A stretch of DNA of 64,000 nt. Origin: Planctomycetota bacterium. GTDB taxonomy: Bacteria > Planctomycetota > SZUA-567. The stretch covers positions 1 to 64,000 of the forward strand of contig JAISJR010000049.1 of assembly GCA_031261425.1 (NCBI GenBank), read 5' to 3'. The notes below the pieces were generated by a model that was given only the letters and a program-made list of their open reading frames with translations, ran no database searches and had not been told where the DNA came from. Shown one piece after another: positions 1 to 64,000 of this stretch; the stretch's first letter is position 1, and each line of letters opens with the position of its first letter. Both the position numbers and the translations under genes were made by a program.

Positions 1-131
1 AGCGTCGGCATTTGCGAGGTCGGGGCGAACTACGAATCGGCGCGGCAGATTTTCCTCAACGCCGACCAAGCGCTCTACCAAGCCAAAGAAACCGGACGCA
101 ATCGCGTCGTGCGGTATGAGGCGGAAGGGAA

Positions 132-138
<7 letters not shown>
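1..138 (+). CDS. GGDEF-domain protein, C-terminal end (partial)
   Basis: The first 45 codons read in frame 1 to a TGA at 136-138 and give the end of a GGDEF domain. The stretch ADQALYQAKETGRNRV is the conserved C-terminal helix of diguanylate cyclases. The GGEEF catalytic loop lies outside the window, so activity and N-terminal domains cannot be judged. The last two codons (AGT TGA) already belong to a 7-bp tandem array. A second, complete diguanylate cyclase lies at 3263-4261, so c-di-GMP signalling is probably used by this organism. Confidence 0.85.
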
Positions 139-273
<135 letters not shown>

Positions 274-277
274 CCCC

Positions 278-544
278 TTACGCCGTTTTGATGCCGGTGT
301 TGAGCATTTGCGCGATACTCGCTTTGACGGCGAGCGGGTCGAGGATGTTGCCGCCGCCGAAGAGGCGCGCCAGCAATAGGCGGGTCGATGCTCGACTGCC
401 GGTCGACGCCCGATTGCCGGTCGCTTGCCGGCGGCTGTTCGCCTTTTTTTTCGGCGGACGCGCGGTCGCGGCGGATTGCAAGTCGATTACCGGCGGCGCG
501 TCGGTTGCCGCCAATGCCGGCGGCGTTTTTTTTGTGCGTCCCAT
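278..544 (-). CDS. Hypothetical small basic protein
   Basis: An 88-residue protein of unknown function. The start is taken at the ATG at 542-544 because an AAGGATGAG ribosome site precedes it by about seven bases; the frame stays open further upstream without a comparable site. The N-terminal two thirds is low-complexity and basic (KK, RR, Ala/Ser/Thr rich). Only the last 35 residues, with LFGGGNILDPLAVKASIAQ, look foldable and are predicted helical. It has no neighbour on its strand. An overlapping plus-strand frame (288-743) was rejected for lack of a start site and unnatural composition. Confidence 0.45.
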   Translation of the reverse strand: MGRTKKTPPALAATDAPPVIDLQSAATARPPKKKANSRRQATGNRASTGSRASTRLLLARLFGGGNILDPLAVKASIAQMLNTGIKTA

Positions 545-779
545 TTTCTCATCCTTGATTTTTCGCGAGACGACCGTTCTCGCGGTTCCCCATTGCCGGT
601 TTTTATCGCGCTTTCCCGGCTTGCTCCGATTATCGGCGGCGACCGCGCGGGGCTTTAATACAATCGTCAATTATTGTCGAGGGAAAACGCGCCCGACATT
701 TTTCGCGGTCAACCGCTTGAATCGGCGTGGCGGCGGTTTCTAATACGGGGCGTTTAGCGTCAACCGGAGAGGACTAACG

Positions 780-1958
780 ATGAGCATTTATTTGGACAAT
801 GCCGCGACGACGGCGGTCAGAAAAGAGGTCTTGACCGCGATGTTGCCGTTTTTCAGCGAAAATTACGGCAACGCTTCCGCGAAGTATTACGAACTCGGCA
901 AACGTTCCCGCCGCGCCGTTATGGAGGCGCGCGGGCAAGTCGCCCGCCTGCTCGGCGCGAACGACCACGCCGACGAAGATAAATTACCGGAGGTCTTTTT
1001 CACGTCCGGCGCCACCGAAAGCAATAACTGGGTCATCCAAAACGCGCCGGATTTCACCGGCAAAAAACATCTCATCACTTCGTCCATCGAACATCACGCC
1101 GTTTTGGAAACCGCCGAATTTATGGCGAAAAAACGCGGTTGCGCGTTGACGGTCGCGCCGGTGGACGGTCGCGGTTTCGTCAATCCCGCGGACATCGAAA
1201 AAGCGATTACCTCCGACACGGCGCTCATCAGCATAATGTTTGCCAACAACGAAGTCGGCACGATTGAGCCGATTGCCGCCATCGCGGCGGTCGCCAAAAA
1301 ACACGGCGTGTTATTCCACACCGACGCGGTGCAGGCGGCGGGAAAAGTGCCGCTCGACGTGAAAAAATTGGGCGTGGATTTTCTGTCGATTTCGGGACAT
1401 AAATTTTACGGACCGAAAGGCGTCGGCGCGTTATACATCAGTTCGGCGGTCAAAAAATTTCCGGCGTGGGCGCTCGGCGGCGGACAAGAAAAACACCGGC
1501 GCGCCGGCACTTACAACGTGCCGGGCATTGTCGGTCTGGGCAAAGCCGCCGAATTGGCGGCGGCGGAAATGGCGGCGGTGGACGCGCGCGAGCGCGAATT
1601 GGTCGAGCGGTTATGGGCGGGCTTGTCGGCAATTCCGCGTATTTATCGCAACGGCGACGCGACCGAACGGTTGCCCAATATTCTGAACGTGCGGTTCGAC
1701 GGCGCGGAAGGCGAGGCGATTTTATTGCGGTTAGACCGGCAGGGAATTCAGGTCGCGTCGGGGTCGGCGTGTTCGACGGATTCGCTCGAACCGTCGCACG
1801 TGTTGTTGGCGTTAGGGGTGCCGACGGAGTCCGCGCACGGGTCAATCCGGTTCAGTTTGGGGCGCGAAACCACGGCGGCGGACATCGACCAAACAATTGC
1901 AATTACCGCGCAACAAGTGAAAATCATTCGCGATATGAGCGTAACGTGGGACGGGTGA
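780..1958 (+). CDS. Cysteine desulfurase (NifS/IscS class)
   Basis: A 392-residue PLP enzyme that takes sulfur from L-cysteine for Fe-S cluster and thio-cofactor synthesis. The N-terminus YLDNAATT, the PLP-lysine segment SISGHKFYGPKG and the mobile loop with catalytic cysteine (SGSACSTDSLEPSHVL) are all visible. The short loop and the overall length fit class I desulfurases (NifS/IscS). The ATG at 780 follows GAGGACTAACG. No iscU, iscA or iscR is adjacent: the next genes are a 44-codon frame and hicBA, so it cannot be assigned to a dedicated ISC, NIF or tRNA-thiolation role. The sequence alone does not separate nifS from iscS. Confidence 0.93.
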   Translation: MSIYLDNAATTAVRKEVLTAMLPFFSENYGNASAKYYELGKRSRRAVMEARGQVARLLGANDHADEDKLPEVFFTSGATESNNWVIQNAPDFTGKKHLITSSIEHHAVLETAEFMAKKRGCALTVAPVDGRGFVNPADIEKAITSDTALISIMFANNEVGTIEPIAAIAAVAKKHGVLFHTDAVQAAGKVPLDVKKLGVDFLSISGHKFYGPKGVGALYISSAVKKFPAWALGGGQEKHRRAGTYNVPGIVGLGKAAELAAAEMAAVDARERELVERLWAGLSAIPRIYRNGDATERLPNILNVRFDGAEGEAILLRLDRQGIQVASGSACSTDSLEPSHVLLALGVPTESAHGSIRFSLGRETTAADIDQTIAITAQQVKIIRDMSVTWDG

Positions 1959-1980
1959 AACGCCGTAAAAAGGAAATAAA

Positions 1981-2115
1981 ATGACTGCGACTTTTTGTCG
2001 GTCGGCTACGTTAATTGACGACGAACCGGACGAAATGGGCGATGCGTATTTGCTTGAAATGGAGTCGCGTCGCGACGACGAATTGGTGCCGTTCGCTGAA
2101 GTTTTTGGCGATTAA
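1981..2115 (+). CDS. Hypothetical 44-residue acidic protein
   Basis: A small open frame with a good site (AAAAAGGAAATAAA before ATG), 22 bp after the desulfurase and 17 bp before hicB. The product is strongly acidic (DDEPDEMGDAYLLEMESRRDDE) and has no family that I recognise. Its tight spacing suggests cotranscription with hicBA, perhaps as an accessory or leader peptide. Function unknown. Confidence 0.4.
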   Translation: MTATFCRSATLIDDEPDEMGDAYLLEMESRRDDELVPFAEVFGD

Positions 2116-2132
2116 GAATAAGGTCGAAAGCG

Positions 2133-2309
2133 ATGAGTATGCATTACACTTACTTTGAGGACAACGGTTGGTTCGTCGGTTATTTCGACGATTTCCCTCA
2201 GCATTTGACGCAAGGGAAAACTTTGGCGGAATTGGAATTGATGCTCAAAGATTTATACGAGTGCCTCCACCTCGCCAAATACCACAAGCGCGAATTGGTG
2301 TTGGCGTGA
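2133..2309 (+). CDS. hicB: HicB-family antitoxin
   Basis: A 58-residue protein with the partial RNase H-like HicB fold. The pattern YTYFEDNGWFVGYFDDFP, followed by a 'T.GKTLAELELMLKDLYECL' type helix, is typical of the short HicB/UPF0150 antitoxins that lack a separate DNA-binding domain. It should bind and block the HicA product encoded directly downstream; the two genes overlap by four bases (GTGA). The order antitoxin then toxin is seen in part of the family. An internal ATG at 2139 is an alternative start. Confidence 0.75.
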   Translation: MSMHYTYFEDNGWFVGYFDDFPQHLTQGKTLAELELMLKDLYECLHLAKYHKRELVLA

Positions 2310-2485
2310 AGAAAAAAGATTTAGTTCAAACGATTCAGCGGCGCGGCGCCGTGTTTCTTCGGCATGGCGGCAATCACGATGTTTATGTGCAACCGGCAAC
2401 CGGACGACAATCCGCCGTGCCGCGCCATAACGAAATAAATGAAATGGTCGCCAAAAGTATCATCAAAAATTTATCGGCGGATTAG
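2306..2485 (+). CDS. hicA: HicA-family mRNA interferase toxin
   Basis: A 59-residue double-stranded-RNA-binding-fold toxin of type II. It starts at a GTG overlapping the hicB stop, implying translational coupling. The catalytic histidine lies in RHGGNHDVYVQP, and the conserved end VPRHNEINEMVAKSIIKNL matches HicA. HicA cleaves mRNA when free of HicB. Both genes look intact. The following purN begins 21 bp later, so the toxin may share a transcript with a purine gene. Confidence 0.8.
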   Translation: MKKKDLVQTIQRRGAVFLRHGGNHDVYVQPATGRQSAVPRHNEINEMVAKSIIKNLSAD

Positions 2486-2506
2486 TCGAGCGTCGCGAGA
2501 AAAAAA

Positions 2507-3142
2507 ATGCCCGAAATACCTCCGCTTAAAACCGCCGTGTTGTTGTCCGGCAACGGGACGACGTTGCAGAATCTCATCGACCGCCGCGCCGCGTTGCCGA
2601 TTGATATTCAGTTGGTCGTGGCGTCGCGCGCCGATGCTTACGGCTTGGTTCGCGCGAAAAATGCCGGCATTGCGACCGCGCTGGTCGAGTCGAAAAATTT
2701 TCGGCGCGGCGCCGGCGCGCCGGATTGGTCGGCGATGGGCGCGGCGTTGGACGCCGTTTTATTGCCGCGCCGATTTGATTTGATTTGTCTCGCCGGTTTT
2801 ATGTGTTTTTATCCGTTGCCGCCGGCGTTGCGCGGCAAGGTTATCAACATTCATCCGGCGTTGTTGCCGGCGTTCGGCGGGCGCGGAATGTATGGGCGGC
2901 GCGTCCACGAAGCGGTCAAAAATTCCGGCGCGACGACAAGCGGTTGCACCGTGCATTACGTTACGAACGATTACGACGCCGGTCCGATTATTTGGCAAGC
3001 GTCCTGCGCCGTCAGCCCGACCGACACCGCCGACGATATTGCCCATAAGGTTTTTCAGTTGGAATGTGAAGCGTATCCCGCCGCGATAAAAATTTTCGCG
3101 GAGAAGTTAGCGGGCGGCGCAGTTTTAGAGTTGAGAGTTTAG
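2507..3142 (+). CDS. purN: Phosphoribosylglycinamide formyltransferase
   Basis: A 211-residue enzyme that transfers the formyl group of 10-formyl-THF to GAR, step 3 of purine synthesis. LLSGNGTTLQNLI is the phosphate-binding loop. VINIHPALLPAFGG carries the catalytic Asn-Ile-His, and YDAGPII the catalytic Asp. Length is normal. The last codons (LELRV then TAG) are not conserved sequence: they are read from the GAGTTGA/GAGTTTA array that starts at about 3128, so the natural C-terminus appears to have been replaced or extended by the repeat. The ribosome site is weak (GAGAAAAAAA). Confidence 0.93.
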   Translation: MPEIPPLKTAVLLSGNGTTLQNLIDRRAALPIDIQLVVASRADAYGLVRAKNAGIATALVESKNFRRGAGAPDWSAMGAALDAVLLPRRFDLICLAGFMCFYPLPPALRGKVINIHPALLPAFGGRGMYGRRVHEAVKNSGATTSGCTVHYVTNDYDAGPIIWQASCAVSPTDTADDIAHKVFQLECEAYPAAIKIFAEKLAGGAVLELRV

Positions 3143-3230
3143 AGTTTAGAGTTGAGCAAAGGATGCGCTTCGCGCGTCTTGAAAAAATAACTCCACCGCT
3201 GAACTCTCAACTCTAAACTCTTAACTCTAA
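3128..3230. repeat. Heptad-arm inverted repeat element, GAGTTGA type
   Basis: Left arm GAGTTGA/GAGTTTA units, core with GCGCTTCGCGCG and a TAACTCCACCGCT flank, right arm AACTCTC/AACTCTA units. It supplies the purN stop codon and ends about 30 bp before the diguanylate cyclase start. Confidence 0.8.
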
Positions 3231-3262
3231 TTTTTCCCTCGTCAAAAAAAGAGTAACCGGTA

Positions 3263-4261
3263 ATGAGCGCATCCCATCTCAACCGTCCGAACCGGCTGTT
3301 CCTTGACGCGGCGTCAATTCAAGTGGCGGTGGTGTTGCCGTCGTTGGCAATCAAAGATTACAACGGCGCGTTTCATCAAATGTTCCGCAACGTGCGCGTC
3401 GGCGAAAATTTCTTTGCGATTTGTCGAGGACTGATTTCCGACAAAGAAGAACATCCGCTGGCGCGCGCGCGCAAAACCGAGCACGAAACGTGCGGACAAG
3501 TCGAATTCGCCGTCAACGGCGAAACCGTGCTGTTAGAAACCATCGGTTTTCCGCTGTTCGACCAGGAATCGCGACTGTCGTCGTTGCTTTGTTTGAGCGT
3601 GGAAGTGACTCCCGCCAACGCGGAAATGCCGGTCAAGAAAAACGGCGCGTTCGCGCCGTCGCCGGCGGCGCAATCGCTGACGGCGGAGATATTGCAGTTG
3701 TCGCAACTAAACGCCGAGTTACAGCGCAAAAACGAAGAATTGCGGTTATTGGCGCTCAACGACTCGCTGACCGGTCTGTTAAACCGGCGGGCGTTCAGCA
3801 TCAATTATGAGCGCGAATTGCGGCGCTCCGAGCGTTATCGCCACTCGATTTCGCTGTTGTTTATCGACATCGACCACTTCCGCGATTTCAACAACACCTA
3901 CGATTACGACACCGGCGACGCGGTGTTGAAAAACGTGGCGAAAATTATTTTCGAGGTCGTGCGCGACACGGATATTGTTACCCGCTACGGCGGCGAGGAA
4001 TTTGTCGTCATTCTGCCGGAAACGGGGCTTAACTACGTGCATAAAGTCGCCGAACGGTTGCGCCTGCGCGTCGAAAACGGCAAAGTCGAAACGCGGCACG
4101 GCGAAATGGCGGTTACGGTGTCGATTGGCACCGCGACCACGTATTCGCCGAAAATCGACGACGAAAAATTTCTCAACACCGCCGTCGGCGCGTTGCACGA
4201 AGCCAAACAATCGGGGCGCAACCGCACGGTTTCGCGGGAAATGACAACACCCGCCGCTTAA
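3263..4261 (+). CDS. PAS-GGDEF diguanylate cyclase
   Basis: A 332-residue cytoplasmic protein. Residues 10-115 look like a PAS-type sensor domain (SIQVAVVLPSLAIKDYNGAF). A coiled-coil linker follows (LNAELQRKNEELRLLALND), then a GGDEF domain beginning DSLTGLLNRRAF, with the active-site loop RYGGEEFVVILPE and the C-terminal helix ALHEAKQSGRNRT. The GGEEF motif predicts active synthesis of c-di-GMP. I see no RxxD inhibitory site before GGEEF. There is no membrane segment. The gene stands alone between a heptad element and the GH57 gene. Confidence 0.9.
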   Translation: MSASHLNRPNRLFLDAASIQVAVVLPSLAIKDYNGAFHQMFRNVRVGENFFAICRGLISDKEEHPLARARKTEHETCGQVEFAVNGETVLLETIGFPLFDQESRLSSLLCLSVEVTPANAEMPVKKNGAFAPSPAAQSLTAEILQLSQLNAELQRKNEELRLLALNDSLTGLLNRRAFSINYERELRRSERYRHSISLLFIDIDHFRDFNNTYDYDTGDAVLKNVAKIIFEVVRDTDIVTRYGGEEFVVILPETGLNYVHKVAERLRLRVENGKVETRHGEMAVTVSIGTATTYSPKIDDEKFLNTAVGALHEAKQSGRNRTVSREMTTPAA

Positions 4262-4370
4262 TTCTTTAAGCCGCTTAAGATTCTTAATATACTTAAAGCA
4301 GACCTGTCTAACGCAACGCCGATTCCCGCAATTTTTAATCATTCTTTTTTATACCACGAGGAGAGTTCTT

Positions 4371-6746
4371 ATGTCGCAAATCCCTGACGCCGCCACCGGC
4401 AACACCGGCGCGGATTACGGTTTGGTCAAAAATCTGGACTACGCGCTCGCCAACGCCGACGCCGCGCGACACGACCCCAAGCCCTCGTCCGCCGTCGCCA
4501 AATCGCCCGACGAAATTTGCGCGTTGCCGGAGACCTTCGTTGACCCCGACACCGGCGAAACCGTCAAAATCGACCGGCAAATGCTCCTCAACGAGCCGTT
4601 CATCAGCGAATACTACAACGAAACCTATTGTTATCTCATTCCGCGCGAGCCGGGGAAAATCCTCGCCATTTGGGAAGTCGGCGCGGCGACCCGCCAAACG
4701 CTGACCGAAAAATTCGGCAAAGATTTCTTCGACCACAACCGGCTGATTCTGCGCGTCTATGAAGTAACCGGCGTGAATTTCGACGGTTTCAACGCCAACG
4801 GCGTTTTCGAGGTGGACGACGGTTTGAGCGACAAAAACACCTATTGGCTGAATGTCGGTCGAGGTTGCGATTACGTCGCCGAAATCGGCTATCGCGCCGC
4901 CGGCACGGAATTTTTTGAACAGGTCGCCCGCTCCAACAGTTGCTTCTCGCCCAAAGGATTCAAGGAAAATCAGGAGCGTTACAACGAATACGCGACGATT
5001 AGCGTCGATATGAACGCCGTCGATATTCCGGTCAAAGCCGAGGATTGGCGCTGGAATCAATACAAATACTGGCGCGAGCGCACCCACCCGACCCCCGAAG
5101 AAAAGGGCTACTGGGCGCTCGTGTTGCACCAGCATTTGCCGTTCGTCCGTCATCCCGAATACGACGTGCCGCTCGAAGAGCAGTGGTATATGGAGGCGGT
5201 GGTCAGCGTTTATACGCGGCTGATTAAGATGTTCTGGAATTTGTCGAACGACAAGGTTGACTTCCGCGTAACGCTGTCGCTGACGCCGAGTTTGCTGTCG
5301 ATGATGACCGACGATTTGCTGAAAAAGCGCGTGGCGCGGCATATCGACGAACTTATCGCTTTGGCGACCCGCGAGCGCGACAACTCGGTCGGCAAGCCGT
5401 ATCACGAGACGGTCGAGCAAATCCTCGCGCGTTTTTGGAACGCCAAAAACGTCTTCGACGCTTACGAGGGCGACCTGACGCGCGCGTATAAGGACTTTCA
5501 GGATATGGGCAAAATCGAAGTCATCACTTGTCCGGCGACGCATATGGTTTTGCCGCTGTTCAAGCACTTCGGCGAAGCGGTGCGCTCGCAAATTCAGATT
5601 GCCTGCCGCCAATATCGGCGCGTTTTCGGACGCGCCCCGCGCGGCATTTGGCTGGCGGAAAACGCCTACACGCCCGACATCGACAAATTCCTCGCCGCCG
5701 AGGGAATCAAGTGGTTTCTCGTCAACGCGAACGGCTTGGAGGAAGGCGACACGCGGAATTTTTACGGCACGGACGCGCCGGTCATCACGCCCAACGGCGT
5801 CGCGGCGTTCGGCATCGACCAGAAAACGCGCGCCGCGGTGTGGAGCCGCGAGTCCGGTTATCCGGGGCATCCGAACTATAAAGAATGGTATCGCGATTTG
5901 GGCTACGAAGCCGACTGGGATTATTTGCCGGAGTATTTCAAAACGGCGAACGTGCGCCGCAACACCGGTTTGAAGTATTACCGCATCACCGCCAAGGGCG
6001 CGGATTTGGGGGCGAAGGATTATTATCATCCCGAATGGGCGGCGGGGACGGCGCACGAGCAATCCGGGCAATTTGTCTGCCACCGCGGGGCGCAGGCGTA
6101 TCACACCAACGAAGTGAATAAAAAGAAGCCGATGATTGTTTCGGCGTATGACGCCGAATTGTTCGGGCATTGGTGGGAAGAAGGACCCGAATGGATTGAG
6201 TCGGTTTTCCGCAAAATGTTGTTTGACCAGAACGAAGTGCGTCCGGTAACGCCGAGCGAGTATTTGGGCGAAAATCCGACGCAACAAAAAATGATGCCCG
6301 GCGCGAGTTCGTGGGGCAAAAAGGATTATTTCCAAACGTGGGTGGAAGAGCGCGACTATCAGCCGAATCACTGGATTTTCCGGCATTTGTATCGAATGAC
6401 CAACCACGCGATTGACTGCGCGACGAAATTCCGCGACCTTGACTTGGCGACGGAAACCAACCCGCAACGGCGGGTCTTGGGACGGGCGCTCAATCAAATG
6501 GTGCGCGAATTGTTCTTGGCGATTTCGTCCGACTGGGGCTTTTTGATTTCGACCGGACAAGCGGTGCGCTATTCGGAAGTGCGGACAATTAAACACATCG
6601 ACCGCACCAAAGAATTGTTGCGGCAGATTGAAGAAAACAAAATCGACTTAGGGTATCTCTGCACGTTGGAATTAGCCGACACCATCTTCAACCAAGATAT
6701 GGACTTCCGCACGCTCTGCCGCGGCGAGGCGGGGAAGAGCAATTAA
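4371..6746 (+). CDS. DUF4912-GH57 fusion, probable 1,4-alpha-glucan branching enzyme
   Basis: A 791-residue protein. Residues about 75-195 form a DUF4912 module (YCYLIPREPGKILAIWEV, FSPKGF), which is often fused to GH57 enzymes. Residues about 240-791 are a GH57 (beta/alpha)7 barrel with its DUF1957-like C-terminal region. Motif 1 is LHQHLPFVRHPEYD. The probable nucleophile glutamate is in GIWLAENAYTPDID (near residue 428), and the acid aspartate in SAYDAELFGHWWEEGPEWI (near residue 593). Family members branch or rearrange glycogen-like glucans, so a storage-glucan role is inferred. The ribosome site is strong (GAGGAGAGTTCTT). The stop TAA lies in the first AATTAAA unit of the following array. 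Confidence 0.85.
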   Translation: MSQIPDAATGNTGADYGLVKNLDYALANADAARHDPKPSSAVAKSPDEICALPETFVDPDTGETVKIDRQMLLNEPFISEYYNETYCYLIPREPGKILAIWEVGAATRQTLTEKFGKDFFDHNRLILRVYEVTGVNFDGFNANGVFEVDDGLSDKNTYWLNVGRGCDYVAEIGYRAAGTEFFEQVARSNSCFSPKGFKENQERYNEYATISVDMNAVDIPVKAEDWRWNQYKYWRERTHPTPEEKGYWALVLHQHLPFVRHPEYDVPLEEQWYMEAVVSVYTRLIKMFWNLSNDKVDFRVTLSLTPSLLSMMTDDLLKKRVARHIDELIALATRERDNSVGKPYHETVEQILARFWNAKNVFDAYEGDLTRAYKDFQDMGKIEVITCPATHMVLPLFKHFGEAVRSQIQIACRQYRRVFGRAPRGIWLAENAYTPDIDKFLAAEGIKWFLVNANGLEEGDTRNFYGTDAPVITPNGVAAFGIDQKTRAAVWSRESGYPGHPNYKEWYRDLGYEADWDYLPEYFKTANVRRNTGLKYYRITAKGADLGAKDYYHPEWAAGTAHEQSGQFVCHRGAQAYHTNEVNKKKPMIVSAYDAELFGHWWEEGPEWIESVFRKMLFDQNEVRPVTPSEYLGENPTQQKMMPGASSWGKKDYFQTWVEERDYQPNHWIFRHLYRMTNHAIDCATKFRDLDLATETNPQRRVLGRALNQMVRELFLAISSDWGFLISTGQAVRYSEVRTIKHIDRTKELLRQIEENKIDLGYLCTLELADTIFNQDMDFRTLCRGEAGKSN

Positions 6747-6820
6747 AAATTAAAAATTGAGAATTAAAAATTGTGGAGTTTGATTATCAAATTTGCTTCG
6801 CGCAATTTTTAATAAACTCC
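6741..6820. repeat. Heptad-arm element, AATTAAA type, left arm and core
   Basis: Left-arm AATTAAA/GAATTAA units, then a core reading GTGGAGTTTGATTATCAAAT...GCTTCGCGC...AATAAACTCC. The right heptad arm is missing; the sequence runs straight into the next palindrome at 6819. It carries the stop codon of the GH57 gene. Confidence 0.75.
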
Positions 6821-7005
6821 GACAGTCGCGCCGTAGGCGCTAAATGTCGGTAGAAAATGAATGTAAAAAATACGTAACGTCCCGTAGGGACGAAATGTTG
6901 GTTAATCGCCTTTTACGCCACGCGACCAACATATCGTCCCTAAGGGACGCGATTTTATGACGGCGGTTTTCTACCGGCATTTCGCGCCTACGGCGCGGCG
7001 GTCGG
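6819..7005. repeat. Large palindromic element with nested inverted repeats
   Basis: The ends are near-perfect inverted copies: CCGACAGTCGCGCCGTAGGC at the left, and GCCTACGGCGCGGCGGTCGG at the right. Inside, CGTCCCGTAGGGACG...ATGTTGGT pairs with ACCAACAT...CGTCCCTAAGGGACG. There is no coding potential. It looks like a MITE- or REP-type palindromic unit in the 643-bp gene-free gap between the GH57 gene and dapA. Confidence 0.7.
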
Positions 7006-7021
7006 AATAATTTATAAAATC

Positions 7022-7079
7022 ACCACCCCGTCAGGCGAGATAGCGCGTTTCGCCTGCCACCCCTCCATAGAGGGGAATT
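7022..7079. repeat. Partial copy of the ACCACCCCGTC...GAGGGGAATT element
   Basis: This 58-bp stretch matches the right half of the inverted-repeat element at 44967-45130: ACCACCCCGTC, a short variable hairpin (AGGCGAGATAGCGCGTTTCGCCT), then GCCACCCCTCCATAGAGGGGAATT. A GCCCCGCAGGGGC hairpin follows at about 7090. Only half of the element is present. Confidence 0.65.
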
Positions 7080-7138
7080 TTTTTAGTCGCGCCCCGCAGG
7101 GGCGGCGCATAACAGCCCAGCGCAACGCGAACGCGGTT

Positions 7139-7320
7139 GCTCTATTCAATTGCCACGCGCTTTAGCGCGTGGACAGCGTCCCTCTAAACAATGGGCTTTA
7201 GCCCAAACAATCACTCGGCTAAAGCCGGTGGAATGAGACCACATTTCTTATTTTGGGCTAAAGCCCGTTTCTTTTTTCCACGCTCACCACGCCTTAAAAG
7301 GCGTGGCAATTGAATAGAGC
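7139..7320. repeat. GCTCTATTCAATTGCC palindromic element, copy 1
   Basis: This 182-bp element has ends GCTCTATTCAATTGCCACGC and the exact inverted copy. Inside are hairpins based on GGGCTTTAGCCC, CGGCTAAAGCCG and GGGCTAAAGCCC. Copies 2 and 3 are at 34788-34960 and 54732-54877. It has no coding capacity. Confidence 0.8.
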
Positions 7321-7340
7321 AATCACTCCGGCAGGTCGCG

Positions 7341-7397
7341 TTGAGAGTTGAAAGTTCAGAGTTTAGATGACCGCTATCTATCTAAACTTTCAACTCT
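7341..7397. repeat. Short heptad-arm inverted repeat
   Basis: GAGAGTTGAAAGTT...GAGTTTAGAT faces ATCTAAACTTTCAACTCT across ATCTATCTA-like sequence. It lacks the usual CGCTTCGCG core. On the minus strand it contains the last codon and TGA stop of dapA. Confidence 0.6.
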
Positions 7398-8280
7398 GTC
7401 CTACGCCCGCCCCCGCCAAAATTTCCCGCAACGCATCGGTCGTCGCGGGGGTGGCGGGGCAGAGCGGCAGGCGCGTCGAGAAAGCGACTTTGCCGAGGAG
7501 CGACAGCGCCGTCTTGACGCAAATCGGATTGGTTTCGATGAACATCGCTTTCATCAGCGCCCAATTCTCATAGTGAATTTTTTGCGCCGTCGCGAAATCG
7601 CCCGCGCTCGCCGCCGCGCAAAGCGCTTTAATGCGCTCCGGTATGAGGTTCGCCACGACGCTCACCACGCCGCTCGCCCCCACCGCCATCATCGGCGCCG
7701 TCAGCGAGTCGTCGCCCGACAAAATTTCAATGTCCGACAGCGCGCGAATGTCGCAGACCTGTTCGACGCTTCCGCACGCTTCTTTAATCGACACGATATT
7801 ACCGGTTTCCCGCCGCAACCGCGCAATCGTCGCCGGCGACATTTTGACGCCGGTGCGCCCCGGCACGTTGTAGAGCATAATCGGCATCGCGACCTCGTCG
7901 GCGATTTTCTTAAAATGCAAAAATTGTCCTTCCGGCGTCGGTTTGTTGTAATACGGCGTGATAATTAACGCGCCGTCCGCGCCGGCTTCTTTGGCGTAGC
8001 GCGTCAACATCACGGCTTCGGCGGTGTTGTTGCTACCGGTGCCGGCGATGACGCGGGCGCGTCCGGCGACGTGTTCGACGGTGAATTTGATAATCGCTTT
8101 TTGCTCGTCGTGCGACAACGTCGCGGCTTCGCCGGTGCAACCGGCGGGAACGATGCCGTCGGTGCCCGCCGCCAATTGCCAATCCAACAATTCGCGATAC
8201 GCGTCGTAGTCGATGCGCGCGCCGCCGGCGGTGAACGGCGTAATTATCGCCACGTTGCTACCCGGAAAGTAGGTGTTCAT
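7390..8280 (-). CDS. dapA: 4-hydroxy-tetrahydrodipicolinate synthase
   Basis: A 296-residue class I aldolase condensing pyruvate with aspartate semialdehyde, the first step of lysine/diaminopimelate synthesis. GCTGEAATLSHDEQ and VIAGTGSNNTAEA are family signatures. YNVPGRTG carries the catalytic tyrosine, and IVSIKEACG the Schiff-base lysine. The GDD (LSGDDSL) and the length are normal. TAGGA lies before the ATG. The stop TGA falls in a GAGTTGA heptad array, so the last serine is repeat-encoded. No other lysine genes are adjacent. Confidence 0.95.
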   Translation of the reverse strand: MNTYFPGSNVAIITPFTAGGARIDYDAYRELLDWQLAAGTDGIVPAGCTGEAATLSHDEQKAIIKFTVEHVAGRARVIAGTGSNNTAEAVMLTRYAKEAGADGALIITPYYNKPTPEGQFLHFKKIADEVAMPIMLYNVPGRTGVKMSPATIARLRRETGNIVSIKEACGSVEQVCDIRALSDIEILSGDDSLTAPMMAVGASGVVSVVANLIPERIKALCAAASAGDFATAQKIHYENWALMKAMFIETNPICVKTALSLLGKVAFSTRLPLCPATPATTDALREILAGAGVGQS

Positions 8281-8313
8281 CGTTTTTTCCTATTTGTTTG
8301 TTGGAAGTTAGAG

Positions 8314-8430
8314 CAATTACAAATTAAAAATTAAAAATTAAAAATGGTGGAGATTGATTTTTCAGGTCGCTTCGCGTCATTTTGCTAATCACTCCGCAAT
8401 TTTTAATTTTTAATTTCTAATTTTTAATTG
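8314..8430. repeat. Heptad-arm inverted repeat element, AATTAAA type
   Basis: Left arm AATTACA/AATTAAA units, core GTGGAGATTGATTTTTCAGGTCGCTTCGCG...AATCACTCCGC, right arm TTTTTAA/TTTCTAA units. It occupies the gap between DUF445 and dapA. Confidence 0.8.
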
Positions 8431-8460
8431 GAAATGGTCTAATCGGCATAGTGTCCCCGA

Positions 8461-9072
8461 TTAGAAATAAAAAATCGCCGCCTGCACGAGTCCGATGACG
8501 AAGCCTAGCACACCGCCGATAATTTTGATAAAACCAAATTCTTTGCTCATCACGTCCAACAATAATTCTTCGATGCGCTCGCTGTCGAATTTTTCGACTT
8601 TGTCGCGGACGAGTTCGCTAAAATTCAAATGTTCGCGCAATTTGTCGGCGGCGGTTTCTAAAATTTCAGGAATGATGCCCGCGACTTCGGCGAGCAGTAA
8701 TTCGCCGACTTTGGCGCGGACTTGCTCGTTGATAAGAATCGCCAACATCGGATTTTCGCCGACTAATTTGTCGAGGAAGCCGCCGATTTTCGCGGTAACG
8801 GCGCCGCGGAAGACCTGCTGAAATTCCGGCGTGTTGAGCGCGCGGCGCAAATCGTCGTGATTGATGAGATTTTTCTCTATCATCCGTCCGAGGTTTTCCG
8901 CGAGCGCTTTTTGCCGGCGCGGAAAAACGCCCTGCGCCTTAAACAAGCCCAAATTCACCGGTCGGCGCGGACGAAACAACATTCTTATCGCGACGCAATT
9001 CGTCCACCACGCGATAAACGCGCAAATCACCGGCGACGATAAAAGTTTCCAGTTCTCCATTAGCCAATCCAT
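8461..9072 (-). CDS. DUF445 family membrane protein
   Basis: A 203-residue protein of the YheB-like DUF445 family. The N-terminal segment PVICAFIAWWTNCVAIRMLFRP is a membrane helix with the family pattern. A long helical soluble part follows, and a second hydrophobic segment ends the protein (GFIKIIGGVLGFVIGLVQAAIFYF). Family function is unknown. The start has a clear AGGAG site. The protein is short but complete for the family's small branch. Its tail ends in FYF, about 30 bp from the nearest heptad array. Confidence 0.8.
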   Translation of the reverse strand: MDWLMENWKLLSSPVICAFIAWWTNCVAIRMLFRPRRPVNLGLFKAQGVFPRRQKALAENLGRMIEKNLINHDDLRRALNTPEFQQVFRGAVTAKIGGFLDKLVGENPMLAILINEQVRAKVGELLLAEVAGIIPEILETAADKLREHLNFSELVRDKVEKFDSERIEELLLDVMSKEFGFIKIIGGVLGFVIGLVQAAIFYF

Positions 9073-9264
9073 TTTCGCCGTCTCCTATTTTTTTCGGCGG
9101 ATTTTACCGAAAAGTTCGCCGTTGCAAACCGCCGCCGGACGCACTACTTATGCCGTCGCGCGGACAAGGCGCCGTCTCTTAACGCAGAAATTAAGAACGC
9201 GGAATTAAGGATTTGATTTTCATACTCGCGAAGCGTCATTAAGGAACCGCCATCGCTATCACTT

Positions 9265-10698
9265 TCAATGAATCACCCGCGCCGCGTCGAGGGGCCACCA
9301 CACCGCCAACGCCGGACCGACTAAATTTTTTTGCGGCACCGGTCCCCAATTGCGCGAGTCGTTCGACGACGGGCTGTTGTCGCCCAACGCCATATAGCCG
9401 TCCGCCGGCAAACGGTAGGACGAAGTGAGCGGCGAAACGTTGAAATAATGAATATCCCGCCCGATTGCCAACCGGCTGATTTCGCCGCCGCCGCGGACGC
9501 GAACTTGTATCGACGAGCGCTCGATTTCGCGATTTGGCGACCGGTTCAATTCGTGTCCGTCCGGCGCGACCGAAAAGACCATCTCGCCGTTGACGAACGC
9601 GCGATACTCGCCGTCGCACCGGTAAAACTCCAACGCCGCCGGCGCGTTCGGCGGCAACGCCGCGCCGACAGCGGCGTATTCTTTCCCGTTGACGATTAGT
9701 CGCACTTTGCCGCCGCCGGCATTGTCCGGCGTAAATTCCGCCGTCGCCTCGCGCCAATCGTCGGCGATGACGAGGGCTAATTGCGCGCCGGCGCCGGCAA
9801 ACTTGAAAGTGATTTCTCCGCGCAAATCGGCGACCGTATGCCAATCGTCAAGGCGCGGCGACGGGTCGGCGAGTTGGCTGACCTCGCGCAAACTCGCGAT
9901 TTCGCGCGGCGGATAATCGGCGCGAAAATCGTAATAGCGCACGTCGTCTTCGGTGAGATATTGTTGACAGTGGGCGCACCGGTCGGCGAATTTCGGCGTC
10001 GTTACCGTTTGCCGCCGCGTCGCGCCGCACCGCGGGCATTGATAGGTTACATATTGCCGCCGCACGTAGCGGTCGGGAACGCCGGAGAGGACGCCGAGAT
10101 GCGTGCGCGGGCGAAACGTCAGCGTCAACGCGCCGTCGATTTGTAACGAATGTCCGGTCAAGCGCGCGGCGGAAAAATCGCCGTCCCCCGCGTCGCCTTT
10201 CGCGTCCCAATAATGCGCCGCTTCGGCGGGCGAGCGCAAGTCGCGAAAATCCTCGTCATACACCGGTAGCCACAGCGGGCGTTGCGTGGCGTCGTCCTTG
10301 ACCTGACGGCGGGGCGTTTCGTTGCCGCGCCGCGTGAAAATATCGCCGCCGGCGATAAAGACCTCTTCGCCCGGCAAGCCGACGCACCGTTTGATAAAGT
10401 ATTCGCCGCGATAAATCGCCGTGTCCTGATTGGTGTAGTCGCGGGATTCTTCGTAAGGAAATTTGAAGACGAAGACCTCCCAGCGGCGCGGCGCGCGGAA
10501 ATAATAATTCACTTTGGCGCAAAAAATGCGGTCGCCGGAGTGTTCGCGCCCGTGCAACGTCGGCTCCATACTGCCGGTCGGGATGCCGTAGATGTCGGCG
10601 ACAAAAAATTTAATGCCGACGACCAGCGCGATGAGCGGCAACAATTGTTTGCCGGTCGCCGTCCAAAAGTTGCCGGTCGGGGAAGGGGGTTCATCCAT
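9265..10698 (-). CDS. lepB: Signal peptidase I with large inserted zinc-ribbon region
   Basis: A 477-residue S26 leader peptidase, about twice the usual length. After a membrane anchor (residues about 18-36), the catalytic serine sits in PTGSMEPTL (Ser43) and the general-base lysine in FIKRCVGLPGEE (Lys103). The C-terminal box GYMALGDNSPSSNDSRNWG is intact. About 300 residues are inserted between box D and box E. They contain a CPRC...CAHC zinc ribbon (Cys221, 224, 241, 244) and a beta-rich part resembling a carbohydrate- or peptide-binding sandwich. Its start overlaps the fic stop by eight bases and lacks its own ribosome site, so translation is probably coupled to fic. Confidence 0.9.
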   Translation of the reverse strand: MDEPPSPTGNFWTATGKQLLPLIALVVGIKFFVADIYGIPTGSMEPTLHGREHSGDRIFCAKVNYYFRAPRRWEVFVFKFPYEESRDYTNQDTAIYRGEYFIKRCVGLPGEEVFIAGGDIFTRRGNETPRRQVKDDATQRPLWLPVYDEDFRDLRSPAEAAHYWDAKGDAGDGDFSAARLTGHSLQIDGALTLTFRPRTHLGVLSGVPDRYVRRQYVTYQCPRCGATRRQTVTTPKFADRCAHCQQYLTEDDVRYYDFRADYPPREIASLREVSQLADPSPRLDDWHTVADLRGEITFKFAGAGAQLALVIADDWREATAEFTPDNAGGGKVRLIVNGKEYAAVGAALPPNAPAALEFYRCDGEYRAFVNGEMVFSVAPDGHELNRSPNREIERSSIQVRVRGGGEISRLAIGRDIHYFNVSPLTSSYRLPADGYMALGDNSPSSNDSRNWGPVPQKNLVGPALAVWWPLDAARVIH

Positions 10699-11542
10699 TT
10701 TTTGCCGCGCGTTTTGAGGAGAGAGTTGAATCTATTTCATCGACCGCCGCCACCGTCATAAATTTGTCCAACGAATTACTTATCGCGTCCAACATAAAAC
10801 CAATGAAGGGACTTGCGTTCACGCTTTCGTCGCGTTGCGATTCCCGCAATGCCAAATAATAGCGTTCCTGATGGTCGTGAACCACCCGTTCTATCGGCAA
10901 ATACGCAAACAACGGCTTCCATGGCGTCAAAATCGCCGACTGCCACAACCGCCCGATACGCCCGTTGCCGTCGCGAAAAGGATGAATGTGTTCCAAAACG
11001 CAATGAACCGCCGAACTCTTGACGAGCGGATGCGCGCCGGCGTCTTTGCCCCACGCCAAAAGTTCGCCGACCGCTTCCGCGACAATTTCCGGCGGCGAGC
11101 CGCGATGCAAGACCTCGCCCCTGGCGTCCGCCACCGAAACATTCACCGTGCGAAACGCGCCCGTTTCCTCGACTAAACCGGCAGTCATCAGCGCGTGGGC
11201 TTTTAACAAATCCGCCACCGACCAAGGATTGTAAGCGCCGACTTCGCCATACGCCTGCCACGCATTTTGCACCTCTTTAATATCATTCGGCAAACCGGCG
11301 ACTTTCTTACCGTTGACCACGGCGGCGACTTGTCCCAGCGTTAGCGCGTTGCCTTCAATCGCGGTGGAGGAGTGAACGGACATAATCCGCGTCAGTTTTC
11401 GCAAACGCAAAATATCGGGGATTTGCGCCGCGCTTACTCGTTCCAATTGCGCGTAAATTTCGTCGATTTGCTCATACCAATACGCCGACACCGAATAGTA
11501 TTTTTCGGATTTAGATTTCGCGTCGTTTTCTTTCATCGCCAT
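10691..11542 (-). CDS. Fic-domain protein with N-terminal inhibitory motif
   Basis: A 283-residue Fic/DOC protein, probably an AMP-transferase acting on protein hydroxyl groups. The complete catalytic motif HPFRDGNGRIGR lies at residues 187-198. The segment SSTAIEGN (Ser59...Glu63-Gly64) is the (S/T)xxxE(G/N) inhibitory helix located N-terminal to the Fic core, as in class II self-inhibited Fic proteins. No separate antitoxin gene is present. It sits 9 bp after hldE and overlaps lepB, so it is part of an envelope-gene operon. The target is unknown. Confidence 0.9.
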   Translation of the reverse strand: MAMKENDAKSKSEKYYSVSAYWYEQIDEIYAQLERVSAAQIPDILRLRKLTRIMSVHSSTAIEGNALTLGQVAAVVNGKKVAGLPNDIKEVQNAWQAYGEVGAYNPWSVADLLKAHALMTAGLVEETGAFRTVNVSVADARGEVLHRGSPPEIVAEAVGELLAWGKDAGAHPLVKSSAVHCVLEHIHPFRDGNGRIGRLWQSAILTPWKPLFAYLPIERVVHDHQERYYLALRESQRDESVNASPFIGFMLDAISNSLDKFMTVAAVDEIDSTLSSKRAAKNG

Positions 11543-11551
11543 CCCCGTTTT

Positions 11552-12541
11552 CTATCGACCTGTCGCGTTGCCGGTCTCAACTTTCAGCATCGCCGCCTGC
11601 AATTGCGCCGGCGAAACCGCCGCCGCGCCGACGTGTCCGACGACAATGCCGGCGGCGGCGTTGGCGAGATAGGTCGCCTCGCGCCACGAACAACCGGCGG
11701 CGAACGCCGCCGCCAACGTCGCGGCGACCGTGTCCCCGGCGCCGGTTACGTCAAAGACCTCCCGCGCCCGCGTCGGAATTTTCAGCGGCGTCATTCCACG
11801 CTCGCACAGGCACATTCCGTTTTCGCTGAGCGTCAGCAAAATGTTGGCGTTCAGTTTTTCGCCGAGACGTTGTCCCAAATCCTCGTCGGTAATTTCGCCG
11901 TCGGGATTAAGCATCGCCAGCGCTTCTTTGCGATTGGGCGTGAGCATCGTCGCGTCGCGATAAAGCGAAGCGTGTTGCGGGCGCGGGTCGATGACCACGG
12001 GCTTGCCGCTCGCGTAAAGTTGCGCCAACAATTCCGCATCGACCATTCCTTTGGCGTAATCGCTGACCAACACGATGTCGCAATCCGGCAGATGCCGCGC
12101 CAACAATTCGGCGCGCCGCGCGCGCGTCGCCGCCGGCAAAACGACCGGCGCCTCCCAATCGACGCGCAACATCTGTTGCGGTCCGGCGAGCATCCGCGAT
12201 TTGCGGACGGTGTGGTCGAGCGCAAGAATAAAATCGGCTTGCACGCGGCGAATTTCACAACGCCGCCGCAGGGCGTCGCCGGTGGCGTCGAGCGCTTCCC
12301 GTCCGCCGGCGAGCGCGACCAACACGGCGCGGGCGCCGAGTTCCGTGATGTTCGCCGCGACGTTGGCGGCGCCGCCCACGCGGTCAAATTCTTCGCAGAC
12401 GCGCAAAATCGGCACCGGCGCTTCGGGCGAAATGCGTTCGACTTTGCCGACGACGTAATGGTCAAGCATCGCGTCGCCGACGACCAGCGCGCGCGCGGCG
12501 GCGAATTTGTCCACGACCGGAATGAGCGATTGATAAGGCAT
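11552..12541 (-). CDS. hldE: D-glycero-beta-D-manno-heptose 7-phosphate kinase domain protein
   Basis: A 329-residue ribokinase/PfkB-fold kinase matching the first domain of HldE (RfaE). It phosphorylates heptose-7-phosphate for ADP-heptose and lipopolysaccharide inner core. GDAMLDHYVVGKVERISPEAP is close to the family N-terminus, FDRVGGAANVAANI binds substrate, and FDVTGAGDTVAATL carries the catalytic Asp and anion hole. The C-terminal nucleotidyltransferase domain of bifunctional HldE is absent, so this is the stand-alone kinase form (HldA-like). It is first in the hldE-fic-lepB operon. Confidence 0.9.
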   Translation of the reverse strand: MPYQSLIPVVDKFAAARALVVGDAMLDHYVVGKVERISPEAPVPILRVCEEFDRVGGAANVAANITELGARAVLVALAGGREALDATGDALRRRCEIRRVQADFILALDHTVRKSRMLAGPQQMLRVDWEAPVVLPAATRARRAELLARHLPDCDIVLVSDYAKGMVDAELLAQLYASGKPVVIDPRPQHASLYRDATMLTPNRKEALAMLNPDGEITDEDLGQRLGEKLNANILLTLSENGMCLCERGMTPLKIPTRAREVFDVTGAGDTVAATLAAAFAAGCSWREATYLANAAAGIVVGHVGAAAVSPAQLQAAMLKVETGNATGR

Positions 12542-12561
12542 AGATGTTATGAGGCGTTTTC

Positions 12562-12712
12562 AATTAAAAATTAACAATTAACAATTAACAATTAACAATT
12601 AGAAATTAGAAATTAGAAATTAAAAATTGTGGAATTTGATTATCAAATTTGCTTCGCGCAACTTATAAGTCCAGTCCGCCATTTTGAATTTGTAATTTTT
12701 AATTTGTAATTC
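12562..12712. repeat. Heptad-arm inverted repeat element, mixed AATTAAC/AATTAGA/AATTAAA
   Basis: A left arm of about eleven 7-bp units, passing from AATTAAA through AATTAAC and AATTAGA back to AATTAAA. The core is GTGGAATTTGATTATCAAATTTGCTTCGCGC; the right arm is short (ATTTGTA/ATTTTTA). It sits in the divergent gap between hldE and plsC. I see no convincing promoter there. Confidence 0.8.
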
Positions 12713-12836
12713 TCTAACGGCGGACAAGTGTATCGCGAACGCGCCGACAAAAAAGATGTGCGCCGGTTACCGCCTTGCGAGAGTTGACAAATACGGGATT
12801 ATTTCAACCGACAAATTAAAAATTTTAGGAAAAAAT

Positions 12837-13499
12837 ATGTTCAAATCTTTGCCCATAGCGACCTGCGGTTGTTATTTGGCGAGTCGCGCGGTTGTGCGCG
12901 CGGTCGTGGGCAAGGAGCATTTGCCGGCGACCGGACAGGCGGGCGTCGTCGTTTGCAATCACAACAGTTTGCTGGACGGCGCGTTGCTGTGCGCGGAATT
13001 GATAATGAAAACGCGGACGCCGCCGCACCCGTTGGTCGTCGCCGACCCGTTCGCGCATCCGCTTCTCGGCTGGTTTTTGCGGACGGCGCAAGCCATTCCG
13101 TTGGACCGAAAAAACGCGCCGGCGGCGTTGCGCTTGGCGCTGGGATATTTGCGGCGCGGCGAAATCGCAACGATTTTTCCCGAAGGACATCTCAACCAAG
13201 GTCGGCATTTGCGGTTAGCCCGTCCGGGCGCGGCGTTGTTGGCGCTCGAAAGCGGCGCGCCGCTTTTTCCGTGCGGACTGCGCGGCACGGCGACGGTTTT
13301 TCCGTTGGACGCGCGCCCGCGTTTCGCGCGGGTGGTGGAATTGCACTGCGGCGAGCCGCTCGCGACGGCGGAATTAAGCCGCCGCTATCACGGCGCCAAT
13401 CGCGCCGAACGCTTGGCGTTAGTCCAAGACGTTTCCGGCGAAATGATGCGCCGCATCGCGGAGTTATGCGGCATCCCGCCGCACCGAAAGAACAATTAA
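12837..13499 (+). CDS. plsC: 1-acyl-sn-glycerol-3-phosphate acyltransferase family protein
   Basis: A 220-residue lysophospholipid acyltransferase for phospholipid synthesis. CNHNSLLDGALL contains the HX4D catalytic motif and IFPEGHLNQG the glycerol-phosphate-binding motif. The ATG at 12837 is chosen because TAGGA precedes it at good spacing, although the frame is open 27 codons further upstream. The final Asn-stop (AAT TAA) is the first unit of an AATTAAC array. The family also includes other O-acyltransferases, so the acceptor is inferred. Confidence 0.85.
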   Translation: MFKSLPIATCGCYLASRAVVRAVVGKEHLPATGQAGVVVCNHNSLLDGALLCAELIMKTRTPPHPLVVADPFAHPLLGWFLRTAQAIPLDRKNAPAALRLALGYLRRGEIATIFPEGHLNQGRHLRLARPGAALLALESGAPLFPCGLRGTATVFPLDARPRFARVVELHCGEPLATAELSRRYHGANRAERLALVQDVSGEMMRRIAELCGIPPHRKNN

Positions 13500-13609
13500 C
13501 AATTAACAATTAAAAATTAACAATTGAGGAGTAATTAGCAAAAATTGCGCGAAGCGAACTTGAAAACAAAACTCCATAATTGTTAATTGTCAATTGTTAA
13601 TTGTTAATT
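13494..13609. repeat. Heptad-arm inverted repeat element, AATTAAC type
   Basis: Left arm AATTAAC units, core GAGGAGTAATTAGCAAAAATTGCGCGAAGCG...AAAACTCC, right arm GTTAATT units (exact complement). It carries the plsC stop and ends about 25 bp before coaC. Confidence 0.85.
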
Positions 13610-13634
13610 CACTTGGTTGTTCGGCGGACAAAAA

Positions 13635-14177
13635 ATGTTAAACGGCAAGCACATTATTCTCGGCGTTACCGGCGGCATCGCGGCTTACAAGGCGGCGGAG
13701 TTGACCTCGTTGTTGGCGAAGGAACGCGCGACCGTCGAAGTGATAATGACGGCGGCGGCGACGCAATTTGTCGCGCCGCTGACGTTCGCCACGTTAAGCC
13801 GCAACGACGTGCATATCGACCAATTCGCGCCGTTTAGCAGTAGTCCGCGGCACATTTCGCTTGCCGACCGCGCCGACCTGTTTATTCTCGCGCCCGCGAC
13901 GGCGAACACGCTGGCGAAACTCGCGCGCGGCATCGCCGACAACTTGCTGACTTCGACTTTGCTTGCCGCGTCCACGCCGCTCGTCGTCGCGCCGGCGATG
14001 AATAATAAAATGTGGGAACATCCGGCGACGCGGGAAAATTTAGCGACGTTGCGCGCGCGCGGCGTCGAAGTTATCGAGCCGACCGTCGGGCGCTTGGCGT
14101 GCGGCGTCAATGCCGTCGGGCGGATGGCGGAACCGGCGGATATTTTACAGAGATTAAAGTTGAGAGTTGAGAGTTGA
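13635..14177 (+). CDS. coaC: Phosphopantothenoylcysteine decarboxylase (stand-alone CoaC domain)
   Basis: A 180-residue flavoprotein of the HFCD fold that decarboxylates 4'-phosphopantothenoylcysteine in CoA synthesis. LGVTGGIAAYKA binds FMN, HISLADRADL carries the catalytic histidine, and APAMNNKMWEHPA is the substrate PXMNXXMW motif. Most bacteria fuse this to a CoaB synthetase of about 200 residues. Here the frame ends soon after the flavin domain, and its last residues (LKLRVES) are translated from a GAGTTGA array. No coaB follows. Either the organism has separate coaB and coaC, or the gene was truncated by the repeat. Confidence 0.85.
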   Translation: MLNGKHIILGVTGGIAAYKAAELTSLLAKERATVEVIMTAAATQFVAPLTFATLSRNDVHIDQFAPFSSSPRHISLADRADLFILAPATANTLAKLARGIADNLLTSTLLAASTPLVVAPAMNNKMWEHPATRENLATLRARGVEVIEPTVGRLACGVNAVGRMAEPADILQRLKLRVES

Positions 14178-14250
14178 GCGGTGGAGTTATTTTTAATAAT
14201 GCGCGAAGCGCAACCTCTGCTCAACTCTAAACTCTAAACTCTCAACTCTA
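14158..14250. repeat. Heptad-arm inverted repeat element, GAGTTGA type
   Basis: A short GAGAGTTGAGAGTTGAG left arm inside coaC, core GGTGGAGTTATTTTTAAT...GCGCGAAGCGC, right arm AACTCTA/AACTCTC units. It lies just before adhE. Confidence 0.8.
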
Positions 14251-14305
14251 AAAATGCCGCCTCCGTGAGAAATCATTTATTTATTTTGTTAGAGAGGAGA
14301 TTCTG

Positions 14306-16921
14306 ATGAGTAGCGCTATTTACGAACCGGTCGTCGATGTGGACGGGTTGAACCGGCAGTTGGCGCGGACGCGCGTCGCGCAAACGGCGTTCGCCCGCTT
14401 TACGCAGGCGCAGGTTGACCGCGTCTTTTTCGCCGCCGCCAAAGCCGCCGCCGCCGCGCGAATTCCGCTCGCCAAAATGGCGGTCGCCGAAACCGGCATG
14501 GGCATCGTCGAAGACAAAGTAATCAAAAATCATTACGCCGCCGAATACATCTACAACGCCTACAAAGACACGCCGACCTGCGACGTTATCGAAGACGACC
14601 CCGTCGCCGGCATCCAAAAAATCGCCGAGCCGCTCGGCGTCGTCGCCGCCGTCATTCCGACGACCAATCCGACTTCCACCGCGATTTTCAAGACGCTTAT
14701 CGCGCTGAAAACCCGCAACGGCATCATTATTTCGCCGCACCCGCGCGCGAAAAACTGCACCATTGAAGCGGCGAAAATCGTGCTGGAAGCCGCCGTCGCC
14801 GCGGGCGCGCCGCGCGACATCATCGGCTGGGTGGACGCGCCGTCGTTGCCGCTGACCAACCTCGTGATGAAAGAAGCGGACGTGATTCTCGCGACCGGCG
14901 GACCCGGCATGGTCAAGTCCGCCTATTCCAGCGGCAAACCGGCGATTGGCGTCGGCTCCGGCAACACGCCCGCCGTCATCGACGATTCGGCGGATATAAC
15001 ATTGGCGGTCAGTTCGATATTGCTCTCGAAGACCTTTGACAACGGTATGATTTGCGCCTCCGAGCAAGCGGTGATTGTGGCGGACGCGATTTACGCCGCG
15101 ACCAAAGCGGAATTTACCAAGCGCGGCGCGTATTTCCTTACGCCGGACGAAACGGAAAAAGTCCGCAAAACCATCGTCGTCAACGGCTCGCTTAACGCGA
15201 AAATCGTCGGGCAGTCCGCGCCGAAAATCGCGGAACTCGCCGGCGTCGCCGCGCCGCCGGACGCGAAGATTTTAATCGGCGAAGTCGAAAGCGTCGATTT
15301 GGCGGAAGAATTCGCGCACGAAAAATTGTCGCCGGTATTGGCGATGTATCGCGCGACCGATTTCGCCGCCGCGCTCGACAAAGCCGACCGGCTGATTCGC
15401 GACGGCGGCTACGGGCACACGGCGTCGCTTTACGCCGACCCGCTGCAAGCCCGCGATAAAATCGACCTTTTCGCCAAGACGATGAAGACCTGCCGGATTT
15501 TGCTGAACACGCCCTCGTCGCACGGCGGCATCGGCGATTTGTATAACTTCAAATTGCCGCCGTCGCTGACGCTCGGTTGCGGCTCGTGGGGCGGCAATTC
15601 GGTGGCGGAAAACGTCGGCGTCAAACATCTGTTAAACATCAAAACCTTTGCCGCGAGGAGACAAAATATGTTGTGGTTCAGAACGCCGGAAAAAATTTAT
15701 CTGAAAAAAGGTTGCCTGCCGGTCGCGCTCGACGAACTCAAAAACGTGCTGGGCAAAAAACGCTGTTTCATCGTTACCGATTCGTTTCTCTATAAAAACG
15801 GCTACACCAAAACCATCACCGACAAATTGGAACAACTCGGCATCGCGCACGCGACGTTTTTCGACGTGGCGCCGGACCCGGATTTGGCGAGCGCCCAAGC
15901 CGGCGCGGCGCAAATGACGGCGTTTCAGCCGGACTGCGTCGTCGCGGTCGGCGGCGGCTCGGCGATGGACGCGGGCAAAATTATGTGGGTGCTTTACGAA
16001 CACCCGGAAGTGAACTTTATGGACTTGGCGATGCGGTTTATGGACATTCGCAAGCGCGTCTATACGTTCCCGAAAATGGGCGAAAAAGCGTATTTTATCG
16101 CGGTGCCGACCTCCGCCGGCACGGGTAGCGAAGTAACGCCGTTCGCGGTCATCACCGACCAGCAAACCGGCGTGAAATACCCGCTCGCCGATTATGAATT
16201 GTTGCCCAAAATGGCGATTGTCGATGCCGATTTGATGATGGACGCGCCGAAAGGTCTGACCGGCGCGTCGGGCATCGACGCGGTTACGCACAACCTCGAA
16301 GCGTTCGCGTCGATGTTGGCGACGGATTACACCGACGGCTTGGCGTTGCGGTCGCTGAAAATTATTTTCGCGTATTTGCCGCGGGCGTATGACAACGGCG
16401 CGCAAGACCCGGAAGCCCGCGAAAAAATGGCGAACGCGGCGACGATGGCGGGGATGGCGTTCGCCAATGCGTTTTTGGGCGTCTGCCATTCGATGGCGCA
16501 CAAACTCGGCGCGTTCCACCACTTGCCGCACGGCGTCGCCAACGCGCTGATGATTGAGGAAGTGTTGCGCTTCAACGCGGCGGAAGCGCCGGCGAAAATG
16601 GGCGCGTTCTCGCAGTATGACCATCCGCGCTCCTTGTCGCGCTACGCCGAAATCGCGGATTATCTCGGTTGCGGCGGCGCGACGGACGAGGAGAAATTGG
16701 AAGGTCTGATTGCGAAAATCGCCGCCTTAAAAGCGCGCGTCGGAATTAAGCCGGCGATTCGGGATTACGGCGTTGACGAACAGAATTTTTTAAGCCGCTT
16801 GGACGAGATGACGGAACAGGCGTTCGACGACCAATGCACCGGCGCGAACCCGCGCTATCCGCTGTTGAGCGAAATTAAGGAAATGTATCTGACGGCGTAT
16901 TACGGGCGCAAGATGGCGTGA
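14306..16921 (+). CDS. adhE: Bifunctional acetaldehyde-CoA/alcohol dehydrogenase
   Basis: An 871-residue fermentative enzyme reducing acetyl-CoA to acetaldehyde and then ethanol with NADH. Residues about 1-440 are the aldehyde dehydrogenase domain, with catalytic cysteine in FDNGMICASEQ (near residue 250). Residues about 455-871 are an iron-dependent alcohol dehydrogenase with GGGSAMDAGK, PTSAGTGSEVTPF and metal ligands in HSMAHKLGAFHHLPHG. The join NMLWFRTPEKIY is typical of AdhE. The start has GAGAGGAGATTCTG. An internal GAGGAG plus ATG (15657-15670) lies exactly at the domain junction and could allow separate synthesis of the alcohol dehydrogenase half. Confidence 0.96.
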   Translation: MSSAIYEPVVDVDGLNRQLARTRVAQTAFARFTQAQVDRVFFAAAKAAAAARIPLAKMAVAETGMGIVEDKVIKNHYAAEYIYNAYKDTPTCDVIEDDPVAGIQKIAEPLGVVAAVIPTTNPTSTAIFKTLIALKTRNGIIISPHPRAKNCTIEAAKIVLEAAVAAGAPRDIIGWVDAPSLPLTNLVMKEADVILATGGPGMVKSAYSSGKPAIGVGSGNTPAVIDDSADITLAVSSILLSKTFDNGMICASEQAVIVADAIYAATKAEFTKRGAYFLTPDETEKVRKTIVVNGSLNAKIVGQSAPKIAELAGVAAPPDAKILIGEVESVDLAEEFAHEKLSPVLAMYRATDFAAALDKADRLIRDGGYGHTASLYADPLQARDKIDLFAKTMKTCRILLNTPSSHGGIGDLYNFKLPPSLTLGCGSWGGNSVAENVGVKHLLNIKTFAARRQNMLWFRTPEKIYLKKGCLPVALDELKNVLGKKRCFIVTDSFLYKNGYTKTITDKLEQLGIAHATFFDVAPDPDLASAQAGAAQMTAFQPDCVVAVGGGSAMDAGKIMWVLYEHPEVNFMDLAMRFMDIRKRVYTFPKMGEKAYFIAVPTSAGTGSEVTPFAVITDQQTGVKYPLADYELLPKMAIVDADLMMDAPKGLTGASGIDAVTHNLEAFASMLATDYTDGLALRSLKIIFAYLPRAYDNGAQDPEAREKMANAATMAGMAFANAFLGVCHSMAHKLGAFHHLPHGVANALMIEEVLRFNAAEAPAKMGAFSQYDHPRSLSRYAEIADYLGCGGATDEEKLEGLIAKIAALKARVGIKPAIRDYGVDEQNFLSRLDEMTEQAFDDQCTGANPRYPLLSEIKEMYLTAYYGRKMA

Positions 16922-16959
16922 GGGGCGGCGGAAAAAACGCGAAATAAAGGTGAAAAATT

Positions 16960-17220
16960 ATGCCGGAGTTATCTCGATTTTTTGGCGTTGTTATCACGAT
17001 GTATGCCGACGACCACAACCCGCCGCATTTTCACGCGACTTACGGCGACGATGAGGCGCTGTTTGATATGGTCAACGGCGTATTTCTGAAAGGAAATTTG
17101 CCGGCGAAAGAGGCGCGGTTGGTGTTGGCGTGGTATGAGATTCACCGCGAGGAATTATTGCGCAATTGGGACAATTTGACAAACGGCAAAGCGCATTTCA
17201 AAATTAAACCGTTGGAGTAA
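16960..17220 (+). CDS. DUF4160 domain protein
   Basis: An 86-residue protein matching DUF4160. The motif ITMYADDHNPPHFHATYGDDEA, with its PPHFH core, is diagnostic. Genes of this family are usually paired with DUF2442 genes, as here (next gene 5 bp downstream), and the pair is suspected of being toxin-antitoxin-like. The biochemical role is unknown. Spacing of 38 bp from adhE leaves open whether it is read from the same promoter. Confidence 0.85.
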   Translation: MPELSRFFGVVITMYADDHNPPHFHATYGDDEALFDMVNGVFLKGNLPAKEARLVLAWYEIHREELLRNWDNLTNGKAHFKIKPLE

Positions 17221-17225
17221 TCACG

Positions 17226-17549
17226 ATGTTGCGTCCGAACATTTTTCAAGTCGCGCCGCAGGACGATTACACGGTGCTCGTCTATTTCGACGACGGGCAA
17301 ATTCGGCGTTACGACGCGCGGCGGCTGATTGACAAGGGCGGCATTTACGCTTGTCTATCCGATATTGTTTTTTTCAAAAACCGGTGCGTGGTGTTGAATC
17401 GAACGTTGGCGTGGGACGTTACCGGTAATTTCGACCCGACCAACTGCCTCGACGTTTGCCCCGACGTGATTTACGAAAGCGGCAAAATGACCGACGATTT
17501 TGACGCGCCGTTGGCGGAATTTAGGGAGGAGAAAAATTGTGAGCAATGA
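17226..17549 (+). CDS. DUF2442 domain protein
   Basis: A 107-residue partner of the DUF4160 gene. The order VYFDDGQIRRYDARRLIDKGG ... NRTLAWDVTGNFDPTNCLDVCPDVIYE matches DUF2442, including the 'W' and 'D..P..LY' type end. Its last 11 bases overlap the GTG start of the ORF6N gene, so the three genes form one translationally coupled cassette. Function unknown. Confidence 0.85.
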   Translation: MLRPNIFQVAPQDDYTVLVYFDDGQIRRYDARRLIDKGGIYACLSDIVFFKNRCVVLNRTLAWDVTGNFDPTNCLDVCPDVIYESGKMTDDFDAPLAEFREEKNCEQ

Positions 17550-18101
17550 ATTAACGGTGAGCGACAATGACATCAAGAGCAAGATCGTCGTGATTCGCGA
17601 TAAACCGATGCTTCTTGACCGGGACGTGGCTGATTTATATGAAGTTAAGACGAAAGACATCAACCAAGCCGTCAGGCGAAACGCGGATAAATTCCCTGAA
17701 CGGTATCTCTATCGACTTAACAATGACGAGAAAAATGGACTTATCACAAATTGTGATAAGTCCAAATGGCGCATTACCCCGGTCAACCCAAGGCGTTCAC
17801 CGAGCAAGGTCTTTATATGCTGGCAACGATATTGAAGAGCCGGCGCGCGACCGCGATGACGATGCACATTATTGACACTTTTGCGCAAATTAAGGAAGCC
17901 GGTCGGTGTTTGCTTGAGTCCGCCGAGTCCGTCGCGCCCGACAAGAAAGCGTCGTTATTACAGCGCGGCGGAAAAATTCTGACGGACGTTTTAAGTGGCG
18001 AAATTAAGGACTACCGCAAAATCGACACGGAAACGACTTTTGAAATTAACTTGTCGGTGCTCAAGGTAAAACGCATCGTCAAAACCACGCGAAAAGCATA
18101 A
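17539..18101 (+). pseudogene. ORF6N-domain protein gene, split by a -1 frameshift
   Basis: Translation starts at a GTG after GGGAGGAG. The first frame encodes the ORF6N DNA-binding domain (IVVIRDKPMLLDRDVADLYEVKTKDINQAV...FPERYLYRL) but derails at about 17790 and ends at 17835. The rest of the family sequence (KAFTEQGLYMLATILKSRRA..., ending TTRKA) continues in the -1 frame to 18101. One missing A in CCCAAGGCG would restore a 188-residue protein. No classic slippery heptamer is present, so a mutation or sequencing error is more likely than programmed frameshifting. ORF6N proteins are common in phages and stress loci. Confidence 0.75.
17737..17763. promoter_or_regulatory. Perfect 13-bp palindrome inside the ORF6N gene
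   Basis: GGACTTATCACAA and TTGTGATAAGTCC flank a single A. The perfect dyad looks like an operator or strong hairpin but lies within coding sequence, shortly before the frameshift. Confidence 0.4.
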
Positions 18102-18131
18102 AATTTCAGGAAAAACATAAAGGAGAAAAAA

Positions 18132-18881
18132 ATGTCCAACCGCCAACCGTTAGTAACGCGCCACCGCAAAGTGATTTATCGCGACGGCGACAAACTGATT
18201 AAACAATTGAACAATAGTTATTCCGACACCAACGTGTTTAACGAGGCGTTTAATTTGGCGTGCGTGCGCGACAGCGGCATCCGGTCGCCGCAACTGTTGG
18301 AAGTCGTGAAAATCGACGGGCAATGGTCGCTGGTAATGGGCTACATCGAGGGCGAAACGCTCTCCGATTTGACGCTGAAAAATCCCGACGACTTCAACAA
18401 ATACCTGCAACAATTCGTGGATATTCAGTTGGAAATGCACAAACATTCCGCGCCGCGCCTGCGCTCGTGGCACGAAAAAATGCACGGCAAAATCACGGCG
18501 TCGGGCTTGGAAAAATCCATTCGTTTTGAACTGCACACGCGGCTCGACAGTTTGCCGCGCGCCACGGATTTGTGCCACGGCGATTTCAACCCGACCAACG
18601 TGATTATCGACCCGAACGGCAACTGGCACATTATCGACTGGGCGCACGCGACGCGCGGACACGCGGCGGCGGACGCGGCGCGGACGTATCTGATTTTTTC
18701 GCTGAAAGGCAAAGAGGAATTAGCCGGTCGCTACTTGGATTGTTTCTGCGCGGCGGTCGGGACTTCGCGGCAATTCGTGCAACGCTGGATGCCGATTGTC
18801 GCGGCGTCGCAATTGGTCAAAGCCAAACCGGAAGAGCGCGAAATGCTGTCGCGCTGGGCGAGCGTGGTGGAATACAATTAA
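18132..18881 (+). CDS. APH-fold phosphotransferase
   Basis: A 249-residue kinase-like protein of the aminoglycoside/choline phosphotransferase superfamily. The Brenner motif is LCHGDFNPTNVIIDP (catalytic Asp and Asn) and the metal-binding Asp is in HIIDWAHATRG. The N-terminal lobe has a short lysine strand (DKLIKQL). It resembles the small branch often annotated as TIGR02172-type APH or fructosamine kinase-like, so resistance should not be assumed. AAAGGAGAAAAAA precedes the start. It lies 30 bp after the ORF6N frame. Substrate unknown. Confidence 0.8.
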   Translation: MSNRQPLVTRHRKVIYRDGDKLIKQLNNSYSDTNVFNEAFNLACVRDSGIRSPQLLEVVKIDGQWSLVMGYIEGETLSDLTLKNPDDFNKYLQQFVDIQLEMHKHSAPRLRSWHEKMHGKITASGLEKSIRFELHTRLDSLPRATDLCHGDFNPTNVIIDPNGNWHIIDWAHATRGHAAADAARTYLIFSLKGKEELAGRYLDCFCAAVGTSRQFVQRWMPIVAASQLVKAKPEEREMLSRWASVVEYN

Positions 18882-18913
18882 CGCCGGTTGCCATTTCGCC
18901 AAGGGAAAAACTT

Positions 18914-19387
18914 ATGGAATTTGAATGGGACGAGCGAAAAAATGAGATAAACTTTGCCAAACACGGACTTGATTTTAATTATGCGTTGCAAGTGTTTGCC
19001 GACCCGTGGGCGGTAACGATAAGTGACGACCGCTTTGATTACGGCGAGGCGCGAAAAATCACGATTGGTCAAGTGGACGAAGAGACCTTGCTGATGACCG
19101 TGCATACAGACCGGCGCGGCGTCATACGGATTATTTCCGCGCGGCGGGCGAATAAAAAAGAAAGGCGAATTTTATTATGGCTATCGTTAGAACCACGCTG
19201 GCGGAAGCGAGAAAACGGATTACGCCGGCAATGGCGGCGCGAGCAAAAAGCGTGCGCGACGAGGATATTGATTATTCCGATATCCCGGAACTCGCCGAAG
19301 AGATGTTTGTTGACGCTCTTCACGGTAAGTTTTGGGAAAATAAACCGGCGGCATTCGCCACGTCTAATTAAAACCCTCGTTCAATGA
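18914..19387 (+). CDS. brnT: BrnT-family toxin with frameshifted, extended C-terminus
   Basis: Residues 1-85 are a typical BrnT RNase toxin (FEWDERKNEINFAKHGLDF ... RIISARRANKKERR). A normal BrnT ends near residue 90. Here the frame runs on for about 70 unrelated basic residues, through all of brnA, to 19387. Removing one T from the TTTT run at 19170-19173 would give ERRIYYGYR followed by TAG at 19190-19192, a family-like ending that overlaps brnA by 16 bases. I infer a one-base insertion that fused the antitoxin's antiphase frame to the toxin. Whether the toxin is still active is unclear. Confidence 0.8.
   Translation: MEFEWDERKNEINFAKHGLDFNYALQVFADPWAVTISDDRFDYGEARKITIGQVDEETLLMTVHTDRRGVIRIISARRANKKERRILLWLSLEPRWRKRENGLRRQWRREQKACATRILIIPISRNSPKRCLLTLFTVSFGKINRRHSPRLIKTLVQ
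19177..19371 (+). CDS. brnA: BrnA-family antitoxin
   Basis: A 64-residue protein encoded in another frame inside the extended brnT frame. RKRITPAMAARAKSVRDEDIDYSDIPEL matches the ribbon-helix-helix antitoxin BrnA, which neutralises BrnT and represses the operon. Toxin-first order is the rule for brnTA. The ATG overlaps the codons where brnT should end. It appears intact, although it is shorter than many BrnA proteins at the C-terminus. folK starts 12 bp downstream. Confidence 0.75.
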   Translation: MAIVRTTLAEARKRITPAMAARAKSVRDEDIDYSDIPELAEEMFVDALHGKFWENKPAAFATSN

Positions 19388-19836
19388 GTAACGAACTCGC
19401 CACCGAAATTTGTTTGGCGCTCGGCGCCAATCTCGGCGACCGCGCCAAGAATCTCGGCGACGCGGTAAAATTACTCGGCGAAAAAATCCGCGTCGAAAAA
19501 ATTTCGCGCTGGTATGAAACCGCGCCGGTCGGCGTCGCCGGACAACCGCCTTATCTCAACGGCGCGTTGCGGGGAAAAACGGCATTGTCGGCGACGGAAT
19601 TGTTGGCGTTTTGTTTGGACGTGGAAAAACGATTGGGGCGTCAACGTCCGGCGCCGCGGTGGAGCGCCCGCCCGCTTGATATTGACCTGATTTTTTACGG
19701 CGATGAAATTATTGATTTGCCGGAATTGCAAATCCCGCACCCGCGCTACGCGGAGCGGGATTTTGTGTTGCGACCGCTGAGCGAAATTGCGCCGGAATGG
19801 GTCTGCCGCCGCCGCCGCGCCGTCGCCAAGCATTGA
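19384..19836 (+). CDS. folK: 2-amino-4-hydroxy-6-hydroxymethyldihydropteridine pyrophosphokinase
   Basis: A 150-residue HPPK that pyrophosphorylates hydroxymethyldihydropterin in folate synthesis. ALGANLGDRAKNL is the N-terminal signature. RWSARPLDIDLIFYGDEII contains the catalytic DxD that binds magnesium, and IPHPRYAERDFVLRPLSEIAP is the conserved end. No folP or folB is adjacent. It directly follows brnTA and could be cotranscribed with it. Confidence 0.95.
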   Translation: MSNELATEICLALGANLGDRAKNLGDAVKLLGEKIRVEKISRWYETAPVGVAGQPPYLNGALRGKTALSATELLAFCLDVEKRLGRQRPAPRWSARPLDIDLIFYGDEIIDLPELQIPHPRYAERDFVLRPLSEIAPEWVCRRRRAVAKH

Positions 19837-19855
19837 TAGTGAGCATTACGTTTAG

Positions 19856-20212
19856 TTATTGAACGGGTCTAACAAGATTTATTTTTATTCCGTCTTTGAG
19901 CACGTTTTGATAAAACGGAATTACATTTAACCACCGGTAAAAGGTCGCGCAATCGACCACGTAAGCGGACACCGTTACGTCATTGGCGACGCTGACCGCG
20001 CTGACCGTTGACACCATCATTCGCTCTATTTTTTGGGCTTCATCGCGGGTGGTGTGGGCGAGAATCATAATGTCGATATCCGACTCTTTATCGTAGTCGC
20101 CGCGGGCGTAAGACCCATACAGCAAGACCGTTTCCAAACGCTCGCCTAACCGCTCGGCGGCGGCGGCGGCGATTTGGCGCGTGATGAGGTTTAAGGTCGC
20201 TGGGTTGCACAT
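19856..20212 (-). CDS. MNT-type nucleotidyltransferase domain protein
   Basis: A 118-residue minimal nucleotidyltransferase. LLYGSYARGDYDKESDIDIMI has the GSX10DXD active site. Such proteins usually work as antitoxins that AMPylate a HEPN toxin (MntA-HepT). No HEPN gene adjoins it on either side, so the partner is missing or remote. It points against folK, ending 19 bp from the folK stop (convergent). Confidence 0.8.
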   Translation of the reverse strand: MCNPATLNLITRQIAAAAAERLGERLETVLLYGSYARGDYDKESDIDIMILAHTTRDEAQKIERMMVSTVSAVSVANDVTVSAYVVDCATFYRWLNVIPFYQNVLKDGIKINLVRPVQ

Positions 20213-20380
20213 CGCGCTTATCCCGCCGGTTAATTTTCACCGCCGCATTTTACGCGCCAAGCCGCGCGAACTCAATTTCTTTATTTTCCCCGCCGCCGTT
20301 TTTCCATCGAAAGAAAAGCGCGTTTTCCGGCAATTATGAAGCAGAGCAAATTTTGACGCGCCTTTCTTTGGGGAGAAATA

Positions 20381-20830
20381 ATGACGGACGATAGCAAAAA
20401 ACGGCAGGCGTATTTGTCGCTATGGACGGAATTTGTGATGGCGGAAACGGGCGACGCGGCGGCGCTTGACGATTTCGCGCCGTTGCGCGGCGCCGAAGTG
20501 GTCAAATATATTATTTCGCCGGCGGGCATCGGCGGCGTGATTCTTTCGACCGAAGCCGCGACCGCGTATCAGACGCTCGCCAAAGGGATGCCGGAAGAAC
20601 TCGCGCTCGCGTCGCTCGCCGAACATTTGTGGGAAGACGGCGAAATGATTGACACGCCGGACGACCGGACGCGGCGGCGCTATTTTCAAATCGGCGACAA
20701 CGCGCAGTTCTGGGCGGAATTTGCGCGGCGGAACGACGGCAAATGGCTGATGGCGCGCAAAAGTCCGTTAGAAAAGAAAACCGTCTGGCACCGCTATCCG
20801 AACGGAAAAATCAATCTGCCGTTGGAATAA
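20381..20830 (+). CDS. Hypothetical protein
   Basis: A 149-residue soluble protein with a good GGGGAGAAATA site. I recognise no family. The first half is mixed helix and strand (VVKYIISPAGIGGVILSTEAATAYQTL). The second half is rich in charged and aromatic residues (DDRTRRRYFQIGDNAQFWAEFARRNDGKWLMARK) and ends KINLPLE. There is no signal peptide or membrane segment. It precedes the 13-G tract locus by about 90 bp. Function unknown. Confidence 0.65.
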   Translation: MTDDSKKRQAYLSLWTEFVMAETGDAAALDDFAPLRGAEVVKYIISPAGIGGVILSTEAATAYQTLAKGMPEELALASLAEHLWEDGEMIDTPDDRTRRRYFQIGDNAQFWAEFARRNDGKWLMARKSPLEKKTVWHRYPNGKINLPLE

Positions 20831-20852
20831 AGCAGTTCGTTAAAAGCCAACG

Positions 20853-21369
20853 ATGCGTGCGCGAATCAGACGAATTGACACAAATAAAAAAGTTGACCCG
20901 CGTCCGCTACTCGCGGCGTTTGATGAAATGGCAATTCACGGGGGGGGGGGGGATTTATTTGCTGACCGGCGATGCCGACAATCAATATATCAAAAGAAAT
21001 CCGGCGCGCGTGGCGGGTTATGAATTTTACGATATGGTCGCCGGCGCTCGCACACACGGCTATGTCATCACGCAAGCGGCGGCGGCAAAGTTCGCCGCTT
21101 TTCAACGTCCAATCCGAATGCAAGCGGATAGATGGAAATACGTGGTCATTAGCGAGATAGTTAAAGTGCGGATTGGCGCCGCCGCGATAATCGGGCTACA
21201 TTCATTAGCCGCTTGCTCGTTAATTTCCGAAAGAGAATCCATCGGCGGACACGGGCGGGAGTTTCACGCAATGTTGATGCGAACGTTGCCGTGGCGGAAG
21301 AGAGTCAAATACTATTTGTGGAAATTTTTGGTAAAACCGTGGTTGCCGGTGGTTACGGCACGGGCTTGA
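20853..21369 (+). pseudogene. GT25 glycosyltransferase remnant behind a 13-G tract
   Basis: From the tract on, one frame encodes IYLLTGDADNQYIKRN ... GARTHGYVITQAAAAKF ... FQRPIRMQADRWKYV. This resembles the C-terminal half of family 25 (lipooligosaccharide) glycosyltransferases. The N-terminal half with the DxD region is not visible. With 13 Gs the fragment can only start at the ATG at 20923 (MKWQFT). With 12 Gs an upstream ATG at 20853 (MRARIRRIDTNKK) would read through. This is either a decayed gene or a slippage-controlled one. Family assignment is by motif reading and moderately sure. Confidence 0.5.
20940..20952. repeat. Homopolymer tract of 13 G
   Basis: Thirteen consecutive G inside the start region of the GT25-like frame. 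Tracts this long are prone to slippage, and a change of one G alters which upstream start is in frame. Confidence 0.9.
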
Positions 21370-21375
21370 AGTCGG

Positions 21376-21939
21376 TTACGCGACATTCGCCGCGGCGGGA
21401 TTAACGGCGGCGGCGACCGCCGTTGTTTCGTCCCAGCCGAGGCGGCGCATAAACGTCCGGCAGAAAATCAGCGAGTCGTAGCGGTCGCGCAAACACTCTT
21501 CGACCGCGCGGCGCACCGCGGCTTCGGGGATGTCGCCGAGCGCCGCGCGAACGAGGCGCAACGTCGCCGCGCGATGCATTTTTTCCTGCAAGCACCACGC
21601 CGCCAAGCGGGTCAAACATTCCTGCCATTCGTCGATTGTCGCCGCGATGCGCGTTTGTGCCGCCACCATTGCCCACTCCGGTTCGTAGTTGTCGAAATAA
21701 ATTTTCCCGCCGGCGGCAAATTCGCCGCCTTCTCCGAAAAAGACCAATAATTTTGTCATTGCCGCCGCCGAGGCGCGGTCGGTAACGTCAAATAAAAATT
21801 CCGCCGTTAATTTCTCTCGACCGCGAATTTTGGCGCCGGCGAAGCGCAAGCGGTCGGCGTTGACGGCTTCCGCCGCCGAAAATACGACCGTTACGCGATA
21901 CCGCTTGAAACCGATGCTGTCGATTTTGACCGCGCTCAT
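21376..21939 (-). CDS. Hypothetical protein
   Basis: A 187-residue protein starting at the ATG at 21937-21939. The N-terminal 100 residues alternate strands and short helices (KIDSIGFKRYRVTVVFSAAEAVNADRL, KIYFDNYEPEWAMV). The C-terminal half is helical and rich in Ala, Arg and Cys (CLTRLAAWCLQEKMHRAATLRLVRAAL). I recognise no domain, signal peptide or transmembrane segment. It is convergent with the GT25 remnant. Its ribosome site is weak (GAGCGGGG). Function unknown. Confidence 0.55.
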   Translation of the reverse strand: MSAVKIDSIGFKRYRVTVVFSAAEAVNADRLRFAGAKIRGREKLTAEFLFDVTDRASAAAMTKLLVFFGEGGEFAAGGKIYFDNYEPEWAMVAAQTRIAATIDEWQECLTRLAAWCLQEKMHRAATLRLVRAALGDIPEAAVRRAVEECLRDRYDSLIFCRTFMRRLGWDETTAVAAAVNPAAANVA

Positions 21940-22175
21940 CGCGCCCCGCTCTCGCCGCTCCGCGATAATTATCGGCAAGCGGCGACCGAAAATTCAACTA
22001 TTGTCGTAGATGATGTGAAATGCGACGGGCACTGCAAGCAAATTCCGCCGATTTTTTTACCGCGTTTTTCCGCGTAGAAAACGCCTGAAAAACGGAAAAC
22101 GCGCCGCCGCGCAACTTGCGCCGTCGTTGTCGAGAACTACAATCTCTTCGTTTTAATTTCGCGGGAGGATTAACG

Positions 22176-22970
22176 ATGGCGATAAATCTGACAAAAAGTA
22201 GCAACAATCCGGTGTTGTCCGCCGAGAGATTTCTCAACGCCGAACCGGCGGCGGACGGCGACGTGATGACGCTCGAAGGCACGTTGGGGCGGTCGATGTT
22301 TTTATTGTTGGTCGTGTTCGGCGCGGCGCTCTGGCCCTGGACGGCGTTTTTTCAGAACTACGTCCCGAATGCGGAAACGCAGTCCATTCCGAATATGAAT
22401 TTATTTTTATGGGGCGGGCTGATTGCCGGTTTAGTGTTGTCGCTGATTATTTCGTTCGCGCCGAAAACCGCGCCGTGGCTCGCCGTTCCTTACGCTTTTT
22501 GCGAAGGGATTTTTCTCGGCGCGCTTTCCGCGACGTTTGAAATGATGTATCCGGGCATCGCGTTGCAGGCGATTGCCGCGACTTTCGGCGTGGCGATGGT
22601 GATGCTGGGTTTGTATGCGGCGCGAATTATTCAGCCGACGCAACGGTTCCGCGCCGTGTTGTTCGGCGCGACCGCCGCGATTGGCTTGTTTTATCTCGTC
22701 GCGCTGGTGTTGTCGTTTATCGGCGTGGGGCAGGGATTTTTGCAACCGTTGCTTTGGGGTTCGGGAATTATCGGCATCGGTTTCAGCGTGGTCGTTTGCA
22801 TCGTCGCCGCGCTGAATTTGATTACCGATTTCGGCATTATCGAAGACGGCGTCCGCGCCCGCGCGCCGAAATATATGTCGTGGTATGGCGCGTTCGCGCT
22901 GTTGGTCACGCTGGTCTGGCTGTATATTGAAGTTTTGCGTTTATTGGCGAAACTGCGCGGTCGCGATTAA
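22176..22970 (+). CDS. Bax inhibitor-1/YccA family membrane protein
   Basis: A 264-residue integral membrane protein with about seven hydrophobic helices. The first is SMFLLLVVFGAALWPWTAFF. YAFCEGIFLGALSATFE is the characteristic BI-1/YccA segment, and LNLITDFGIIEDGVRARAPKYMSWYGAFAL is the conserved end. The start is the ATG after GCGGGAGGA. In bacteria this family is linked to membrane-protein quality control (FtsH interaction) or calcium leak. Its role here is not shown by context. Confidence 0.9.
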   Translation: MAINLTKSSNNPVLSAERFLNAEPAADGDVMTLEGTLGRSMFLLLVVFGAALWPWTAFFQNYVPNAETQSIPNMNLFLWGGLIAGLVLSLIISFAPKTAPWLAVPYAFCEGIFLGALSATFEMMYPGIALQAIAATFGVAMVMLGLYAARIIQPTQRFRAVLFGATAAIGLFYLVALVLSFIGVGQGFLQPLLWGSGIIGIGFSVVVCIVAALNLITDFGIIEDGVRARAPKYMSWYGAFALLVTLVWLYIEVLRLLAKLRGRD

Positions 22971-23036
22971 CAACCGGTTTGACTGTTGGCGGCAGGGGCT
23001 TAACATTTCGCGTCAATCAACCACGGAGGGACGGCA

Positions 23037-23273
23037 ATGGAAATCAACGCGCTTACGTCGGCGGTCGGCGGCATTCACCGGTCGATGGGAATGATGGACC
23101 GTAGCGCCCAGCGGGTCGCGGACGGTTCGGGCGATTACGCGGAAGAAACGGTGGCGCAAATCGTCGCCAATAAGTCGCTTGCCGCCAACACCGCGACCGT
23201 CCACACCTACGACGAAATGATGGGCGAATTGATGCAGATGGGCGCCCAGCGCAAGGGGTCGATGGGCGTCTAA
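23037..23273 (+). CDS. Small FlgC-like rod/hook C-terminal-domain protein
   Basis: A 78-residue protein that joins a flagellar-rod-like N-terminus (ALTSAVGGIHRSMGMMDRSAQ) directly to a rod/hook C-terminal motif (YAEETVAQIVANKSLAANTATVHTYDEMMGELMQM). In FlgB/FlgC proteins these helices pack at opposite ends of a much longer protein. No other flagellar gene is in the window. Small proteins of this kind exist outside flagellar operons, and their role is unknown. It is preceded by GGAGGGACGGCA and followed within 12 bp by the membrane micro-genes. Confidence 0.6.
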   Translation: MEINALTSAVGGIHRSMGMMDRSAQRVADGSGDYAEETVAQIVANKSLAANTATVHTYDEMMGELMQMGAQRKGSMGV

Positions 23274-23285
23274 TGGACGGGTCCG

Positions 23286-23447
23286 ATGATTAAGCGGCTG
23301 GCTGATATTACTGAAAAATTAGGCGTTGCCGGATTGGTGTTGGGCATATTCCAAGGCAATGGCTGGGGGTTGATTTTGGGCTTCGTTTTTATCGGGGCGT
23401 GCCTTGGCGGGACTTACCGGTTGCAGAAATTGGAGGCGCGAAAATGA
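23286..23447 (+). CDS. Small membrane protein
   Basis: A 53-residue frame. After MIKRLADITEKLG it has a hydrophobic stretch from about residue 13 to 42 (AGLVLGIFQGNGWGLILGFV and FIGACLGG), followed by a basic end (YRLQKLEARK). It could form one long or two short membrane helices. Its stop overlaps the next start (ATGA). I know no family. Confidence 0.5.
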   Translation: MIKRLADITEKLGVAGLVLGIFQGNGWGLILGFVFIGACLGGTYRLQKLEARK

Positions 23448-23578
23448 CTCATCAAGATTGGCTGTGGGTCGCTTATGGGGCGGTTGGTTTGGCGCTCTCG
23501 GTTTATATGTTTGTGCTGATACACCGCGAAGAGCGGAAAGCGCGCGCGGATAAACTTGCCGCCGCCGGCGAAAAATAG
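23444..23578 (+). CDS. Small single-pass membrane protein, CcmD-like shape
   Basis: A 44-residue protein: short polar start, one helix (WVAYGAVGLALSVYMFVLI), then a charged tail (HREERKARADK). The layout resembles CcmD of cytochrome c maturation, but no ccm genes are nearby and the similarity may be only architectural. The start overlaps the previous stop by four bases, and trxA begins 10 bp later, so the four small genes from 23037 probably form one transcript. Confidence 0.5.
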   Translation: MTHQDWLWVAYGAVGLALSVYMFVLIHREERKARADKLAAAGEK

Positions 23579-23588
23579 GAGTCCGAAA

Positions 23589-23903
23589 ATGAGCGAACAT
23601 GTGCGAGAAATAACCGACGAGGATTTTCCGGCGGCGACGGCGAAAGGAGTAACATTAGTCGATTTTTGGGCGCCGTGGTGCGGACCGTGTATGCGTATGG
23701 GACCGGTGTTGGAGGCGGTCGCGCAAGCCGAGGCGAACGTCAAGGTCTGCAAGGTGAACGTTGACGAACAGCAGGCGCGGGCGGCGGAATTCGGCATTAA
23801 CAGCATTCCGGCGTTACTGGTGTTTAAGGACGGCAAGTTGGCGAAACAGTTGGTCGGCTATCACGACCAAGCCGCGTTGACCGCCGAGTTGCGGGCGGTT
23901 TAA
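23589..23903 (+). CDS. trxA: Thioredoxin
   Basis: A 104-residue thioredoxin with the active site FWAPWCGPCMRMGPVLE and the cis-proline loop INSIPALLVFKDGK. It reduces protein disulfides in the cytoplasm. No signal peptide. The start is the ATG after TAGGAGTCCGAAA, the last gene of the 23037-23903 cluster. The context of membrane micro-proteins is unusual for trxA but does not change the assignment. Confidence 0.95.
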   Translation: MSEHVREITDEDFPAATAKGVTLVDFWAPWCGPCMRMGPVLEAVAQAEANVKVCKVNVDEQQARAAEFGINSIPALLVFKDGKLAKQLVGYHDQAALTAELRAV

Positions 23904-23973
23904 TCGGCGCCGGGTCGGCGCGGGCGCGTTAAAAATGATTTTTTGTAACTAAAATAGAGGAAGGGGAAACGTC

Positions 23974-24867
23974 ATGCGTATTGTAACTCGCGGTGATTTC
24001 GACGGTTTGTCGAGCAGTGTGTTTGTCAGTTTATGCGAGGACATTCGGGAGGTGCGCTTCGTGCATCCGAAGGACGCGCAGGACGGCAAGGTCTCCGCCG
24101 ACGCCGAAGACATCGTTATCAATCTGCCGTATATTCAAGGTTGCGGCTTGTGGTTCGACCACCACGTTTCGGAAGTCGGACACAGCCCCAAAGAAGGCGC
24201 CTACAAAGGGCGTTTTGAAATCGCGCCGAGTTGCGCGCGCGTGATTTACAATTACTACAAAGCCAAACACGCCGGCAAATTCGCGCACTTGTTGGATTTG
24301 CTGGAAGCCACCGACCGCCTCGACTCGGCGCAATTGACGGTCGAAGACGTTACGCATCCGCAGGGCTGGATTTTATTGGGGCTGACGCTCGACCCGCGTT
24401 CCGGCTTGGGACCGGAGTTTCGCAAATACTTCCGTTGGTTGGTGGAATACATCAAAGAATTGCCGCTCGAAAAAGTCATCAACCACCCCGAAGTCAAACG
24501 CCGCACCGACCGCATCCGCTACGAGCAGGAAGCGTTCCGCGATTTATTGGCGGCGCATTCCAGCCAGAGCGGCAAAGTGATTATGACCGACTTCCGCGAA
24601 TTGGTTGAAAAACCGGTCGGCAACCGCTTCCTGATTTACACGATGTATCCCGACGCCAACGTCGAAATGCGGATTTTCCGCGGCTTTAACGGCTCGGTGG
24701 TCATCGCGGTGGGCAAAAGCATTTTCAATCGCACGTGTAAAGTGAACATCGGCGAAATGTTGCGCAACTACGGCGGCGGCGGACACGACGGCGCCGGCAC
24801 GACGCAGGTGCCGTCGGAAGACGCCGACCATTTCATTAAAGAAATTGCCGATAAATTGAATGCGTAA
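23974..24867 (+). CDS. DHH-family phosphoesterase
   Basis: A 297-residue protein with the DHH/DHHA1 architecture. RGDFDGLSSSVF and WFDHHVSE provide the metal-binding aspartates and histidines. The C-terminal GGGGHDGAGTTQV is the DHHA1 substrate loop. Relatives include exopolyphosphatases, oligoribonucleases (Nrn) and cyclic-dinucleotide phosphodiesterases, and the sequence does not choose among them. With two GGDEF genes nearby, a linear dinucleotide substrate is conceivable (inference). AGAGGAAGGGGAAACGTC precedes the start. Confidence 0.85.
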   Translation: MRIVTRGDFDGLSSSVFVSLCEDIREVRFVHPKDAQDGKVSADAEDIVINLPYIQGCGLWFDHHVSEVGHSPKEGAYKGRFEIAPSCARVIYNYYKAKHAGKFAHLLDLLEATDRLDSAQLTVEDVTHPQGWILLGLTLDPRSGLGPEFRKYFRWLVEYIKELPLEKVINHPEVKRRTDRIRYEQEAFRDLLAAHSSQSGKVIMTDFRELVEKPVGNRFLIYTMYPDANVEMRIFRGFNGSVVIAVGKSIFNRTCKVNIGEMLRNYGGGGHDGAGTTQVPSEDADHFIKEIADKLNA

Positions 24868-24944
24868 TTTTAACGAGCCGAGACGGGGCGACCTGTTTTC
24901 GGCGATTGATTTTTTGATTGCCTGAATCCGACAAAGGAGGGAGT

Positions 24945-25304
24945 ATGGGCGAAGCAACGTTAGAGATTCTCGGAGTGGACGTGGCGGACGGCTTGAAGCG
25001 TCTGCGCGGCAACGAAAAAATGTATCGTAAATTGTTAGGAATTTTAACCAAGAACGCGGAAGAAGAAGTCGTGCGTTTTCAGACGTTGCCGACGGAAGAC
25101 AAACGCGAGGAAGTGCGCGGCGCGGCGCATAAGTTAAAAGGCGCGGCGGCGAATTTGAGCGCGACGGCGTTGTTCCAAGCGGCGGAAAAATTAGAACAAG
25201 CGGCGCGCGACGCGGCGCCGTTTCCCACGGTGTTGGACGCCCTCGCCGAATACGTGGCGACCTGCCGGCAATTCATCGACGGCGCGAAACAAGCCGGCGT
25301 GTAA
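24945..25304 (+). CDS. Hpt domain phosphotransfer protein
   Basis: A 119-residue single-domain histidine phosphotransfer protein. AAHKLKGAAANLSATALFQAAEKLE contains the phospho-accepting histidine in the standard H-x-L-K-G context. It could relay phosphate between hybrid kinases and response regulators; two hybrid kinases with their own Hpt domains lie at 46.6-51.6 kb. The start is clear (AAAGGAGGGAGT). A rho-independent terminator follows at 25339. Confidence 0.88.
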   Translation: MGEATLEILGVDVADGLKRLRGNEKMYRKLLGILTKNAEEEVVRFQTLPTEDKREEVRGAAHKLKGAAANLSATALFQAAEKLEQAARDAAPFPTVLDALAEYVATCRQFIDGAKQAGV

Positions 25305-25307
25305 AAC

Positions 25308-25432
25308 AATTACCGATTAAAAATTACGAAATAGCGAACCGGCGCCGATTAAAAATCGACGCCGGAATTTTTTTTGATTAGAGTTGTTTGATAACCGCTC
25401 CAAGCCGTAATTCGTAATTTTTAATTCGTAAC
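25308..25432. repeat. Heptad-arm element (AATTACG type) enclosing a terminator
   Basis: Left units AATTACC/GATTAAA/AATTACG and right units GTAATTC/GTAATTT/TTAATTC face each other across a terminator hairpin rather than the usual CGCTTCGCG core. The right arm contains the stop codon of the minus-strand ABC gene. Confidence 0.65.
25339..25375 (+). terminator. Rho-independent terminator after the Hpt gene
   Basis: The CCGGCGCCGAT and ATCGACGCCGG arms have a mismatched C/A in the stem and an AT loop, followed by AATTTTTTTT. It is placed 35 bp after the Hpt stop. Confidence 0.8.
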
Positions 25433-26368
25433 TGGTCGGTCGGCGGTCAGGTTCTCAAAAATATCTTCCAATTTCGCCGGTTCCGGCGTCATTTCTTCGA
25501 CCAACCAATTTTTCGCGGCGATGAGGCGCGCCAAGTCGCCGCGCAAGTCCGCCGGACTGCGCAAGCGGAAAAAATACGCCGCGCCCGCGCGGCTTTCTTC
25601 GAGCGCGGACAGGTTCGGCAATTTTTCCAATGCGGCGCGCGGATTTTCCGGCGCGGACAACTGCAACCGCCACGCGCGCTCGGACGTTTGGCACAAGTCC
25701 CGCGTTTTGCCTTGCGCCACAATCGCGCCGCGATTGACGACGATGACCTCGGCGCACGTCATTTCGACTTCGTGCAAAATGTGCGTCGATAAAAAGACCG
25801 TGCGCTCCGCGCCGAGATGCTGAATCAGCGCGCGCGTCTGCCGGACTTGGTGCGGGTCTAACCCGACGGTCGGCTCGTCCAAAATCAGCAACGGCGGGTC
25901 GCCGAGCAGGCAGTCCGCCAAGCCGACGCGCTGGCGGTTGCCTTTCGACAATTGTCCGATAATCCGCCGGGTGATTTCCGCGCGCTCTTCCTGCCAGCAA
26001 CCGGCGACCGCGCGGTCAATCGCGGCTTGCCGCCGCGGGCGCGGAATGTCTTTCAGCCGCGCGCGATAGTCCAAAAATTCGCCGACGCGCATATCGCGAT
26101 ACAGGGGATTGCTCTCCGGCAGATAGCCGAGATTTTTCAGCGCGTCCAACGGACGCTCCGCGAGGTCGATGCCGTCGATTTTAACCCGACCGGAAGACGG
26201 CGTTAAAAAGCCGGTCAACATTCGCATCGTCGTCGATTTGCCGGCGCCGTTGCCGCCGAGAAATCCGGTAATCGCGCCGCGCGTCAGCGCGAACGACACG
26301 TCTTTAACCGCGTGCCGCGAGCCGTAGTATTTATTGAGCGCAATGGCTTCAATCATCGTCGTCGTCAA
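25421..26368 (-). CDS. ABC transporter ATP-binding protein
   Basis: A 315-residue ATPase with Walker A (GGNGAGKSTT), signature LSKGNRQRVGLA and Walker B (LLILDEPTVGLD), followed by the H-loop STHILHEVE. The C-terminal 80 residues resemble the extension of GldA/NosF-type subunits, which pair with ABC-2 permeases. No permease gene adjoins, so the partner is elsewhere. The last codons (ACG AAT TAA) belong to an AATTACG/AATTAAA array. Substrate unknown. Confidence 0.9.
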   Translation of the reverse strand: MTTTMIEAIALNKYYGSRHAVKDVSFALTRGAITGFLGGNGAGKSTTMRMLTGFLTPSSGRVKIDGIDLAERPLDALKNLGYLPESNPLYRDMRVGEFLDYRARLKDIPRPRRQAAIDRAVAGCWQEERAEITRRIIGQLSKGNRQRVGLADCLLGDPPLLILDEPTVGLDPHQVRQTRALIQHLGAERTVFLSTHILHEVEMTCAEVIVVNRGAIVAQGKTRDLCQTSERAWRLQLSAPENPRAALEKLPNLSALEESRAGAAYFFRLRSPADLRGDLARLIAAKNWLVEEMTPEPAKLEDIFENLTADRPVTN

Positions 26369-26395
26369 GAGGCGGGAAAATTAGCATTTTGCCGT

Positions 26396-26490
26396 TTGGA
26401 CTAACCGGCGCAATACGGCGCGTCCGCCGGACGGCGCACCCGCAGGGCGGCACACCCGCAGGGTGGCGCGTTGTATTTTCGCGCCGCGAC
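26396..26490. repeat. GC-rich repeat with CACCCGCAGGG direct copies
   Basis: CGGCGCACCCGCAGGGCGG and CGGCACACCCGCAGGGTGG are direct near-copies. GGCGCAATACGGCGCG near the left end is complementary to CGCGTTGTATTTTCGCGCC at the right end. A non-coding palindromic unit downstream of the ABC gene start. Confidence 0.5.
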
Positions 26491-26503
26491 CGTAAATTAC
26501 GGA

Positions 26504-26775
26504 ATTAAAAATTAAAAATTAAGAACTCGTGTTACGCGCAAAAAAAAGAGAAGCCACGAATAAACACGAAAAGAACTTAACACGAATTTTCACGAAACCG
26601 AGCGAAGCGAAGGTTAGTGTGCTTTTCAAATTAGACGAATTAACACGAAACCGAGCGAAGCGAAGGTTAGTGTGCTTTCCAAATTTTTTGTCCGTTTTTC
26701 GGCTCTTTAACTTCGTGTAATTCGTGTAATTCGTGGACAAAAAATCTCTCTTTTTTATTTGTAATTTGTAATTTC
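26504..26775. repeat. CACGAATTA (9-bp) palindromic element, copy 1, within heptad arms
   Basis: This fills most of the 448-bp gap before pgi. After two AATTAAA units comes ACTCGTGTTACGCGC, then AAGCCACGAAT...CACGAATTTTCACGAA, facing TTCGTGTAATTCGTGTAATTCGTGG and TCTCTCTTTTTT. Inside, a 53-bp unit (CACGAAACCGAGCGAAGCGA...) is tandemly duplicated at 26591 and 26644. ATTTGTA units close it. The related copy is 36185-36412. Confidence 0.7.
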
Positions 26776-26816
26776 TATGTTTCCGCTATTTACCCAATAA
26801 AAATAAGGAGAATCCG

Positions 26817-28469
26817 ATGCCCGCGCTGACCGCCACCCCCGAATGGAAAGCCCTCGTCGCCGAACAGAAAGCGCTCGCCAAAACCGCGATGAAGGATTTG
26901 TTCGCCCAAGACCCGAAACGCGCCGACAAATTTTCGCTTCGCGTCGGCGACATTTTCCTCGATTACTCGAAAAACCTTATCACCGACGGCGCGTTGAAAA
27001 AATTGTTCGCGCTCGCGGCATCCGCCGGATTGGACAAAGCCAAAAAAGCGATGTTCGCCGGCGAAAAAATTAACTTCACCGAAAATCGCGCCGTGCTGCA
27101 CACCGCCTTGCGCTATCAGGGAAAAAATCCGATTCGCGTGGACGGCAAAGACGTGATGCCCGAAGTCCGCGCCGTGCTGGCGAAAATGAAAAAATTCTCC
27201 GACGCCCTGCGGAGCGGCGCGTGGAAGGGTTTCACCGGCAAAAAAATCAAGACCGTCGTCAACCTCGGCATCGGCGGCTCGGACCTGGGACCGGTCATGA
27301 TTACCGAAGCCCTGCGCGCCTATTCGAGCCGCAACGTGCGTTTCGTCAGCAACGTTGACGGCAGTGATTTCTACGAAAAAACGCTCGACCTTGACCCCGC
27401 CGAAACGCTGTTCATCATCGCCAGCAAGACCTTCACCACCGCCGAGACGATGTTGAACGCGCACACCGCGCGCGCGTGGCTGTTGCAAAAATTGAAAAAA
27501 GAAGCCGCGATTGCCAAGCATTTCGTCGCGCTTTCGACGAACGTCGAAGCCGTCAAAGCGTTCGGCATCGCGCCGGAAAATATGTTTGCATTTTGGGACT
27601 GGGTCGGCGGGCGCTATTCGAGTTGGAGCGCGATCGGCTTGTCGGTTTGTTGCGCGCTGGGCTATGAAAATTTCGCCGCGTTGCTGACCGGCGCGTATGA
27701 AATGGACCAGCACTTTTTGACCGCGCCGGCGGAAAAAAATCTGCCGACGATTCTGGCGCTGCTCGGCGTGTGGTATAACAATTTCTGGGGCTACGCCAGC
27801 CACGCGATTTTGCCCTACGACCAATACCTGAGCCGCTTCGCCGCCTATTTCCAACAGGGCGATATGGAAAGCAACGGCAAATATATCGACCGCGACGGCA
27901 AGCGCGTCAACTATGAAACGGGTCCGGTCATTTGGGGCGAGCCGGGGACGAACGGGCAACACGCTTTTTATCAATTGTTGCATCAAGGCACGAAAATTAT
28001 TCCGGCGGATTTTATCGCGCACGCGGTGCCGCAACACGCGCTCGGCGCGCATCACCCGACGTTAATCGCCAACTTTTTCGCGCAGACGGAAGCGCTGATG
28101 CGGGGCAAGGACTTGGCGGAAGTGGCGGCGGATTTGGCGGGTTTGCCGGCGGAACAGCGGAAAATAATCGCGCCGCATAAAGTTTTCCTCGGCAACCGTC
28201 CGACCAATTCGCTGTTGGTCAAAAAACTGACGCCGCGCGTGTTGGGCGCGTTGGTGGCGCTGTATGAGCACAAAATTTTCGCGCAGGGCGTGATTTGGCG
28301 GATTAACAGTTTCGACCAAATGGGCGTCGAATTGGGCAAGGTCTTGGCGAAAAAAATTCTCGCCGAGGAAAACGATTTGCTCGCCGGCAAAAAAGTCAAT
28401 CTCGCGGCGACGCACGACAGTTCCACCGCCGGACTGATTAAACAGTTTATCAAGATGCGCGGAGAGTAG
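26817..28469 (+). CDS. pgi: Glucose-6-phosphate isomerase
   Basis: A 550-residue enzyme interconverting glucose-6-phosphate and fructose-6-phosphate. [14 protein letters not shown] and [14 protein letters not shown] line the sugar phosphate site. [17 protein letters not shown] is the first family signature and [18 protein letters not shown] the second, and ESNGKYI and QLLHQGTK are also present. Length matches the long bacterial form. An AAGGAGAATCCG site precedes the ATG. It supports glycolysis and hexose-phosphate supply for the heptose and glucan genes in the window. Confidence 0.97.
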
Positions 28470-28504
28470 GGCAATTTACCATGACAAAAATTAAGGAGAA
28501 TCCT

Positions 28505-28918
28505 ATGGGCTACGCGCATGCGGATTTGACCCTGTTCAATATCGACGACGAGGCGGTGGTCTCGCGGGGTTTGGTTCCGGGATTAGAAGTTAGAAAAATG
28601 GACGTTCGCGCTTTGGTCGATACCGGCGCGGCGACGTTGATTATTACGCCGAATATCAAGGAGCAATTAGGACTGCGGATTTTTCGCAAAGTTAAGGCGG
28701 CGCTGGCGAACGAATCGGAAGTGGAGTGTGAAGAAGTTCGTATCGGCATTACTTTTCGCAATCGCGGCACTGTTTGCGAGGCGTTGGTCGTGCCGGGCGC
28801 GCGAGAAGTTTTGTTAGGCGTGATTCCGATAGAGGCGATGGACGTAATCATCAACCCGAAAAAACAAGAATTGGATTTGCCGCCCGATCGTCCGTATATT
28901 GCGAAGTTCCGCATTTGA
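28505..28918 (+). CDS. Retropepsin-like aspartic protease (clan AA)
   Basis: A 137-residue single-domain protein with the retropepsin active site VRALVDTGAATLIITPNI and the later hydrophobic strand EVLLGVIPIEAMDVIINP. Such proteins would act as homodimers. There is no signal peptide or membrane segment. The start is the ATG that follows AAGGAGAATCCT; an earlier ATG at 28481 lacks a site. It lies 35 bp after pgi and 56 bp before hisG. Target unknown. Confidence 0.75.
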   Translation: MGYAHADLTLFNIDDEAVVSRGLVPGLEVRKMDVRALVDTGAATLIITPNIKEQLGLRIFRKVKAALANESEVECEEVRIGITFRNRGTVCEALVVPGAREVLLGVIPIEAMDVIINPKKQELDLPPDRPYIAKFRI

Positions 28919-28974
28919 ACGCAATCACGAATCGCGAATAAAAAATTAAACCACGAAAAAGAGGAGACCAGAAT

Positions 28975-29847
28975 ATGCCGGAACTAAAAATGGGTTTGCC
29001 GAAAGGCAGTTTGCAGGAATCGACGCTGGCGTTGCTCGCGCAAGCCGGTTGGAAGTTCACCGTCGGTTCGCGCAGTTATTATCCGACGTGCGACGACGGC
29101 GAAATCAACGCGATGCTGGCGCGCCCGCAGGAAATGAGCCGTTACGTCGAGCGCGGCGCGTTGGACGTGGCGATTACCGGACTCGATTGGACGGTCGAAA
29201 ACGACTCCGACGTCGTCGTGCTCGAACGCCTCGTCTATGCCAAAGCCACGCGCCAGCCGGTGCGTTGGGTGTTGGCGGTGCCGGAAGACAGCCGTTACCG
29301 CGTCGCCGCCGACCTCGCCGGCAAAGTCATCAGCACCGAAGTCGTCAACCTGACGAAAAAATACTTCGCCGAAAAAAAGGTCGAGGTTACGGTCGAATTT
29401 TCGCACGGGGCGACGGAGGTCAAAGTGCCGCATCTCGCCGACGCGATTGTCGATGTAACCGAAACCGGCAGTAGTTTGCGCGCCAACCGCCTGCGGATTA
29501 TCGACACGATTCAGGAGTCGGTAACGGTGGTTATCGTCAACAAAAACGCTTACGCCGACTCGTGGAAAAAGCCGAAAATCGACGCGCTGTGTTTGATGTT
29601 GCGCGGCGCGTTCGCCGCCCGCGAAAAAGTGCTGTTGAAAATGAACGCGCCGGTCGAAAAAGTGCCGGAGTTGGTGAAACTCCTGCCGGCGCTCAATTCG
29701 CCGACCGTGAACAAACTCGCCGACGAAAAATGGGTCGCCATCGAAACCATCGTCGAAGAGCCGCTAGTGCGGACGCTGATTCCCGAACTCAAAAGATGCG
29801 GCGCGGAAGGGCTTATCGAGTTGCCGCTAAATAAGGTGATAAGGTAG
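28975..29847 (+). CDS. hisG: ATP phosphoribosyltransferase, long form
   Basis: A 290-residue enzyme that joins ATP and PRPP in the first step of histidine synthesis. KMGLPKGSLQESTLALL is the N-terminal signature, DVAITGLDW the nucleotide-site loop, and VDVTETGSSLRANRLRII the PRPP loop. The C-terminal ACT-like regulatory domain (residues about 215-290) marks the long, histidine-inhibited form that does not need HisZ. hisF lies far away at 58268, so histidine genes are scattered. It is preceded by GAGGAGACCAGAAT. Confidence 0.95.
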   Translation: MPELKMGLPKGSLQESTLALLAQAGWKFTVGSRSYYPTCDDGEINAMLARPQEMSRYVERGALDVAITGLDWTVENDSDVVVLERLVYAKATRQPVRWVLAVPEDSRYRVAADLAGKVISTEVVNLTKKYFAEKKVEVTVEFSHGATEVKVPHLADAIVDVTETGSSLRANRLRIIDTIQESVTVVIVNKNAYADSWKKPKIDALCLMLRGAFAAREKVLLKMNAPVEKVPELVKLLPALNSPTVNKLADEKWVAIETIVEEPLVRTLIPELKRCGAEGLIELPLNKVIR

Positions 29848-29853
29848 CGATTA

Positions 29854-29960
29854 GAGTTTAGAGTTTAGAGTTGAGAGTTGCGATGACGTTTTCACGCTTA
29901 AAACACTTAGAACTCTTAATCGCCTTTTCCCTTTTCCCTTTTCCCTTTTCCCTCTTCCCT
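29854..29960. repeat. Heptad arrays GAGTTTA and TTTTCCC
   Basis: GAGTTTA/GAGTTGA units after hisG, then at 29923-29960 at least four TTTTCCC units. Both have a 7-bp period but are not complementary to each other. The array abuts the site of the following oxidoreductase gene. Confidence 0.6.
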
Positions 29961-29978
29961 TCTAAAAAGGAGTTCACG

Positions 29979-30539
29979 ATGAAAATCATCGGCATTAACG
30001 GCAGTCCGCGACCGCAGGGCAACACCGCGAAATTGTTGTCCGCGTTTCTTGACGGGGCGAGCGGCGGCGGCGCGGCGACGGCGGCGTATTTTTTAGAGGG
30101 CTTGCGCTTGCACGGTTGCGTGTCGTGTATGGCGTGTAAAAGCAACGACGGTTTTTGCGCCATCGACGACGATATGCAAAAAATTTATGCGGAGATTCAG
30201 GCGGCGTCGGCGCTGATGCTGGCGTTTCCGCTGTATATGTGGCAGATGACCGCGCAGACGAAATTGTTGGTTGACCGGCTCTACGCTTTTTTGCGCCCGG
30301 ATTTCACCAATTTGTTGCGCGGCGAAAAGAAGTTGCTTCTCGGCGTAACGCAGGGCAATCCCGACGCCGAAAAATTCAAGCCGTATTTGGCGAACACCGC
30401 GGCGATGCTGAAGTTTGTCGGCTTCAATGTGGTTGACGTCATCGTCGTCGCCGGCACCCGCGACACCGCCGACATCGAAAAACAAACGGCGAAATTGGCG
30501 CAGGCGCGGGAATGGGGCGAAAAACTCGCCCAAGCGTAA
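29979..30539 (+). CDS. Flavodoxin-fold NAD(P)H-dependent oxidoreductase
   Basis: A 186-residue protein of the NADPH-dependent FMN reductase/iron-sulfur flavoprotein-like group. MKIIGINGSPRPQGNTAKLL binds FMN phosphate. HGCVSCMACKSNDGFCAIDDDM has three closely spaced cysteines like those of iron-sulfur flavoproteins, and MLAFPLYMWQMTAQTKLLVDR is the flavin ring segment. It may reduce quinones, flavins or an Fe-S partner; the substrate is unknown. The AAAAAGGAGTTCACG site fixes the start. Confidence 0.85.
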   Translation: MKIIGINGSPRPQGNTAKLLSAFLDGASGGGAATAAYFLEGLRLHGCVSCMACKSNDGFCAIDDDMQKIYAEIQAASALMLAFPLYMWQMTAQTKLLVDRLYAFLRPDFTNLLRGEKKLLLGVTQGNPDAEKFKPYLANTAAMLKFVGFNVVDVIVVAGTRDTADIEKQTAKLAQAREWGEKLAQA

Positions 30540-30589
30540 AATTTCTATTGTCGTTTAATTTAATGAACTTCATTGTGTTCTTATTTTTA

Positions 30590-30880
30590 TCATCAATCCG
30601 CTAATCGCGCTGAAAGCGCGAAATATGTTAGCCCAGGGTAAGGCGCGCGCTTCGCGCCGTAACCCTGGGTAGCAGTTGATTGATAAATCAATCCGACAGC
30701 GTCGCGGCGCTCTTTGCCGCGCTAAATCGACGCTTCGCGTCGAAATGCCGCCTAACGGCGGAACTGTCGGATGGTCGCTTTGCGACCTTTTACCCAGGGT
30801 GGCGGCACGGTAGAACGTGTGCCTTACCCTGGGCTAATATATGTCGCCCTTGCAGGGCGATTGTCGGAGGTTATCAAACG
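30590..30880. repeat. Complex palindromic island, TTAGCCCAGGGTAAGGC type
   Basis: TTAGCCCAGGGTAAGGC (30628-30644) has its exact inverted copy at 30821-30837. Between them are smaller hairpins: GCGCGCTTCGCGC, CGACGCTTCGCGTCG, GCCGCCTAACGGCGG, GGTCGCTTTGCGACC, and CCGACAGC...CTGTCGG. The island is non-coding, and its right edge supplies the GGAGG upstream of the next gene. Confidence 0.7.
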
Positions 30881-30883
30881 CTA

Positions 30884-31198
30884 ATGGATAAAAGAGAAGA
30901 TATTATCAATAAAGTGAAAGCGTATGCGGCGCTGGTAAAAAACAGCGGCTTCCCGATGCCGATTGAAAAAACGTATCTTTTCGGCTCTTTCGCCAAAGGC
31001 AATCCGCACGCCGACAGCGATATTGACGTAGCGTTTGTCGTGCGTCACTGGGTCGGCGATTTTTTTCAAGTCATTCCGCCGATTTGGCGATTGCGGGAAA
31101 AAATCGACTGGCGCATTGAGCCGCACGTCGTCGTGCCGGAAGAAGATTACGGCGGCTTGTTAAACGAAATTCAGAAAAACGGCGTCGAAGTTCCATAA
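30884..31198 (+). CDS. MNT-type nucleotidyltransferase domain protein
   Basis: A 104-residue minimal nucleotidyltransferase. TYLFGSFAKGNPHADSDIDVAFV shows the GSX10DXD site. The ATG at 30884 is chosen, since earlier codons run through the palindromic island. No HEPN partner is adjacent, the next gene being pilB. It is the second lone MNT gene of the window (see 19856) and unlike the first in sequence outside the motif. It may be an antitoxin-type AMP-transferase. Confidence 0.8.
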   Translation: MDKREDIINKVKAYAALVKNSGFPMPIEKTYLFGSFAKGNPHADSDIDVAFVVRHWVGDFFQVIPPIWRLREKIDWRIEPHVVVPEEDYGGLLNEIQKNGVEVP

Positions 31199-31239
31199 CC
31201 CGCTTTATCGTTTTTGGTCATTACAAAGGGACAAAAGCA

Positions 31240-32943
31240 ATGGCAAGCACCGCGAAACGCATCGGCGACATCTTGGTCGAAATGGGCTTCATCACCGAAG
31301 ACGACCTGAGGACGGCGATGGCGAAACAAAAAGAATTGGGGCGCGAGCGCCTCGGCGACGTGCTTATCGAACTCGGCTACGTCAAGCCCGAAGACCTCGT
31401 CCGCGCCCTCGCCGACCAATTCGGAATGGACATCGTTGACCTCGAAGACCTCGACATCGACCCCGGCGTGATTGATATGGTGCCGGTCGATTTCGTGCGC
31501 GAGCATCATCTCGTCCCGATTTTTCTCGAAGACGAAACGCTGACGATTGCCGTCAGCGAGCCGCTCGACTTGGAAATGCTCGACAACCTGCGCTTCCTGA
31601 TTGACTGCAAAGTCGAATGTGTGCTCGCCAGCAAAACCGACATCGACAACGCGCTCGCCAAACATTACGGCGCGACCGACAGCGCCATCGACAGCGCCAT
31701 CACCGAATTCACCGAGTCGAACATTGAGTTCAAAAACGAAGAATTGCTTGCCGAAGACGGCGAAATGGACGCCTCCGACGCGCCGGTTATTCGGTTGGTA
31801 ACGTTGATTATCAGCGAAGCCGTTCGCAGTCGCGCCTCCGACATTCACGTCGAGCCGATGGCGGACCGCCTGCGCATTCGCTACCGCATCGACGGCGAGT
31901 GCTACGAAGTTGACAGCCCGCCGAAACGGTTGCAGGGCGCGATTTTGGCGCGCCTGAAAATTATGGCGAAAATGAATATGGCGGAAAAACGCAAGCCGCA
32001 GGACGGGCGCATCAAACTGTCGGTGTTGGGGCGGCAGATTGATTTGCGCGTCAACAGTTTGCCGGCGGTGCACGGCGAAAGTATGGTGATGCGTATTCTC
32101 GACAAAGAGTCCGTGATGTTCGGCGTGCAACAACTCGGTTTCGCCGACGACGACTACGCGATTTTCAATTCGCTCATCAAACGCCCCAACGGAATTATGT
32201 TGGTTACGGGACCGACCGGCTCCGGCAAAACGACGACGCTCTACGCGGCGCTGAACGAGTTAAACCGCTCCGACCGCAAGTTGATTACGGCGGAAGACCC
32301 GGTCGAATACAACATCACCGGCATCAATCAGGCGCAAGTCAACCGGCGCGCGGGAATGACGTTCGACAAAATCATTCGCGCGATGTTGCGGCAGGCGCCG
32401 AACATTATTTTAGTCGGCGAAATCCGCGACGGCGAAACGGCGAAAATCGCGATTGAAGCGGCGCTGACCGGACACTTGGTGTTCAGCACGTTGCACACCA
32501 ACGACGCGCCGGCGTCGATTACCCGTTTGATTGATATGGGCGTGCCGCCGTTTTTGGTGGCGAGTTCCGTGCAGGCGGTGATAGCGCAACGACTGATTCG
32601 GCGGATTTGCCCCGACTGCAAACACGAGATTCCGCCGGAAGTTCCGCTGTTGAAAAGCGCCGGACTGAAAGACGAAGCGATTGCGATGAACCAATACTAC
32701 GCCGGACAAGGGTGCGACAACTGCAAAAATATCGGCTTCAAAGGGCGGCGCGGGATTTATGAAATTATGATTATGTCGTCGCGGATTCGCGAGATGACGT
32801 TTAATTTGGACACCACGGACAACATTCGCCGCCAAGCGGTGCAGGACGGGATGCACACCTTGCTCGACGACGGCATCCGCAAGGTTTTTGAAGGCGTAAC
32901 CACCATCGGTGAAGTGCTGTCGGTGGCGAAGAAGTTGGACTGA
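31240..32943 (+). CDS. Type II secretion/type IV pilus assembly ATPase (GspE/PilB family)
   Basis: A 567-residue cytoplasmic hexameric ATPase. Residues 1-160 hold MshEN/T2SE-N domains (RIGDILVEMGFITEDDL). Walker A is VTGPTGSGKTTTLYAAL, the Asp box is TAEDPVEY, Walker B is IILVGEIRDGETAKIAIEAA and the His box TGHLVFSTLHTND. A CPDC...CDNC zinc module lies near residues 460-490. It powers pseudopilus or pilus extension. No other pil or gsp gene is adjacent, so it cannot be assigned to one of the two systems. Confidence 0.93.
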   Translation: MASTAKRIGDILVEMGFITEDDLRTAMAKQKELGRERLGDVLIELGYVKPEDLVRALADQFGMDIVDLEDLDIDPGVIDMVPVDFVREHHLVPIFLEDETLTIAVSEPLDLEMLDNLRFLIDCKVECVLASKTDIDNALAKHYGATDSAIDSAITEFTESNIEFKNEELLAEDGEMDASDAPVIRLVTLIISEAVRSRASDIHVEPMADRLRIRYRIDGECYEVDSPPKRLQGAILARLKIMAKMNMAEKRKPQDGRIKLSVLGRQIDLRVNSLPAVHGESMVMRILDKESVMFGVQQLGFADDDYAIFNSLIKRPNGIMLVTGPTGSGKTTTLYAALNELNRSDRKLITAEDPVEYNITGINQAQVNRRAGMTFDKIIRAMLRQAPNIILVGEIRDGETAKIAIEAALTGHLVFSTLHTNDAPASITRLIDMGVPPFLVASSVQAVIAQRLIRRICPDCKHEIPPEVPLLKSAGLKDEAIAMNQYYAGQGCDNCKNIGFKGRRGIYEIMIMSSRIREMTFNLDTTDNIRRQAVQDGMHTLLDDGIRKVFEGVTTIGEVLSVAKKLD

Positions 32944-32950
32944 CGGAACG

Positions 32951-33086
32951 ATTACGAATTACGAATTACGAATTAAAAATTACAAATTAAAAATTAAAAA
33001 TGGCGGAGTTTGATTTTTAGATTCGCGAAGCGCAATTTTGATAATCAATCCAAAATTCTTAATTTTTAATTTGTAATTTCTAATTG
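32951..33086. repeat. Heptad-arm inverted repeat element, AATTACG/AATTAAA type
   Basis: Left arm ATTACGA/ATTAAAA/ATTACAA units, core GGCGGAGTTTGATTTTTAGA...CGCGAAGCGCAATTTTGATAATCAATCC, right arm TTTTTAA/TTTGTAA units. Confidence 0.85.
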
Positions 33087-33121
33087 CTCTTTTTTTTGAC
33101 TAAACCCAAAAAGGAGAATCA

Positions 33122-33568
33122 ATGAACACCATCGCCATCGGCAACGACCATTCCGGCGTCGCGCTAAAAAATAAATTGGTCGCGTTGTTAGAGAAACGCG
33201 GTTTGACGGTCGTCAATTGCGGCACGGACAGCGACGCGTCGTGCGACTATCCCGACATCGCGCAAAAAGTCGTCGCGGCGGTGGCGGACGGGCGGGCGGC
33301 GCGCGGCGTGTTAATTTGCGGCACGGGGCTGGGTATGAGTTATGTCGCCAACCGCCGGCGCGGGATTCGCGCCGCGCTCTGCTGGAGCCAAGAAGTCGCC
33401 GCCCTCGCCCGCGAACACAACGACAGCAACGTCATTGTCTTGCCGGCGCGCGCCCAAACGCTCGACCCCGTCGAAGATATTTTGTCCGCGTGGTTGGACA
33501 CGCCGTTTTCCAATGACCCGCGCCACCAACGGCGCATCAACAAAATCGAAGAGCAACAAAATGCCTAA
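33122..33568 (+). CDS. rpiB: Ribose-5-phosphate isomerase B
   Basis: A 148-residue RpiB/LacAB-family isomerase interconverting ribose-5-phosphate and ribulose-5-phosphate. AIGNDHSGVALK, the active-site cysteine in LICGTGLGMSYVANRRRGIRAALC, and HNDSNVIVLPAR are the family marks. An AAGGAGAATCA site is present. Its last eight bases overlap xseB, so the two are translationally coupled. Confidence 0.92.
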   Translation: MNTIAIGNDHSGVALKNKLVALLEKRGLTVVNCGTDSDASCDYPDIAQKVVAAVADGRAARGVLICGTGLGMSYVANRRRGIRAALCWSQEVAALAREHNDSNVIVLPARAQTLDPVEDILSAWLDTPFSNDPRHQRRINKIEEQQNA

Positions 33569-33821
33569 AACCGTTAAAAGCGAAAAAATCGCCGCCGCCC
33601 CGTCGTTTGAAGAACTCGTCGCGCAAATCGAGCAACAGGCGGCGAAATTGGAGCAGGGGGAATTGTCGTTGGCGGACGCGCTCCAATGTTACGAGCAGGC
33701 GACGGCGAATTTGCGGCAGGCGTATCAAATCATCAACCAAGCCGAAGCGCGGGTAAAAATCCTCACGGAAAACGCCGGAGAACTCGCCGATTGGCAAGAG
33801 GATATTGCCGCCGCAAAATAA
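33561..33821 (+). CDS. xseB: Exodeoxyribonuclease VII small subunit
   Basis: An 86-residue helical protein. PSFEELVAQIEQQAAKLEQGELSLADALQCYEQ is the XseB pattern, followed by a typical 'A...LTENAGE' end. It binds several-fold to XseA to form the single-strand-specific exonuclease VII. xseA is not in the window. It starts within the end of rpiB. Confidence 0.9.
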   Translation: MPKTVKSEKIAAAPSFEELVAQIEQQAAKLEQGELSLADALQCYEQATANLRQAYQIINQAEARVKILTENAGELADWQEDIAAAK

Positions 33822-33837
33822 AACTCGTTGGAAATTC

Positions 33838-34713
33838 CTACAACACAATCTCCGTGCCGACGCCTTGGCGCGTGAAAATTTCCAGCAACAGCGCGTGCGG
33901 CAGACCGCCGGAAACGATGTGGACTTTTTTGACGCCGCCCGCCAGCGCGAACAGCGCCGCTTCGGTTTTCGGAATCATTCCCGCGTTAATCGCGCCGGTG
34001 TTTTTCATTTCCGTGATAAGCGCCTGCGTCGCGTGCGAAATCAAACTTTGCGGATTGTCGCGGTCGGCGCGGATGCCGTCGATGTCCATAAAAAACACCA
34101 ATTTTTCCGCGCGCAATTCACGGGCAATCAAGGCGCTCGCCGTGTCGCCGTTGATGTTGTAAAGCGTTTCGCGGTCGTCGCCCAAGCCGTGCGCAATCGG
34201 CGCAATCACCGGCGCCTCGCCCCGCGCCAAAATCTCAAACACCAGCGCCGCGTTAATCGCCACCGGCTCGCCGACAAAGCCCAAATCCTCGCCGCCGTGA
34301 TAATTGCGTTTGAGGGCTTTGAGAAAGTGGTGGTCGCGCCCGTTCAGCGGCGCCGCCTTGCCGCCGATGTCGCGCATCAACGCCAACAGATGCGTGTTGA
34401 CTTCGTCCATCAGCACCCGCGCCACAATCGCCAGCGTCGCCGCGTCGGTGTAGCGATGACCGTTGACGAAGCGCGTCGGCAAGCCCGACTGCGCGAGCGC
34501 CCGCGTGATTTCTTTACCGCCGCCATGCACCACGACCGGCTTCATCCCGACTTGCAACATAAAATCAATGTCGGCGAAAATGTGCCGCAACACCGTTTCG
34601 TCTTCCTGCGCGCTACCGCCTAATTTGATGACGACAATTTGGTCGCGGAATTGCTTGATGTAGGGCAACGCTTCGACCAGCGCGTCGCTCTTGCGAATGG
34701 CTTCGGTGAGCAT
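33838..34713 (-). CDS. argB: Acetylglutamate kinase
   Basis: A 291-residue amino acid kinase that phosphorylates N-acetylglutamate in arginine synthesis. VVIKLGGSA holds the phosphate-binding lysine and glycines, MKPVVVHGGGKEITRAL binds the acyl substrate, and YNINGDTASALIARELRA and GAINAGMIPKTEAA are further conserved blocks. The N-terminal helix extension suits the hexameric, arginine-sensitive type (inference). It is convergent with rpiB-xseB. No other arg gene is nearby. Confidence 0.95.
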   Translation of the reverse strand: MLTEAIRKSDALVEALPYIKQFRDQIVVIKLGGSAQEDETVLRHIFADIDFMLQVGMKPVVVHGGGKEITRALAQSGLPTRFVNGHRYTDAATLAIVARVLMDEVNTHLLALMRDIGGKAAPLNGRDHHFLKALKRNYHGGEDLGFVGEPVAINAALVFEILARGEAPVIAPIAHGLGDDRETLYNINGDTASALIARELRAEKLVFFMDIDGIRADRDNPQSLISHATQALITEMKNTGAINAGMIPKTEAALFALAGGVKKVHIVSGGLPHALLLEIFTRQGVGTEIVL

Positions 34714-34787
34714 CGGTTTTTCCTTTTTTACATTTGGAGAACGAAATTACGAATTACGGGTTAGACCGTTTTATTGGGAAGGCGGTT

Positions 34788-34960
34788 GCTCTATTCAATT
34801 GCCACGCGCTTTAGCGCGCCTTCTCTAAAATGGGCTTTAGCCCAAATAAAAATTCGGCTAAAGCCGGTGGAATGAAACCGCATTTTTTATTTTGGGCTAA
34901 AGCCCGTTTCTTTTTTTACCCGCCAACCACGCCTTAAAAGGCGGGGCAATTGAATAGAGC
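34788..34960. repeat. GCTCTATTCAATTGCC palindromic element, copy 2
   Basis: 173 bp with the same ends and inner GGGCTTTAGCCC and GGGCTAAAGCCC hairpins as copy 1. It sits in the 344-bp gap between argB and the UbiA-like gene, next to a few AATTACG units at its left. A short CACGAATT-type remnant (TTCGTGGGAATT...AATTCGTG) follows at about 34980-35045. Confidence 0.8.
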
Positions 34961-35057
34961 ATCCTCAATCGGTATTTATTCGTGTCCTCTGTGCCTCTGT
35001 GAGAAAAATTCGTGGGAATTGGTTTAATTCGTGAAAATTCGTGGATACGTTCTTCAT

Positions 35058-36122
35058 TCACTCGCGATTTTGCCGGTTAAGCCAAAGCGCCGGCGCGGCG
35101 AGGAGCGCGACGACGGCGCAGACCTGCCATTCGCCGCCCCAGAAATTGCCGCAAAAACCGGCGACGACCAAGGCGTTAAAGATACAACCGCCGGACAACG
35201 CGCGTTTGACCAAACGCGGCAAGGTCGCGTAGTCGGGTTGGCGCCACCAGTCCCGCGCCGGTCGGCTCAGCCACAACCACAGCGCCAAAACGCCGAGCAA
35301 CGCCGGCAACGGACGCGGCGGAATCAGCGCCGCCGCGAGCGGCGTCAGGAAAAGCGCGACGAGCGTGAACTTCGCGCCCCGCGCGGACAACAAATAATTA
35401 TGCGGCGCGCGCCGGAAATGGTCGGCGTGATTCTGGCGCGTCAGCGTCCACAATTCGCGGCGGCGTTGCCACTCGCTTTGTTCGGCGCCGGTGAGCGGCG
35501 GGACGAGTTCGTCCATTTCCGTCGGCGTGTCCACCGCGCGGTCGATAACCGGAATTTCTATAATTTCCCGCCGCGCCCAGCGCGCCAGCGTCGTCGTTAA
35601 GGCGGCGTAAATCCCGACCAACAGCGGCGGCAACCACACGGTCGGCTCGGCGGCAAGCCACGGCAAACCGGCGTGGACGCTCATACCGAAAACGACCGTG
35701 CCGGCGCGAATCGCGCCGCGCGTCAGCGGCGCGATAATTTCCGCCGAGCGGAGCGCGACGGCTTCGGCGAGCAATAACAGCGCCAACGCGGCGGCGAGGT
35801 AAAACGCCGCGTAACCGGCGGTCATCGCCAACATCAAACCGGCGACGGTCAAACCGGCGCCGAGCAAATAAGCGGTAGTCAGGGAAATTTCGCCGGCGGG
35901 CAACGGTTGCCGCGGATTGAGGATTTTGTCGCGCGCGTAGCCGAACCAGTCGCGCCACGCGGTCGCCGCCAAAAATAGCGCCGCGCCCGCCGACAATAAC
36001 GCCGGCAGACGCGCGAGGTCGCCGCCCAAACCGGCAACGCGCAACAACCAGCATCCGGCGAGAATATCGGCTAACGCGACGACCGTGGCGGGCAAACGAA
36101 GTAGGCGGAAGAGGGCAAACAT
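35058..36122 (-). CDS. UbiA-like prenyltransferase family membrane protein
   Basis: A 354-residue polytopic protein with about nine hydrophobic segments. LRLPATVVALADILAGC and TAWRDWFGYARDKILNPRQPLPAGEISL match UbiA-family starts. However, the catalytic pattern NDxxDxxxD is degenerate (RDWFGYARD, with glycine at the middle Asp), although NPRQPLPAG is kept. The central loop is long and charged. UbiA relatives attach prenyl chains to quinones, haem or sugars; this one may have a different or lost activity. It stands alone. Confidence 0.6.
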   Translation of the reverse strand: MFALFRLLRLPATVVALADILAGCWLLRVAGLGGDLARLPALLSAGAALFLAATAWRDWFGYARDKILNPRQPLPAGEISLTTAYLLGAGLTVAGLMLAMTAGYAAFYLAAALALLLLAEAVALRSAEIIAPLTRGAIRAGTVVFGMSVHAGLPWLAAEPTVWLPPLLVGIYAALTTTLARWARREIIEIPVIDRAVDTPTEMDELVPPLTGAEQSEWQRRRELWTLTRQNHADHFRRAPHNYLLSARGAKFTLVALFLTPLAAALIPPRPLPALLGVLALWLWLSRPARDWWRQPDYATLPRLVKRALSGGCIFNALVVAGFCGNFWGGEWQVCAVVALLAAPALWLNRQNRE

Positions 36123-36142
36123 CGGGGGAGGAGGGAGGAGGT

Positions 36143-36528
36143 AATTACGAATTACGAATTAAAATACGAATTAAAAATTACAAACTCACGTTACGCGCAA
36201 AAAAAAGAGAAGCCACGAATGAACACGAAAAGAACTTAACACGAATTTTCACGAATTAGACGAATTAACACGAATTATTTTTTTGTCCGTTTTCCGGCTC
36301 TTTATTTCGTGTAATTCGTGTAATTCGTGTAATTCGTGTAATTCGTGGACAAAAAATCTCTTTTTTTATTCATAAAAATTCGCGTCGTTTTGTTGACCGC
36401 GTAACACGAGTTACAAATTAAAAATTACAAATCAAGGAGTTTGATTAGCCAATCCGCACCTCGCACGCGAAGCGAATCTGACAATCAAACTCCACAATTT
36501 TTAGTTTTTAATTCTTAATTTTTAATTG
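36143..36528. repeat. Heptad-arm element (AATTACG/AATTAAA) split by a CACGAATTA element
   Basis: The left arm is at 36143-36182. Core GGAGTTTGATTAGCCAATCC...CGCGAAGCG...ATCAAACTCC and right arm TTTTTAA units are at 36413-36528. Between them lies the 9-bp-type palindrome 36185-36412. The right arm contains the clpP stop codon. Confidence 0.75.
36185..36412. repeat. CACGAATTA (9-bp) palindromic element, copy 2
   Basis: ACTCACGTTACGCGC at the left and GCGTAACACGAGTT at the right form the ends. CACGAATTTTCACGAATTAG faces four TGTAATTCG units. It is related to 26524-26752 but lacks its 53-bp duplication. Confidence 0.75.
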
Positions 36529-37118
36529 GTTTCGTCGCGGCGGGTGATGATTTTGGCGACCAAGCCGTATTGCCGCGCTTCTTCGGCGCTCATCCAAAAA
36601 TCGCGGTCGGCGTCGTCGCGGATTTGGTTTAGCGGTTTGCCGGTGACGGCGGCGACGACTTGATTGTAGCGCTCGCGCGTTTTGTTGATTTCGTTGGCGG
36701 TGATTTCCAAGTCCGACGCCTGTCCCTGCACGCCGGTCGAGGGTTGATGCAACAAAAACCGCGCGTTCGGCAGGGCGAAATTTTTGCCCGGGTCGGCGCC
36801 GAGAAAAATGGTTACGCCGGCGCTGGCGCACAGTCCGGCGACAATCGTAACGACCGGCGCTTCGACGAAGCGCATCATATCGTAAATGCCGAAACCGCTG
36901 TCGGCGTCGCCGCCCGGCGTGTTCAGATAAACGTAAATCGGCTCGGCGGTCGAGCGCTGATTCAGCACCAGCAATTGCGCGTAGATTTTTTGCGCCAATT
37001 CCTCGCTGACTTCTTCGGAAATGATGATGGAGCGCGATTGCAAAAGTTCCTTGCCCCAGTTGCCGTCGTCTTTCTTTTCCTCTTTTTTGTCGTCGCTATC
37101 TTTGTCGTCGCAACCCAT
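36522..37118 (-). CDS. clpP: ClpP-family serine peptidase with acidic N-terminal tail
   Basis: A 198-residue ClpP-fold peptidase. The triad is visible as Ser in GLCASAGVTIFLGA, His in FLLHQPSTG and Asp in DADRDFWMSAEEA. NTPGGDADSGFGIYDMM is the oxyanion region. The usual GQAASMG is CASAG here, and the N-terminus carries a highly charged stretch (DDKDSDDKKEEKKDDG) instead of the canonical axial loops. This suggests a divergent paralog rather than the main ClpP. No clpX is adjacent. The ATG follows AAGGAGACCAAACG. The TAA lies in an AATTAAA unit. Confidence 0.88.
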   Translation of the reverse strand: MGCDDKDSDDKKEEKKDDGNWGKELLQSRSIIISEEVSEELAQKIYAQLLVLNQRSTAEPIYVYLNTPGGDADSGFGIYDMMRFVEAPVVTIVAGLCASAGVTIFLGADPGKNFALPNARFLLHQPSTGVQGQASDLEITANEINKTRERYNQVVAAVTGKPLNQIRDDADRDFWMSAEEARQYGLVAKIITRRDETN

Positions 37119-37231
37119 CGTTTGGTCTCCTTGCTTGCTTTCGAGAATTTTAAGCAATTGAAAACGGCGAAGTGTAAGCGCGGCGCGGAAAAAGAGCAAT
37201 TGAAAATTATGCCGGGGCGCGGGTAACTGCG

Positions 37232-37265
37232 AAAAATAAAACCGCCCGTCGCCACGGGCGGTTTT
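37232..37265 (-). terminator. Rho-independent terminator after the FKBP gene
   Basis: A perfect 12-bp stem (AAAACCGCCCGT / ACGGGCGGTTTT, loop 4) at 37238-37265, followed on the minus strand by ATTTTTC. It lies 35 bp downstream of the minus-strand FKBP stop and upstream of clpP. Confidence 0.85.
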
Positions 37266-37300
37266 AGCGGAACATAATCTATTTCAACCCTCAACCCCTT

Positions 37301-38062
37301 TTATTTCCCCGCCTCCGCCGCTTTCGGCGTAACTTTCAGCAGTTCGATATCGAAGACCAGCACCGACGCCGGCGGAATGACCGGCGGCGCGCCGCGGTCG
37401 CCGTAAGCCAACGCCGGCGGCAAGAACGCCGTAACTTTCCCGCCGGCTTTCATCAAGCCCAAAATTTCGTTCCACCCCTCAATCACCGGACCGGGGTATT
37501 CAAAATCAAACGGTTCGTCGCGCGCCACCGAACTGTCGAATTCTTTGCCGTCGGTCAATTTGCCGACGTAATGCACCGACACGGTGTCGCCCTCTTGCGG
37601 CGTCGCGCCGTCGCCTTCTTTGACGACGAGATATTGCAAGCCGGTCTCGGTGGTTTTAATGCCCGGTTTGCTCTTATTTTCCGCCATAAATTTCTCGGCG
37701 ACCACGGCGTTTTCCGCGACTTGTTTTTGCATCGTTTCCACCTCTTTTTTGATTTCTTCCTGCACTTGGTCGTTCAGTTTTTGCAACACTGCCTTAATCG
37801 CGGCTTCGTCCATTTTCAGCGCGCCGTCGTTGAGCGATTTATTCAGCCCGTCGGCGACGCCCTGCCCCAGCGCGTTTAAGTCCACGTTTTTCAACACCGG
37901 TCCGAACATCTGTTGCGACTGTTGCGACAACAACAGCCCCATCGCGTAGCCGCTTTTTTGCGCGTCCGTTTGCAGAGCGCCGGTCGCGTCCGCTTCGCCC
38001 GCCCCAACCGGCGCCGCCGTCAGCGCCGCCGTCAACAACAATCCCTGCCAAAACCTTGCCAT
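37301..38062 (-). CDS. FKBP-type peptidyl-prolyl cis-trans isomerase (Mip/FkpA-like)
   Basis: A 253-residue exported chaperone-isomerase. A signal peptide (GLLLTAALTAAPVGAG) precedes a helical dimerisation domain typical of Mip/FkpA (SGYAMGLLLSQQSQQM, then a long charged helix to about residue 120). The C-terminal FKBP domain has VSVHYVGKLTDGKEFDSS, VIEGWNEILGLMKAG and LAYGDRGAPPVIPPASVLVFDIELL. It should fold proteins in the periplasm. It has its own terminator and is not operonic with clpP. Confidence 0.93.
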   Translation of the reverse strand: MARFWQGLLLTAALTAAPVGAGEADATGALQTDAQKSGYAMGLLLSQQSQQMFGPVLKNVDLNALGQGVADGLNKSLNDGALKMDEAAIKAVLQKLNDQVQEEIKKEVETMQKQVAENAVVAEKFMAENKSKPGIKTTETGLQYLVVKEGDGATPQEGDTVSVHYVGKLTDGKEFDSSVARDEPFDFEYPGPVIEGWNEILGLMKAGGKVTAFLPPALAYGDRGAPPVIPPASVLVFDIELLKVTPKAAEAGK

Positions 38063-38097
38063 TTTTTTCTCCTTATCGTTTGAGGAATAAATTTAGG

Positions 38098-38214
38098 GAA
38101 ATTAAAAATTACAAATTAAAAATTAAAAATGGCGGAGTTTGATTCGCAAATTCGCTTCGCGTAATTTTGATAATCAATCCAAAATTTGTAATTTTTAATT
38201 TGTAATTTTTAATT
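38098..38214. repeat. Heptad-arm inverted repeat element, AATTAAA/AATTACA type
   Basis: Left arm AATTAAA/AATTACA units, core GGCGGAGTTTGATTCGCAAATTCGCTTCGCG...TTTTGATAATCAATCC, right arm TTTGTAA/TTTTTAA units. It lies between the DUF2059 and FKBP genes. Confidence 0.85.
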
Positions 38215-38219
38215 GCGCT

Positions 38220-38789
38220 TCACCACTCATCATCCGGCATCCGCTCGTCTTTCGCCGCCTCCGGCGTTGCGTCCGTTTCCGGCGATGCGAACGTCGGGAC
38301 TGCGTCCGGCGCGGCGGCGGGCGAATTGCCGGCGAGGATTTGTTGCAATTCGGCGGCATGGGCGCGGGTTTGCGCCGCGCCGATTTCGCGGACTTGCCGC
38401 AAAAGTTCGGGATATTTTTCCGCCCATTTGCGACCGGTCGGCGTGGCGAAAAAGTGAACTAATTCCGTTAATTCCCCGTCGGAAAACGCCGTCGTGTAAG
38501 CCGCTTCAATCTGCGGTTTCAGCGTCGCGTAATTCAGATATTGCTCGCTGAATTGTTGCAATTCGCCGGCGTGTTGCGCGGCTAACGGCAGTTGCTCGGC
38601 TAATTCCCGCATTTGTTGCCGCAACGCGCCGTCATAGACCCGCTCGAAATTCAATAACCGTAACAATTCCGCCGCCGGCGACGCCGCCGGTTCGGACGCC
38701 GCCGGTCGGTCAAACGGAGACGGCGCGGACACATTTTCCGCCGCCGTCGCCGACAGCGCCAACGCCAACGCCGGTAAGAATTTCCACAT
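38220..38789 (-). CDS. DUF2059 domain exported protein
   Basis: A 189-residue secreted protein. The ATG at 38787-38789 follows AAAGGGATAAAT and opens a signal peptide (FLPALALALSATAAEN). Residues about 45-150 match DUF2059: LLRLLNFERVYDGALRQQMRELAEQL, then YTTAFSDGELTELVHFFATPTGRKWAEKYPELL. The tail is Pro/Ala/acidic and probably disordered. Function unknown; probably periplasmic. It precedes the FKBP gene on the same strand. Confidence 0.82.
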   Translation of the reverse strand: MWKFLPALALALSATAAENVSAPSPFDRPAASEPAASPAAELLRLLNFERVYDGALRQQMRELAEQLPLAAQHAGELQQFSEQYLNYATLKPQIEAAYTTAFSDGELTELVHFFATPTGRKWAEKYPELLRQVREIGAAQTRAHAAELQQILAGNSPAAAPDAVPTFASPETDATPEAAKDERMPDDEW

Positions 38790-38982
38790 ATTTATCCCTT
38801 TCGTTAAAAATTGAAAGCGCGGCAGTATTGCGCCCGCGGAGTAAATTACAAATGCGAAACGGTCAGTGGGCGGCTTTACTTTCAAATCTTACCCGCCGTT
38901 AAAACGGCGGGCTATTGAAGTTCGCCGCGCTTCGCGCCTTGCAATCGGCGGCAATAAATTGCCGCCGAAAACTGACCACGGC

Positions 38983-40986
38983 TCACTCGTTCCCCGCCAA
39001 CTGTCGCGCCATAATGCTGTTGATGTCGTTGGGGTCGATGGCTTTGCTGTCGTCCATAATCAGCGTCGCCGCGCCCGGCAGTAAGACCTTGCGCGTTTTG
39101 CCCAAGCCGTTTTCCAACATTCGCATTTCCTTTTCCGCGCGGAAAATGCCGCCCGCCGCCGCGTAGCCCTGCAATTGACGGGCAAACCAATCGCGGTCGG
39201 CTTGCGCCAACGCCGTCCGCCGCCGTTTATACGCCTCCGCCTCGTTGACCACCTCTTCCGCTTCCGCCGGCGCCAAACCCAAAATTTTCGTCGCCTCGAT
39301 TTTGCCGTCGTTGATTTCCGTTTCCTGCCGTTGCGCGCTCGACGTTACCGCCAAAAACGCCTTGCCCGTTTCGCCCGCCGGCGGATGCGTGTTGGCGATG
39401 ATAAACGCCTGCGCCGTCAGCCCCAAACCCGCGTCCTGAATCGCCGCCGCGAGACGGTCAAACACGCGCGTCCCGATGTCGGCTTGCGCCGTCAACACCC
39501 GCCAAAAATCCTCGCCCGCCAACGACGCCGTGAGTTCCCGCTCGACCAGCACCGGCAACATCGCGGCGCCGTCGCGATAGTTGTATAAAAAACGATACAC
39601 GTCCGCGTCGCTCGCAATCCGATACTCCACCAAAAATTCGCCCGACAACAACATCACGTCGGGACCGCCCGCGGCGCCGGTCGCGGCGACGTTCGTCGCG
39701 GCGGCGCGGTCGAGCAACGGCATCAGATATTGCGTTTCGTCCGTCGCGTGCACCACCTCCCAATTTGCCGCGCCCGATTCGTCCGCCGCTTCGCCGCCGT
39801 GTCCGTGTCCATCGTCCGCGACGGCGGGCGCGTCGTCTTCGCGATGTCCGAAAGTAAGCACCGTCGGGCGGTCTTGCGCAACCGTTAAGACGCGCTCAAA
39901 CGGAAACGGCAACTTGAAATGCAGACCGTTTTTCAGCGGCGGATATTCGCGGGCGAAAGCGTCCCAATCGACGGTTTGCAGTTGGCGATTGCCCAAGCCG
40001 CGCGGCGCGCCGAAGCGCTCGACGACGACGGCGTGTCCGGGCGCGACGACGACGACGCACGACATCAGCCACAACGTCGCCAACATCAACAACAATAGCG
40101 GCGCCAGCGATTTTTCGACGAAGCGGAAAAACCAGGTGTCCGACACGCGAAAACCGAATTGATAATCGAGCGTTTGCGAGAGCGCCTGAAAGACGCCCTC
40201 CGGCTCGGCGAGCAAGCCCGACAAGCGCGAGTCGTAAGGCGCGCGCGGCTCGACTTTGGCGACGCGCGGACGGTAATGCTCAAAAACCGTCGTCAGCAAA
40301 ATTTCGACCGCTTGCAACGTCGCGCCCGCGACCGTCAGCAACGCCACGACGCGCAAAGGATAGAAACTGATTTTGAAACCGAGCAACGCGGTTACGCCCA
40401 ACAGCGCTAGCCACAGCGCCGAGACGAGCGCGTAACCGGCGCCGGCGCGCAAGTTGCGCCACGCGGGAACCCGCGCCAAACCCGAGGCGTAAGTGCCGGC
40501 GAGGAACAACAAAAACGCCGCGAGCAACGGCAAAATGCCGAGCAAAACGTCGATTTTCAGCGGCAAAGCGGAAAACAAAGCGAACTCGCCGGCGAGCAGT
40601 CGCGCCGCCGGCGTCAATAATAATATGGCGATAACGACGCTGACGACCGGCGTGAGATATTTGTTGAATTGCCGCCAATTGCGCTCGGCGGGCGGAATGT
40701 CGTCGGGACTGAACAGCGACGCCAATCCTTGGGCGCGGCGCGAATTTTCGACTTGTTCACGGTCGAGTTGTTCGAGGACGCGGGCGCGGCGGAGGCGCAA
40801 GTGGGCGAAGCAGGCGAGAAAGACCGCGACGCCGACGCCGGTTTGCGTCGCGATAATTTGCAGGACTAATTTTTCCGGCGAGTGCAACGACAAAATCAAC
40901 AGCGCGACGCTCGTCGCGAGATGCAAGAATCCGCCGCCGAGCGCGACGGTTTCGGCGCGGGACGCGGTTTCGACGCGGTTATCCAT
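38983..40986 (-). CDS. SPFH/band-7 (HflK-like) protein with long polytopic N-terminus
   Basis: A 667-residue membrane protein. Residues about 20-320 contain six to seven hydrophobic helices. A further anchor follows (LLLLMLATLWLMSCVVVVA), leading directly into an SPFH domain with VVVAPGHAVVVERFG, GLHFKLPFPFERV, FLVEYRIASDADVYRFLYN and a long Glu/Ala-rich coiled coil (residues about 555-620). HflK has a single anchor, so the extra membrane part is unusual. Members organise membrane microdomains or regulate FtsH. A His/Asp/Gly-rich loop (DDGHGHGGEAADESG) is inserted after the first SPFH strands. No hflC is adjacent. Confidence 0.85.
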   Translation of the reverse strand: MDNRVETASRAETVALGGGFLHLATSVALLILSLHSPEKLVLQIIATQTGVGVAVFLACFAHLRLRRARVLEQLDREQVENSRRAQGLASLFSPDDIPPAERNWRQFNKYLTPVVSVVIAILLLTPAARLLAGEFALFSALPLKIDVLLGILPLLAAFLLFLAGTYASGLARVPAWRNLRAGAGYALVSALWLALLGVTALLGFKISFYPLRVVALLTVAGATLQAVEILLTTVFEHYRPRVAKVEPRAPYDSRLSGLLAEPEGVFQALSQTLDYQFGFRVSDTWFFRFVEKSLAPLLLLMLATLWLMSCVVVVAPGHAVVVERFGAPRGLGNRQLQTVDWDAFAREYPPLKNGLHFKLPFPFERVLTVAQDRPTVLTFGHREDDAPAVADDGHGHGGEAADESGAANWEVVHATDETQYLMPLLDRAAATNVAATGAAGGPDVMLLSGEFLVEYRIASDADVYRFLYNYRDGAAMLPVLVERELTASLAGEDFWRVLTAQADIGTRVFDRLAAAIQDAGLGLTAQAFIIANTHPPAGETGKAFLAVTSSAQRQETEINDGKIEATKILGLAPAEAEEVVNEAEAYKRRRTALAQADRDWFARQLQGYAAAGGIFRAEKEMRMLENGLGKTRKVLLPGAATLIMDDSKAIDPNDINSIMARQLAGNE

Positions 40987-41245
40987 TATTGCTCCTTCTC
41001 TTTTGCTACTTGAACCAAAATTTTGATAAACCGCTTGATAATTTCCGACGCCGCGAATTTTTACGCATTGGGCGAAAATTAACAGTAGGCAAAATTCCGC
41101 GACATTTTTCCGACCAAAGTATAATGCCGTTGCAAGAAATTGCCGATAAAACGAATATACTACAATTTTTACGGTTTTTCCCGCACCGGCGATTGCCGCC
41201 GAAAATTCGGCGAAAGTCGCAAGTTTTTTTAGGAGGAGTTACATT

Positions 41246-43024
41246 ATGCGCCGAACCCTCGTTGCGTTGCTGGCGACCGCCGGCGCGCTCACGGCTAACG
41301 CCGCCGATTTGCCCTTGCCGCCGCCCCCGCCGTTGCCGGCGGCGTCTTTGCCCGCTTTGTCCGCCGACACCGACAATATCAATAATAACGATTTTCCGGC
41401 GTTGCCGCCGTTCTCGGCGGCGAGCGACAGTATTTTGCCGCCGCTCCCCGGCATCGACCCGTCGCCCGCCACGCCGCCGGTCGCCGTCGCCAATAACAAT
41501 AATAGTTACGACGCCGAGGTCGGCGGGACGCCCGGCACGATTATCGGCGGGCGCGTCCACATTCGCGCCGGCGACAACACCAAATACGAAATCATCCGCA
41601 CCGCCGACGCCGGTCTGCCGGTGCGCGTCTTCGAGCAAAAAGGCGACTGGTTGCAAATCGCGTTTCCGGCGGACGACTCGTGCTTCATCGAACAACGCGC
41701 CATCGACGGCGACGCGCCGCTCGACCTGCCCGAAGGCGGCGCGCCGCGCGCCGTTCGCGGCGACGCGAAAGTTTATGTGCGCTCGTGGAGCGGGAGCACC
41801 TCGGTCGGCGAACTGCACGTCGGCGACAGCGTGGTCGTAACCGGCACGCGCGGCAATTTTTTGCGGATTAAACCGCCGCTGACGGCGCGCGCCTGGGTGT
41901 TCGCGAAATACGTCAAATACGACGACGCCGAGGTGGTCAAAGTGCCGCTGACCGCCGAAGAACAAGCCGCCAAAGAAAAAGAAGAACAACTGAAAACCGC
42001 GCTTGAAAAAGTAAAAACCGACGGGGCGCCCGCGACCAAAAGTAAAATGTTGAACGCGCGGCAGTCCGACCCGTTGCTGGCGAAGTTGCGCGAGCGCTCC
42101 GCCGCCGAGCGGCAAGCCCGCGAGCAACAGAAACAAGCCGTCGAAAATATGCTGGCGAACGTTGACCAGACGCTGGCGGCAATCGACGCGGAAACCACGG
42201 CGCGGCTTGGCGACATCGAGCGGCAAAAAATTGACGCCGCGCGTTATGACGAGGAGCGGCGCCGCGCGATTGAGGAAAATTATCATCCCGACGCGCCGCC
42301 CGGAACGCTTGCCAATTCCGTCAGCGGCTGGGTCGAACACGTCGGCTATTGGCGCAATCGTCCGGCGGAATTTCGCTTGGTGAAAGGGGCGGAAACCGTC
42401 TGCTATTTGCGCTCCAACCGCTACAACTTGGCGGACTACAACGGGCGCAACGTGGTGGTCGGCGGCGTTACCACGCCCGCGCCGCGAAGCACCGCGCGGA
42501 TTTTGCAAGTCGAGAGTTTGCGCCTGTTCGACAATCCCAATTTGGAAACGCCGCTCGCGCCGCCGCCGCCGCAACCGGCGGCGCCCGTCGATTATCCGCC
42601 GGCGGTGATTGAGCCGCTGACCGCCGCGCCGCGCGTCGTCGATTCGGGGTATTACGCGACCGCGTCGCCTTATGCGCCGAATTATGCGCCCGCGCCGCAA
42701 GCATCGCAGATGCAAGCATCGCAGATGCAAGCGTCGCAGACGCAAGCGTCGCCGGCGCAAACTTACATTCCGCAAACTTACTCCGGCGAAGACACCTACG
42801 CGCCGCTGTTAAACAACGCGCCGGTTCAACCGCGCTACCAGCAAATTACGCGCCAACCAGCGCCGGTCGTGTATCAATCGTCGCCGACGCTCGCGGAGAC
42901 CTACCCCGCGCCGACGCAAAACGAGCGCACCATTATTATCGAGGACAACGGGCGCGGCGTGGCGACCGACAATGCGCAAGTCGGCAAAGTCATCGACATC
43001 ACCGGTATGCCGCTCATTCAATAG
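41246..43024 (+). CDS. Exported SH3-domain protein with coiled coil and Gln-rich tail
   Basis: A 592-residue secreted protein. A signal peptide (LVALLATAGALTANAADL) is followed by a Pro/Asn-rich linker. Two bacterial SH3-like modules lie at about residues 95-220 (GRVHIRAGDNTKYEIIRTA, AKVYVRSWSGSTSVGELHVGD). A long coiled coil follows (about 230-345), then a globular part (SVSGWVEHVGYWRNRPAEFRLV), and a low-complexity tail containing four 15-bp repeats that encode ASQMQ-type units. It probably binds peptidoglycan or forms periplasmic complexes. AGGAGGAGTTACATT is a strong site. Confidence 0.8.
   Translation: MRRTLVALLATAGALTANAADLPLPPPPPLPAASLPALSADTDNINNNDFPALPPFSAASDSILPPLPGIDPSPATPPVAVANNNNSYDAEVGGTPGTIIGGRVHIRAGDNTKYEIIRTADAGLPVRVFEQKGDWLQIAFPADDSCFIEQRAIDGDAPLDLPEGGAPRAVRGDAKVYVRSWSGSTSVGELHVGDSVVVTGTRGNFLRIKPPLTARAWVFAKYVKYDDAEVVKVPLTAEEQAAKEKEEQLKTALEKVKTDGAPATKSKMLNARQSDPLLAKLRERSAAERQAREQQKQAVENMLANVDQTLAAIDAETTARLGDIERQKIDAARYDEERRRAIEENYHPDAPPGTLANSVSGWVEHVGYWRNRPAEFRLVKGAETVCYLRSNRYNLADYNGRNVVVGGVTTPAPRSTARILQVESLRLFDNPNLETPLAPPPPQPAAPVDYPPAVIEPLTAAPRVVDSGYYATASPYAPNYAPAPQASQMQASQMQASQTQASPAQTYIPQTYSGEDTYAPLLNNAPVQPRYQQITRQPAPVVYQSSPTLAETYPAPTQNERTIIIEDNGRGVATDNAQVGKVIDITGMPLIQ
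42701..42760 (+). repeat. Four in-frame 15-bp tandem repeats
   Basis: GCATCGCAGATGCAA occurs twice exactly, then twice with changes. In frame they encode ASQMQ, ASQMQ, ASQTQ and ASPAQ in the tail of the SH3 protein. Confidence 0.9.
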
Positions 43025-43026
43025 AG

Positions 43027-43126
43027 AGAGTTTAGAGTTGAGAGTTTAGAGTTGAGCGGAGGTTGCGCTTCGCGCATTTTTAAGATACTCCACTGCTAAA
43101 CTCTTAACTCTCAACTCTAAACTCTA
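43027..43126. repeat. Heptad-arm inverted repeat element, GAGTTTA type
   Basis: Left arm GAGTTTA/GAGTTGA, core GGAGGTTGCGCTTCGCGC...AGATACTCCACTGC, right arm AACTCTT/AACTCTC/AACTCTA. It lies between the SH3 gene and tRNA-Leu. Confidence 0.85.
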
Positions 43127-43133
43127 AAAAATG

Positions 43134-43215
43134 TGGTGCGAAGTGGGGGATTCGAACCCCCACGGTTGCCCACCGGCTCCTAAAACCGGCGCGTCTGCCG
43201 TTCCGCCAACTTCGC
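43134..43215 (-). tRNA. tRNA-Leu(UAG)
   Basis: On the minus strand the acceptor GCGAAGT pairs with ACTTCGC, then comes discriminator A and an encoded CCA. The anticodon arm CCGGT-TTTAGGA-GCCGG gives anticodon TAG, read as leucine. The T arm GTGGGGGTTCGAATCCCCCAC is standard, and the variable arm is short (TGGGCAACC). The gene is tightly enclosed by two GAGTTTA-type heptad elements. Confidence 0.93.
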
Positions 43216-43226
43216 GTTTGGTAATA

Positions 43227-43350
43227 GAGTTTAGAGTTAAGAGTTTAGAGTTGAGAGAGTGGAGTTTTATTTTCTAAGACGCGCGAAGCGCAACCACTGC
43301 TAAACTCTCAACTCTAAACTCTCAACTCTAAACTCTAAACTTTCAACTCT
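43227..43350. repeat. Heptad-arm inverted repeat element, GAGTTTA type
   Basis: Left arm GAGTTTA/GAGTTAA/GAGTTGA, core GTGGAGTTTTATTTTCTAAGACGCGCGAAGCGC, right arm of seven AACTCTA/AACTCTC/AACTTTC units. It lies upstream of tRNA-Leu and at the end of the PAP2 gene. Confidence 0.85.
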
Positions 43351-43353
43351 ACG

Positions 43354-44412
43354 CTACAGCCGTCCGCTCGCGTAACCGACCGCGTAAATCAGGGCGAGCG
43401 CGGCGGCGAAACGAGTAAATTTTTGCGCCGCAAGCCGCCGACCGGCGGCGCGCATTTTCCGCCGTTGCCGCGCAAAAATCCAGAGCGTCAAGCCCAAAGA
43501 AAATAACGGGATTCGCCAACCGCCGAGCTGCCCCAAATCAACGCCCCACACGCCGAGCATCAGCGCCCACGCGATAACGACGATAACGACGTAACTAACC
43601 GTTTCCGCCGCCGGCGCTTCGCGGCGGCGGGCTTGCAAGCGGCAGACGGACGCGGCAAAAATTAATGCCGCCGCCGGTCCGCACCACGCGAAAAATTGCG
43701 TGATGTGGCGCGTGTGCCAGCCGTGCCGCATTCCGTAAAATTCACCCGCCAACCACACGGCTAAACCGAGCAACCACCACCGGCGCGGCGGCAATAGTCG
43801 GCGAACGCGCGAAAAATTTTCGAGGCGGCGCGTCAATCCATAGCCGAGCGCGCCCGACAACAAACCGATAAACGCGCCGGCGACGACATCGGAAAAATAA
43901 TGCCGCTGATAAAACAGCCGCGAGGCGGCGACGCCGACCGCGAGCGCGCCGAAGCCCGCCGTCGTCGCCGGTGAAATTTGCGTCGCCGCCGGCAAAACCG
44001 ACGCCGTCGCCGTGTCGCCGCTGGGGAATGATTTCGGCTCGCTGTGGTCGGGGCGCATCCGTCCGACGGTGTTTTTCAGCGGCAGGACGAGCGCCGCCAT
44101 TATCGCCAACCCGACGAGGACGCTCGCCGCTTCGCGCCGCCGTCCCAACGCGCCGAAAATCAACGCTAAAATCACGACGGTGTCCGCGACGCCGAAAATT
44201 CTAATCAACGCCAACAGTCCGCCGAGCGCGGTCGAATCGCCGGTCGCGATAGCGGACGACTTAATCGCGGCGTAAAGGTATTGGTCGAGAAAAAAATAAC
44301 CGGCGAGCGCCGCGAGACCGGCGGCGAGCGCCGCGTAAAACCAGCGTTTGGCGGAGAGTGGGGACAAGGGGAGTTCCGATTGAATGACGAGGGGGATTTT
44401 TCTAATTAACAA
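43354..44412 (-). CDS. PAP2-family membrane phosphatase
   Basis: A 352-residue protein whose N-terminal 200 residues form a PAP2 (type 2 phosphatidic acid phosphatase) domain: KNTVGRMRP, SFPSGDTATA and SRLFYQRHYFSDVVAG supply the catalytic His and Arg. Four further hydrophobic segments follow. It probably dephosphorylates a lipid phosphate such as undecaprenyl diphosphate or lipid A (inference). The start is uncertain: the only early candidate is a TTG lying within the AATTAAC array at 44404-44513, with no visible ribosome site, and a later TTG near residue 16 is possible. Confidence 0.82.
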   Translation of the reverse strand: MLIRKIPLVIQSELPLSPLSAKRWFYAALAAGLAALAGYFFLDQYLYAAIKSSAIATGDSTALGGLLALIRIFGVADTVVILALIFGALGRRREAASVLVGLAIMAALVLPLKNTVGRMRPDHSEPKSFPSGDTATASVLPAATQISPATTAGFGALAVGVAASRLFYQRHYFSDVVAGAFIGLLSGALGYGLTRRLENFSRVRRLLPPRRWWLLGLAVWLAGEFYGMRHGWHTRHITQFFAWCGPAAALIFAASVCRLQARRREAPAAETVSYVVIVVIAWALMLGVWGVDLGQLGGWRIPLFSLGLTLWIFARQRRKMRAAGRRLAAQKFTRFAAALALIYAVGYASGRL

Positions 44413-44513
44413 TTAACAATTCACAATTAACAATGGTGGTTGTCGCTTCGCTCCGTTAAATTTCGCTTCGCGAATTGTAAAAATAAAACTCCACAATTGT
44501 TAATTGTTAATTG
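44404..44513. repeat. Heptad-arm inverted repeat element, AATTAAC type
   Basis: Left arm AATTAAC/AATTCAC, core ATGGTGGTTGTCGCTTCGCTCCGTTAAATTTCGCTTCGCG, right arm GTTAATT. It carries both the FabZ stop codon and the putative PAP2 start. Confidence 0.85.
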
Positions 44514-44949
44514 ACTCTATCAGCGCGCAGGTGAATGAAACCCTGACCGCGAGTTCGCCGCCGACGGTGATTTTGCCGTCGAGATAAAAGGCGTTCGCCG
44601 CTTGGTCGGTCAGCGCCACGTGAATCGCGAGCGTTTCATTGGGCTTGACAAGGCGCTTGAACCGCGCGTCGCGGATGCGCGTGATGACCGGCGTGCCGCC
44701 CGCGCCGCCGCCCGCGATTTTTCCCGCGAGCAACGCCGCGCCCGCCTGAAAAATTATTTCGCATAAAATCACGCCCGGCGTTACCGGATTATGCGGATAA
44801 TGTCCGGCGTAAATTTGCGCGAACAGCGGCAACTTTTCGTCAAGCGTAAATTGCGCCGTCAACTCGTCGCCGCCGTCGCCGTGGATTTCGTCCAACAGCA
44901 AAAACGGCTCGCGGTGCGGGATTAGGGATTCGATGGCGGAGCGAGGCAT
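44500..44949 (-). CDS. 3-hydroxyacyl-ACP dehydratase, FabZ-like hotdog protein
   Basis: A 149-residue hotdog-fold dehydratase. SLIPHREPFLLLDEI and the active-site block GHYPHNPVTPGVILCEIIFQAGA match FabZ; the usual glutamate partner helix follows. It acts in the fatty acid elongation cycle or a related lipid path. The short sequence and unusual loops suggest a FabZ-like paralog, possibly for a special lipid. The last residues (ESINN) and TAA come from the AATTAAC array. Confidence 0.85.
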   Translation of the reverse strand: MPRSAIESLIPHREPFLLLDEIHGDGGDELTAQFTLDEKLPLFAQIYAGHYPHNPVTPGVILCEIIFQAGAALLAGKIAGGGAGGTPVITRIRDARFKRLVKPNETLAIHVALTDQAANAFYLDGKITVGGELAVRVSFTCALIESINN

Positions 44950-44966
44950 AATCGTTTCTCCGCTTA

Positions 44967-45130
44967 AATTCCCCTCTACGGAGGGGTGGCAGTCCGGCGC
45001 GGTTTGCCGGACTGACGGGGTGGTTGCTGATTATACAAATCGTGTTGCGGAATCTGGGGTAACGCAAACAACCACCCCGTCATCGCGACGATACCGCTGT
45101 CGCGATGCCACCCCTCCATAGAGGGGAATT
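44967..45130. repeat. Inverted-repeat element AATTCCCCTCTA...TAGAGGGGAATT
   Basis: Ends: AATTCCCCTCTACGGAGGGG at the left and CCCCTCCATAGAGGGGAATT at the right. Inner arms GACGGGGTGGTTG and CAACCACCCCGTC are complementary. Each half holds its own small hairpin (AGTCCGGC...GCCGGACT; ATCGCGAC...GTCGCGAT). A half copy is at 7022-7079. Confidence 0.75.
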
Positions 45131-45147
45131 AGACGGTCAACTCTGCC

Positions 45148-46419
45148 CTACTTCGCCGCCGCGACCAAGTCGGGGATAATCGGCTTGACGCTCCAGATGT
45201 TCGGCGTGCCGCCGCGCTCGCTGGTGAAATAAATTCGACCGTTTAAGTCCTGCGGATTTTGCGGGTCGAGCGCCCAATACGGATTCCAGTCCGGCGCGCT
45301 GTGGCTGGTGATTTGCGTCAAATTCGTCCCGTCGAGGCGCACGACCCAAATGTCGTCCGGCTTGTAAATCCGCGCCTGCCATTTCGCCAGCGCGCTTTTG
45401 CCGACCGTCGCGAACGCGATATACCGCCCGTCGGGACTCCAGCACGGCGTAATCGCCGCCCATTCGTGGCTCGCGACAATTTCCGACGGCGCGCCGACGG
45501 CGTCAATCGTCCCGCGCTCGTCAACCGTGAAAGTAGTTGTCCACACGCTATACAACGGCACGTCGCGCTGGCGGTTGCGCTGATAGACCAGTGTGTAAGC
45601 CGCCCGCTCGCCGCTCTCTTCGACCTGCGGCTTGAAGCGCGGGAACAAGCCCTCGGTCAGGTAACTGAGCGTGTCGCTTTTCATATCGAGCAACCAAATT
45701 TGCCAACTGCCGTCCATCGAATTGAAGCGCGAAAAGGCGAGCATTTTGCCGTCGGGACTCCACGTCGGGTGAATGTCGTCGTCGGTCGAAGAGGTCAGTT
45801 GGCGCGGTTTGCTGTCGGGGCGGGCATCGACTTTTTGCAGTAAAATATCCCAATTGCCGTAGCGGTCGGACGCCCACGCGATATTTTGTCCGTCCGGCGA
45901 AAACACCGGCATCATATCGCTCATCCGGTCTTGCGTGAGCAGTTGCACCGACTTGCCGTTGACGCTTTGCAGACAGACGTTCGGCGTGCGCGAGTAGCGG
46001 GTGGTGGCGAACGCCATCGTCTTGCCGTCGGGCGAAACGTTGACTTGCAAATCGCCGCCGGTTTCCGAAAAGGTCTGCCGCGTGATGCCCTGATTGCCGG
46101 TGCTGGTGAGCAGATTGGCGACCTGCGACGGGTCATAGACGTTGGCGAGCCATTCGCGCGGGTCGTAGTGGATGCCGTGCTGGTTTTTGACGAGCGCCGG
46201 CACGGAGTCGCGTTGCATTTGCATATCGCCGTTGGCGACGGGGACGTAGGTTACGCCGTTCTTGCCGCCGTGGCGGGCGCCGCCGCTGTTCATATCTTGC
46301 ATCGTGGTCGCGGCGTTTTTGGCGCCAATGCCGCCGACGGACGGATTCGGGATGGCGCAGGCGGTCAAGCCGCAAGCGGTCAACAACGCCGCCACACCGT
46401 AGGTTTTCGCTTTGGTCAT
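45148..46419 (-). CDS. TolB-like beta-propeller lipoprotein
   Basis: A 423-residue exported protein. The ATG at 46417-46419 opens a lipoprotein signal with two overlapping lipobox candidates (LLTACG and GLTACA). The body holds four or five PD40/WD40-like blades, each with a 'SPDG..IA(W/F)' core: NVSPDGKTMAFATTR, VFSPDGQNIAWASDRYG, TWSPDGKMLAFSR and CWSPDGRYIAFAT. TolB of the Tol-Pal system has the same fold, but no tolA, tolQ, tolR or pal is adjacent, so a direct Tol role is unproven. Confidence 0.85.
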   Translation of the reverse strand: MTKAKTYGVAALLTACGLTACAIPNPSVGGIGAKNAATTMQDMNSGGARHGGKNGVTYVPVANGDMQMQRDSVPALVKNQHGIHYDPREWLANVYDPSQVANLLTSTGNQGITRQTFSETGGDLQVNVSPDGKTMAFATTRYSRTPNVCLQSVNGKSVQLLTQDRMSDMMPVFSPDGQNIAWASDRYGNWDILLQKVDARPDSKPRQLTSSTDDDIHPTWSPDGKMLAFSRFNSMDGSWQIWLLDMKSDTLSYLTEGLFPRFKPQVEESGERAAYTLVYQRNRQRDVPLYSVWTTTFTVDERGTIDAVGAPSEIVASHEWAAITPCWSPDGRYIAFATVGKSALAKWQARIYKPDDIWVVRLDGTNLTQITSHSAPDWNPYWALDPQNPQDLNGRIYFTSERGGTPNIWSVKPIIPDLVAAAK

Positions 46420-46607
46420 TTTTTTCGCTCCGCTGAAATTTTGCCGCTTCACCTAACATTATCGGTCATTGGCGAAAGTTGAGTTGAGCGAAAAACAATT
46501 TTTATCGGCGGGCGGGCGCCGCCGCTTAACCATTGCGGCGGTCGCGACGGTTGGCTAACATCGACCGTGTTCTTTTTCGCTCACGCTAAGAAACGGGGTA
46601 AAACATT

Positions 46608-49265
46608 ATGTCCGATGCTAACCGCGAGGATTGGGCGGCGGGGCGGTTGCCGTTCGCGCGCCAATTACCGCTGATTTCGTTGGTCGCGCTGGCGGCGTTG
46701 GTGGTCGGCGGCGTTATTTTTGCTTATTTAATGCGTTGCCGCGAAAATCGGGCGACGCAAAACGACTTGGCGGCGACGACCGAAATTTTTCGTCTGCGCC
46801 TGACCAACGCGGTGAATTCCGACATCGCGGCGGTTAGCGGCATGGCGTCCGACCCGGCGGTGCGCGCCTATTTCCGGTCGCCGGACGACCCGCAACGGCG
46901 CGATGCCGCGCTGGCGGCTTTCGCCGTCTATCGCCGCCAACTTGCCGACGGCAAAATCTTTTGGGTCAGCGACGTTGACAAAAACCTCCACGTTGACGAC
47001 CTTGAACCCTACGTCATCAACCCCGAACTGCCGGAAAATTATTGGTATGGCGAGACGTTGCGCAGTTCGCGCTACTACTTCGACGTCAATTACGAAGCCG
47101 TTTTGCGCCGCGTGGCGTTGTGGATAAACGCGCCGGTGAAAATCGCGGTCGCCGCCAACGAGGAAAAAACGGTAGGCATCGTCGGTCGGTATTACGATTT
47201 CACGACGCTCTCGCAGTCGCTTTATCAAAACATCGCGTCGCCGCGCGACGTGGTCGCTTTCAACCGCCGCGGCGAAATCACGATGGCGCGCGACCCGCGC
47301 TGGGTCGGCGAAAAGAAGCCGCTCGCCTTCGCGCTCGGCGACGCGGCGCGGACGGCGCGGGAGTTGGCGGAAAAAATGTCCGCCGGCGCCAATCGCGTCG
47401 CTTTCGCGCAGGACGGCAAGTTTTATTCGTTGCAAATCGCGCCGGAAACCGGTTGGTATTTGGTCGGTAGCGAGCCGGCGTCCGCGACCGCGTGGCTCGC
47501 GTCGCCGCTGACGCTGTGGTTCGCGGCGGGCGCGTTGTTGTGGTGCGCGGCGATTTTCGGCGTCAATTGGGGAACGCGCCGCCGGGACGACGCGCGCCGC
47601 GCCGAACAGCGCGACTGGGAGCAAAAAAACACCGGCGAAACGCAGGCGCGGCAACAGCAAAACGCCGAAGCGGCGCGTTCCCGCAACGATTTTATGGCGC
47701 TGATGAGTCATCAAATCCGCACGCCGCTCAGCGCGATTATGGGAATGAGCGATTTGGCGCAAAAAGAAAACGCCGGTCCGGTGTTGGCGGGCTACATCGC
47801 CGGTATTCGCGCCGCCAGCGGCAATCTGCTGACCATCGTCAACGACCTGTTAGACCTGTCGGCGATTGAACTGCACAACTTTGAACTGTCGCCGGAGGTC
47901 TATGAAACCGTGTCGTTGCTCAACAACGTGTTGGCGGAGATGCGGCAACAAATCGAGTATAAATCGGCGGTTAAACTGACGACCGAAATTGCGCCGGACT
48001 TGCCCAAACTGCTGTCCGGCGACTACGACCGCTTGCGGCGGATGGTCATCAGTTTGCTGACCAACGCGGTGAAGCACACCGCGCGCGGCGAAATCCGCTT
48101 TGTCGTTTCCGGCGAGCGCCCCGCCGCCGGCAAGATAATTTTGCGTTTCATCATCGCCGACGCCGTGCCCGCCGCCGACGCGCCGCAACAGGCCTACGTC
48201 AGCAGTTTGGATTTGCGGATGACGCTGTTGCTCGCGCGCGCGATGGGCGGCGACTTGGAAATGTCCACGCAAATGGGCGAGCGTCTGCATTTTACGCTGA
48301 CGGTGTGCCAGCAAATTTTAGAGGATGAAGCCATCGGCGATTTTGACGCCATCGCCGAGCGCCAAGCCGCTTTCACGCCGGATTTTCGCGCGCCGGAGGC
48401 GAGCGTGCTCGTCGTGGACGACACGCAGTCGAATCTCGTCGTGGCGCGCGGCTTGTTGCAACAATACGGCATCGTGCCGCAGTCGTGCTGGCGCGGGCGC
48501 AAAGCGATTGACCTGATACGCTCGCGCCGCTTCGACTTGATTTTTATGGACCATATGATGCCGGAAATGGACGGCGTCGAGGCGACCAGCATCATTCGCG
48601 CGATGGACGGCGACCAGCCGATTATCGTGGCGCTGACCGCCAACGCCGTCCCCGGTATGCGCGACTTGTTCCTCACCCGCGGCTTCGACGACTTCATCGC
48701 CAAGCCGATTGACCGGCATCGCTTGGACGAGGTCTTGCGCAAATGGCTGCCGCGCGAAAAGCAAATCGCGGTCGCGAGCGGCGCGGCGGCGGGCGCAGAA
48801 AATGGTGAAACGCCGGAAAAAATAATGGACGCGCCGGCGGCGCAAGTTTCTTCCGCGCCCGCGTCTGCGACGCCCGCGCCGGAGGCGTTAAAACCGGCGG
48901 CGCCGGTTAATATCAACACTTTCATCGAGGGCGTCGATGTCGTGGCGGGCTTGGATAATCTCGGCGGGATGACGGATGTTTATTTGGAGTTGCTGACGGC
49001 TTTTTGCGACGATATGGACCAGCGGATGGCGGTGTTTTCGGCGGTGCCGGCGGACGAAAGCGGCTGGACGAATTTCACGATTCAAATGCACGCGGCGAAA
49101 GGCGCGGCGGCAAGCATCGGGGCGAAAGAATTGTCGGCGCTGGCGTTGAAGTTGCAAAAAGCCGGCGAAAATCGCGACCGCGAAACGTTGGCGCAAGAAT
49201 TGTCTCCTTTCTGCCGCGACCTCGCCGCCATCGTCAAAAACATCCGGCGGGCGCTGGGGCAATAG
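46608..49265 (+). CDS. Hybrid histidine kinase with degenerate ATPase domain, REC and Hpt
   Basis: An 885-residue membrane sensor. Anchors at about residues 20-42 and 300-322 enclose an extracytoplasmic sensor of about 255 residues. The H-box is DFMALMSHQIRTPLSAIMGM (near residue 365). The N-box is recognisable (LRRMVISLLTNAVKHT), but the following glycine-rich G1 and G2 boxes are missing (IIADAVPAADAPQQAYVSSL), so ATP binding is doubtful. REC (ASVLVVDDTQSN, FDLIFMDHMMPEMDG) and Hpt (IQMHAAKGAAASIGAKEL) domains are intact. It overlaps functionally with the next gene, a paralog 13 bp downstream that may phosphorylate it. Confidence 0.88.
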   Translation: MSDANREDWAAGRLPFARQLPLISLVALAALVVGGVIFAYLMRCRENRATQNDLAATTEIFRLRLTNAVNSDIAAVSGMASDPAVRAYFRSPDDPQRRDAALAAFAVYRRQLADGKIFWVSDVDKNLHVDDLEPYVINPELPENYWYGETLRSSRYYFDVNYEAVLRRVALWINAPVKIAVAANEEKTVGIVGRYYDFTTLSQSLYQNIASPRDVVAFNRRGEITMARDPRWVGEKKPLAFALGDAARTARELAEKMSAGANRVAFAQDGKFYSLQIAPETGWYLVGSEPASATAWLASPLTLWFAAGALLWCAAIFGVNWGTRRRDDARRAEQRDWEQKNTGETQARQQQNAEAARSRNDFMALMSHQIRTPLSAIMGMSDLAQKENAGPVLAGYIAGIRAASGNLLTIVNDLLDLSAIELHNFELSPEVYETVSLLNNVLAEMRQQIEYKSAVKLTTEIAPDLPKLLSGDYDRLRRMVISLLTNAVKHTARGEIRFVVSGERPAAGKIILRFIIADAVPAADAPQQAYVSSLDLRMTLLLARAMGGDLEMSTQMGERLHFTLTVCQQILEDEAIGDFDAIAERQAAFTPDFRAPEASVLVVDDTQSNLVVARGLLQQYGIVPQSCWRGRKAIDLIRSRRFDLIFMDHMMPEMDGVEATSIIRAMDGDQPIIVALTANAVPGMRDLFLTRGFDDFIAKPIDRHRLDEVLRKWLPREKQIAVASGAAAGAENGETPEKIMDAPAAQVSSAPASATPAPEALKPAAPVNINTFIEGVDVVAGLDNLGGMTDVYLELLTAFCDDMDQRMAVFSAVPADESGWTNFTIQMHAAKGAAASIGAKELSALALKLQKAGENRDRETLAQELSPFCRDLAAIVKNIRRALGQ

Positions 49266-49278
49266 CGAGCAATCCTCA

Positions 49279-51627
49279 ATGAAAAACCACACCAAATTAG
49301 GTCTGGCGTTAACTCTCTTTGCCGTCTCGTCGCTGGCGGTGTTGGCGCTCGCGATTTTTACGCGGTATGTTGTTGACGGCTACGCCGACAGCGAAGAGCG
49401 CAATATCGCCGAGCGGATGAAATCGCTCGCCCTCGCGGGCGCCGCCCTCGCGACGCCGGAACAACTCAATTCCTATCAATCGCCCGCCGATATGGAACGC
49501 CCCGACTACCGGGAATTAAAGGAAAAATTGGCGGCGTTCGCCCAAACGATGAACCTCAAATACGTTTATTATTTGCGCTCGGCGGGCGTCGGCAAAATCC
49601 AATACATTATCGACAACGACTACGATATGGAAACGCAGGTCGGTTTGGCGACGCCGCCGGAAGTCGCCGAAATCGAAAACGGCTCGACGGAAGCGTTAGC
49701 CGGTCAGGTCGTGTCCTCGACCATCGGCTACTACACCGCGAATTGGTACGGCTTGCTCTCCGCTTACGCGCCGGTGCGCGACGCCGCCGGCGAAATTATC
49801 GCCGCCGTCGGCATCGATTTGGAAGACACGCAAATTATGGCGTCGCGGCAACGCACGCGGTTTTTAACCGGCGCGCAAATTTTTTGTTTCGTGTTGCTCA
49901 TCGTCAGCGGCGCTATTTGTTTGTTCCATTTTCGCCGCGCCGAGCGGCGGGCGCTTGCCGCCAGCGCCATCAAATCCGCGTTCCTCGCGCGGATGAGCCA
50001 CGAGATTCGCACGCCGATGAACGCGATTATCGGGATGAGCGAACTGGCGCAACGCGAAGGACATTCGCCGCGCCAACTCGGCGCCTATTTGGCGGGCATC
50101 AAAAACGCCGGCGTCAATCTGCTCGGCATCATCAACGACATTCTCGACTTTTCCAAAATCGAATCCGGTAAAATGGAAATCCGACCGGAGCGTTACGGCA
50201 CGGCGGCGATGCTCGACGACGTGCTGGCGATTGTCGGGGTTCGTCTCGCGGAAAAAACGCTGACGTTGGAGGAGCGCATTGAGCCGACCGTGCCGCGCGA
50301 ACTCGTCGGCGACGCGGGGCGCGTGCGCCAGGTGCTGACCAATCTGTTAAGCAACGCCGTCAAATACACCGACCAAGGATTCGTCAAATTTTCGCTGGAC
50401 TGGCGGACGGTCGGCGCGGAGGAAGACCGGGCGGAATTGAAATTCGTCGTCGCCGACAGCGGCATCGGCATCAAAGAAGCGGATTTGCCGCGTTTATTCG
50501 GCGATTTTTCGCGCGTGGACGAGCGCCGCAACGCGAGCATCGAAGGCACCGGCTTGGGGCTGGCGCTAGCGCGGCGGCTCTGCCGCGCGATGGGCGGCGA
50601 CATCGCCGTAACCAGCGAATACGGAAAGGGCTCGACGTTCACCGCGACCATTACGCAAGGCGTGGGCGACTGGTCGCGGCTCGGCGGTTATCCCGCCGCC
50701 GGTCGCAAATCCTCGCGCCGCGCGACAACGGCGAAGCCGCGACATTCGTTCACGGCGCCGGCGGCGCGGGTGCTCGCGGTTGACGATTTCGCGCCGAACT
50801 TGCTGGTCGTCGAAGGATTGCTCGCGCCGTATCAAATCGAGACGCAGACGTGCGCCTCCGGCGCCGAAGCGATTGAATGGTTGCACCGCCGCGAATTTGA
50901 CGTCGTGTTTATGGACCACATGATGCCGGAAATGGACGGCATCGAGGCGACGAAAGCGATACGGGGAATGGGTCGCGCCGACCTGCCGATTATCGCGCTG
51001 ACCGCCAACGCGATTGTCGGGATGCGCGAAATGTTTTTGTCAAACGGCTTCAACGATTATTTGTCGAAACCGATAGAAGTCCCGCTCTTAGACGGCGTTT
51101 TGCGAAAATGGATTCCGCTCGATAAACAACAACCGTTAGTCGAGACCGTTCCGGTCGAGACCGTCTCGGTCGAGACCGCGCCGGTCGAGCAAGCGCCGGT
51201 CGGGCAAGCGGCGGTCGGGACCGTTCCGGTCGGGCAAGCGGCGACCCCGCCCCCGCCGCCCCCGCCGAACTTGCCGGCAATCGCCGGCGTGAACGTCGAG
51301 GATGGCTTGACCAAAGTCGGCGGCAGTCCGGCGCTGTATCTGAAAATTCTGGCGATGTTTTGCCAAGACGCGCAAGCGCGTCTGCCGCTGTTCGCGCAAA
51401 CGCCGGACGGCGAAGAGGCGTGGAAAAATTTCACGATACAAACGCACGCGCTCAAAAGCGGCTTGGCGAGCATCGGCGCGGACGAGTTGTCGGCGCGGGC
51501 GAAAGCGCTGGAATTTGCCGGCAAAGAGCGCGACGCGGCGGCGGTGCGGCGGCAATTGGACGACTTCCGGTCAGCGCTAACCGAACTCGTCAAAAACGTC
51601 GGCGACGGCTTGGCGGCGCCAAAGTGA
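49279..51627 (+). CDS. Hybrid histidine kinase with REC and Hpt domains
   Basis: A 782-residue paralog of the preceding kinase with a complete catalytic core. It has an N-terminal anchor, an extracytoplasmic sensor (about 30-190) and a second anchor (about 195-218). The H-box is ARMSHEIRTPMNAIIGMSEL (near residue 240). The ATPase carries N-box VLTNLLSNAVKYT, G1 ADSGIGIKEADLPRLFGDF and G2 GTGLGLALARRL. REC follows at about 495-615 (VVFMDHMMPEMDGIEAT), then a repeat linker of seven VETxP/VGQAA pentads, and Hpt (IQTHALKSGLASIGADEL). No output regulator is adjacent. Confidence 0.92.
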   Translation: MKNHTKLGLALTLFAVSSLAVLALAIFTRYVVDGYADSEERNIAERMKSLALAGAALATPEQLNSYQSPADMERPDYRELKEKLAAFAQTMNLKYVYYLRSAGVGKIQYIIDNDYDMETQVGLATPPEVAEIENGSTEALAGQVVSSTIGYYTANWYGLLSAYAPVRDAAGEIIAAVGIDLEDTQIMASRQRTRFLTGAQIFCFVLLIVSGAICLFHFRRAERRALAASAIKSAFLARMSHEIRTPMNAIIGMSELAQREGHSPRQLGAYLAGIKNAGVNLLGIINDILDFSKIESGKMEIRPERYGTAAMLDDVLAIVGVRLAEKTLTLEERIEPTVPRELVGDAGRVRQVLTNLLSNAVKYTDQGFVKFSLDWRTVGAEEDRAELKFVVADSGIGIKEADLPRLFGDFSRVDERRNASIEGTGLGLALARRLCRAMGGDIAVTSEYGKGSTFTATITQGVGDWSRLGGYPAAGRKSSRRATTAKPRHSFTAPAARVLAVDDFAPNLLVVEGLLAPYQIETQTCASGAEAIEWLHRREFDVVFMDHMMPEMDGIEATKAIRGMGRADLPIIALTANAIVGMREMFLSNGFNDYLSKPIEVPLLDGVLRKWIPLDKQQPLVETVPVETVSVETAPVEQAPVGQAAVGTVPVGQAATPPPPPPPNLPAIAGVNVEDGLTKVGGSPALYLKILAMFCQDAQARLPLFAQTPDGEEAWKNFTIQTHALKSGLASIGADELSARAKALEFAGKERDAAAVRRQLDDFRSALTELVKNVGDGLAAPK
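51139..51243 (+). repeat. Seven in-frame 15-bp tandem repeats in the kinase linker
   Basis: Units of the form GTCGAGACCGTTCCG and GTCGGGCAAGCGGCG repeat with period 15. They encode V-E/G-T/Q-x-x pentapeptides between the REC and Hpt domains. Confidence 0.88.
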
Positions 51628-51647
51628 GCAATTTTTAATTCCTCAAA

Positions 51648-52979
51648 ATGGCGGCGGATACTCCAATGTTTCGGCAAAAAATCATTTGGCTGATTTTATT
51701 GTTGGCGCTCGCGGCGCGGGCGGGCGCGTGGGCTTTTTATGTCGAGCCGCGATTGAGCGCCGAGCAACCGCTGTTGATGCCGGACAGCGCGCAATTCGTT
51801 AATTTAAGCGAAAATTTAAGCGCGCGCGGCGAATTTGTTCTTGACGACAACCGCCGCGCGTGGCGCACGCCGCTGTATCCGTTATTGCTCGCCGCGCTCT
51901 CTTTCGCCGGCGAAAATTTCGCCGTCTATCGTCTGCTCGGCATCGCGCTGGATTTACTGAACGTTTATTTGATTTATCGGCTCGCGACGCAGATTTTTTC
52001 GCGCCGCGCCGGTTACGCGGCGGCGGCGGTCGCGGCGATTTATCCGGCGTTCGTTTTTATGTCGCCGCTGATTTTAAGCGACACCATTTCCCATACGGTA
52101 ATTCTGCTTGCGGTTTTTCTGCTCCTCAAATTGACGCGAGAAAATTATGCGTGGCGCGTCGCGGCGGGTTTGGGTTGGGTTTTAGCGGCGGCAACCTTGG
52201 TCAAGCCCTCGCTCGGACTGCTCATCGCGCCGCTGGCGCTTTACGCTTTACTCGCGGCGCCGCGCCCGCGACGGCGGAGCGCGTTTATCGCCGCCGGCGC
52301 GCTCGGTTTATTTTTCGTCTTGGGAATGGGCGGTTGGTGGTGTCGCAATTACCAAGTTTTTCAGCGTTTTGTGCCGCTCGCGACGATGGGCGGTTTTACC
52401 TTGTGGGAAAGTTCCGGCGCCGGCGCCGACGGCGGCGCGAATAACGGCAAAGTCGCCTTTCCGCCGTTGTGGCAAAAAATGACGGATAAATTAGCCGCGT
52501 CGCCGACGGCGACGTTGGCGGATGCCGTCGAAATTGAAATTACAGGGGGAGTTAATTTGCCGTTGCCGGACGGCGGCGAAGTTTATTTGGCGGGCGATTT
52601 GCCGCTGGAACTTGCCGCCGACGCTTATTTGAGCGCCGCCGCTTGGCATCTGTTGCGCGCCGACCCGCAACGCGCGTTGCGGTTATCGGCGCGGAAATTT
52701 TGGCGCACGTGGTCGCCGTTGCCGCATTGGGAAAACGCGCGCGCCTTTGCGTTACCGCTGGCGGCGCTGTATGGCGGCGTCGCATTGTCGGCGCTTTATA
52801 GCGCGTGTTTCCGGCGGCGGCGGGAAATTCTGCTTTTGCTGATACCGGTGCTGTATTTGGCGCTCGTGCATTTGGTCTATATGGGGTCGCTCCGCTATCG
52901 GTTGCCGGCGGAAGGATGTTTGCTGATTTTAGCGGCGGGCGCGTATTTCCCGCGCGAACCGCGCGAGCGGCAAGAATAA
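51648..52979 (+). CDS. GT-C fold membrane glycosyltransferase (family 39/83-like)
   Basis: A 443-residue polytopic protein with about ten membrane helices. The first external loop holds the acidic site typical of GT-C enzymes (PLLMPDSAQFVNLSENLSARGEFV), and RAWRTPLYPLLLAAL follows the PMT/ArnT-like pattern. Such enzymes transfer sugars from polyprenyl phosphate to lipid or protein. It starts 20 bp after the kinase pair. The ATG at 51648 has no good site, and an ATG at 51666 is an alternative. Confidence 0.75.
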   Translation: MAADTPMFRQKIIWLILLLALAARAGAWAFYVEPRLSAEQPLLMPDSAQFVNLSENLSARGEFVLDDNRRAWRTPLYPLLLAALSFAGENFAVYRLLGIALDLLNVYLIYRLATQIFSRRAGYAAAAVAAIYPAFVFMSPLILSDTISHTVILLAVFLLLKLTRENYAWRVAAGLGWVLAAATLVKPSLGLLIAPLALYALLAAPRPRRRSAFIAAGALGLFFVLGMGGWWCRNYQVFQRFVPLATMGGFTLWESSGAGADGGANNGKVAFPPLWQKMTDKLAASPTATLADAVEIEITGGVNLPLPDGGEVYLAGDLPLELAADAYLSAAAWHLLRADPQRALRLSARKFWRTWSPLPHWENARAFALPLAALYGGVALSALYSACFRRRREILLLLIPVLYLALVHLVYMGSLRYRLPAEGCLLILAAGAYFPREPRERQE

Positions 52980-52984
52980 AAAAC

Positions 52985-53069
52985 GAGACCGGTGGAGAAG
53001 ACCGGTCTCATCGCGGAGGAATTTGACGGCTTCAGGGGGGTGAGCCGTCGGTTAGACCTGTTCGGTCTA
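52985..53069. other. Three consecutive hairpins, possible structured RNA or attenuator
   Basis: GAGACCGGT/ACCGGTCTC (52985-53009), GACGGCT/AGCCGTC (53025-53049) and TAGACC/GGTCTA (53053-53069) stand in a row in a 361-bp gene-free gap. The first is followed by T-run sequence only on the minus strand. The rest of the gap (53070-53340) shows a CCCGCGCTTTAGCGCGGG hairpin at about 53200 and nothing else I recognise. Confidence 0.4.
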
Positions 53070-53340
53070 TCGGCAAATCGGCTATGATTTGGCGAAAACT
53101 TTATCGGAAATTTTTTCGCGCCGATTTACTAAAAAAGCGGAAATTAAGAACGCGGAATTAAGAAGTCAACCTCCTTCGCGCGGTCGGCGGTTAATAAACC
53201 CGCGCTTTAGCGCGGGGGAAAGAGCGGGGCGTAACCTCGATTAAGTCAAAAAAATCCTCGCCGTTTTTCCGGCAGGGTAGTTTTATGCGCTTGCCTGATT
53301 ATTATGGCGCGTTTCCCCATGTCATTTTGAGTAAAAAATA

Positions 53341-54672
53341 ATGTCAGACCAACCTATCGTTCGGGCGCGGCACGAGCATACCGTTTCACGGCGCCAGATT
53401 ATCGCGGAAGCGTTGCACGTTTTGTATCGCCTGAAAGACCACGGCTACACCGCCTATCTCGTCGGCGGCGGCGTGCGCGACCTGTTGTTGCAACGCTCGC
53501 CCAAGGACTTCGACATCGGCACCAACGCCACGCCGCAGGAAATCCGCCGCCTCTTCAACAATTGCGTCCTCATCGGACGCCGCTTCCGGCTGGCGCACAT
53601 TTTGTTCGGCGGCACGGTGATTGAGACCAGCACTTTTCGCCGCCCGCCGTCGCACGACCCCGCCACGCCCGATTTACTGCAAACCGAAGACAACGAATTC
53701 GGCGCGCCCGCCGAGGACGCTTTCCGCCGCGACTTCACGATTAACGGCTTGTTTTACAACATCGAAGATTTTTCGGTGATTGACTACGTCGGCGGTTTGG
53801 CGGATTTGGACGCGCGCATCGTCCGCGCCATCGGCGACCCCGAAGTGCGTTTTCGCGAAGACCCGGTGCGGATGCTCCGCGCCATTCGTTTCGCTTCGCG
53901 GCTCGATTTTGCGATTGAGGACGAGACGATGGCGGCGTTGTCGCGCTGTCGCCGCGAGATTCTCAAAGCGTCGAAACCGCGTTTGGTCGAAGAAATTTTC
54001 CGCCTGTTCAAATTCAACGCCGGCGAGCGCGCCGTGCGGCTGTTGTGGCAGACCGGTATGTTGGAGGACATCTTGCCGGAAATCGCGACGTATTTGCGCG
54101 CCTCGCCCGACCCGGAAAACGCGCTGTTGTGGCGCTATTTGCATTTCTCCGCCGAGCAAAACGGCGAGGAGTGGGAGGAAATTATCGTCGCGCTGTTTTT
54201 CCCGCTGATTCTCGACCGCTACCAAACGACGCCGAGCCGGATTTCCTGCCACGACTTGCAAGTCGGGATTCACGAGGTCATCACGCCGTTTATGGACCGC
54301 GTCGGCGTGCCGCGCCGCGTTCGCGATTTGGTGCGGCTGATTATCACGACCCAGTATCGGTTTTACGCGCGGGGCAAGCGGAAAAATTTCAGCCGCTCGC
54401 GCTTCGCGGCGCAGGCGTGGTTTCCGGCGACGCTCAAACTTTTCACCATCAATACCAGCATCTTCACCGACGCCGCGGCGGAAGATTTAGACAAGTGGCA
54501 GGATTTAATGCGGCGGGAGGGAAGCGACGTGCGGGCGCGGGAACTCGCGCGGGCGACCGGCAATCCGCGCCGCCGCCGCCGGGGCGGCAAACGTCATCAC
54601 CGCCGCGAAGAGCGCGCTCCGGCGCCGGAGGCATTGCCGCGTTCAATTGAGGAAGCGGCGGAAGAGAATTAA
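53341..54672 (+). CDS. pcnB: Poly(A) polymerase / tRNA nucleotidyltransferase family protein
   Basis: A 443-residue class II nucleotidyltransferase. YLVGGGVRDLLLQRSPKDFDIGTNATP holds the GG and DxD catalytic motifs. RRDFTINGLFYN and GDPEVRFREDPVRMLRAIRFASRL are the neck and body motifs. The C-terminal tail is Arg-rich (RRRRRGGKRHHRREER), as in PcnB, which favours poly(A) polymerase over CCA addition. The encoded CCA of the tRNA at 43134 is compatible with this. The last codons, AAT TAA, start an AATTAAA array. Confidence 0.9.
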   Translation: MSDQPIVRARHEHTVSRRQIIAEALHVLYRLKDHGYTAYLVGGGVRDLLLQRSPKDFDIGTNATPQEIRRLFNNCVLIGRRFRLAHILFGGTVIETSTFRRPPSHDPATPDLLQTEDNEFGAPAEDAFRRDFTINGLFYNIEDFSVIDYVGGLADLDARIVRAIGDPEVRFREDPVRMLRAIRFASRLDFAIEDETMAALSRCRREILKASKPRLVEEIFRLFKFNAGERAVRLLWQTGMLEDILPEIATYLRASPDPENALLWRYLHFSAEQNGEEWEEIIVALFFPLILDRYQTTPSRISCHDLQVGIHEVITPFMDRVGVPRRVRDLVRLIITTQYRFYARGKRKNFSRSRFAAQAWFPATLKLFTINTSIFTDAAAEDLDKWQDLMRREGSDVRARELARATGNPRRRRRGGKRHHRREERAPAPEALPRSIEEAAEEN

Positions 54673-54698
54673 AAATTACAAATTAAAAATTACGAATG
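54667..54698. repeat. Heptad array, AATTAAA type, left arm
   Basis: AATTAAA/AATTACA/AATTAAA/AATTACG units after pcnB, containing its stop. The matching right arm lies at 54931-54982, beyond the GCTCTATTC element copy 3. Confidence 0.75.
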
Positions 54699-54731
54699 GC
54701 GTGATGGATACCAGAAACGCCGGTTGGCAAT

Positions 54732-54877
54732 GTTCTATTCAATTGCCACGCCTTTTAAGGCGTGGTTAGCAATCAGAAAAGCAATGGGCTTTAGCCCAAA
54801 GAAAAAAGAATTTCGGCTAAAGCCGAGTATTTTCTCACGCTATCCACGCCCTAAAGGGCGTGGCAATTGAATAGAGC
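54732..54877. repeat. GCTCTATTCAATTGCC palindromic element, copy 3
   Basis: 146 bp with ends GTTCTATTCAATTGCCACGC and GCGTGGCAATTGAATAGAGC. Inner GGGCTTTAGCCC and CGGCTAAAGCCG are kept, but the third hairpin is lost. It is inserted between the two arms of a heptad element in the 328-bp gap before the YihY gene. Confidence 0.8.
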
Positions 54878-54909
54878 CACCGCGATTTGAATACAACCCT
54901 ACTATCCAA

Positions 54910-54983
54910 TCACGCTTGGCGAATTTACCAATCAAACTCCACAATTTTTAATTTTTAATTCGTAATTTTTAATTCGTAATTCC
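54910..54983. repeat. Heptad element, core remnant and right arm
   Basis: CACGCTTGGCGAATTTACCAATCAAACTCC is a diverged core. It is followed by TTTTTAA/TTCGTAA units up to seven bases before the C tract. Confidence 0.7.
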
Positions 54984-54989
54984 AACCGT

Positions 54990-55000
54990 CCCCCCCCCCC
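54990..55000. repeat. Homopolymer tract of 11 C directly before a start codon
   Basis: Eleven C end one base before the ATG of the YihY-family gene, occupying the position of the ribosome binding site. No purine-rich site is visible. Length variation would change spacing to upstream signals. Confidence 0.9.
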
Positions 55001-56410
55001 ATGCCTAAACCCCCAGCCCATCCTGCCGGTTTTCTGCGCCGTCTGTTTTCGCCGCATTATTGGCGCGCGAAAATCGAACTTGATTTCTTTGGCGACCAAG
55101 GGGCGCTCGCGCGGACGCAACGGCTTGCCCTTTTTGTCTGCGAAACGTTGCGCGCGATTGCCCGCCACCAGACCTTTACGCTCGCCTCGGCGCTGACTTT
55201 TAAGACGCTGTTGTCGATAGTGCCGTTGTTGCTGATTGGCATGGCGGTGTCGATGACGCTCGGCACCGAAAACGGCGTCAGTTACGCCGACGGTTTTCTC
55301 AACGCCATCGAGGAGCGCATCCCGCAAGACCCGATGTTGCAACCGTTGCTCGAACTGTTGCGCGACCTCGCCCGCCGTCCGCGGGAAATCGCCGGTTTGG
55401 GTTTTTTGATGTTGTTTTACACGGCGTATTCGTTGCTGTCGTCGGTGGAATGGTGCTTCAATTACATTTGGCAAGCCGAAAACCGCCGCCCGCTCGTCAA
55501 CCGCCTGTCGTCTTATTTTATTATCGTGATGGTCGCGCCGGTGCTGATGAGTTTGTCGGTCTATGCCAATTCGCAAATCGCGACGTTCGTTGACTTGGTC
55601 GGCGCGCGCCTCGGCGATTTCAGCCATTCGTTCGGCTTGCCCGAAGAGGACTACGTCGGCGCGATTTTGCAACGCGCCGCCTTGACGGTCATTTCGTCGG
55701 CGATGACCTGTTTGACGCTGGCGTTGCTGATTAAAATGATGCCGTGCGCGCGGGTCAAATGGCGGGCGGCGATTTGGGGCGGCGTTTTCGGCGGCGCGCT
55801 GATTGAAATTTCCCGCTATTTTTTCTCGCTCTACACCCATCACGCGGCGGAAAATCTGACCCGCCTTTACGGTAGCACGTTGCTGTTTATTCCGCTGGCG
55901 TTGTTGTGGATGTGGCTGTCGTGGGCGCTCGTTTTGCTCGGCGCGGAAGTCGCGTTCGCGTTGCAAAATTATCACGACTTGGCGTTGCGCTCGAAAATGC
56001 GCGACGGCGGTTTGCATTACCGTTTGTATTTGGCGGTGCGGATTTTGTTGGTTGTCGCCGGTTATTTCACGCGCGGCGAAAAGCCGGCGGCGCTGATGGA
56101 CGAAATTTCGCGGACGCTGAAAATCGCGCCGTTCGTGGCGAAATCGCTGACGGACGAGTTGGTCGCCGCCGGACTGTTGCGGGAACTCGCCGACGCCGAA
56201 GAGTGTTACGTGCCGGGCAAAGAATTGAGCGCGCTGACGCTCTGGGAAGTGGTGCGGACGTTGCAACGGGACAAATTGGAAGTGATGCCGTCGCCGGAAG
56301 ATGCGACGAGCGTCGCGTTAGGAAAAATTTTCGCCCAGGTGCAAAAAGACGACCGCGCGGCACTCGGCAAAATCACGGTGTCGGATTTTTTGCGGCAAAC
56401 GAGCCGATGA
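55001..56410 (+). CDS. YihY/BrkB family membrane protein
   Basis: A 469-residue inner-membrane protein of the YihY (formerly RNase BN-like) family. FTLASALTFKTLLSIVPLLLIGMAVSM is the conserved first helix pair. NYIWQAENRRPLVNRLSSYFI and LYGSTLLFIPLALLWMWLSWALVLLGAEVAF are later signatures. Six helices are predicted. The C-terminal 130 residues are soluble and resemble a winged-helix region (TLKIAPFVAKSLTDELVAAGLLREL). Function is unsettled; RNase activity belongs to another protein. The 11-C tract immediately before the ATG is unusual. Confidence 0.88.
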   Translation: MPKPPAHPAGFLRRLFSPHYWRAKIELDFFGDQGALARTQRLALFVCETLRAIARHQTFTLASALTFKTLLSIVPLLLIGMAVSMTLGTENGVSYADGFLNAIEERIPQDPMLQPLLELLRDLARRPREIAGLGFLMLFYTAYSLLSSVEWCFNYIWQAENRRPLVNRLSSYFIIVMVAPVLMSLSVYANSQIATFVDLVGARLGDFSHSFGLPEEDYVGAILQRAALTVISSAMTCLTLALLIKMMPCARVKWRAAIWGGVFGGALIEISRYFFSLYTHHAAENLTRLYGSTLLFIPLALLWMWLSWALVLLGAEVAFALQNYHDLALRSKMRDGGLHYRLYLAVRILLVVAGYFTRGEKPAALMDEISRTLKIAPFVAKSLTDELVAAGLLRELADAEECYVPGKELSALTLWEVVRTLQRDKLEVMPSPEDATSVALGKIFAQVQKDDRAALGKITVSDFLRQTSR

Positions 56411-56462
56411 CCATTCCGCATTACGGAATTACGAATAGACCTTTTGCGAATCTCCGCCAAAC

Positions 56463-56491
56463 GCCGCTACGGGACGCCGTCCCGTAGCGGC
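56463..56491. repeat. Perfect 13-bp hairpin after the YihY gene
   Basis: GCCGCTACGGGAC and GTCCCGTAGCGGC are separated by three bases. There is no T-run on either side, so it looks more like a REP-type unit than a terminator. Confidence 0.7.
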
Positions 56492-56568
56492 AAGCAGGTC
56501 GGGGAGAGCCGCCCGAAAAAGTAAGAACTCCGAAGAGTTCTTTTACGCCAAAAAAGAAAGGGAAAACC

Positions 56569-57003
56569 ATGCCAGCGACAATGACGAGAAGTTATGCGCA
56601 CGCGGAAATTCCGCCGGTTAATTTCACGCCGGCGACGGAACGTCGTCCGGTTACTCGTCCCGCCAACGCGGAACTTACCGCCGACGAAATCGAGGCGCTC
56701 GTGCAAGCGGCGGTTAAGAAGTATCTAACGCCGCGTGAAATTGCCGACGAGAGAGCGAATGAAATATGTCGTCGCGGCAAAACACGTTACTTTACGCTCA
56801 ACGAAATGTGCGCGATTTTGGAAGGCGCGACGGATGATAACTTGGACGAGGAAGAATGTCAGCGTTTTGCGCGAATATGTCCGGTTGATGCCGATTTTGT
56901 TAAGGCAATGAAAGATTTTGCCGGCAAAGAATGGGTGCTCGCCTATGAGGGCGATTTGACGCCGGTGGAAGCCAAATATGGCAAAGGATGGTTAGACCAA
57001 TGA
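56569..57003 (+). CDS. Hypothetical protein, module copy 1 (conserved ends, variable middle)
   Basis: A 144-residue protein of unknown function. It begins MPATMTRSYAHAEIPPVNF and has a Thr/Pro/Arg-rich, probably disordered first 35 residues, then a helix (NAELTADEIEALVQAAVKK). The middle is LTPREIADERANE...GKTRYFTLNEMCAILEG. The end is VDADFVKAMKDF...LTPVEAKYGKGWLDQ. Residues 1-51 are almost identical to the gene at 57673 (47 of 51), and the last 39 residues share 30 positions; the middles barely match. The stop overlaps the start of the next gene (ATGA). AAAGAAAGGGAAAACC precedes the ATG. Confidence 0.65.
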   Translation: MPATMTRSYAHAEIPPVNFTPATERRPVTRPANAELTADEIEALVQAAVKKYLTPREIADERANEICRRGKTRYFTLNEMCAILEGATDDNLDEEECQRFARICPVDADFVKAMKDFAGKEWVLAYEGDLTPVEAKYGKGWLDQ

Positions 57004-57602
57004 GTAATCAAAAAGTCATCGCCAAAATGCGGCGATGTGCCGAGAAAAGCGAATTTCGCGACAAACGCAAGCAGGCAACCAGCGAAAGCGCGTTATCCAA
57101 AACGGCGGACGCGAAGTATGCCGTTTCGATTAGCGCGGTTGTTGAACAGGTGAACGACTTGCGAACGCTGGTAGTGGTGAGTCGTGAACTTTTGCAACGC
57201 CAAACAAAAATGATGACCGTAGAAAAGCATCGGCGAAAAGTTGAGGCGGTGTTGGATAATTACGAGCGGCTGTTTCGCGTGGTCAAAGAAATGGAGCATC
57301 CTGAAACTTATATCACTCACACGCTTGATGTTGCCGATGCGAAGGGCGATTTGACCAAGTTGCCGAACAGTCGAGGCGCGACGCAAATCAAATCTTTCAT
57401 CGCGCTAATGAAAGAGTGCGCCGTGGGGCGGGAAGCCGGCGTTCAGCCGGTTTATGACGCGATAATTGATTTAGGCGAGAAAACTTTGCGACTCGCGCGA
57501 GAGACCCACAAAGAAATTATTCTTGATAATGCGGCGTTTTTGGAGCGTGAAAAAACCGCCACGCGCGAAGAAATGAATAGAGATTCGGGAATGAGTATGT
57601 AG
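57000..57602 (+). CDS. Hypothetical helical protein, module copy 1 partner
   Basis: A 200-residue soluble, mostly helical protein starting at an ATG that overlaps the previous stop. The N-terminus is basic (IAKMRRCAEKSEFRDKRKQ). The centre has coiled-coil-like heptads (VVEQVNDLRTLVVVSRELLQRQTKMM; RRKVEAVLDNYERLFRVVKEM). The end is charged (EREKTATREEMNRDSGMSM). No domain is recognised. Tight coupling to the preceding gene suggests that the two products act together. In copy 2 this gene is replaced by a 55-codon remnant. Confidence 0.6.
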   Translation: MSNQKVIAKMRRCAEKSEFRDKRKQATSESALSKTADAKYAVSISAVVEQVNDLRTLVVVSRELLQRQTKMMTVEKHRRKVEAVLDNYERLFRVVKEMEHPETYITHTLDVADAKGDLTKLPNSRGATQIKSFIALMKECAVGREAGVQPVYDAIIDLGEKTLRLARETHKEIILDNAAFLEREKTATREEMNRDSGMSM

Positions 57603-57672
57603 GGCGTGTGAAAATAGACGAAACCAAAGTCGTTAAAAAATTCTTTAACGCCAAAAAAAGAAAGGGAAAACA

Positions 57673-58110
57673 ATGCCAGCGACAATGACGAGAAGTTGTG
57701 CGCACGCGGAAATTCCACCGGTTAATTTCACGCCGGCGACGGAGCGTCGTCCGGTTACTCGTGCCGCCAACGCGGAACTTACCGCCGCCGAAATCGAGGC
57801 GTTCGTGCAAGCGGCGGTTAAGAAATCGGCGGCGAAAAAACGAGTATATCGTGAACCGAATAAGCCGTATATTCAGGGGCGGACGCGGATTTTTACCGAG
57901 ATAGAAATAGACGCCTTGTGTGATGCGATGGAAGCGGCAATGGATGCCGGCGATAAAAACACTACTCAAAAAATTTGGAGTATTTTGCCGGTCGATGCGG
58001 ATTGGGCAAAAGATATGAAGGATTTTTCCGGCAAGGAATGGATATTGTCTTATGGCGGGGATTTGACGCCGACGGAAATTAAATACGGTAAAGGATGGTT
58101 AGACCAATGA
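57673..58110 (+). CDS. Hypothetical protein, module copy 2 (conserved ends, variable middle)
   Basis: A 145-residue paralog of the protein at 56569. The upstream leader (TTCTTTAACGCCAAAAAA), the first 51 codons and the last 39 codons are conserved between the copies. The middle (SAAKKRVYREPNKPYIQ, then FTEIEIDALCDAMEAAMDAG) is different in sequence, though both retain a short G-K/R-T-R-x-FT segment. This mosaic pattern suggests recombination or selection on the middle. Function unknown. The stop overlaps the next start (ATGA), as in copy 1. Confidence 0.65.
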   Translation: MPATMTRSCAHAEIPPVNFTPATERRPVTRAANAELTAAEIEAFVQAAVKKSAAKKRVYREPNKPYIQGRTRIFTEIEIDALCDAMEAAMDAGDKNTTQKIWSILPVDADWAKDMKDFSGKEWILSYGGDLTPTEIKYGKGWLDQ

Positions 58111-58274
58111 CAAACGATGAACTGATTTTCGAGATGTGGGATTGCGCGGATAAAAGCGTGCTTCGTAAAGACCAATTCGCATTATCCTTTACCCCGACCG
58201 GCGCGACGATGGCACGTGTCGCTTGTTGTCCACGTTTCGCGCCGACGGCGCGACGGAGATGGTTAAAATGTTAA
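58107..58274 (+). pseudogene. Truncated partner gene, module copy 2
   Basis: A 55-codon frame beginning MTNDELIFEMWDCADKSVL at the position where copy 1 has its 200-residue partner. After about 34 codons it reads into GC-rich sequence before hisF ([20 protein letters not shown]) and stops within the hisF start. I interpret it as the 5' remnant of a partner gene cut off upstream of hisF. It does not resemble the copy-1 partner in sequence. Confidence 0.4.
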
Positions 58275-59047
58275 GCAAACGGCTGATTATTTGTTTGGAC
58301 GTGCGCAACCGGCAGGTGACCAAAGGCGTCAAATTCGCCGGCAATATCGACCTCGGCGACCCGGTCGAATTGGCGGCGAAATACTACGCCGGCGGCGTGG
58401 ACGAATTGGTGTTTTACGACATCACCGCCAGCGCCGAAAAACGCCCCCTTGACCTCGAAATGGTCGCGGCGGTGGCGCGGCAGGTCTTCATTCCCTTTTC
58501 CGTCGGCGGCGGCATTTCCTCGGTCGCCGATATGCGCGCCGCGTTGCTCGCCGGCGCCGAAAAAATTTCGGTCAATTCGCTCGCCGTGCAAAATCCCGAC
58601 CTCATTCGCGACGGCGCGGCGGCGTTCGGCAATCAATGCATCGTGCTCGGAATGGACGTGAAAAAAGTCGCGGTCGGCGGCGCGATGCCGTCGGGCTACG
58701 AGGTCGTCATTCACGGCGGGCGCACGCCGACCGGTCGCGACGCGCTGGCGTGGGCGCGGCAAGCCGAGCGACTCGGCGCCGGCGAAATTTGTCTTAATTC
58801 CATCGACGCCGACGGCACGCGCGACGGCTACGAAATCAACCTGACGCGCCTGATTAGCGAAAACGTCGGCATTCCGGTGATTGCCTCCGGCGGCGGCGGC
58901 ACCTGCGACCATCTCGCCGCCGTCCTCACCGCCGGTCGCGCCGACGCGGCGCTCATCGCCAGTATGGTGCATTACGGCGACTACACCTGCGCGGGCATCA
59001 AAGCCGACCTCGCGCAACGGGGAATTAAAGTTAGAGTTGAGAGTTAA
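58268..59047 (+). CDS. hisF: Imidazole glycerol phosphate synthase, cyclase subunit
   Basis: A 259-residue TIM-barrel cyclase of histidine synthesis that forms IGP and AICAR with HisH. The catalytic aspartates are in [10 protein letters not shown] and [28 protein letters not shown] and [14 protein letters not shown] bind the substrate phosphates. The ATG at 58268 is preferred because GGAG lies nine bases upstream. The protein ends IKVRVES, read from a GAGTTGA heptad array, in the same way as the coaC end. No hisH is adjacent. Confidence 0.95.
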
Positions 59048-59135
59048 AAGTTTAGAGTTGAGCAAGGGGTGCGCTTCGCGCATTTTCAAGATAACCCCAC
59101 TACTAAACTTTCCACTCTTAACTCTCAACTCTAAA
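59034..59135. repeat. Heptad-arm inverted repeat element, GAGTTGA/GAGTTTA type
   Basis: Left arm inside hisF, core GGGGTGCGCTTCGCGC...AAGATAACCCCACTAC, right arm AACTTTC/ACTCTTA/ACTCTCA units ending directly at the mnmE ATG. It therefore fixes one gene's stop and another's 5' leader. Confidence 0.85.
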
Positions 59136-60518
59136 ATGCTCTACTCATTGTCCGACACCATCGTCGCCATTTCCACGCCGCCGCACCACTCGCCGCTCGG
59201 CATCGTCCGCTTGTCCGGCGCGCTCGCCCGCGTCATCGCCGGTAAAATTTTTATCTCCGACGCCGAAATTACCGACCGGCGCGGCGCGTGGCGCGGCGCG
59301 GTGCGTTACGTCGCCGCCGACCAAAATTGCGCGTTGCCCGCGGTGTTGTATCAAATGCCCGCGCCGCATAGTTACACCGGCGACGACATTGCGGAGTTGG
59401 TGGCGCCGGGGGCGCTCTCCGTCGGACAGAAAATTGTCGAGTTATGTTGTGAACACGGCGCGCGGTTGGCGGCGGGCGGCGAGTTCACCTATCGCGCGGT
59501 GATGAACGGGCGGCTCTCGCTGACGGAAGCGCGCGCCGTCGCGGAATTGATTGGCGCGAGCGACGGCGCGGGACGGCGCGAGGCGCTCGATATTTTGCGC
59601 TCCGGCGTCGCCGCGCCAATCGGTCGCTGGCGCGACGCATTGCGCGAAGTCGCGGCGACGGTCGAGGCGGAATTGGATTTTTCCGAAGACGAAACGCCGC
59701 CGGAATTTTTCCCCGCGCTCCGCTCGCGTCTGCTCGCGACGCAAAAAACGCTGGCGGCGGCGTGGCAAAACGCGCGACGCTGGCGGCGGCGCGACGCTTA
59801 CTTTTCCGTCGGCTTAACCGGCGCGACCAACGCCGGTAAGAGTTCGCTGTTTAACCGATTGTTGAACGCGCCCGCCGCGATTGTCGCGCCGGAAAAATCC
59901 ACGACGCGCGACCAACTGACGCGCGTTTTGACCGCCGGTAATTTTCAATTTTCGCTGACCGACTGCCCCGGCGCGGATTTTTCGGATAATCGCTGGGCGC
60001 GAACGTTGCGCAAACGCAACGCCGCGCGGCAGAATTTTTCGTTGCGCTTATTCGTTATCGACGCGACCGAACCGCCGCCGCTCGCCGCGGAATTAAGCGA
60101 CGCAGTCGTGAACGCCGCCGGCGCGAACGGCGCGACCATCATCGCGCTGAATAAAATCGATTTGCTGACGGTGGCGGCGCGGCGGGAGCGCATTGCGAAT
60201 TACCAAAGACAAATTACGAACGGCGAAGTGGCGGCAATTAGCGCGGTTACAGGCGAAGGCGTCGATGCGTTGTGGGAAAAAATTTGCGCGGTCGCGGCGC
60301 AAGACCGCTCGCCCACCGGCGACCGGCACGAGCGGGAAATTGCCGCGTTGCAAAACGCCGACGCCGCGCTGACGCGGGCGCTAAACGTTTTGCCCGCGTT
60401 GGAACTCGCGGCGTTTGAACTCCGCGCCGCCGAAGAAGAATTTTTAGCGCTGACCGGCGAGCGCTATGACGAAAACTTGTTTGCCGCCGTTTTTTCGCAA
60501 ATGTGCGTGGGGAAATGA
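59136..60518 (+). CDS. mnmE: tRNA uridine-5-carboxymethylaminomethyl modification GTPase
   Basis: A 460-residue GTPase that, with MnmG, modifies the wobble uridine of several tRNAs. The N-terminal THF-binding domain starts DTIVAISTPPHHSPLGIVRLSG. A helical domain follows, and the inserted G domain has P-loop GATNAGKSSLFNRLL, G3 DCPGAD and G4 NKID. The end is MCVGK in place of the usual FCIGK; the key cysteine is kept. The ATG follows the heptad array with only three A between, and no ribosome site is visible, so translation may be weak or the leader atypical. Confidence 0.94.
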   Translation: MLYSLSDTIVAISTPPHHSPLGIVRLSGALARVIAGKIFISDAEITDRRGAWRGAVRYVAADQNCALPAVLYQMPAPHSYTGDDIAELVAPGALSVGQKIVELCCEHGARLAAGGEFTYRAVMNGRLSLTEARAVAELIGASDGAGRREALDILRSGVAAPIGRWRDALREVAATVEAELDFSEDETPPEFFPALRSRLLATQKTLAAAWQNARRWRRRDAYFSVGLTGATNAGKSSLFNRLLNAPAAIVAPEKSTTRDQLTRVLTAGNFQFSLTDCPGADFSDNRWARTLRKRNAARQNFSLRLFVIDATEPPPLAAELSDAVVNAAGANGATIIALNKIDLLTVAARRERIANYQRQITNGEVAAISAVTGEGVDALWEKICAVAAQDRSPTGDRHEREIAALQNADAALTRALNVLPALELAAFELRAAEEEFLALTGERYDENLFAAVFSQMCVGK

Positions 60519-60542
60519 TTAGGTCCGATTAACCGTTAAAAA

Positions 60543-60836
60543 TCACGATACGGCATTACTCGCCGCCTTCATTTTTTCGCGCTTCGCTTTGCGTTTCGCC
60601 GCCAATTCTTCGCGATGCGTCGTCTGATATTTCTTATTCGCCGCCGCGACCTTATCCGGGTTTGCCTCGCGCCATTTCTTTGCCGCCGCCGCGATTTCCT
60701 GGCGATGCGTCGCCTGATATTTCTTTACTTGCGCCAAAAGTTTTTCGCGATTTGCCGCGTAATGCTCCTGATGATACGCCCGATGATACGCCTTCGCTTT
60801 CGCCGCCGCTTCTTCAAGATTTTTTACTTTGCTCAT
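60543..60836 (-). CDS. Small basic helical repeat protein
   Basis: A 97-residue, lysine- and alanine-rich protein built of imperfect repeats of about 18-20 residues: REKLLAQVKKYQATHRQE, AAAKKWREANPDKVAAA and KKYQTTHREELAAKRKA. It is probably one or two long amphipathic helices, able to bind nucleic acid (inference). Similar repeats occur at the edges of phage and HNH-containing proteins, but no nuclease motif is present. It lies downstream of the atpA terminator on the same strand and probably has its own promoter. Confidence 0.6.
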   Translation of the reverse strand: MSKVKNLEEAAAKAKAYHRAYHQEHYAANREKLLAQVKKYQATHRQEIAAAAKKWREANPDKVAAANKKYQTTHREELAAKRKAKREKMKAASNAVS

Positions 60837-60853
60837 GATGCTCCCCTCCGCAT

Positions 60854-60889
60854 AAAAAAAGCGGCAGGTTTTTCGCCTACCGCATTTTT
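60854..60889 (-). terminator. Terminator after atpA
   Basis: GCGGTAGG and CCTGCCGC form the stem on the minus strand, followed by TTTTTTT. The plus strand also has a T-run (ATTTTTA), so it may work in both directions. It closes the ATP synthase transcript after atpA. Confidence 0.75.
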
Positions 60890-60914
60890 AGAATTTAATA
60901 CTTTCACCGAGAAA

Positions 60915-62597
60915 TCAATCCAAGAACTTTTTGCGAAACGCGGCGAATGCTTCGCGAATGCCGTCTTTGGTGCTGTCGCTGATATCGCCGCTGTTACGGA
61001 TGGCTTCTAAATAATCGCCTTTTTCGGCGCGCAGGTATTCCAAAAATTCTCTTTCAAAACGCAACACGCTCTCAACTTTCAAACCGTCCAACAAACCGTC
61101 CACGCCGAGGAAAATACTTATCACCTGCTCCTCGACCGGCAACGGCTGATATTGTTGCTGTTTCAGAATTTCAACCAGCCGCGCGCCGCGATTTAATTGA
61201 TTTTTCGTTACTTGGTCGAGGTCGGAGCCGAATTGCGCGAACGCTTCCAACTCGCGATATTGCGCCAAATCAAGTTTCAAACTGCCCGACACTTTTTTCA
61301 TCGCTTTAATCTGCGCCGCGCCGCCGACGCGCGACACCGAAATGCCGACGTTCATCGCCGGACGCACGCCGGAGAAAAACAAATTGCTCTCCAAGAAAAT
61401 CTGACCGTCCGTAATCGAAATCACGTTCGTCGGAATATACGCCGACACGTCGCCGGCTTGCGTTTCAATAATCGGCAACGCCGTCAACGACCCGCCCGTG
61501 CCCGCGACTTTCGCCAACTTCTTAAACGACATCGCCGCGAGGTCTTTTTCGGCGTCCATTTTGCCCGGAGCGCCTTTATACACTTTGCCGTTGGCGGCGT
61601 CTTTCCGGCTTACTTCGCCGTCCGTTTTTTCATCGACGATAACGTATTCTTCCGCGAGTTTCACGGCGCGTTCCAACAACCGCGAGTGTAAATAGAACAC
61701 GTCGCCCGGATACGCTTCGCGCCCCGGCGGGCGGCGCAACAACAACGACATTTCGCGATACGCCCAGGCGTGTTTCGACAAATCGTCATAGACAACCAAT
61801 ACGTGTTTGCCGAGATTCATAAAGTATTCGCCAATCGTTACGCCGGTGTAAGGCGCGAGATATTGTTGCGGCGCCTGGTCGGACGCCGTCGCGCTCACCA
61901 CCACCGTGTAAGCCAACGCGCCCTCTTTTTGCAAAACGTTAATCAACCGCGCCACCGTCGAGCGTTTTTGTCCAATCGCGACATAGACGCAAATCACGTC
62001 AAGATGCTCGTATTTGCCGTCCCAATTTTTATTTTGGTTGAGAATAGTGTCGAGCGCAATCGCCGTTTTGCCGGTCTGCCGGTCGCCGATAATCAGTTCG
62101 CGCTGACCGCGCCCAATCGGCGTCATCGCGTCGATACACTTCAAACCGGTCTGCAACGGCTCGGCGACCGACTGCCGGTCCACGATGCCCGGCGCGATGC
62201 GCTCCACCGGCATTTTTTCTTTCGTTTCAATCGCGCTCTTGCCGTCCAACGGATTGCACAGCGCGTCCACGACGCGCCCCAACAACGCCTCGCCGACCGG
62301 AATGTTCGAGATGTTGCCGGTGCGCTTAACCGTATCGCCTTCTTTGATGCCCACATCGGAACCGAGCAACACGACGCCGATATTGTCCTCTTCGAGGTTT
62401 TGCGCCAGCCCCATTACGCCGCCGGGAAATTCCAATAACTCGCCGGAACGCACTTTCGCCAAACCGTGCACCCGCGCGATGCCGTCGCCGACCTGCAACA
62501 CCTCGCCGACTTCCGCCATATCCGCGTTGCGATTGTATTCGAGAATTTCCTGCTTAATCAGCGCACTGACTTCTTCGGGATTGAGTTTCATTTGCAT
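60915..62597 (-). CDS. atpA: F-type ATP synthase subunit alpha
   Basis: A 560-residue alpha subunit of F1. The P-loop is [15 protein letters not shown], and [28 protein letters not shown] is the C-terminal signature. The ATG at 62595-62597 follows AAAGGAATATAAG. It is about 50 residues longer than usual: after [12 protein letters not shown], some 45 charged residues (including [18 protein letters not shown] and [18 protein letters not shown]) are inserted before [15 protein letters not shown]. It is the last gene of its transcript; gamma, beta and epsilon genes do not follow. Confidence 0.96.
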
Positions 62598-62674
62598 CTT
62601 ATATTCCTTTACGCGCACGGGATAAATCTAACGACAGGCACCCACTAAATCATTATTGCAAAATACGAACAACG

Positions 62675-63232
62675 CTATTTTCTCAACGTCTCTCGCAACC
62701 GCGCCAGCCGACCTTTGACGGTTTCGTCCAGCATCATATCGCCGATTTTCACGCGCACGCCGGCAATCAGCCCGCGATTGACGCCGACCATCAGCCGCAC
62801 TTTTTTACCGAGTTTTTTCTCTAACGATTTTATCAATTGTTCGCGGTCGGCATCGTCCAAACGTTTCGCCGACTGCACCTGGGCTTCGTAAATGTTTTCA
62901 AATTCCATCGAAATTTCGGCGTAATTACGCATAATCGCGCTAATTAAGCCGACGCGCCGGTGGCGAAGCAGGACGTTCAAAAACTCCGACACGATTTTAC
63001 CGATTTGCAATTTTTCGCACAAAACATCCGTCATTTCGATTTTATCTTTGAGCGACACCGTCGGCGTTTCTAAAAAGTCCAACAATTCCGGCACCGAAAT
63101 ATCGCCGGCGTCGGGGTCCAAAATATCCGCCAGCCGCAACATATCGACGTGCGTCCGCTCCAATTCTTTCTTTTCCGTCGCCGCCGCCACCAACCCTTTG
63201 GCATAGCGAATCGCTATCACGTCTTGAATCAC
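62675..63232 (-). CDS. atpH: F-type ATP synthase subunit delta
   Basis: A 185-residue stator subunit linking F1 to the b subunits. IAIRYAKGLVAAA opens the N-terminal helical domain. VSEFLNVLLRHRRVGLISAIMRNY and VRLMVGVNRGLIAGVRVKIGDMMLDETVKGRLARL are the conserved OSCP/delta features. A GTG at 63232 is chosen because AGAGGGA precedes it; codons further upstream lie in the heptad region. It is located between atpF and atpA as usual. Confidence 0.92.
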   Translation of the reverse strand: MIQDVIAIRYAKGLVAAATEKKELERTHVDMLRLADILDPDAGDISVPELLDFLETPTVSLKDKIEMTDVLCEKLQIGKIVSEFLNVLLRHRRVGLISAIMRNYAEISMEFENIYEAQVQSAKRLDDADREQLIKSLEKKLGKKVRLMVGVNRGLIAGVRVKIGDMMLDETVKGRLARLRETLRK

Positions 63233-63257
63233 GGTAATTCCCTCTTTTTTTAAGAGC

Positions 63258-63360
63258 AATTACAGATTAAAAATTAAAAATAGTGGATTGGACTTAAAAA
63301 TGGCGCGAAGCGAATTTGAAAATCAAACTCCACAATTTTTAATTCGTAATTTTTAATTTC
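63258..63360. repeat. Heptad-arm inverted repeat element, AATTAAA type
   Basis: Left arm AATTACA/GATTAAA/AATTAAA, core AGTGGATTGGACTTAAAAATGGCGCGAAGCG...AATCAAACTCC, right arm TTTTTAA/TTCGTAA. It separates atpF from atpH inside the operon and ends at the atpF stop. Confidence 0.85.
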
Positions 63361-63363
63361 GTA

Positions 63364-63939
63364 TCACTGGGTCATCGTTTTGAGGATGTCGCCAAAAACC
63401 TTTTTCCGGTCGGCGTCCGTTAATTTGCCGCGCATAGTTTTTTCCGCTTCGGCAAAGGCGTCGTTCAACAATTTATTGTGTAGTTCCCTCTTCGCTCGCT
63501 CAACTTCCGCCGCCGCGTCGCGCTCAATATCGGCAATCGCCTGCTGGGCGTCCGCGTGCGCGCTTGCAAGTATCGCTTGCTTTTCCGAAGCGATTTGCGT
63601 CGTCATCGACGACATCACTTGCGTCCGTTCGTCTTCTAATTGCGCCTCCATTTCCGCTTCGTAGTCCTCAAACTCCTGCGCCGAGTTATTGGCGGCGCGC
63701 GCTTCTCTCAATTTTTTCGCCGTGTCCGCCGCCGCCGCGTCTAACCCTTTCGCGACCATCTCCTTAAACCCTAACCACAACAGCGTGAAAACAATAATCG
63801 CGTTGTAAAGCGTGAACCAATACGACCAGTCAATTTCCACGGTCGGCGAATTGCGCAAACACAAAAAAACAATAGTCAACGCCACGTAAATGACGCCAAA
63901 GACGATACCGGCTATTTTGACTTTTGCCAATGGCGACAT
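63364..63939 (-). CDS. atpF: F-type ATP synthase subunit b
   Basis: A 191-residue stator subunit. The start is the ATG at 63937-63939 after AAGGTGGG. The second hydrophobic segment (WFTLYNAIIVFTLLWLGFKEM) is the usual anchor of b, followed by a long Ala/Glu/Lys helix typical of the dimeric stalk (KKLREARAANNSAQEFEDYE...EVERAKRELHNKLL). An additional hydrophobic segment before it (VKIAGIVFGVIYVALTIVFLCL) gives two anchors, which is unusual. No atpE or atpB is visible before the window edge. Confidence 0.85.
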   Translation of the reverse strand: MSPLAKVKIAGIVFGVIYVALTIVFLCLRNSPTVEIDWSYWFTLYNAIIVFTLLWLGFKEMVAKGLDAAAADTAKKLREARAANNSAQEFEDYEAEMEAQLEDERTQVMSSMTTQIASEKQAILASAHADAQQAIADIERDAAAEVERAKRELHNKLLNDAFAEAEKTMRGKLTDADRKKVFGDILKTMTQ

Positions 63940-63971
63940 CTTGACCCACCTTTTCAAAGAGCAAAAGAGCA

Positions 63972-64000
63972 ACTAAAAATTACAAATTAAAAATTAAAAA
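63972..64000. repeat. Heptad array, AATTAAA type, cut by window end
   Basis: AACTAAA, AATTACA and AATTAAA units upstream of atpF form one arm of another element whose core lies beyond the window. Confidence 0.7.

Follow-up and report, generated by a model that had tools for sequence, protein, structure and literature searches.

The window, i.e. the whole stretch of 64,000 nucleotides analysed here, belongs to a Planctomycetota genome (G000) of 2.62 Mb distributed over 104 contigs. A tract of exactly 13 G is located at 20940–20952 on the plus strand, embedded in CAC-G13-ATTTATTTG, this count stemming from a consensus assembly; the length of a homopolymer can be wrong by one or two bases where the assembly is a consensus or derives from MDA-amplified DNA. 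The recount agrees with an earlier note on this DNA, which had placed 13 G at these positions within a GT25-like fragment. Across the window, numbers of G-runs decay fast with length (762 runs of three, 157 of four, 22 of five and a single one of six) and then jump to 11 and 13, so that the 13-G tract does not represent the tail of an ordinary distribution; 9-G words occur 8 times versus 0.19 expected from shuffling. Directly downstream of the tract, the C-terminal part of a GT25 gene extends in an intact frame over 138 codons plus stop (20953–21369, plus strand).

Several starts precede the tract on the plus strand. From the ATG at 20853–20855, 29 codons ending in VDPRPLLAAFDEMAIH enter the tract in a frame that coincides with the ancestral GT25 frame until the tract is reached and, behind 13 G, is one base out of phase; as had been proposed, a tract length of 0 mod 3 joins it to the GT25-like frame. 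The last 16 of the codons ahead of the tract (20892–20939; VDPRPLLAAFDEMAIH in the ancestral frame) are residual GT25 codons according to the sequence and the alignment with the sister locus described below, where the stretch corresponding to this ATG lies upstream of the real start codon. A second ATG (20923–20925), 17 bases 5' of the tract, opens into the downstream frame when 13 G are present. The claim that this is the only start to do so at 13 G does not hold, however, since the frame is open back to the ATG at 20743, yielding an ORF of 208 aa (20743–21369), the upstream part of which overlaps the preceding gene in a different frame. The upstream neighbour (20381–20830, plus strand) is a 149-aa ORF of unassigned family, for which a Pfam search gave no match and whose ortholog in the sister genome is 98 % identical (dN/dS 0.23).

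The affiliation with GT25 is weakly indicated by the fragment itself, which reaches 17.5 bits (E 0.004, profile positions 144–196) against PF01755, below the cut-off of 24; it is secured by a full-length ortholog scoring 101.3 bits, so that the family assignment of the earlier note stands on the ortholog rather than on the fragment. Among 41 genomes related to that of the window, the locus was found only in one genome of the same genus (G001; BNUQ01, single-cell genome of "Planctomycetales bacterium MS499-59"), as two matching pieces with extra DNA between them; a named search for further GT25 relatives among the genome contigs likewise retrieved the sister only. Neighbours on both sides are shared and closely similar. 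The sister gene (G001:C6, locus L037) is complete, codes for 256 aa, matches PF01755 across most of the profile (101 bits) as well as solved GT25 chains (phmmer, E 1e-6 to 6e-8), and carries the LEDD motif (ALILEDDAMF) in its N-terminal half. It thus provides the full-length relative with the same tract which the earlier note had suggested looking for: 11 G followed by C are located at the same codon as the window tract and are read in frame as His-Gly-Gly-Gly-Gly-Ile. In the sister, the gene is complete on both sides of the tract; in the window it is not. Both tracts lie inside the coding region and exceed the background, where runs end at about 7, and the difference in length between the species (13 G, +1, versus 11 G plus C, in frame) shifts the frame. 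The presence of the tract at the same codon in an independent single-cell assembly demonstrates that it is real and not the assembly artefact that had been considered. A second GT25 paralog of the window genome (G000:C48) contains no tract. The sister genome was apparently obtained from a single cell of a termite gut (R. speratus), to which MS499-59 is matched by name series and completeness; being of the same genus, the window organism may also be a termite-gut bacterium.

Relative to the sister, 289 bp are missing from the window copy at a junction between 20891 and 20892 with short microhomology (AAG), comprising the ribosome-binding region, the start codon and residues 1–92, i.e. the N-terminal half including LEDD. 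This deletion accounts for the N-terminal half previously noticed to be lacking. The remnant shares 90 % DNA identity with the full-length sister gene in a continuous frame, with 26 synonymous and 17 non-synonymous differences (dN/dS 0.158); most of the divergence therefore arose while purifying selection was still acting, and the deletion took place recently. The tract does set the frame, as had been stated; this control is moot at the window locus because the catalytic half is absent at any tract length. The window locus is thus best regarded as a relic rather than a working switch, a reading already suggested before and now supported by the intact GT25 gene with its in-frame tract at the same locus of the sister. 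Ks of the remnant (20953–21369 versus L037) amounts to 0.37, compared to 0.06–0.26 in syntenic neighbours, which hints at past allele exchange at the GT25 locus.

The tract belongs to a large set. In total, 89 G-runs of at least 9 and 68 of at least 11 were found in the window genome by pattern search, compared to 64 and 46, respectively, in the sister; each of 39 further genomes from the phylum contains 0–35 runs of 11 G or more, many of these at contig ends. Run lengths in the window genome are bimodal with a second mode at 12–14 (peak at 13). Likewise, 1.17 Mb of sister DNA picked regardless of tracts contain 14085 runs of three, 47 of six, 13 of seven and 3 of eight G, followed by 16 runs at 11–23, while A-runs in the same DNA form no second hump. 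Compared by one consensus sequence per species, orthologous tracts are kept between the two genomes with differing lengths (13/11 at the window locus, 10/13, 12/14, 16/19 and 14/12). Of 21 tracts flanked on each side by 60 or more open codons, 6 keep the frame and 15 do not, with both halves of the latter still open and many retaining Pfam domains; 6 of 21 approximates the one third expected of random lengths, a pattern that fits lengths being random relative to the frame and would be unexpected in constitutive genes. Off-by-one errors in tract counts would alter only the on/off state of single genes, and not the overall argument. About 65 of the tracts in the genome look like poly-G phase variation. 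In both assemblies, long and irregular poly-G stretches are present at contig ends (L070 with 66 G, L047, L156, L157, L173 and L174). Contigs apparently tend to terminate at G-tracts or to deteriorate into them, so that the tract numbers are probably underestimates.

The functions of tract-linked genes are biased. Among 50 tract-linked ORF pieces scanned for families, 26 relate to the envelope or surface (counting methyltransferases and sulfatases as envelope being a judgement call), versus 1 of 20 control ORFs (Fisher p 0.0003), a small set taken at fixed positions of sister contigs in which the single case is a flagellin. Represented are glycosyltransferases (GT2, GT4, GT9, GT10, GT87 and PMT-type), a Kdo kinase, two acyltransferase-3 proteins, FkbM and further methyltransferases, two membrane sulfatase-fold enzymes, surface proteins (subtilase autotransporters, PATR, PMP and LRR) and sensors (MCP, histidine kinases, response regulator-HD and PAS). 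The tract set shares one design across envelope and sensory genes, genus-wide.

The tracts also share a 5' sequence context. Preceding 64 clean tracts of 11–25 G in the window genome, C occupies position -1 in 60 cases (~94 %), and RC, YRC and TTRC are found in 56, 50 and 36 (56 %) cases, respectively, whereas TTRC precedes only 1.5 % of 839 runs of G4–G6 in the same DNA. The window tract (ATTCAC) fits the looser YRC form. Paralogous spread as sole cause was rejected, as TTRC persists at 30 of 56 once similar flanks are removed (versus 1.5 %), and so was an origin at the codon level, as tracts with the context lie in all three frames and outside coding frames. Pairing of flanking inverted repeats (TTRC...GYAA) was no greater than with shuffled partners, and the few tract-less orthologs found that might show the birth of a tract were too diverged to read an insertion. 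Exact TTTRC-G10 occurs 28 times in the window genome (2 with the reversed control pattern), 7 times in the sister (3) and, summed over 390 other Planctomycetota, 9 times; among 392 genomes of the phylum, the TTRC-Gn context is thus essentially confined to the genus of the window. Tentatively, W-T-T-R-C ahead of Gn, not explained by paralogy or codon choice, might mark sites at which G-tracts are generated, copied or preserved by a process specific to this lineage, although we regard this as the less probable option. If true, the contingency loci of this genus would be seeded in a targeted way and not wherever a G-run happens to slip; the context also raises the testable question of how contingency tracts originate.

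Several individual sites complement this survey. A second long tract of the window, an 11-base homopolymer on the minus strand (54990–55000; C run on the plus strand), lacks the TTRC context and lies directly 5' of the start codon (ATG) of a BrkB/YihY-type gene, the ORF downstream (L107) matching BrkB in Pfam; it perhaps affects translation initiation of this membrane protein gene. At one sister site (L069/L237), the tract is interrupted and the TTTGC context kept. Of two homologous genes from the two genomes (L145:2071–2080 in G000 and L082:1498–1509 in G001), one carries a G tract and the other, at nearly the same place, a C tract (opposite strand), each with TTTGC on its G-strand side. A small family, CAACAAC-G13/14-CAATTGTT, has an inverted repeat around the tract (L068, L128 and L143 in G000, L091 in G001) and, on the C strand, lies at the 5' end of genes encoding exported proteins. 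Other genes for exported proteins begin with an ATG directly followed by C12–C15 (L106 in G000, L171 and L105 in G001).

Taken together, the stretch around the tract most likely represents an allele, decayed only recently, of a GT25 lipopolysaccharide-type glycosyltransferase gene that was phase-variable by means of poly-G, the locus being part of a genus-wide set (rough probability 0.84). In the intact form, as found in the sister, the G-tract is placed at codon ~110, between the N-terminal LEDD half and the C-terminal half. Slipped-strand gain or loss of one or two G would then put the C-terminal half out of frame (off), and a return to 0 mod 3, corresponding to 11 G plus C in the sister, would bring the second half back into frame (on). 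In the window genome, the 289-bp deletion subsequently took away the start codon together with the N-terminal half; only tract and tail remain, and the loss has become permanent. The sequence patterns suggest that tracts switch in living cells and play a role in surface variation. Loss of mismatch repair does not explain elevated slippage, because both genomes possess mutS (mutS1) and G000 also mutL, each scoring over cut-off, and a promoter-spacer role is unfit for those tracts deep within genes. If the proposed reading is correct, about 65 G-tracts in genes for envelope sugars, autotransporters and sensory proteins would allow stochastic surface diversification, perhaps against recognition by phages, protists or the host, and the window locus would be a clear case of a switch gene caught after its decay.

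Slippage by itself can lengthen G-runs, and the window copy is dead; the fragment could accordingly be an ordinary pseudogene with an incidental, neutrally expanded tract that was never regulatory. We consider this improbable, since in the sister the gene enclosing this tract is intact, the 68 tracts form a separate length class with strict context and preference for envelope genes, and the out-of-frame majority of the two-sided cases retains open halves and Pfam domains. Still less probable is expression of the remnant, from 20743 or 20923 at 13 G or from 20853 at 0 mod 3, to give a small, novel protein that could be switched: its frame is intact and its dN/dS low, but the LEDD half is lost, no ribosome-binding context was established at 20853 or 20923, and a low dN/dS builds up over the whole divergence and fits a recent deletion. 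Sequencing on the MiSeq uses four-colour chemistry. An origin of the long G-runs in sequencing or assembly errors (dark-cycle poly-G) is very improbable, for although several contig ends of both genomes carry junk-like poly-G of up to 66 G, the internal tracts are flanked by unique sequence, reappear at orthologous positions of an independently assembled genome and have a sequence-specific motif at their flank, and the sister was sequenced on the MiSeq according to the method paper of its single-cell series (PMC9579161).

The reading of the window locus as a decayed phase-variable allele connects it to several known systems. Phase variation by simple sequence repeats has mainly been described in host-adapted Proteobacteria and Spirochaetes, and in the open-access literature (most subscription papers falling outside this scope) no report of poly-G or simple-sequence phase variation in Planctomycetota was found. 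New here are lineage, scale and sequence context; the window locus alone is a modest, already decayed member. With the GT25 family (PF01755; solved members include 8xc8 and the GT25 domain of procollagen galactosyltransferase), the sister ortholog shares profile match and LEDD motif; it differs in a short Gly insertion added by the G-tract, which is absent from the tract-less paralog, and the window copy retains just the C-terminal 55 %. Surface sugar transferases that vary in phase through poly-G tracts are a classic case: as here, the LOS glycosyltransferases of Neisseria (lgtA/C/D/G) and the SSR loci of Neisseria, Haemophilus, Campylobacter and Helicobacter possess an intragenic G tract of ~8–15, a frame shift toggles the surface-sugar transferase, and many loci per genome are enriched in envelope functions (PMC5084427). 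In contrast to these proteobacterial loci, the present set occurs in Planctomycetota, with a shared 5' TTRC context (surveyed in genomes of this phylum), G/C and not A/T tracts expanded, mutS and mutL present, and the window copy already deleted. Within the same PVC superphylum, chlamydial pmp genes harbour poly-G tracts in autotransporter-type surface proteins, and one tract-linked ORF of the present set (L046) matches the Chlam_PMP repeat; the set described here, however, is far larger and includes glycosyltransferases, acyltransferases and sensor kinases.
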